DNA of 33,873 bases from Candidatus Omnitrophota bacterium (GTDB lineage: Bacteria; Omnitrophota; Gorgyraeia; Gygaellales; Profunditerraquicolaceae): NCBI GenBank assembly GCA_028712375.1, contig JAQTQG010000014.1, positions 1-33,873 on the forward strand, in the 5' to 3' direction. The translations under genes were made by a program, and so were the position numbers. Position 1 is the stretch's first letter; the number at the start of each line of letters is the position of its first letter. Under the pieces are notes generated by a model, which did no database searches, had not been told where the DNA came from, and saw only the letters and a program-made list of their open reading frames with translations. This document shows positions 1-33,873 of this stretch, in pieces.

Positions 1-791
1 TCTGTCTCTACCGCTAATGCCCCCAGGCTTTTCAAAATTACCTTGGCGTTTTCTTCCACTTTCAGTCCGCGTAAACCCAAACAAATTACCTGTAAATAAG
101 CATAGAAAGTATTCGGAGAAACCGGGATGACCTTCTTAGACATGCTATAAGTAAAAATATCCTCCTTAATAATCACTTCATAATAAACGTTTTCTGCCGG
201 GATATACATCAGGGCAAAATCATAAGTATTTTCAGCCGGTAAAATATATTTTACGGCGATCTCATTAATACGGTTTTTTATGTCCTGAATAAACTTTTTA
301 CGGAAGGATTCTTTACCCTGTTCATCAGGCGCTTCAAGCATCCTCTGAAAATTCTCCAGGCTGAACTTAGCATCTACCGGCACCAGCCGCTCCCCCAGCC
401 GGATCACCGCATCCACAGTGTCTGAACTTTTAAAACGGTATTGCACCTGGTAATGTTCTTTAGGCAGCACCTGGGAAAGTAAATTTTCCAGAAAAGTTTC
501 ACCCATTGACCCGCGGAATTTCGGGGCGCGCAGAAGTTCCTGCAAACTGGAAATATCCTGGCTGATAGCAATAATCTGCTTATTGGTCTGCTCCAGCTTA
601 CCCAGCTGCTCTTTAACATTCCCGAAAGCTTCCGTGGCATTACCCAAATTAGTACCAATAATTTTATTGGCCTCCTGGATAGACTGATTCATCTGATTCA
701 GGCGGTCATTAACCTGAGAGGAAATTTTTAACACTACCGCCAGGATAAACCCGGCTAAGATAAAAAATAATACTGCGGCTAGAATAATCAT
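1..791 (-). CDS. rmuC: RmuC-family DNA recombination protein (partial; C-terminus lies beyond the left edge)
   Basis: Open minus frame from ATG at 791 to the window edge: MIILAAVLFFILAGFILAVVLKISSQVNDRLNQMNQ...SLQELLRAPKFRGSMGETFLENLLSQVLPKEHYQVQYRFKSSDTVDAVIRLGERLVPVDAKFSLENFQRM. TM anchor, coiled coil and RmuC core. Absent from the ORF track because it runs off the edge. Confidence 0.9.
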   Translation of the reverse strand, partial: MIILAAVLFFILAGFILAVVLKISSQVNDRLNQMNQSIQEANKIIGTNLGNATEAFGNVKEQLGKLEQTNKQIIAISQDISSLQELLRAPKFRGSMGETFLENLLSQVLPKEHYQVQYRFKSSDTVDAVIRLGERLVPVDAKFSLENFQRMLEAPDEQGKESFRKKFIQDIKNRINEIAVKYILPAENTYDFALMYIPAENVYYEVIIKEDIFTYSMSKKVIPVSPNTFYAYLQVICLGLRGLKVEENAKVILKSLGALAVET

Positions 792-821
792 AAACTTATT
801 ATACCACTGCGTAGATTTTGA

Positions 822-1541
822 TTAAAGTAAATAATCTTTCTTTATTCTCTTTAAGGAACGAAAAATATTCTTTTTTATATCCGGACAGGTCTTTTCCAAA
901 TTCTGAATAATACGGCCCATACGATGGCGGTTAGAAACAATAGAATGCGGACAAATGCAGGCATCGTGCCCCAATTTTGCCTCTTTGGCAAAACGCTTAA
1001 TCAAAGATTCCCCGACATAAGCCAACGGACGGATCAGAATTATTTTGCCTTTAAACATCTCCTGTTGCGGCCTCATCGTGGATATCTCTCCCCGGAAAAA
1101 TAAATTCAGCAGAAAAGTTTCGGCAATATCATCCATATGGTGCCCCAGAGCAATCTTGGTGCACCCTAATTTATTAGCCGCCATAAACAGCTCTTTTCTG
1201 CGGTTCCAGGAACACCAAAAACAGTTAATTTTACTTTTAGGAGTTTTTTTAAGAATATCCGTTTTGATTATTTTGTATGCGACATTAAGCTTCTTAAAAT
1301 ATTTTTCTAATTTAGCCGCGATGGACTTAGGATAGCCCATATCAATATGGATAGCCACAACATCGTACTTGATCGGCACAAATTTTTTACGGTCTATCAA
1401 TAACCGCAGCAAGGTCAGGCTATCCTTGCCGCCGGAAACCGCAACCGCAATTTTATCTCCGGGGGACAACATCTTATAATCCATAACCGCCCTACCGATC
1501 CCTTTAGAGATATAATACTCAGTACCCTTCAAAATTCCCAT
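822..1541 (-). CDS. TtcA/TtuA-family tRNA 2-thiolation-type adenine nucleotide alpha hydrolase
   Basis: PP-loop SGGKDSLTLL, CFWC motif followed by RR, LGHHMDDIAETFLLNLFF, and C-terminal CICPHS. Confidence 0.8.
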   Translation of the reverse strand: MGILKGTEYYISKGIGRAVMDYKMLSPGDKIAVAVSGGKDSLTLLRLLIDRKKFVPIKYDVVAIHIDMGYPKSIAAKLEKYFKKLNVAYKIIKTDILKKTPKSKINCFWCSWNRRKELFMAANKLGCTKIALGHHMDDIAETFLLNLFFRGEISTMRPQQEMFKGKIILIRPLAYVGESLIKRFAKEAKLGHDACICPHSIVSNRHRMGRIIQNLEKTCPDIKKNIFRSLKRIKKDYLL

Positions 1542-1581
1542 AGGTTTAATTTATTATAAATATATTATGATTGATAGAAAT

Positions 1582-3390
1582 TTACGAAACTCTCTCTGAA
1601 TCAATAACCATCTTGCGGATTTGTTGATTTACCGGATGAACCAAGAGCTCCTCAAGGCTAAGCGGAAGGCGTAACGACCAGTTCTTCGGGCTGATTGTAC
1701 CCGGGACATTAATACGGTATGGGTAGGGATCCCCTTTAAAAATATCCATCAACCCTAAATAATCTCCGATGGAATTAATGCAAAATACCGCCTGGGAACT
1801 TAAAACAAAACTCATAACTCTCGCCAACAACTCATCACTCGCCTCTTCCGTCATTGGACCGGGACAATCCAGAATCTTCCAAAGTTTTTCTTTCTCGGCG
1901 AAAGTATTTTCATAAAGATCAATAAAATCGGCTACTTCTTCCCTTCTTTTACCCAGTTCCCAAAGAAACTTATCCACACAATCAATTTCCTTTCTCCAGC
2001 GCAGGCGTCCGTGAAAAGAAAGCCCCGCATCAAAAAGCTTTACACTTACCCCGGCAAAATCAATCTTACGCTCATTACATTTTCTGATAAATAGCCCCTG
2101 ATCAACCGTACCGGCTTCATACTGCCACCAGGCCTTCCAATTAGTTGTGTCATGAGTAGCCAACATGGCTACTGCCAGCTTCCGGTATTCACCGGGGAGA
2201 AGAAAATCATGCCGATTATTCCAATCCTTTACCCACCGTTGCACATCATTACCGCAAATACCAAAATCCCTAAGGGTATCGATACAGCACTGAGGGATTA
2301 CGCCTAAATCTTCAGCGCAAAGCAGCATGCCGGTATTGCGCACAAGAACATCCAAAATCTTACGCCCATGCTCATCCCAAAGCTGCTCATTAAATGGATC
2401 AAAAACCCCGTTAATCCCCTGGTTCTCTTCCAGGTCATTATACGGGATACTCCAGATACGAAATAGCCCAACCACATGATCAATACGTAAAATATTATAA
2501 AACTCCTGCGCGTATTTTAATTTTTCTTTTATATAACGGTATCCGTCGCTGGCGATTGCACCCCAATTATATGTCGGCATTCCCCAGCGCTGGCCTTGCG
2601 CCGCATACATATCCGGAGGGGCTCCGGCGGCAAAATCCAGCTTAAAGAAACCCGGATGGCTCCAGACATCCGCGCTGTCCCGCGAAACCAAAACCGGCAA
2701 ATCGCCTTTAATAAAAACATTTTTGGCGGCAGCATAAACACTCGCCTCTTTAAACTGCTTGAACAACACCCATTGCAGCCACATCTGAAAAGTTACCGCT
2801 TCAATATTATCCTGCTGGAACTGCCTTAAAGCCTCCGGCTGACGATTTTTGAAAACACCCTCCCATTCATACCAGGGTTTACCCTGATGGCATTCTTTTA
2901 AAACTTTAAACAAGGCAAAATCCGGCAACCAATAAGCATTGCTGCGCTGAAACTCTTCAAAATCCAAAGCTTCAGACAGGTCTGTTTTTAAATAAACATC
3001 CAAAAGCAGTTTTAGCTTTTTTTCTTTTAACCGGTAATCCACATGAGCGGGTTCAACAGGAAAAGCGTCAAATTTCTTTCCGGCAATCTCCGGAAAATCT
3101 TTTAAAGAAATATAGGAGGGCTCTAAAGCAAATGAGCTGACCGCGTCATAAGGGCAAAAAAGCGCTCCCACTTCGTTCATTGGTAAAAGCTGGACAATAG
3201 AATTAGCGGTTGATTTTGCCCAATCAATAACCAGTTTCAGATCATCCAAATCCCCAATGCCGTAGCTATTTTTAGAATAAACGGTAAACAAAGGAATTAA
3301 TACCCCGGCACGTTTTCCAAAACCAACACGCTCCCAATTAACTCCGGATATAGTGTTAGTAAGATAGTCTTTAAGATTAATCCCTGGCAT
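1582..3390 (-). CDS. malQ: 4-alpha-glucanotransferase (amylomaltase, GH77)
   Basis: RAGVLIPLFTVYSKNSYGIGDLDDLK, LRIDHVVGLFRIWSIP, LLCAEDLGVIPQ, MLATHDTTNWKAWW motifs. Confidence 0.93.
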   Translation of the reverse strand: MPGINLKDYLTNTISGVNWERVGFGKRAGVLIPLFTVYSKNSYGIGDLDDLKLVIDWAKSTANSIVQLLPMNEVGALFCPYDAVSSFALEPSYISLKDFPEIAGKKFDAFPVEPAHVDYRLKEKKLKLLLDVYLKTDLSEALDFEEFQRSNAYWLPDFALFKVLKECHQGKPWYEWEGVFKNRQPEALRQFQQDNIEAVTFQMWLQWVLFKQFKEASVYAAAKNVFIKGDLPVLVSRDSADVWSHPGFFKLDFAAGAPPDMYAAQGQRWGMPTYNWGAIASDGYRYIKEKLKYAQEFYNILRIDHVVGLFRIWSIPYNDLEENQGINGVFDPFNEQLWDEHGRKILDVLVRNTGMLLCAEDLGVIPQCCIDTLRDFGICGNDVQRWVKDWNNRHDFLLPGEYRKLAVAMLATHDTTNWKAWWQYEAGTVDQGLFIRKCNERKIDFAGVSVKLFDAGLSFHGRLRWRKEIDCVDKFLWELGKRREEVADFIDLYENTFAEKEKLWKILDCPGPMTEEASDELLARVMSFVLSSQAVFCINSIGDYLGLMDIFKGDPYPYRINVPGTISPKNWSLRLPLSLEELLVHPVNQQIRKMVIDSERVS

Positions 3391-3421
3391 ATTAGTTATT
3401 TTACAATTGCGGAGAATATTG

Positions 3422-4240
3422 CTATCTCCCAGATATCGGAAGAATTAAAGGAATTATTTTATCCGCCCAGAATAAACTGACTAAAGCAGCAATTGAAAGA
3501 AACGGGCCATAAGGTATTGTATGGTCCTTTTTGGCAACTAAATTGATAACTCCGAAAACGATGCCTATAAACGGCGCCAGGAAAAAAGTCAAAATCGCTA
3601 CCGGCCAACCCGCAAAAGCACCAATCATCGCCAACAGCTTTACATCCCCTCCCCCCATTGATTCAGTCTCCCCGTTAATCGCCGGGCGCTTAAGCCACTT
3701 AAAATAAACCAGGTCAAAAAGTACCCCGGTTAAATAAATAATCCCTCCGCCGACAATTATCCCGGATACGGATTTTAACATAGGCACAAAGGTAAATTTT
3801 AGCGGATTAAAAGTAAAACCCGTAATAGAAACCATAATTAAACCAAGGATCATGCCTCCCACAGAGACTTCATCCGGTATAATCCGGTAAGCGATATCCA
3901 CAAAAGTAGCAATAATCAACCCCCACAGCATCACCATATACAGAAAAAACTCAAAACTTAAACCGAGGCGGTCAAAAAGCGCCACCATCAACAATGCAGT
4001 CAACAGCTCAACCAAAGGATAGCGCAGGGAAATTTTTTCCTTACAGAAACGGCAGCGCCCCCTAAGCAGGATAAAACTTAAAAAAGGAATATTATCATAA
4101 CCCGGAATACGCTTCTGGCATTTCGGGCAATGTGAACGCGGCCAGACTACCGATTCATTCTTAGGCATCCGGTGTATGCAGACGTTTAAAAAACTACCCA
4201 CGATAGAACCAAAAACAAAAACAATTATCCTGGCAATCAT
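3422..4240 (-). CDS. Type IV prepilin peptidase (A24, with methyltransferase-type Cys motif)
   Basis: GSFLNVCIHRMPK, CPKC...CRFC zinc motif, DIAYRIIPDE and MGGGDVKLLAMIGAF motifs. Confidence 0.93.
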   Translation of the reverse strand: MIARIIVFVFGSIVGSFLNVCIHRMPKNESVVWPRSHCPKCQKRIPGYDNIPFLSFILLRGRCRFCKEKISLRYPLVELLTALLMVALFDRLGLSFEFFLYMVMLWGLIIATFVDIAYRIIPDEVSVGGMILGLIMVSITGFTFNPLKFTFVPMLKSVSGIIVGGGIIYLTGVLFDLVYFKWLKRPAINGETESMGGGDVKLLAMIGAFAGWPVAILTFFLAPFIGIVFGVINLVAKKDHTIPYGPFLSIAALVSLFWADKIIPLILPISGR

Positions 4241-5130
4241 TTGCTCATCACTCCTTTCAAAAGCGCTTTTTTCATAGCTTCAACCGGAGGCTGCCTGCCG
4301 CTAAAATGTTTAAAAGCAAAAACACCCTGATATAAAAGCATTCCCAGCCCATTGGAAAAATTTAACTTACATTCTTTCGCTAAAGAAATTAATTTTGTCT
4401 CAAACGGGCTGTAAATAAGATCATAAACGAACAACCCGGGATGTAAATCTCCGCAGGTAAACAAGCAGGGATCAACCTGGCGCATCCCCACTGGAGAAGC
4501 ATTAACCAGCAAATCTTTATCTGCCAAAGCCAAATCCTCCAAACAACTAACCACATCAAACTTAGTTTTTGGAAAGCTGGAATTCAACTTCTTAAAAAGG
4601 CTCAAACTTTTGAATTTATCAATATCATAAATACAAAGCTGGGCAACTTTCATTTTAGCCAACGCAAAGCTGACTGCTTTAGCCGCTCCTCCTGCTCCAA
4701 CCAAAGCCACCTTCTTAGGCTTAAGCTTTAATTCTTTAAGATGCGCCATAAATCCCAGGTAGTCCGTATTAAAACCTTTTAGCCTACCGGATTTATCCAC
4801 AACTACCGTATTGGCTGCCCCGATTTCTTTTACACCCAAAGATTTACTACTCAAAAAAGCAAGGATTTCTTCTTTATAAGGATAGGTAACATTGAAACCA
4901 TAGATATTCTTCTGCTTCAGGCTGCCCAAAAACCCGCTAAGCTGGCCAGGCTTCAACTCGAATAATTTATATTTGGCTTTTATCTTCAGCGCAGAAAATG
5001 CAGCATTGTGCATGCAAGGAGAGAGGCTGTGCTTGACAGGAAAACCTACTAAACCGTATACCCTCGCGCCAATTGCCTTCTCTTTCTTATTACGATTGGT
5101 ATGAGAATAAAATCCCGGCCTTAAAGTCAT
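4237..5130 (-). CDS. aroE: Shikimate dehydrogenase
   Basis: GLVGFPVKHSLSPCMHNAAF, FNVTYPYKEEI, GAANTVV, GFNTDYLGF, VGAGGAAKAV; start overlaps leuA stop (ATGA). Confidence 0.94.
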   Translation of the reverse strand: MTLRPGFYSHTNRNKKEKAIGARVYGLVGFPVKHSLSPCMHNAAFSALKIKAKYKLFELKPGQLSGFLGSLKQKNIYGFNVTYPYKEEILAFLSSKSLGVKEIGAANTVVVDKSGRLKGFNTDYLGFMAHLKELKLKPKKVALVGAGGAAKAVSFALAKMKVAQLCIYDIDKFKSLSLFKKLNSSFPKTKFDVVSCLEDLALADKDLLVNASPVGMRQVDPCLFTCGDLHPGLFVYDLIYSPFETKLISLAKECKLNFSNGLGMLLYQGVFAFKHFSGRQPPVEAMKKALLKGVMSK

Positions 5131-6638
5131 TTATGATCTAATTTGTTTACGGCATCGATATACGCCTTAACCGCCGCTTCCACAATGTCCGTACTTGAAC
5201 CCCGGCCGTTTACAACATAACCGGAAACCTTCAGCTTAAGGCTTACCTGGCCCAAAGCATCCTTCCCGGAGGTAACTGCCTCAAGGCGAAAATCCTCTAA
5301 CTTAGCTTTATATCCGGTAATTTTATCGATCGCTTTAAAACAAGCATCTACCGGCCCATCACCCGATGAAACTCCGGAAAGATTTTTGCCGGCCTTCATC
5401 AATACTACTTGTGCTTTAGGCTGGATTTTGGTCCCGGAATTAATCTCAAAACTATTCAGCGTCCAAACCGGCTTAATTACCCGCACCTCATCCTCAACAA
5501 TAATCCTTAAATCATCATCAAAGATATCTTTCTTTTTATCCGCTACTTCCTTAAAACGCTCAAAAGCTTTATTGAGTTGCTGTTCATTAAGATAAAACCC
5601 GAGAGTTTTTAACCTATCCCTAAAAGCATGCCTGCCGGAATGCTTGCCCAGGATCAATTGGCTGTCAGCAATACCCACATCATGCGGGTCCATAATTTCA
5701 TAGGTAATCCGTTTTTTTAAAATCGCGTCCTGATGAATACCGGACTCATGGGCGAAAGCATTTTTGCCGACGATGGCCTTATTTGGAGGCACAACAAAAT
5801 TAGTCAATTTACTTACCAGCCGGGAAGTGCGGTAAATTTCCCTGGTGTTAATATTGGTATAAAAATTACCAAAAACATCCTTGCGCGTTTTCATCGCCAT
5901 CACTATTTCTTCCAAAGAAGCATTACCCGCGCGTTCCCCGATCCCGTTAATCGTACAATGCACCTGGCGCGCTCCGGCCAAAACCGCAGACAAAGAATTG
6001 GCTGTAGCCAAACCTAAATCATTGTGGCAATGGGTAGCAATAACCGCTTTATTGATATTCGGGACATTATTTATAATATCGGTAATCAAAGCGTAAACTT
6101 CCTGAGGATAGCTATATCCGACTGTATCGGGGATATTAATGGTGCGCGCACCTTCTTTAATCGCCATTTCAACCATCCGAAATAAAAAATCCTTATCTGT
6201 GCGGGTAGCATCTTCCGGAGAGAACTCAACATCAGCGCAGAACTTCTTGGCCTGCCGGATAGAATCTTTAGCAATACTAGCTATTTCATCTTCAGCTTTC
6301 TTAAATTTATATTTTAAGTGGATTTTAGAGGTCGCCAGAAAAAGATGCACCCGCGGATGCCTGGCTTTCTTGACAGATTCGCCGGCACGTTCGATATCCT
6401 TATAAATACAGCGGGCAAGAGCGCAAACCGAACCTTTTTTAATTAACTTTGCAATCGCACTTACCGCCGCAAAGTCATCCGGAGAAGCAACCGGAAAACC
6501 TGCTTCAATGATATCCACCCCCAGCCTTTCCAGCTGGCTGGCTACTTCCAGTTTCTGAAAACTGGTTAATGCCGCTCCCGGAGCCTGCTCCCCATCCCTT
6601 AAAGTTGTATCAAGTATAATTATCTTTTCCATATTCAC
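5127..6638 (-). CDS. leuA: 2-isopropylmalate synthase
   Basis: [80 protein letters not shown]-terminal LeuA allosteric domain. First M is a GTG; ATG two codons later is also plausible. Confidence 0.94.
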
Positions 6639-6648
6639 ACTCTACTCT

Positions 6649-6772
6649 AAAAAATAGTAAATTTTGCTTCAAAATAACGCGGGTGACGACGGTTGATCCT
6701 TTGGAGGCAATTGCCGACAAAGGGCAACCGTCGGCAGGACCCGCGCATTAAATCTAGAATTTACTATTTTTT
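6649..6772. repeat. Nested inverted repeat upstream of leuA
   Basis: AAAAAATAGTAAATT(6649-6663)/AATTTACTATTTTTT(6758-6772); CGCGGGT(6678-6684)/ACCCGCG(6739-6745); GACGGTTG(6688-6695)/CAACCGTC(6725-6732); CCTTT/AAAGG; GGCAATTGCC at the tip. Confidence 0.85.
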
Positions 6773-6782
6773 ACTTCTTCTC

Positions 6783-6834
6783 CCCCGCGTAAACATCTGG
6801 AAAATCTCTTCGATATTTTCCAGATACGCGTGGG
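6783..6834. repeat. Hairpin in the ilvC-leuA spacer
   Basis: ATCTGGAAAAT(6795-6805)/ATTTTCCAGAT(6815-6825) flanked by CCCCGCGTA / TACGCGTGGG. Confidence 0.8.
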
Positions 6835-6851
6835 ATAAATTCGCGCAACAA

Positions 6852-6930
6852 GCGCGTACTTGCGCAATTCAAGTTAGCGCAAGGTACGCGCATTAACTTA
6901 CTCACACTAGCGTGTTCGTAAGTTAAGCGC
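6852..6930. repeat. Tandem hairpins including a CTAG-loop hairpin, adjacent to the ilvC stop
   Basis: GCGCGTACTTGCGC(6852-6865)/GCGCAAGgTACGCGC(6877-6891); TTAACTTAC(6893-6901)/GTAAGTTAA(6918-6926), loop TCACACTAGCGTGTTC, flanked by GCGC. Confidence 0.85.
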
Positions 6931-7920
6931 TCATTTAATCCAAGGCATCATCTCTCTTAATTGCTTGCCTACTTTCTCAATTAAGTGATCATCCCCGGCT
7001 TTAATTAAGCTATCAAAATTCTTGCGTCCGGTTTCATTCTCTTTAATCCACTCTTTGGCGAATTTTCCGGTTTTAATCTCTTTCAAAATCTTCTGCATCT
7101 CTTTACGTGTTTTTTGCGTAATAATCCTGGGTCCGCGGGTTAAATCGCCATAACAGGCAGTGTTGGAAACTCCCCTGCGCATACCTGAAATACCGCGCTC
7201 TTGAATAAGATCCGTAATTAATTTTAACTCGTGCAAAACTTCAAAATAAGCAATCTCCGGCTGATAACCTGCGTCAATCAAAGTATCAAAACCTGCCTTG
7301 ATCAACTCACTTACTCCGCCGCAAAGTACTGCCTGTTCACCGAAGAGGTCAGTTTCTGTTTCTTCGTCAAAAGTAGTCTCGATTACGCCGGCGGTAGTAG
7401 CTTTTAAACCCTTAGCATATGCTAATGCTAAATCTTTAGCCTGTCCGCTGGCATCCTGATAAATAGCAATTAATGAAGGCACACCTTTGCCTTCTTCATA
7501 CATCTTTCTTACCAAAGCGCCCGGCCCCTTCGGAGCAACCATGAATACATCCACATTTTTCGGAGGCTTAATCTGCTTAAAACGGATATTGAATCCATGA
7601 GAAAAACAAAGCGCTTTGCCTTTTTTCAAATTCGGCTTGATTGACTCGTTATAAACCTTAGCCTGCACATGGTCCTGGGTAAGGATTTGAATGATATCCG
7701 CGGCTTTGGCTGCTTCGGCTGCGCTTACCGGAGTAAAACCGTCCTGCTTGGCCTGCGCAAAATTAGGGGTTCCTTCCATTTCAGAAACCACCACTCTTAC
7801 TCCTGAATCGCGTAAACATAAAGATTGGCCGCGGCCCTGAATCCCGTAACCGATAATTGCCACCGTCTTATCTTTTAATAAATTTAAATCCGCGTCTTTA
7901 TCATAATAAATCTTTGCCAT
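6931..7920 (-). CDS. ilvC: Ketol-acid reductoisomerase
   Basis: [82 protein letters not shown]. Confidence 0.96.
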
Positions 7921-7955
7921 CTGTTATCCTCTCTGCCCATAAGGGCGTTTTCTAA

Positions 7956-8426
7956 TTATTCAATTGCCAGCTTTCCTGTTCTGATTAACTCTTTAACTCC
8001 GAACTTATTAAGTTCTTCTAGAAGCGCTTTAATTTGCTGCTGGTCACCCACTGCCTCGACAATCGCAGTATCCGCTTTATGTTGCACAATTTTTCCAACA
8101 AACTTTTTAAAAATTGCTTCCAGCTTAGGCAGGTCTTTTGGCTGATAATTTATCTTCGCCAAAACCAATTCCCGGTCAATATGCTCCTTTTTGGTAAAAT
8201 CCGTGACCGTGATTACATCAATTAATTTATTCAGCTGTTTATTGATTTGTTCTAAAACTTTCTCATCTTTAGCATCCACTACAATCGTCATATAAGAAAC
8301 GCAGGGGTCTAAAGTTTCACTAACCGCCAAAGATGCAATATTATAACCTCTGGCGCTAAAGAGCCCGGCAACCCTGGCTAACACGCCGAATTTATTTTCT
8401 ACTAACACCGAAATTGTATGCTTCAT
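7956..8426 (-). CDS. ilvN: Acetolactate synthase small (regulatory) subunit
   Basis: ACT domain HTISVLVENKFGVLARVAGLFSARGYNIASLAVS; located directly downstream of the large subunit. Confidence 0.93.
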   Translation of the reverse strand: MKHTISVLVENKFGVLARVAGLFSARGYNIASLAVSETLDPCVSYMTIVVDAKDEKVLEQINKQLNKLIDVITVTDFTKKEHIDRELVLAKINYQPKDLPKLEAIFKKFVGKIVQHKADTAIVEAVGDQQQIKALLEELNKFGVKELIRTGKLAIE

Positions 8427-8505
8427 CCCGCACCTTCTCCTTAATTCAATTCTCCGATTTAAAATTTCCGCACTATCTATTATTTAATAAAAGAAGGTGC
8501 GGGAT
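8425..8505. repeat. Family-B inverted repeat spanning the ilvB-ilvN junction
   Basis: ATCCCGCACCTTCT(8425-8438)/AGAAGGTGCGGGAT(8492-8505), 14-bp perfect; the ilvN start codon lies in one arm. Confidence 0.85.
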
Positions 8506-8508
8506 TCA

Positions 8509-10182
8509 TTACGCCAGGCCTCCGATAATATTATTAATTGCCTCTCCGGCAGGCACCATCGGAAAGACATTTTCCTCTTCCTCAACGTGAAAATCAATAA
8601 AAACTGTATTATCGGTTTTAATCGCGCGCTCTAAAGCCGGCTTAACCTCTTCTTTTTTAGTCACCCGGATGCCCACCGCTCCATAACTTTCGGCAAGTTT
8701 TACAAAATCCGGGCTGGTGATCGGAGTATAAGAATAGCGGCGTTTATAAAAAAGCTCCTGCCACTGGCGCACCATCCCCAGATATCCGTTATTTAAAATA
8801 GCAACCTTAACATTGATTTTATTAGCCACGCAAGTACCCAGCTCCTGAATATTCATTTGTATCGAACCGTCGCCGGCAATATTGAAAACTGTTTTTTCCG
8901 GACGGCCGAGTTTTGCTCCGATAGAAGCCGGAAAACCGAAACCCATCGTCCCTAAACCGCCGGAGGAAATAAAAGTACGGGGCTTGGTATAATTAAACCA
9001 CTGCGCCGCCCACATCTGATGCTGCCCGACTTCAGTGCAAATAATGGCATCCCCGCCGGTTACCTCGTCAATCTGCTGGATAACATATTGTGGCAGGATT
9101 TTTCCTTTATCTTTATGCCCCATCGGATATTTCTTTTTTAAAGCATCCACGTGTTTTAGCCATTCATCAATTTCCAAACTGTGTTTGATTTCCTGCAAAA
9201 GCTCAATCAGCACCTGCTTTAGATCTCCGACAATCGGAACATCAACATGCACATTCTTACTGATTGAAGAAGGATCAATATCCACATGAATTACTTTAGC
9301 GTTAGGAGCAAACACATCTAATCTGCCGGTCACCCGGTCATCGAAACGTGCGCCAAGAGCAATAATCAAATCTGACTCCATAATACTATGGTTGGCATAG
9401 GCTGTTCCATGCATACCTAACATACCCAATGATTGTTTATGCTTGGAAGGAAAAGCACCTATCCCCATCAAAGTCCAGGTCACCGGACAGCCGATTTTTT
9501 CCGCCAATTCCAATAATTCAAAAGACGCTCCCGAAAGAATAACACCACCACCTATATAAAGTACCGGCTTCTTGGCTTCCATAATCATTTTGGCCGCGCG
9601 CTTAATCTGTCCGGGGTGGCCGGAAAGTTTCGGATTATAGCTTCTAAGTTTTATTTCATCCGGCCAGATAAATTCAGCTTGAGTAACCTGCACATCTTTC
9701 GGTAAATCAATAAGCACCGGGCCTGGACGGCCGGTTGAAGCAATATAAAAAGCCTCTCTTACTATCCTGGCTAAATCCTTGATATCTTTAACTAAATAAT
9801 TATGCTTAGTAACCGGCCGGGTTATACCGGTAATGTCGGCTTCCTGGAAAGCATCATTACCGATTAATGCCGTAGGGACCTGCCCGGTGATCGCGACCAT
9901 CGGAATAGAATCCATATAAGCATTGGCAATCCCGGTCACTAAATTCGTTGCTCCCGGTCCGCTGGTAGCCAGACAAACGCCCACCTTGCCCGTTACGCGG
10001 GCATAGCCATCAGCAGCATGCGCTGCCCCCTGCTCATGGCGGGTAAGAATAAACTTAAATCCTTCGTAGCCATAAAGAGCGTCGAAAGTAGGAAGAATCT
10101 GGCCTCCGGGATAACCGAAAACCACCTCCACCCCTTCACGTTTTAAGCACTCTAAAAGTATTTGCGAACCAGTCATTTTCAT
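8509..10182 (-). CDS. ilvB: Acetolactate synthase large subunit
   Basis: ThDP enzyme: [63 protein letters not shown]. Confidence 0.96.
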
Positions 10183-11831
10183 TTTAATACTGCTCCTTTA
10201 TCTGCGGAGCTCACCAGCCTGGAATAACGGGATAAATAGCCGGTTTTAATTTTAGGCTCCACGCTCTTCCAATTCTTAAACCTTTTTTCTATTTCCGCCT
10301 GGGTTAATTTAACTTCCAGCTTACGGTTAGGAATATCGATAATAATTGTATCACCATCTTTAATAATTGCAATCGGCCCTCCGGCAGAAGCCTCCGGAGA
10401 AATATGTCCGATACAAGGGCCTTTAGTCCCTCCTGAAAAACGGCCGTCAGTAATTAAAGCCACAGAATCCTCAAGGCCCAGCCCGACAATGGCCGCAGTA
10501 GGCGCCAGCATTTCGCGCATTCCCGGCCCGCCCGCCGGCCCTTCATAACGGATTACAATACAGTCGCCTTTTTTTATTTTATTATTCATGATCGCCTGCA
10601 TCGCCTGCTCTTCACGGTTAAATACCCGGGCTTTTCCAGTAAACTGCATCATCTTGGCATTCACCCCGGATTGCTTAACTACCGCTCCGTCAGGCGCAAG
10701 GTTACCATATAAAACTGCAATCCCACCCTGCTTATGATATGCCTGTTCAAACGGCCGGATTACCTCTATATCAAAAATCTTTGCTTTATCAGCGATTTCA
10801 AAGGTAGTCTCACCGCTGACATTAAGCGTATTATTAAGTTTGGATTTTAATCTTTTTAACACCGCGGGAATTCCTCCGGCGTATTCTACATCTTCCATAA
10901 AATGCGTACCCGCCGGTTCAATATTAGTGATGTGCGGGACAGTCTTGCTAATTTTGTCAAAAGTCTTTAAATCCAGATCAATACCTGCCTCATGCGCGAT
11001 ACTCATTAAATGTAAAACCGTATTACTGGAACCGCCTAATGCCATATCCACCACTATCGCGTTCTCTAATGACTTCTTAGTAATAATGTCGCGCGGTTTA
11101 ATATCCTGCTTAACCAACTCAACAATCCGCTCACCGCTAGATTGGGCAATCCGGCGTTTTTTAGCCGAACCCGCCAAAGCTGTACCGCAACCCGGAATAG
11201 ACATCCCCATGGTCTCTGTAAGACAAGCCATGGTATTAGCCGTATATAACCCCTGGCACGAACCTTGCCCAGGGCAAGCTTCCAGCTCTAAACAAGTCAA
11301 CTCTTCTGCAGAGATATCACCTTTTTTCGCCCGCCCCATACCCTCATAAGTGTCATGCACAAAAGCTAACTTTCTTTTATTAAAATGGCCGGCAAGCATC
11401 GGCCCGGCAGTAACAATAATCGCCGGAATATTTAAACGCGCCACCCCCATTAACATGCCCGGAGTGATCTTATCGCAATTCGTCAGGCAGATAATCCCGT
11501 CCAGTTGATGGGCATTGCATACTGTTTCAATCATGTCGGCGACCAACTCGCGCAAAGCCAAAGGATAACACATCCCCAAATGGCCCATCGCAATCCCGTC
11601 ACATATACCCGGAACACCAAACAAAAACGGCACGCCTCCGCCATAACAAACCCCGCGCTCAATAAATCTTTCCATATCGCGCATGCCGACATGCCCGGGA
11701 ATAAGGTCAGTAAAAGACGTAGCTACTCCGATAAACGGCCGTTTTAAATCATTGCGCGATAAACCGGTAGCATGCAAAAGCGCCCGATGCGGCACTCTTT
11801 CCAAACCTTTTTTTATTTGATCTGAACGCAT
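10179..11831 (-). CDS. ilvD: Dihydroxy-acid dehydratase
   Basis: [87 protein letters not shown]. Confidence 0.96.
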
Positions 11832-11846
11832 AATTTCTCCTTACCC

Positions 11847-11910
11847 GGGATGATTCCTAAAAAAGCTTTTTTAAGAAGCAGGCTTGCTTTATTAAAACAA
11901 GCGCCATCCC
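11847..11910. repeat. Three-way-junction-like palindrome in the fba-ilvD spacer
   Basis: GGGATG(11847-11852)/CATCCC(11905-11910), enclosing AAAAAAGCTTTTTT(11859-11872) and GCTTG(11882-11886)/CAAGC(11898-11902). Confidence 0.65.
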
Positions 11911-11919
11911 TGATTAAAT

Positions 11920-13245
11920 TTAGTCAGCGCCTTCTCCATCGTGCACAACAGCTGCGGCATCCTGGCGCTTACGCACAATTACTCTTTTTAAAGTAACATA
12001 TTTATCAACCAGCGCCGAATTATTTACAGCGTTTAGCTGCTTAAAAAGAAAATCGAATTTATTTTCAATCTCCGCGGCAATTGCATCACGCACGCTTTGC
12101 GGCAGGCTCATAATCTCTTTCTTAAACGGCCCCAATGCTTTTTTTCTGGTCTTATAGAAAAACTGCTCCTGGGTCTCCCCGGCTTTTGCTTCATTGGCGG
12201 CATTAGTTTTAAGCCATTCATAAATCCTATTCTTTAGGTCCGCAGGAAAATGCTTAGAATCAAAAATCATATTCTGAAATTGTGTTGCCAAGTGCACTTC
12301 GCAAGCTTCACATTCGGCGAATTTATGAAATGCCTCTTCCGGCAAGGTAGATGCGCCGTGCTGGACTGCCCCGCCTAAACCGAATTCTTTACGCGCCAGC
12401 GCCGAGAGATTCTTTAAAGTTTCAAAATCTAATTTTACCTGGGCAATAGATCCATCAGGCAGAACCACGCCGCCGTGAGATGTACCGGTTTGAATAGAGA
12501 TCTTGCTAATCCCGGCTAAACCTTTACGCAGGCGCTGTTTAAAACCCGTCATAAATGCCCGTAAATCCTCAGGCGTAGAATTCTGATGCCCCACTTCGCC
12601 GATCTCCCCGCCTACCGAAACCGTAATTCCTTTGGGCTCAATGCGTCGGATAAATTGCGTAAGCTTTGCGCATACTTCGTAATTTAAGTACTGCTGATCC
12701 GCTACCTTGGGTTTACTTAAATCTACCAGGGTCGAAGAATCAATATCAATATTATAGAAACCTGCGCCAATGGCCTCGGTAATAATCGCCTGCAATGCTG
12801 CAATCTCCTTATCCGGGTTCTCTTGGTATTTTTTCAGATTAGCCTGAAAATGATCCCCTTGGATAAACACCGGTCCGGCATAATTTTCTTTGATTGCCGC
12901 AGCCAGAATTACTGCAGAATATTCTACCGGCGGCTGAGCAGTATAGCCCATTTCAGACTTAGCGATCTCAAAGATAAAAGTTTTAGAATTATTCTTTTTA
13001 CCTACCCTGAATAATGCCCTGGCTAAATCATAAGTTAAACTGCGGATATTGATCGCCGGGACAGTGGATCCGCTGAACTCTTCTTTCCCGCGCGCCATAT
13101 AATAATCTTGAATACTGGATGGATAAATACCCTTCTTGTAAGCAAGATCCGCAATTTTTTTAGCTAATTTCTTTTTCAAAACTACATCATCGGTCATTAT
13201 TAAATTAGTTACAATTTTATCAATCTCCAGCGGCTTCCTTCCCAT
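11920..13245 (-). CDS. Class II fructose-bisphosphate aldolase family protein
   Basis: VPAINIRS, FIQGDHFQ, VGGEIGEVGHQN, GTSHGGVVLPDG, LGGAVQHGASTLPEE; adjacent to pfkA. Confidence 0.82.
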   Translation of the reverse strand: MGRKPLEIDKIVTNLIMTDDVVLKKKLAKKIADLAYKKGIYPSSIQDYYMARGKEEFSGSTVPAINIRSLTYDLARALFRVGKKNNSKTFIFEIAKSEMGYTAQPPVEYSAVILAAAIKENYAGPVFIQGDHFQANLKKYQENPDKEIAALQAIITEAIGAGFYNIDIDSSTLVDLSKPKVADQQYLNYEVCAKLTQFIRRIEPKGITVSVGGEIGEVGHQNSTPEDLRAFMTGFKQRLRKGLAGISKISIQTGTSHGGVVLPDGSIAQVKLDFETLKNLSALARKEFGLGGAVQHGASTLPEEAFHKFAECEACEVHLATQFQNMIFDSKHFPADLKNRIYEWLKTNAANEAKAGETQEQFFYKTRKKALGPFKKEIMSLPQSVRDAIAAEIENKFDFLFKQLNAVNNSALVDKYVTLKRVIVRKRQDAAAVVHDGEGAD

Positions 13246-13379
13246 TTTACCTTTCTCCTTGTTATTATCCCTGCTCGTTGCCTTACAAGGATTTTGTTAA
13301 ATTGAATTAAACTTTTTCAGAACCCACAATTACGCGCTTACGCTCGTAAGCATTTCGTTAAATTAAAACTTTAAGGTGC

Positions 13380-16814
<3,435 letters not shown>

Positions 16815-16832
16815 GACTCCTCCTTTAAATAA

Positions 16833-16957
16833 GCGGACAGCTTACGGAGTCCGTAAGGACGACGTAAGTTGTAGCTCCGGCTTGCCGGAGCGTCCGCGAA
16901 TTTATTCCGCCGAAATGCAAAAATTCTAGAGAATTTTTGCATGAATTTGAGGCGGAA
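16833..16957. repeat. Composite palindromic element, copy 1
   Basis: GCGGAC(16833-16838)/GTCCGC(16892-16897), enclosing CTTACGGAGTCCGTAAG and GCTCCGG-CTTG-CCGGAGC; then TTCCGCC(16905-16911)/GGCGGAA(16951-16957), enclosing ATGCAAAAATTC-TAGA-GAATTTTTGCAT. Confidence 0.85.
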
Positions 16958-16961
16958 CATT

Positions 16962-17702
16962 TTATGTTATAAATTTATCTTTTGCCGCGTTTAAATACTT
17001 ATGATCACCGATATCAAACCATGACCCGTTGAAAACATGCCCGTAAACAACAGCCCGGCCGATTAGCCAAGCAATATAGCTTCCGGTAGCATCGGCTTTT
17101 CTTTTTTTACCCAGCAGATACTTATTAATCAGATTCAAACAATCCTTCGATATATAATACAAACACATCGCCACTAAATTTGAATCCGGATGCTTAGGTT
17201 TCTCTTGGAAGCTGATTACTTGCTTTAACTCGTCTAGCTTAACTACACCGTAACGACAAGCATCTTTTGCCTGCTTTAACCTATACAGGCCTATACCGAC
17301 AGAAACAGCATTATTCTTAGAAGCAGTCAAAAACTTTTGCAAAGAACCGCTGAATAAATTGTCACCACCCACAACTAAAAGATCCTGGCAAATTTTTTTC
17401 TTCTTTATTACAAAATTTATATCTCCGATCGCTCCCAACCTATCCTGATTATTTTTAGTCAGGTCATCAACCAGAGTAATTTTTTTATGAAATTTTACTG
17501 TTTTAAACCACTTTCTAAAATCTGATATAAATTTACTATTAGTAACAATATAAATCTCATCAATGCTATCAATTACTTCTAATTTATCAATAATATAATT
17601 AATAATCGGCCGCCCTTTTACCTCCAGCAGCGGTTTAGGGTATTTTTTAGTTAATGGATACAACCGGGTAGCATACCCGGCAGCTAAAATCAAAGCTTTC
17701 AT
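16962..17702 (-). CDS. Sugar-phosphate nucleotidyltransferase (NTP_transferase, RmlA/GlmU-like)
   Basis: KALILAAGYATRLYPLTKKYPKPLLEVKGRPIINYIIDKL, GDNLF, WFDIGDHKYL. Confidence 0.88.
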   Translation of the reverse strand: MKALILAAGYATRLYPLTKKYPKPLLEVKGRPIINYIIDKLEVIDSIDEIYIVTNSKFISDFRKWFKTVKFHKKITLVDDLTKNNQDRLGAIGDINFVIKKKKICQDLLVVGGDNLFSGSLQKFLTASKNNAVSVGIGLYRLKQAKDACRYGVVKLDELKQVISFQEKPKHPDSNLVAMCLYYISKDCLNLINKYLLGKKRKADATGSYIAWLIGRAVVYGHVFNGSWFDIGDHKYLNAAKDKFIT

Positions 17703-17775
17703 CCCGTGCCTTCTTTTTTATTCAGTTCACTAAACCCGACACCTCTAATCTTTAAATATTCAGAAGGTACGGGAT
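17701..17775. repeat. Family-B inverted repeat spanning the ptsI-nucleotidyltransferase junction
   Basis: ATCCCGTGCCTTCT(17701-17714)/AGAAGGTACGGGAT(17762-17775), 13 of 14 complementary; start codon in one arm. Confidence 0.85.
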
Positions 17776-17780
17776 TCAAT

Positions 17781-19511
17781 TTATTTCAAAATTTCCGCTA
17801 ATTTATTTTGCGAAAATTCTTCAACTTCTTTGCCGGTAGAAAGCTTCAACGCATCCAGCGCAATCTTTTGAGCAGATTTAAAGCCTATCGCACGAATTAT
17901 ATATTTTAACTCCGGGATTACCTGCGGAGGCAAGCTAAATTCATCTAAACCTAAACCCAAAAGAATAAGCGCCAAAGACGGCTCCCCAGCCATCTCTCCG
18001 CACATGGCTACTTTAATTTTAGCCTGATGCGCCGCATCAATAATACTTTTGACTAATCTTAAAACTGCCGGATGAGCCGGGTCATAAAGATAAGCGACTT
18101 TCTCATTGCTGCGGTCAACCGCCAAAGAATATTGGATTAAATCATTGGTCCCAATACTAAAGAAATCTGCTTCACGGGCCAAGATGTCTGCGGTCATTGC
18201 CGCTGACGGAACTTCTACCATTACCCCTACTTCAATTTTATCGTTAAATTTGAGGCTGTTTTTCCTTAATTCATTTTTAGCTTCCTCAAGCAGCTGGTTT
18301 GCCTGGCGCAACTCCTCAATCCCGGAAATCATCGGATACATTAATTTAAGGTTTCCGTGCACGGAAGCCCGCAAGATAGCACGCAGCTGCAGCTTAAATA
18401 TATCCGGCCGCGCCAAACAGAACCTAATTGCCCTCCACCCGAGAAATGGCTGCATTTCGTGAGGAACCTTAAACTGCGATAGAAATTTATCCCCTCCAAT
18501 ATCCAGAGTGCGGATAACTACCGAATGCGGGTTCATCTCTTCCGCTACATACTTATAAGCCTGATAATGCTCTTCCTCACTGGGAGAATCCTTGCGGTTC
18601 ATATAAAAAAACTCGGTGCGGTAAAGCCCGATCCCCTGTCCACCGTGCAGCTTAACACTAGGAACTTCATCAGGAAACTCAATATTTGCATTAATTATAA
18701 TTGTCTGGCCATCGATAGTAACCGCTGCTAAATCCTTTACCGATAGAAATTTATCAATAATCCCTTTTAATTTTTCGAGCTTCTGCTGATAGCTCTTGAG
18801 TGTTTCTTCATCAGGATTGATAATAACGATCCCGGTACTACCATCTACAATCAGTATATCCCCCGGGTTTACTTTGGAAGTAACCCCTTCTAAGCCTACA
18901 ACGGCCGGTATCTCCAGGGACTTGGCCATAATTGCAGTATGCGAAGTTTTGCCGCCGATATCCGTAACAAAAGCTGCAACATTTTTAGAATGCATTGCCG
19001 CGGTATCGGAAGGGGAAATATCGTGAGCAACAATAATCGCCCTACCGGCAACATCATCTAACCCCTTCTTCTTTTTACCCAGAATATTTCTTAATATCCT
19101 TTTTCCAACATCATTAATATCCGCAGTGCGTTCTTTAAGATACTCATCCTCAATTTCCAGGAAAACACCAATATATTTTTTTAGGACTTCAGAAAAGATA
19201 TAGGCAACATTAAGTTGTTCTTTTTTTAAGCGGCTGATTACCTCTTCAATGAGCATCCGGTCTTCCAAGACTAACAAATGCGCATCAAAGATTTGCGCTT
19301 CCTGCTGACCCATATCCGAACTGATTCTTTTCTGTAATTCAATAATTTCCCGGCGGGTCTGAATCAATGCTTCTTCAAACAGCTGAATCTGGGCAGGAAT
19401 ATCCGTCCAGACAATTGTTTCGCGCGAAACAATAAATTCTTCTTTGCCCAACATATAAGCCGGGCCGATACTCACACCACCTGCCGCAGCAATCCCTTTT
19501 AGTTGAATCAT
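17781..19511 (-). CDS. ptsI: Phosphoenolpyruvate-protein phosphotransferase (PTS enzyme I)
   Basis: GGKTSHTAIMAKSLEIPAVVG (phospho-His), GIGLYRTEFFYMNR, FLGWRAIRFCL, MCGEMAGEP. Confidence 0.96.
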   Translation of the reverse strand: MIQLKGIAAAGGVSIGPAYMLGKEEFIVSRETIVWTDIPAQIQLFEEALIQTRREIIELQKRISSDMGQQEAQIFDAHLLVLEDRMLIEEVISRLKKEQLNVAYIFSEVLKKYIGVFLEIEDEYLKERTADINDVGKRILRNILGKKKKGLDDVAGRAIIVAHDISPSDTAAMHSKNVAAFVTDIGGKTSHTAIMAKSLEIPAVVGLEGVTSKVNPGDILIVDGSTGIVIINPDEETLKSYQQKLEKLKGIIDKFLSVKDLAAVTIDGQTIIINANIEFPDEVPSVKLHGGQGIGLYRTEFFYMNRKDSPSEEEHYQAYKYVAEEMNPHSVVIRTLDIGGDKFLSQFKVPHEMQPFLGWRAIRFCLARPDIFKLQLRAILRASVHGNLKLMYPMISGIEELRQANQLLEEAKNELRKNSLKFNDKIEVGVMVEVPSAAMTADILAREADFFSIGTNDLIQYSLAVDRSNEKVAYLYDPAHPAVLRLVKSIIDAAHQAKIKVAMCGEMAGEPSLALILLGLGLDEFSLPPQVIPELKYIIRAIGFKSAQKIALDALKLSTGKEVEEFSQNKLAEILK

Positions 19512-19777
19512 AACTCTTCCTCGCTACTAATCAGCTTTTCCAGTTCCAGCAATGCTGCTTCAGCATCTACCCCATCAGCCTCGACAACAATTAAACTGTC
19601 TTTTTCCGCCCCCAACATAAGAATGCCCATAATGGACTTACCATTTACCTCTTCATCATCATGACGCACAGTGATCCGCGCATCAAATTTATTAGCAATT
19701 TGCACAAATACAGCAGCGGGCCGCGCATGCAATCCTTGCTTATTTTTTACGATTAATTCTTTTTTAACTAGTGGCAT
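19508..19777 (-). CDS. ptsH: HPr family phosphocarrier protein
   Basis: KNKQGLHARPAAVFVQIANKF (His15 site) and GKSIMGILML (Ser46-like site); 4-nt overlap with ptsI. Confidence 0.94.
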   Translation of the reverse strand: MPLVKKELIVKNKQGLHARPAAVFVQIANKFDARITVRHDDEEVNGKSIMGILMLGAEKDSLIVVEADGVDAEAALLELEKLISSEEEL

Positions 19778-19788
19778 TTAATGAAAGC

Positions 19789-19871
19789 TTAACTTACGAA
19801 CACGTAGTGTGAGTAAGTTAATGCGTGAATTAATCCCCGCGTTTAGCTTCAAATATAGAGAAGCTGCGGGG
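19789..19871. repeat. Double hairpin (CTTAC-type plus CCCCGC-type) in the yvcK-ptsH spacer
   Basis: TTAACTTAC(19789-19797)/GTAAGTTAA(19813-19821), loop GAACACGTAGTGTGA; CCCCGC(19835-19840)/GCGGGG(19866-19871) with AGCTTC/GAAGCT. Confidence 0.85.
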
Positions 19872-19874
19872 AGA

Positions 19875-21116
19875 CTAAATCTCCTCAATAAAACTTAAAA
19901 TAATTCTGGCTAATTTTTCCGCATCATGGCGGATCACTCCATCCTGAATCATACTAAAATCTTCCTCAACCGCCCTGACCCCCAAATTCTCAATCTTTTT
20001 GCGGTCATTAACCACTAAAAGAGAACCATCCTTAGAGTAACGTTTTAAAATTTCATCAGGAACTTCGCCATTATTAATTACACAATAATCCAATATTTGT
20101 TCATTGCCATGTTTTAATAAAGCCTTAATATGGTCGGAAACACTGTATCCGTCAGTTTCTCCGGGTTGGGTCATTACATTGCAAACATAAACTTTTATCG
20201 CTTCCGATTCTGCGATCTCCCGGGCAATTTCCTTAATTAACAAATTCGGAATTATGCTGGTATATAAAGAACCAGGGCCTAGAACAATGATCTGCGCTTC
20301 TTTAATTGCTTTTAAAGCATCCGGTGTAGCTAACGGCTGTTGAGGAGTAAGGCTAACCCTGCTGATTGTCTTTTTAGCCTTAGGAATTTGCTCTTCCCCG
20401 GCAACCATGGAACCATCAGAATAATGCGCTACCAATGTCACATCCCCTAGCGTCGAGGGAATAACCTGTCCGCGCAGGGCTAAAACTTTGCTTGTTTCTT
20501 TAATCGCTTTTTCGAAATCGCCGGTTAAGCGCGTCATCACCGTAAGAAAAAGATTCCCGAATGAATGCCCGGAGAACTCTGAATTACCATCAAAACGAAA
20601 TTGAAAAAGATCACGCATCAATGTCGGGGCATCCGCTAAAGCCACCAAACAGTTACGTATATCACCCGGCGGCAGAACATCAAACTGCTGGCGAAGCCGG
20701 CCGCTAGAGCCTCCGTTATCTGCCACTGTCACTACCGCAGAAATATTAGAAGTATAATTCTTCAGCCCGCTTAAAAGAACAGATAATCCTGTACCGCCTC
20801 CCACAGTAACAATACGCGGACCCCGGCTTAATTGTTTTTTTTGATACAAAATATCAATTAACTCCGTGCCTCTGGAGGATGGGGCAAATATAGCAATAAA
20901 AGAACGCATCAGGCGCTTAATACCCAGAATTAAAATTATAATTCCGGAAATTACAATCAAAGCGTCCAGGATTTGAATCAACCAAAACTCTTCGCTGCGT
21001 AAATTCGCTGTGCCTAAGATTAAAAGGATAACTCCAAAAGCGCTTAAACCCATCCAGCGCTTAATTCCTATACCTGGAGAAAACCATTTTAGAATATCGC
21101 TAGCATAAGTTTTCAT
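19875..21116 (-). CDS. Gluconeogenesis factor YvcK/CofD-like family protein with N-terminal TM helices
   Basis: RIVTVGGGTGLSVLLSGLKNYTSNISAVVTVADNGGSSGRLRQQFDVLPPGDIRNCLVALAD, GNLFLTVMTRLTGDFEKAI, LGPGSLYTSIIPNLLI. Confidence 0.93.
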   Translation of the reverse strand: MKTYASDILKWFSPGIGIKRWMGLSAFGVILLILGTANLRSEEFWLIQILDALIVISGIIILILGIKRLMRSFIAIFAPSSRGTELIDILYQKKQLSRGPRIVTVGGGTGLSVLLSGLKNYTSNISAVVTVADNGGSSGRLRQQFDVLPPGDIRNCLVALADAPTLMRDLFQFRFDGNSEFSGHSFGNLFLTVMTRLTGDFEKAIKETSKVLALRGQVIPSTLGDVTLVAHYSDGSMVAGEEQIPKAKKTISRVSLTPQQPLATPDALKAIKEAQIIVLGPGSLYTSIIPNLLIKEIAREIAESEAIKVYVCNVMTQPGETDGYSVSDHIKALLKHGNEQILDYCVINNGEVPDEILKRYSKDGSLLVVNDRKKIENLGVRAVEEDFSMIQDGVIRHDAEKLARIILSFIEEI

Positions 21117-21206
21117 TTTACAATACGCCTTGGGGATATATTTAAAGAAATAACTCTTACCCGGTTTACGCTGGTAAGAAATTTATTTATTAAAGACGTT
21201 TGGAGA

Positions 21207-21677
21207 TTAAATCTTTTTTTCATCTTCCTGCGTAATGACCTTAATGACGGATTTTTCATCCATACAGGTACGTAAGGTATCGCGGAAGTATTTATCCTTT
21301 AAAAGACGCGATATTCTGGCTAAGGCTTTAAGATGAGGGCCGGCGGAATCCTGCGGGGCAACCAGTAAAAAGAAAATATAAGCTAACTCACCGTCCAAAG
21401 AATCAAAGTCTACGCCTTTTTTGGAAAGGCCAAAAGCCGCCACCAGCTTATCCACACAATCGCACTTTGCATGCGGGATAGCTATGCCTTGGCCGATAGC
21501 CGTTGAACCTAAGGCCTCCCTGGACATCAACGCATCGATGAGCTTATTGCGATTACGTTTTTCTACATCACCGGCTTCAATTAAAAAATCCACCATCTCT
21601 TTAATCACATCTTCCTTGCTAGTGGACTTAATATCGGTAAGAATAGCTTTTTTCGAGAGAAAATCCATTATCTGCAT
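21207..21677 (-). CDS. ptsN: PTS EIIA (fructose/nitrogen type, PtsN-like)
   Basis: SREALGSTAIGQGIAIPHAKC around the active-site His; EIIA-Ntr length and fold. Confidence 0.88.
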   Translation of the reverse strand: MQIMDFLSKKAILTDIKSTSKEDVIKEMVDFLIEAGDVEKRNRNKLIDALMSREALGSTAIGQGIAIPHAKCDCVDKLVAAFGLSKKGVDFDSLDGELAYIFFLLVAPQDSAGPHLKALARISRLLKDKYFRDTLRTCMDEKSVIKVITQEDEKKI

Positions 21678-21743
21678 TTGTTACTCCTTTTTAAATGATT
21701 AATTCCGCCAATTTTTTTGACAGACAAATACTTCTATTTTTAA

Positions 21744-21820
<77 letters not shown>

Positions 21821-21889
21821 GCTACCAAGCGCGCACCAACGCAATTCCGCTAGGCGTTGGGTGCGCATACCTGGCGAAAACTTTTTTAT

Positions 21890-21971
21890 TGGGCGGAAGA
21901 GGATTTGAACCTCCAAGGGTTGCCCCAATAGCTCCTAAGGCTATCGCGTCTGCCAATTTCGCCATCCGCCC
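21890..21971 (-). tRNA. tRNA-Leu (UAG)
   Basis: Reverse complement GGGCGGATGGCGAAATTGGCAGACGCGATAGCCTTAGGAGCTATTGGGGCAACCC...GGTTCAAATCCTCTTCCGCCCA; long variable arm, anticodon loop CTTAGGA. Confidence 0.93.
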
Positions 21972-22003
21972 GGATACTTCCTCTTCTACCTGCTTAAATT
22001 TAC

Positions 22004-22076
22004 TGAGCCTCCCGCGACTCGAACGCGGCACAACCACATTAAAAGTGTGGTGCTCTACCTGATGAGCTAGAGGCCC
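22004..22076 (-). tRNA. tRNA-Lys (UUU)
   Basis: Reverse complement GGGCCTCTAGCTCATCAGGTAGAGCACCACACTTTTAATGTGGTTGTGCCGCGTTCGAGTCGCGGGAGGCTCA; anticodon TTT. Confidence 0.94.
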
Positions 22077-22134
22077 AAACCTAAATTAAATTTATTGCGC
22101 GAATCAAGCACCTTATAGCTTTTATCCAACGCAG

Positions 22135-22199
22135 TCCTTGCGAGTGCAACGAGCAAGGATAATCCCGCCTCTTGCATTCCTATATTCTATCAAGAATGC
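22135..22199. repeat. Two hairpins downstream of the frr stop
   Basis: TCCTTGC(22135-22141)/GCAAGGA(22153-22159); GCATTC(22174-22179)/GAATGC(22194-22199). Confidence 0.65.
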
Positions 22200-22212
22200 G
22201 ACAGGACAAATT

Positions 22213-22773
22213 CTAAAACTCCAATACTTCTTTTTCTTTAGCTTTCAAAAGCTCATCAATCTTAGCGATATATTTATCCACTACCTTCTGTAATTCATCT
22301 ATACCGCGAAATTTTTCATCTTCAGAAATAATCTTATCTTTTTCCAGCTTCTCAACAGATTCTTTAGCTTCTCTTCTGATGGTCCGCATAGATACCCGGC
22401 CGTCTTCAGACATTTTATGCAATAACTTAGCCATTTCCTGGCGTCTTTCTTTAGATAGCTGGGGAACGGCGATTCTGATTATCTTTCCGTCATTCGAGGG
22501 ACTGACCCCTAAATTCGATTTCAGGATTGCTTTTTCAATCTCAACAATCGCGGTAATATCCCAAGGCTGAATAACGATTAAGTGCGCATCCGGAGCAGAT
22601 ATCGCAGCCAGTTGCTTTAACATGGTCGGAGTACCATAATAGTCAATGTGCAAACCTTCCACTAAACTTGGAGATGCCCGGCCGGTTCTTACCTCATGAA
22701 ATTGGCGGTTCATCGATTCAAAAGCCTTTTTCATTTTTTCTTCAGTATTTTGTATTGCTTCCTTAACAGACAT
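22213..22773 (-). CDS. frr: Ribosome recycling factor
   Basis: FHEVRTGRASPSLVEGLHIDYYGTPTMLKQLAAISAPDAHLIVIQPWD, LSKERRQEMAKLLHKMSEDGRVSMRTIRREA. Confidence 0.97.
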   Translation of the reverse strand: MSVKEAIQNTEEKMKKAFESMNRQFHEVRTGRASPSLVEGLHIDYYGTPTMLKQLAAISAPDAHLIVIQPWDITAIVEIEKAILKSNLGVSPSNDGKIIRIAVPQLSKERRQEMAKLLHKMSEDGRVSMRTIRREAKESVEKLEKDKIISEDEKFRGIDELQKVVDKYIAKIDELLKAKEKEVLEF

Positions 22774-22789
22774 GATAATCTTCCTCCGT

Positions 22790-23512
22790 TTAGCGAACGA
22801 CCGTACCGATCTTTTCTCCTAAGACTACCCGCTTAATATTACCCACTCGGTTAAGGTCGAAAACTACAATTGGTAACCTATTATCCATACATAAACTAAT
22901 TGCCGTAGCATCCATTACCTTCAAACCTTTTTTAAGTACATCAATATATTTTAATTGCGCGAATTTTCTGGCATCCTTTACTTTCATCGGATCCGCAGAA
23001 TAAACTCCGTCGACTTTAGTCGCTTTTAAAATAGCATCGGCATTAATCTCCATCGCCCGAAGAGCAGCCGCCGTATCAGTAGTAAAATAAGGATTGCCGG
23101 TCCCGGCAACAAAAATAACTACTCTGCCTTTTTCTAAATGCCGGATTGCCCTTCTTTTAATATAGGGCTCGGCTATCCTTTGCATTTCAATAGCCGTCAT
23201 TACCCGGGTAGGCACACCGGTTTTCTCCAACGCATCCTGCAGGGAAAGCCCGTTAATTACGGTAGCCAGCATCCCCATGTAATCGGCAACGCTGCGGTCC
23301 AGGTCCAATCCGCGGCAAGCAGTATTCTCCTGGCCACGCAAGATATTGCCAGCACCTAAAACTACCGCCACATCTACCGCCAAATCCCTGATTTCTTTAA
23401 TCTGGCGTGAAATAGACAAAAGAAACTCTGAATCTATACCATGTGTTTTCTTACCTTGAAGCGCCTCACCACTAAGCTTAAGGACGATTCTCTTGTAAGC
23501 CGGCCTGGTCAT
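22790..23512 (-). CDS. pyrH: UMP kinase
   Basis: [72 protein letters not shown]. Confidence 0.97.
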
Positions 23513-24037
23513 TTATTCGCCAATCTTGTAGCGGATAAACCTGCGGATAACAATATTCTCACCCAGTTTTGCCACAATACTGCCTAAATAATCTTTAATC
23601 ATTAAACTTGAATCTTTTACAAAAACCTGCTCCAGCAAACAATTATTTTTATAATAATCTTCTTTATTTTTTTCATGTTTTAAAGCTTCTTCCGGAACAT
23701 CTTCTTTCTTAATGTATTCCGGGCTGGTGGCCGCAATCTGCATCGCTAAATCCCTGGTAAACTTTACAAAATCCTCATTCCTGGCCACAAAATCCGATTC
23801 ACAATCAACTTCCAGCAAAACACCGATTTTATTGCCATGATGAATATAACAATCCACCCTACCTTCTTTGGCTGCACGTGATTGTTTTTTAGCGGCGATC
23901 TCTAAACCCTGCTTACGCAACAACACTACTGCCTGTTTAATATCGCCTTTTGCCTCTTCTAAAGCTTTTTTACAATGAGCAACACTGGAACAGGTTAAAT
24001 CTCTTAATTCTTTAATTGCATTAACTGAACTTTTCAT
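23513..24037 (-). CDS. tsf: Elongation factor Ts (short form)
   Basis: IKELRDLTCSSVAHCKKALEEAKGDIKQAVVLLRKQG, VDCESDFVARNEDFVKF; 174 aa. Confidence 0.95.
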   Translation of the reverse strand: MKSSVNAIKELRDLTCSSVAHCKKALEEAKGDIKQAVVLLRKQGLEIAAKKQSRAAKEGRVDCYIHHGNKIGVLLEVDCESDFVARNEDFVKFTRDLAMQIAATSPEYIKKEDVPEEALKHEKNKEDYYKNNCLLEQVFVKDSSLMIKDYLGSIVAKLGENIVIRRFIRYKIGE

Positions 24038-24041
24038 CAGG

Positions 24042-24193
24042 CCCTTTCTTTCTATCCAATTTATTAAATCGTATAGTTTTAGAAACTAACTTTACAGAAA
24101 GTGCGGGATTCACCCCTGCACCTTCTCTTTCCTATTCAATGTAATTCTAAAATCTTATTCCAAACCTTCAGGTAATAACTAAGAAGGCGGGAG
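24042..24193. repeat. Tandem family-B-like elements in the rpsB-tsf spacer
   Basis: CCTGCACCTTCT(24115-24126)/AGAAGGCGGGAG(24182-24193), imperfect; second unit AGAAAGTGCGGGATTCA(24096-24112) with CTTTCT(24048-24053). Confidence 0.6.
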
Positions 24194-25087
24194 TTATCCT
24201 TTTTTTCTTAATTTCGGCTTAACTTCTGCAGCGGCTTTCAAATGCGCCCTTTTTACCGCTGCTGCCTCATCCGTAGGCTGGCTATCCTCAACGATCTCTT
24301 CAATCTCCTTAATCTTGATCTCTTCTTCCGGAAGGACCTCTAGAGGAATATCAGCAGCTTTGGCCTCTTCTACCTTAACTCCTTCTTGAGCAAGATAAGA
24401 AAGGAACTTCTTCCTTCCCTCAATAATGGTATCGGCAATAATTGTAACTACTGTGCGAATAGATTTAGTAGCATCATCATTGCCGGGAATTGGATAATCT
24501 ACTAAATCCGGATTGGAATTAGTATCAATCAATCCGATAACCGGAATCCCCAGCCTGCGCGCTTCGCGTACGGCTGTTTCTTCTTTTTTAGTATCTACCA
24601 CAAACGCGGCCTTGGGCATACGCTCCATAGGAACAATCCCCGAAAAGTTCTTGTTAAGCTTGGCCAGTTCTTTCTCCAGGCGCGCAATCTCTTTCTTGGT
24701 CAGCTTTTCAAACGTCCCGTCAGTACGCATCTTTTCAATATCCTTGAGACGGTTAATACTTTTTTTGATGGTAGCAAAGTTGGTAAGCATACCACCCGGC
24801 CAACGGTCCGTAACATAATACATTCCGCTGCGGATAGCTTCCTGCTTAATGACATCCTGGGCCTGTTTTTTAGTCCCCACAAAAAGAATAAATTCTCCTT
24901 TTGAAGTAATCTCGGTCAAAAAATCCCGGGCAGCATTAATACACTCCTCGGTCTTTTCCAGGTCGATAATATATATACCGCTTCTTGCTCCAAAAATAAA
25001 CTTCTTCATTTTAGGATTCCAGCGCTTGGTCTGGTGCCCAAAATGTACACCTGCTTCTAAAAGCTGTTTAATTAAATCTGATGGCAC
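24194..25087 (-). CDS. rpsB: 30S ribosomal protein uS2 with charged C-terminal extension
   Basis: [76 protein letters not shown]. Confidence 0.97.
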
Positions 25088-25277
25088 GTCTTTAATCCCC
25101 CATTTCTTTTGGCTTAGTCACCGGCGGCAAACTTCCCTGAAGGCTTTACAGTTTATCAAGACTTCAACCGGCTTCTAACCCGTTGGTTAATAATATTTCT
25201 ACTTCGTTTGCAAAAAAAACAATACACTCGGCATCGCTTGAGAACCCAAAATACCGCAGTGGAAAGTTAATCGGGTA

Positions 25278-25305
25278 ATTATAGCAAATTTTTACTTAAT
25301 TGCAA
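25278..25305 (-). promoter_or_regulatory. Putative sigma70-type promoter for the rpsB-tsf-pyrH-frr operon
   Basis: Minus-strand TTGCAA-16 nt-TATAAT (TTGCAATTAAGTAAAAATTTGCTATAAT), followed by a ~190-nt leader before rpsB. Confidence 0.6.
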
Positions 25306-25318
25306 CTATTTTTAATAA

Positions 25319-25432
25319 GCAGATGACTTATGGAACGCTAGTGACATAAGTCATAGGCGAAGCCGTCTGCGCATTAATTCCGCCGAATACGTCAAAATTC
25401 TAGAGAATTTTGACGTAAAAACTGAGGCGGAA
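25319..25432. repeat. Composite palindromic element, copy 2
   Basis: GCAGA(25319-25323)/TCTGC(25366-25370), enclosing TGACTTATG(25324-25332)/CATAAGTCA(25345-25353); then TTCCGCC(25378-25384)/GGCGGAA(25426-25432), enclosing TACGTCAAAATTC-TAGA-GAATTTTGACGTA. Confidence 0.87.
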
Positions 25433-25443
25433 CAAATTTTAAC

Positions 25444-27234
25444 TTACTTCTGTAACTCTTGAGCTTCATACAACCGCTTATATAAACCGTTATTTTCCAA
25501 TAACTGGCTATGCGTCCCCTGCTCAACAATCAAGCCTTTATCTAAAACCACGATCCTATTGGCATTTCTTACTGTGGATAGCCGGTGCGCAATCATAAAC
25601 ACTGTCCTGCCGCTGACTAGCCGGTCCAGCGCTTCCTGCACAAGACGTTCAGATGTAGAATCCAGCTGTGAAGTAGCCTCATCCAGGATTAATATCGGGG
25701 CATCCTTAAGCAACGCGCGGGCAATCGCAATCCGCTGGCGCTCTCCTCCGGAAATCATTACCCCCCGGTCGCCGATAACTGTATCATAACCTTGCGGGCA
25801 ATTCATTATAAAATCATGCGCATGCGCTTTTTTCGCCGCCTCCTCTATTTCACTAATCGTAGCGCTGGGCTTGCCATAAGCAATATTAGAACGGATTGTA
25901 TCATTAAACAGCATGGTTTCCTGATTAACTATGCCTATCTGGCTGCGCAAAGACTTCAAGCTGAACTCGCGGATATTTACCCCGTCGATCAATACCGCTC
26001 CACTTTGCGGGTCATAAAAACGCGGGATCAAATCTACCAGAGTACTTTTACCTGAGCCGCTGGGGCCGACAATCGCCAGCATCTGCCCGTATTCGATCTC
26101 CAAATCAAGGCCTTTAAGAATCTGCGTATCGGCATAACTAAAATAGATGCCGTTAAATTTAATATTTTTTCTGAAGCTGCCCAGAATCTTGGCCGGCTGA
26201 GGCTCTTTAACACTGATCTCCGTTTCCAACACCTCATGAATACGCTCGCTGGCAGCCATAGCCTGCTGATTAAGGGCATTGACTTGGCTTAATTTTTTAA
26301 ATGGCCGGATCAGAGATAGTAACGAACCCAAGAAAAGGCCAAAAACCCCGAATGACAGCCTTCCAGCGATAACCTCACGCCCTCCCCAGAAAAAAACCAA
26401 AACACCCGCCACTACTCCCAAGAATTCTGTAGACGGATTAAGCAAAAGCGAACGTTTAATCGTCTTCATGCAAATCTTATAATAATCCGCATTTACCCGG
26501 TTAAATTTATTAACCTCATACTCTTCCATGTTAAAAGCCTTAACAATCCTGGCTCCCATAATCGTTTCATAAAGCAAAGAATTGGTATCGGCGATCTTTT
26601 CCTGAGAACGCTTAGAAAGTTTCCTTAAAGCTTTACCGACTTTGATAATCGGAAAACTAATCAGGGGCAGAAAAACAAATGAAACCAGGGCCATCTTAAA
26701 ATAGATAAAGAAAATAACTGTAGCGAAAATAACCACCTGCAGGCTCTGATAGATTAAATCCGTCGAGCCGTAGGATACGGCGTTCTCCACAAGCTTAACA
26801 TCATTGGTAATCCGCGACATCAGTTCCCCGCCGCGTTTATGCGTAAAATAATTGAGCGATAATGACTGGATCTTGGTATAAAGCTGGCTTTTGATATCCC
26901 GGATTACCCTTTGGCCGATATCCGACATCAAATAAGTTTGTAAAAATCCAAAAATTCCCTTGAATAAAAAAAGCAATAAAACAACTACTACCATATAGTT
27001 AAGCAGTATTTCCGGGGGAGTATTATTTATTTTATCCACAAAACTTACCAGGAAATCCGGCAATTTGGTGGGGATAATGATCTTTTTGTTAGTCAGCACC
27101 TTATCCGCCAAAGGCACCATCATTGCCAAAGATACGCCGTCAAATACCGCCGAAACCCCCATACAGACAATCGCGGCCAGAAAAAGCCACTTATAAGGTT
27201 TCACAAATTGTAATAATTTTAAATAATCTTTCAT
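25444..27234 (-). CDS. msbA: MsbA-type lipid A/lipid ABC exporter (fused permease and ATPase)
   Basis: ABC_membrane plus ATPase: VGPSGSGKSTLVDLIPRFYDPQSGAVLIDG, ISGGERQRIAIARALLKDAPILILDEATSQLDSTSE, MIAHRLSTV; close to lpxB. Confidence 0.85.
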   Translation of the reverse strand: MKDYLKLLQFVKPYKWLFLAAIVCMGVSAVFDGVSLAMMVPLADKVLTNKKIIIPTKLPDFLVSFVDKINNTPPEILLNYMVVVVLLLFLFKGIFGFLQTYLMSDIGQRVIRDIKSQLYTKIQSLSLNYFTHKRGGELMSRITNDVKLVENAVSYGSTDLIYQSLQVVIFATVIFFIYFKMALVSFVFLPLISFPIIKVGKALRKLSKRSQEKIADTNSLLYETIMGARIVKAFNMEEYEVNKFNRVNADYYKICMKTIKRSLLLNPSTEFLGVVAGVLVFFWGGREVIAGRLSFGVFGLFLGSLLSLIRPFKKLSQVNALNQQAMAASERIHEVLETEISVKEPQPAKILGSFRKNIKFNGIYFSYADTQILKGLDLEIEYGQMLAIVGPSGSGKSTLVDLIPRFYDPQSGAVLIDGVNIREFSLKSLRSQIGIVNQETMLFNDTIRSNIAYGKPSATISEIEEAAKKAHAHDFIMNCPQGYDTVIGDRGVMISGGERQRIAIARALLKDAPILILDEATSQLDSTSERLVQEALDRLVSGRTVFMIAHRLSTVRNANRIVVLDKGLIVEQGTHSQLLENNGLYKRLYEAQELQK

Positions 27235-27251
27235 TTCCGCCTTTCTTCAAG

Positions 27252-27277
27252 AAAAGGTATTTTAACATATACCTTTT
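27252..27277. promoter_or_regulatory. Operator-like palindrome overlapping a putative msbA promoter
   Basis: AAAAGGTAT-TTTAACAT-ATACCTTTT; minus-strand TTGCTA-17 nt-TAAAAT overlaps it. Confidence 0.4.
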
Positions 27278-27343
27278 GGCATAGCAAACGTTTTATTAGG
27301 TTATTTACGGCATATTATGGATATTTTTAGAAGCAAAAGGATT

Positions 27344-27404
27344 ATACTTGCTCACACTAGCGTGTTCGTAAGTCAAGTGCTCATTAAATTCCTATTGCAA
27401 GTAT
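27344..27404. repeat. CTAG-hairpin repeat inside a larger inverted repeat upstream of the Gfo/Idh gene
   Basis: 27351-27385 matches 6901-6935 at 33 of 35 positions; outer ATACTTGC(27344-27351)/GCAAGTAT(27397-27404). Confidence 0.85.
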
Positions 27405-27430
27405 CCCTTGGCTCTGCTATGATTTTAAAC

Positions 27431-28348
27431 ATGGATAAATTAAAAGTAGGAGTAATCGGGGTTGGGCACTTAGGCAGTATTCACGCTAAAATTTATAAAC
27501 ATCTTCCCGGCTGCACATTAGTCGGCGTATGCGACTCTGACCCGGCAAAGTTAAAAGAAGTATCCGGCTCCTTAAGGGTCCCCGGGTATAGCGATATCAG
27601 GCAGTTATTTGGCAAAATCGATGCTGCCAGCGTGGCTGTACCTACCCGCCTGCATTATAAGGTATCCGAAGAACTCCTTAAACACAATATACATCTTCTG
27701 GTAGAAAAGCCATTTACGGTTAACCTGGAAGAAGCGGATCAGCTGATAGAATTAGCAAAAGAACAAAACCTTATCTTGCAGGTTGGGCATATCGAAAGAT
27801 TCAATTCTGCTTTTACCGCTACACAAAAAATAATTAAAAGCCCTAAATTCATTGAATGCCACCGCCTCTCTTCTTTTCCTAACCGCTCGCTGGATGTAGG
27901 CGCGGTCCTTGATATTATGATCCATGATATCGATATCGTTTTAGGGCTGGTAGGCTCTCCCATCGAAAGAGTTGAATCAGTAGGAATTAATGTGCTGACT
28001 CCTTTTGAAGATATTGCTAACGCCCGCCTCACATTTAAAAACGGATGTATTGCTAACCTCACCGCCAGCCGTATATCCGATGAAACAATGCGCAAAATCC
28101 GGATATTTCAGGAAAATACTTACATCTCTCTAGATTATAAAAATGCGGAAGCCTGCGTATACCGTAAGCTTGCGGATAAAATCACCAAAGAACGCCTCCC
28201 TATTGAAAAAGAACAGCCTTTGCAAAAAGAACTGGCATCATTTGTCGACTGTGTAATCAATAAAAAAGAGCCCCTGGTTTCCGGGCCTGTCGCCAGAGAT
28301 GCCCTGGAAGTTGCTTTAACCATCCAAAAACAGATATGGCAGAAATGA
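27431..28348 (+). CDS. Gfo/Idh/MocA-family oxidoreductase (possibly GnnA-like)
   Basis: MDKLKVGVIGVGHLGSIHAKIYKHLPGCTLVGVCDSD, HLLVEKPFTVNLEEA, LQVGHIERFNSAF. The track ORF starts at 27317, but homology begins at ATG 27431; the extra N-terminus is translated repeat sequence. Confidence 0.88.
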   Translation: MDKLKVGVIGVGHLGSIHAKIYKHLPGCTLVGVCDSDPAKLKEVSGSLRVPGYSDIRQLFGKIDAASVAVPTRLHYKVSEELLKHNIHLLVEKPFTVNLEEADQLIELAKEQNLILQVGHIERFNSAFTATQKIIKSPKFIECHRLSSFPNRSLDVGAVLDIMIHDIDIVLGLVGSPIERVESVGINVLTPFEDIANARLTFKNGCIANLTASRISDETMRKIRIFQENTYISLDYKNAEACVYRKLADKITKERLPIEKEQPLQKELASFVDCVINKKEPLVSGPVARDALEVALTIQKQIWQK

Positions 28349-29580
28349 ACCTGCTTAAAACCCTTTTCTTCAGAAAATTTGATAAGCGAAATACTCAAGC
28401 GGCCACCATCTGTTCACTTTCCACGGAAAACAATTTTAAGCCGCGGAGTGTAAGAAAAATTTTTATTGTTTGCGGGGAGCCCTCCGGAGACCTTCTGGCG
28501 GGTAACCTTGTATCGGCAATGCAAAAAATCAATCCGCAAATAAAATTCTGCGGCGTAGGCGGTTTACGCCTGGCTGAAACACAAACAAAAATCCTCTACG
28601 ATATCGGCGAATTATCAGTTATGGGTTTTTTCGATGTTTTAAAAAAACTGCCTAAATTTTTACAGTTAAAAAAAATAATCTTAAAACAGATCGAAACCGC
28701 TAAACCGGATTGCTTAATTTTGGTCGACTTTTCCGGTTTTAACCTGCGCCTGGCAAAAGCAGTCAACAAACGCATACCGGTTATTTACTATGTCAGCCCG
28801 CAAATCTGGGCTTCCCGGGAAGGCAGAATAAACTGTATAAAAAAATTTATCTCAAAAATCTTCGTGCTTTTTAAATTCGAAGAAGAGTTCTACAAACAGC
28901 GCCAAATACAAGCAACCTGGGTAGGGCACCCTTTAATAGATTTAGTAAAACCATCGGCAGAAAAAAACGGCTTACTGGATACCTCCGGAATAAATCCTGA
29001 TAAAAAAATTATTGCTTTGCTTCCCGGTTCACGTAAACAAGAAATCAGGTTAATCCTGCCGATAATGCTTAAAGCTGCCAGCCTCATTAATAAAACAATC
29101 CCCCAAACACAATTTATCATTGCTAAAGCCCCGAACCTGGATACCCGGATATACCTGGCGGAATGTAAAAAATTTGCTTTGGATTTAAAAATTATTAATG
29201 GCCGGACGCATGACTGCCTGAACATTGCGCAGGCCAGCATGGTTTGTTCAGGTACTGCTACTTTAGAAGCAGCAATCATACAAAAACCCTTTGTAATTGT
29301 ATACAAAACTAATCTGTTTAATTATTTACTCTACCGGCCGCAGATAAAAGTCCCTTACATCGGGATGGCCAACATTGTGGCAGGAAAAAAAGTAGTCCCG
29401 GAATTTATCCAATTCGGCGCCCGGCCGGAAGCAATTGCCGGTTCCATTGTTGAATTATTACAAAACCCTCTCTCTGCCAGCCAGATGAGCAAGGAATTAA
29501 AAATTATAAAAGATACTCTGGGGGCTCCCGGAGCAGCAGAACGGGCAGCTAAACTCATTTTAGACTTTCTTCAAAAATAA
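28345..29580 (+). CDS. lpxB: Lipid-A-disaccharide synthase
   Basis: KIFIVCGEPSGDLLAGNLVSAM, GVGGLRLAE, SPQIWASREGRI, FKFEEEFYK, WVGHPLID, LPGSRKQEIRLILP, CSGTATLEAAI. Start at ATG 28345 overlaps the upstream stop; the track start is 28336. Confidence 0.93.
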   Translation: MNLLKTLFFRKFDKRNTQAATICSLSTENNFKPRSVRKIFIVCGEPSGDLLAGNLVSAMQKINPQIKFCGVGGLRLAETQTKILYDIGELSVMGFFDVLKKLPKFLQLKKIILKQIETAKPDCLILVDFSGFNLRLAKAVNKRIPVIYYVSPQIWASREGRINCIKKFISKIFVLFKFEEEFYKQRQIQATWVGHPLIDLVKPSAEKNGLLDTSGINPDKKIIALLPGSRKQEIRLILPIMLKAASLINKTIPQTQFIIAKAPNLDTRIYLAECKKFALDLKIINGRTHDCLNIAQASMVCSGTATLEAAIIQKPFVIVYKTNLFNYLLYRPQIKVPYIGMANIVAGKKVVPEFIQFGARPEAIAGSIVELLQNPLSASQMSKELKIIKDTLGAPGAAERAAKLILDFLQK

Positions 29581-29640
29581 AGGGACCGTTTCTATTTTTT
29601 AGAATTAAACTCAAGAAAAATAGAAACGGTCCCTTTATTT
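29575..29640. terminator. 25-bp perfect inverted repeat between convergent genes, probable bidirectional terminator
   Basis: AAATAAAGGGACCGTTTCTATTTTT (29575-29599) / 16-nt loop / AAAAATAGAAACGGTCCCTTTATTT (29616-29640); includes both stop codons. Confidence 0.75.
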
Positions 29641-30768
29641 ATCTCTGGCTAGTTTTATGCGTTCATCAATCGGCGGATGGCTAAAGAAAAAAAACTTAAT
29701 TAGCGGATGCGGATTCCGGTCGGCAAGATTTTGTCCAGCCAGTTTTTCCATAAGGCTGATAAATGCTTCTTTGGCTTTCGTGACTTTTAACGCCAATAGA
29801 TCAGCATCTTTCTCGAATCTGCGGCTGACAAAATTCTCCAACGGCTGCATAAATATCCCAAAAAGCATAAAATACAGGAAAAGCAGCGGTAAACTGGATA
29901 ATTGCTCCAAAGAATGCAGCTTAAAAAATGCTAAAGCATAAATACTGGTTTTAAAAATCAGATAAAACAATCCCAAGGTAACCAGAGAATTTATAGCAAT
30001 TAATTTAAAAATATGTTTAAGACGGTAATGCGCAAATTCATGCGCCAGGATCACCTCGACCTCATCATGGGTATATTTATCTTTTAAGGTATCGGCAAGC
30101 AGTACGCGCTTAGTTTTACCCATCCCGGTGAAAGCCGCATTAGCCTTGAGCGACTTCCTGCTTAAATCAATCTGAAACACATCTAATAACTTAACTTGCA
30201 TTTTAGCGGCTAAACTAAAAATCCTCTGGCGCAAGATTTCATCATCCAGCTTTTTATATTTAAAGAATAATGGAATAATTAAAACCGGGGTTAGTTTAGC
30301 TAAAATTATGCTAAAAACTATCCAAAAAACAGAAACTACCAGCCACCATTGGCTAAAATGCCGCAAGATCCAGTAAAAGGATAAAATAAGGATCAAAGAA
30401 ATAATATACCCCAAGATCCCGGACTTGAGTTGATCCATCCACCAGGCCCCGATCTTTTGTTCAGAAAGTTTAAACTTATGTTCTAATTTAAAACTGGAAT
30501 AGAAAATAACCGGTAGATTAAATAAATAATAAAAGGCGAAGACAATCAACAGGAACACGCAAGTTAAAATAGAGTGCGTTAAACCGGCGCTTTTCAGGAA
30601 GTTTTCTAAAAATAAAGAAAGCCCTGAACCTAAGAAAATCAGGACCAGGGCTATACTATAAAACATATCGATAATACTTAGAACGTACTTCTGATGCGAA
30701 TAGCTTTTCGCTAAACTTGCTGGGTCTACGGCAAATAATGTAAACTTTGGCTTAAGAGCCGGCAACAT
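29635..30768 (-). CDS. M48 family metallopeptidase (Ste24/CAAX-protease-like)
   Basis: ILAHEFAHYRLKH (HExxH), multiple TM helices, KSLKANAAFTGMGKTKRVLLADTL, RRFEKDADLLAL, FFFSHPPIDERI. Confidence 0.9.
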   Translation of the reverse strand: MLPALKPKFTLFAVDPASLAKSYSHQKYVLSIIDMFYSIALVLIFLGSGLSLFLENFLKSAGLTHSILTCVFLLIVFAFYYLFNLPVIFYSSFKLEHKFKLSEQKIGAWWMDQLKSGILGYIISLILILSFYWILRHFSQWWLVVSVFWIVFSIILAKLTPVLIIPLFFKYKKLDDEILRQRIFSLAAKMQVKLLDVFQIDLSRKSLKANAAFTGMGKTKRVLLADTLKDKYTHDEVEVILAHEFAHYRLKHIFKLIAINSLVTLGLFYLIFKTSIYALAFFKLHSLEQLSSLPLLFLYFMLFGIFMQPLENFVSRRFEKDADLLALKVTKAKEAFISLMEKLAGQNLADRNPHPLIKFFFFSHPPIDERIKLARDK

Positions 30769-31017
30769 TTATTTCTTGGCTGCTTTGGTTACAGGCGCCA
30801 CATTAACAAAAGTGCGCAGTTTACCGTGGCTGGTTTTTTTACGGGTAAAATAAACCTTACCAGGGCAGGCAGCAAACAAAGTACCTAAACCGCGGACATT
30901 TACCCCCGCTTTATAGGTATCCACGCCGCGCACTAAAATTTCTCCGGTTTTCACCAGCTTGCCGCCGCTGGATTTAAGCGCTTTATCTTTTTTGGGAGTT
31001 GAAAAACCACCGATCAT
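30769..31017 (-). CDS. bL27-like ribosomal protein (divergent)
   Basis: GGKLVKTGEILVRGVDTYKAGVNVRGLGTLFAACPGKVYF matches the L27 pattern (GQxVxxGxIIVRQRGTxxxPGxNVGxGxDxTLFAxxxGxVxF); lacks the canonical AHKKGGGSTRNGRDS N-terminus. Confidence 0.7.
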   Translation of the reverse strand: MIGGFSTPKKDKALKSSGGKLVKTGEILVRGVDTYKAGVNVRGLGTLFAACPGKVYFTRKKTSHGKLRTFVNVAPVTKAAKK

Positions 31018-31100
31018 TGTAAAATCCTTTCGTTAGTGTTTTAGTAAGATTCTAAACGGCTAAACCATCCGTAATAAGACAAGATATTACCACAAATCTA

Positions 31101-32537
31101 TTAATTAAGCAACACTTCTTCGTCTTTATCCGGGATATGCACGTTCAACCCTTTTGATATTAATATGTCCGCCAGGGCCTGAGATTGCTCCAATTCTCCG
31201 TGCACTAAAAATATCCGCTTAAGCGGCCCGCCTGTCGCAGAGGCGGGCAGGCCCGCCTGTCGGCCAGACAGGCAACCGTCAACAAATTCCAACAGCTCTT
31301 CCTGGTCAGCATGCCCGGAAAAAGAGTTAATCACCACCACTTCCGCATTAAGCTCATACTCCACTCCAAATATTTTCACAAAAGGAACTTTCTCTACTAT
31401 CCTTCTGCCAAGTGTATCCTGAGCCATATAGCCCACCACTAAAATCATATTGCGTGAATCCTCGATATTATTCTGCAAATGATGCAATATCCTGCCGCTT
31501 TCACACATGCCGCTACCGGCAATAATAATCATCGGCCGCTTATCCGTATTCAGCGCCTTGGATTCTTTTTGGTCCCGGACAAAACGTAAATTTAATAGCT
31601 CAAAGGGATTATCCCCCCGGGCAAATGCCTGACGGGTTTTCTCATTTAAAAATTCCAGATGATATTTAAAAAGATCGGTAATATTAGTCGCCAGCGGGCT
31701 ATCCACATATATCGGCACTGAAGGAATAATCTTTTCTTTTAACAGTTCATTTAAAAAATAAATCACTTCCTGGGTCCGCTCTAAAGTAAAAGAAGGAATA
31801 AGCACCTTTCCCCCTCTTTTAATCGCGCGGGAAATTGCCTCTCTCAATTTAGACTGCGCTTCATCAATCGGCCGGTGCATTCTGCCGCCATAGGTAGATT
31901 CTAAAATTAAATAATCCAACCCCTGCGGAATCACCGGATTATTTAAAAGCGGCAGGTTTTTTCTTCCTAAATCCACAGCGTAACCTAAACGTATAGAGCG
32001 ATCACCATCTTTAATATCTAAAACAACCGTACCGGAACCTAAAATATGCCCGGCATCAACAATCGTAGCGAAGATGTCTTTGGCGATACAAAATCTCTGG
32101 TTATACGATATAGAACGAAATATCCGGGTAGCTTTGGAAGCCTCTTTGGCCGTGTACAAAGCTTTACGCAAAGGCAAATTCATCCGCCGGTTAATCTTAT
32201 TTACATAACGCACATCTTCTTCCTGGATCTTACCGGAATCCACCAGCATTAAATCCGCCAGATCCTTGGTGGCTGAAGTAGTATAAATTTTACAGCGTAA
32301 GCCCTGCTTGATTAAATTAGGAATATTACCGCAATGATCAATGTGCGCATGCGACAAAACCATTGCTTTAATCGTGCGTGGATTATAATGAAAAGTTGTG
32401 TTAATTTTATAAAATGCTTCACGATGCCCCTGGAAAAGGCCGGCATCCAGAAGGATATCGGTATTGCCAGCCGAAATTAAATGGCTGGAACCGGTAACCG
32501 TCTTTACCCCTCCTAAAAATTTTATTTTAACGGACAT
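31101..32537 (-). CDS. Beta-CASP metallo-beta-lactamase-fold RNA exonuclease/RNA processing protein
   Basis: LSHAHIDHCGNIPNL, YGGRMHRPIDEAQSKLREAISRAIKRGGKVLIPSFTLERTQE, IIAGSGMCESGRILHHL, SFSGHADQEEL, FLVHGE. Confidence 0.92.
   Translation of the reverse strand: MSVKIKFLGGVKTVTGSSHLISAGNTDILLDAGLFQGHREAFYKINTTFHYNPRTIKAMVLSHAHIDHCGNIPNLIKQGLRCKIYTTSATKDLADLMLVDSGKIQEEDVRYVNKINRRMNLPLRKALYTAKEASKATRIFRSISYNQRFCIAKDIFATIVDAGHILGSGTVVLDIKDGDRSIRLGYAVDLGRKNLPLLNNPVIPQGLDYLILESTYGGRMHRPIDEAQSKLREAISRAIKRGGKVLIPSFTLERTQEVIYFLNELLKEKIIPSVPIYVDSPLATNITDLFKYHLEFLNEKTRQAFARGDNPFELLNLRFVRDQKESKALNTDKRPMIIIAGSGMCESGRILHHLQNNIEDSRNMILVVGYMAQDTLGRRIVEKVPFVKIFGVEYELNAEVVVINSFSGHADQEELLEFVDGCLSGRQAGLPASATGGPLKRIFLVHGELEQSQALADILISKGLNVHIPDKDEEVLLN
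31226..31273. repeat. Palindromic element inserted in frame in the MBL exonuclease gene
   Basis: GCCCGCCT(31226-31233)/AGGCGGGC(31241-31248); GGCGGGC-AG-GCCCGCC (31242-31257); GCCTGTC(31255-31261)/GACAGGC(31267-31273). Encodes the low-complexity peptide CLSGRQAGLPASATGG. Confidence 0.75.
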
Positions 32538-32600
32538 AATTATAATTTTATTGCGTTAGGGTAACTTTACTTATAAATTATAAAAAACTTGGCTGTAAAA

Positions 32601-33873
32601 TTATTTATCGTAAGTAGAATAAAAATAAGGAGTATGCGCCTTAAACTCCGCCGCGCAAGTATCTACCAGTTTAAAATCCGGCAGGATATCCAAAGATTTT
32701 CTTAAATTATAAATCTCCGGCTCACTCATGGCTAAAAGCTGGCTTAACTGCTTATCACTAAAACCATATTCTTTGGCTTTCTTCAAAAGCTCAGGAGAAA
32801 GATTATGCTTATTCTTAAGCAGTTCTTTCTCACAATCAATAATTTCTTTGATATTATGCAGAAACCAGCGGTCAATCTTAGTTAAATCATGAATTATTTC
32901 AATATCCAGTTTGGCACGAAAAGCATCGCCAATATAAAAAATCCTTTCTGCGTTGGGCTGCCTTAATTTCAGGTAGATTTTTTCCAGAAGCTCATGTCCA
33001 ACTTTAATCTCTTCTTGATTTTTAAAAAGAATGCTTTCTAAGCCGAATTTTTTAAGCTCCAAAGCCCGCAGGCCTTTCTGCAGCGCTTCCTTAAAGGTGC
33101 GCCCGATCGCCATCGCTTCGCCGACTGATTTCATCGATATCCCTAAAGTGCTGTCGGCCAAGGCAAATTTTTCAAAAGTAAACCGCGGAATTTTTACTAC
33201 ACAATAATCGATCGCCGGCTCAAAACAAGCAGGCGTCAGGCGGGTAATATCATTAGGAATCTCATCCAGAGTATACCCCACAGCAAGCTTGGCGGCGATT
33301 TTAGCAATCGGAAAACCTGTAGCTTTTGACGATAAAGCTGAACTGCGTGAAACGCGGGGATTCATCTCAATCACCACCATTCTGCCGTTTTCCGGGTTCA
33401 CAGCGAATTGGATATTGGAACCACCGGTAGAAACACCGATCTCACGGATACAGGCCATAGCCGCATTACGCATTATTTGATACTCCTTATTCGTAAGCGT
33501 CTGAATCGGCGCCACAGTAATACTATCTCCGGTATGCACCCCCATCGGATCAAAATTTTCAATCGTGCAGATAACCACTACATTATCTTTTAAGTCCCGC
33601 ATTACTTCTAACTCGAATTCTTTCCATCCGATAACCGATTCTTCAACTAAAATTTCACTGATAATACTTGATTCCAATCCGCGCTTGGCTAAAACTTTGA
33701 ATTCCTCAATATTGTAAGCAATAGATCCTCCGGCTCCCCCCATTGTGAAACTAGGCCGGATAATTATCGGAAAACCGATTTTTTTTGCTATCGCCACCGC
33801 TTCCTCTAAATTATAAGCCTGGTCACTTTTGGGCAGGTCCAAACCGATCTTTTTCATCGCCGCCTTAAATAGC
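32601..33873 (-). CDS. carB: Carbamoyl-phosphate synthase large subunit, N-terminal half (partial; 5' end beyond the right edge)
   Basis: [53 protein letters not shown]-type [40 protein letters not shown]; ends at [21 protein letters not shown]. The frame stays open to 33873. Confidence 0.93.

Follow-up and report, generated by a model that had tools for sequence, protein, structure and literature searches.

The two composite palindromes found in the window, that is, the whole stretch of 33,873 nucleotides analysed here, which is contig C27 of a 1.65 Mb Omnitrophota MAG (the host genome), belong to a family of interspersed repeats that is spread throughout the phylum Omnitrophota and inserts at gene junctions. 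We consider it probable that this family constitutes a non-autonomous mobile palindromic repeat with the plan A-C-A', which decays after its insertion and would be moved in trans as folded single-stranded DNA. An earlier note on this DNA had described two alike elements at 16833-16957 and 25319-25432 and had suggested that they represent one family of structured elements, possibly BIME/REP-like or non-autonomous and mobile. Both elements are present at these positions with the layout described, except that module A begins ∼9 nt ahead of the start then given, and the proposal is supported by additional copies, by covariation and by the occurrence of filled and empty sites. Both elements folded far better than their dinucleotide shuffles (z -8.5 and -7.5), with none of 200 shuffles being as good. 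Exact matches to TTCCGCCGAA within the window were confined to these two loci, and the core AAATTCTAGAGAATTT occurred five times in the host genome, twice at the window loci and otherwise at places showing the same modules, its reversed-pattern control yielding no match. An Rfam 15 search of the window recovered tRNAs only, and even raising E to 5 brought no credible match at the elements.

Read on the strand of the finding, module A opens with T-N-AAT, followed by GA, a GC-stem, an inner stem (often ACTTACG), GA and a short stem with its loop, and returns through GA, the inner stem (often CGTAAGT), the GC-stem and GA to ATT-N'-A, with a small extra arm within the module in some copies, both window copies included. 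A single arm comprises ∼60-90 bp, and in the full unit module A, a closed central arm C and an inverted module A' abut without linkers. Neighbouring A and A' modules lying within 450 bp of each other appeared in the same (+,-) order in 42 out of 42 cases. These pairs span 133-413 bp, and the spacer closed into one arm in all but five of the 42 (37 pairs). Both ends of the unit read inwards ∼TTNAA(A/G)TGAG, forming terminal inverted repeats, though the exact ends of the element are uncertain by ∼3 nt. The two window copies consist of C and A, without A' (Table 1). In these copies TTCCGCC and GGCGGAA are the paired arms themselves, with a GA/GA mismatch at the inner end, and the outer stem runs on outwards past another mismatch into T-N-AAT/ATT-N'-A; most family copies have GA/GA as this mismatch, whereas AA/GA or AA/CA occurs in both copies of the window. 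Copy 1 joins a T-N-AAT-type outer stem (degenerate mismatch AA/GA) and a GCGGAC/GTCCGC stem to the arms GCTTACG-GA-GTCC(GTAA)GGAC-GA-CGTAAGT and GCTCCGGC/GCCGGAGC, and copy 2 has a GCAGA/TCTGC stem with the arms GACTTATG-GA-AC(GCTA)GT-GA-CATAAGTC and GGC(GAA)GCC.

Table 1. Repeat copies and flanking genes in the window
Feature	Positions	Strand	Basis
Module A, copy 1	16824..16907	+	covariance-model match, E 2.5e-12; fold
Module C, copy 1: TTCCGCC-GA...ATGCAAAAATTC(TAGA)GAATTTTTGCAT...GA-GGCGGAA	16905..16957	+	sequence; fold; covariation with 10 other copies
Module A, copy 2	25310..25380	+	covariance-model match, E 5.9e-12; fold
Module C, copy 2: TTCCGCC-GA-A-TACGTCAAAATTC(TAGA)GAATTTTGACGTA...GA-GGCGGAA	25378..25432	+	sequence; covariation
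Third copy of module A (CTTAC-GA-ACACGTAGTGT-GA-GTAAG type), between yvcK-like and ptsH-like genes	19776..19836	+	E 7.9e-10; empty site in relatives
Fourth copy of module A, orientation opposite to the other three	6833..6939	-	E 1.3e-10
Degenerate half copy of module A, 91% identical to 6896-6939	27346..27391	-	repeat search; below covariance-model reach
Nucleotidyltransferase (NTase), gene upstream of copy 1, its stop codon 5 nt away	16962..17702	-	
metK, downstream gene of copy 1; element stops just short of its AGGAGG	15645..16814	-	
ABC transporter, gene upstream of copy 2, its stop codon 12 nt away	25444..27234	-	
rpsB, downstream gene of copy 2; conserved upstream region AATAGTTGCAA.. 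directly after element	24194..25087	-	

Other structured repeats were also observed. Some copies (L004, L005, L066) carry an extra hairpin between A and C. A second recurrent hairpin family, TTGAGCAC..TTTAACGAAAT..CCTTGC-GA-GTGAAAC-GA-GCAAGG, with GA/GA and a GNA loop, is located at 22107-22165 and 13338-13385 of the window as well as in L004, L005, L066 and L012, at times between modules A and C and at times alone. Beside a module A copy on another contig of the host genome (L113:1586-1714, G000:C42), there are 2.7 perfect tandem copies of a 47-bp unit (CCACCTGGCGGACACTCACGCAATTCCAATTAGCGTGAGGTGTAAAC), and near two gene ends of the window two arms of 25 bp, separated by 16 nt, form a perfect inverted repeat (29575-29640; AAATAAAGGGACCGTTTCTATTTTT).

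The dispersion of the family was assessed with a covariance model of the outer module (A), built from 25 copies found by scanning related loci. The search for more copies that the earlier note had advised yielded 24 module A copies at E <= 4e-4 in the host genome, four of them in the window, and from 0 to 63 copies per relative. Among 237 genomes sampled across the phylum Omnitrophota, to which this survey was directed, 160 (about two thirds) contained matches, with best E values down to 1e-16; the copy counts of the survey are lower bounds, since only some candidates were scored per genome. No match to the family appeared among phage, plasmid and viral-contig records. Within one genus the distribution was patchy, with no copies in the genomes G006, G016 and G021 and 32 in G026, and in G028 dispersed copies were near-identical; taken together, this patchiness and the near-identical copies indicate repeated expansion. 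Quasi-palindrome correction is able to make perfect inverted repeats, and chance or AT-rich palindromes arising from local replication slippage, with no common descent, might in principle be envisaged. That origin is refuted by the phylum-wide matches, by modules in fixed order, by the near-identical dispersed copies of G028 and by the absence of core matches in the control, and its probability is next to nil.

The earlier note had also pointed out that substitutions were matched on both arms, and this holds in many more copies, for the TTCCGCC hairpin as well as for the outer stem. In module A, 93% of cells paired, versus 78% with partners shuffled and at most 38% when slid, the shuffle controls ignoring relatedness and the copies being drawn from many families; among the cells that differ, 82 were double and 6 single-sided changes. 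Module C, the central hairpin of TTCCGCC type, paired in 99% of cells, with 26 double changes against one single-sided. G-T pairs amounted to 1.6% in the arms (52/3332), versus 6.1% for G-U (39/643) in tRNA stems from related loci. Double changes almost without intermediates, together with so few G-T pairs, fit better with a constraint or repair at the DNA level than with selection on RNA. Replicative template switching could itself yield perfect palindromes and double changes and might contribute to this pattern, yet such repair should remove the GA/GA mismatches, which most copies have.

These tandem mismatches are conserved in the arms. Inner-loop GA/GA was observed in 117 of ∼175 cases, in addition to 20 with GA/GAA, and the outer loop displayed GA in 165 of 179 on each side. 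Apical loops of three or four bases were GNA or GNNA in 88 of 115 cases, 41 of them being GNA triloops; since 32 of the 47 GNNA loops have a pyrimidine at position 3, they are not GNRA, unlike the GNRA loops of RNA. In 160 of 176 arms the strand bearing GA folded better than the other, with RNA and DNA parameters alike. In single-stranded DNA, loops of the d(GNA) and d(GNNA) type, as well as tandem GA, have an unusually high stability. The GA/GA mismatches, the loops and the scarcity of G-T pairs suggest that the constrained form is folded single-stranded DNA. In modules A and C it is the template strand of the flanking genes that carries GA/GA and the GNA/GNNA loops, and in A' it is the other strand, so that the arms are not all presented on one strand, which counts against the reading favoured here. 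Recognition of the REP sequences of E. coli also needs a conserved stem mismatch (PMC8266576), which makes recognition through GA/GA plausible.

Copies of the repeat insert, as deduced from orthologous gene junctions that are filled here and empty in close relatives. The junction between the nucleotidyltransferase gene and metK is short, a few tens of nucleotides or less, and element-free in L014, L015, L017, L020, L022 and L023; L049 holds at this junction a homologous copy whose inner stem is different but perfectly paired. At the ABC-rpsB junction the element is present in the host and absent from all close relatives examined, while the yvcK-ptsH junction, of 14-17 nt in L009-L011, contains a module A copy in the host and an independent copy in L020. 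The copy at 6833-6939 provides the stop codon of an ilvC-like gene, which ends in ATT AAA TGA in the host and in ATG AAG AAG TAG in the relative L011. Among the sense-oriented arms that overlap a stop codon, 13 of 15 use a TAA in the first bases of the arm. As for the traces of integration, k-mer matches (k = 4 to 9) between the flanks of the 42 units did not leave the range seen with permuted pairs, with boundaries defined to ±∼3 nt, hence giving no sign of target-site duplication on this scale. The outer TTAA was also rejected as a target duplication: its variable base pairs across the arm (columns 5/103, with 10 double changes) and it is no direct repeat.

The minus-strand stop codons, placed by the earlier note within about a dozen nt of the two window elements, are 5 nt (16962) and 12 nt (25444) away from them, and across the family copies adjoin the stop codon and the ribosome-binding site, in line with the post-stop positions that the earlier note had expected. 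A downstream gene lies on the expected side of 97 A copies; 46 of these have the complement of a ribosome-binding site within 20 nt, and none of the 97 has one on the reverse strand. Selection against operon disruption is enough to explain this adjacency to stop codons and ribosome-binding sites. Neither window hairpin is followed by a T-run in the direction of the genes, as previously noted, so that the elements do not qualify as intrinsic terminators. Approximately 90% of copies share one orientation, A being placed in the same sense relative to both flanking genes in 69 cases versus 6. In the single-contig genome G128 (L228-L259) most coding bases are co-oriented with GC skew, so that, in the one genome checked, replication and transcription are inseparable as causes of this orientation. 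The sign of the GC skew in G128 changes between ∼0.9 and 1.1 Mb.

The stop-to-RBS seat, the covarying stems and the fixed orientation with respect to transcription are the properties that an RNA element of operon mRNAs would display, one acting mainly in processing, stabilisation or attenuation and spread through its usefulness. We regard this explanation as rather improbable, given that the mRNA strand of A and C carries UC/UC mismatches and UNNC loops, that the opposite strand folds better and G-U pairs are few, and that copy number is patchy even inside a genus (0 to 32) with flanking genes of no evident common function; moreover, the orientation itself is confounded with replication.

When compared with known systems, the repeats resemble REPIN and BOX elements, and none of the named families agrees with them in full. 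Like the REPINs or BIMEs of Pseudomonas and E. coli (PMC3116915, PMC3733652), they have two inverted palindromes around a hairpin-forming spacer, an extragenic location, a high copy number and compensatory changes, and the ends of GTAG REPs may likewise give flanking genes a stop codon (PMC3733652). In contrast to REPINs, arms of at least ∼60 nt with tandem GA/GA, three abutting arms, the lack of a GTAG/CGTC foot and of RAYT association, and a spread over a whole phylum characterize the Omnitrophota repeat. A GTAG or CGTC REP was discarded on its foot, which here is a paired, covarying T-N-AAT/ATT-N'-A followed by GA/GA instead of an unpaired GTAG/GGAG/CGTC, on its transposase association, which was not observed here, and as a simple palindrome of 20-40 bp, given the size of arm and unit; GTAG does occur inside some A modules ahead of the small inner arm and is absent from most copies. 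The pneumococcal BOX (PMC3049150), compared by plan alone, is likewise a composite of structured modules (boxA-boxB(n)-boxC) that varies in length and lacks its own transposase, but it has been described from pneumococcus and makes target-site duplications, none being detected here. The subterminal hairpins of IS200/IS605 and the 'atypical secondary structures' of class 3 Y1 (PMC6006769) are similar in their mismatched single-strand hairpins and many enzyme-free copies, whereas in class 3 the enzyme gene is flanked by these structures and their foot is CnGA, the Omnitrophota foot being paired T-N-AAT and no tested Y1 gene being flanked. Classical MITEs are likewise short, non-coding and inserted between genes with inverted ends; the terminal inverted repeats that define the DDE type are present here, but the ends are the hairpins themselves and target-site duplication gave no signal.

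The REPIN plan, the covarying extragenic palindromes (PMC3116915), the presence of Y1 genes in 49 of 58 relatives and the stem mismatch needed by E. coli REP (PMC8266576) could all be accommodated by a true REPIN/BIME moved by a RAYT (Y1 HUH) enzyme of Omnitrophota genomes, a link that the earlier note had suggested checking. This link did not materialize, and such an origin appears unlikely. None of 20 Y1 loci from copy-bearing relatives had a module nearby, although a RAYT gene flanked by the same repeats is expected of a REPIN, and copy number bore no relation to Y1 count (Spearman -0.10, p 0.47): no Y1 match was obtained in G037 (30 copies) and G029 (43 copies), and G006 and G021 have 6 and 4 Y1 genes and no copies. 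The RAYT-like gene of the host (167 aa, L007:1190-1770, G000:C20) is flanked on both sides by its own, different palindrome, GTAGGNGACGTTTAAACGTCNCCTAC, which occurs nowhere else in the host genome, and the base of the Omnitrophota arm lacks the unpaired foot. Another gene of the host genome (L006:616-1884, minus strand, G000:C28) encodes a protein of 422 aa, in which a Y1_Tnp (HUH) domain at the N-terminus is followed by a long extension. A c-di-GMP-I riboswitch (RF01051, 51-60 bits) is located upstream of it (L006:2001-2079, minus strand), as in both relatives checked (L149 and L162), and this Y1 transposase-like protein is possibly under c-di-GMP control. Integron attC-like recombination sites resemble the repeat in that they too are palindromes folded from a single strand, located at gene ends and containing conserved unpaired bases, but an integrase scored above the cut-off in only one of 58 genomes and copies are scattered in core operons with no cassette arrays seen, which makes this kinship extremely improbable. 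In the part of the genomes read, no A/A' unit of element size (42 pairs) enclosed a gene. Neither the Y1/RAYT genes, nor the integron integrase, nor genes inside units provided a mobilising enzyme; the CGTC REPs set a precedent for repeats without a dedicated transposase (PMC3733652).

Returning to the non-autonomous mobile repeat that we favour, a complete unit of ∼130-410 bp, with two similar inverted arms around a central hairpin, would insert into short junctions of co-directional genes, after the stop codon of the first gene and ahead of the ribosome-binding site of the second, and would often bring the stop codon itself. Later decay would leave C and A, as in both window copies, or A alone. 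The moving form would likely be folded single-stranded DNA, with the tandem GA/GA mismatches and the GNA/GNNA loops serving for its recognition. Mobilisation in trans might depend on an enzyme that recognises hairpins and is encoded by the host or belonged to an autonomous element now vanished. More tentatively, the family might stand for a phylum-wide class of mobile DNA in which tandem sheared G.A mismatches within three-arm single-strand folds serve as the recognition code of an enzyme other than Y1/RAYT, a possibility that we consider doubtful at present.

Omnitrophota are mostly known from metagenomes, and we found no account of their interspersed repeats; a literature search outside subscription journals returned no paper pairing Omnitrophota with 'repetitive extragenic palindromic'. 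The conserved pattern of mismatches and loops offers a testable recognition code, and the family poses the same question as the CGTC REPs, namely how repeats lacking an enzyme dedicated to them are able to spread; the data set available for addressing it is very large. Overall, one family reaches up to ∼60 copies per small genome and occupies the junctions of core operons, including those of metK, rpsB and ptsH, and through this placement the repeats can affect both operon expression and genome comparison.
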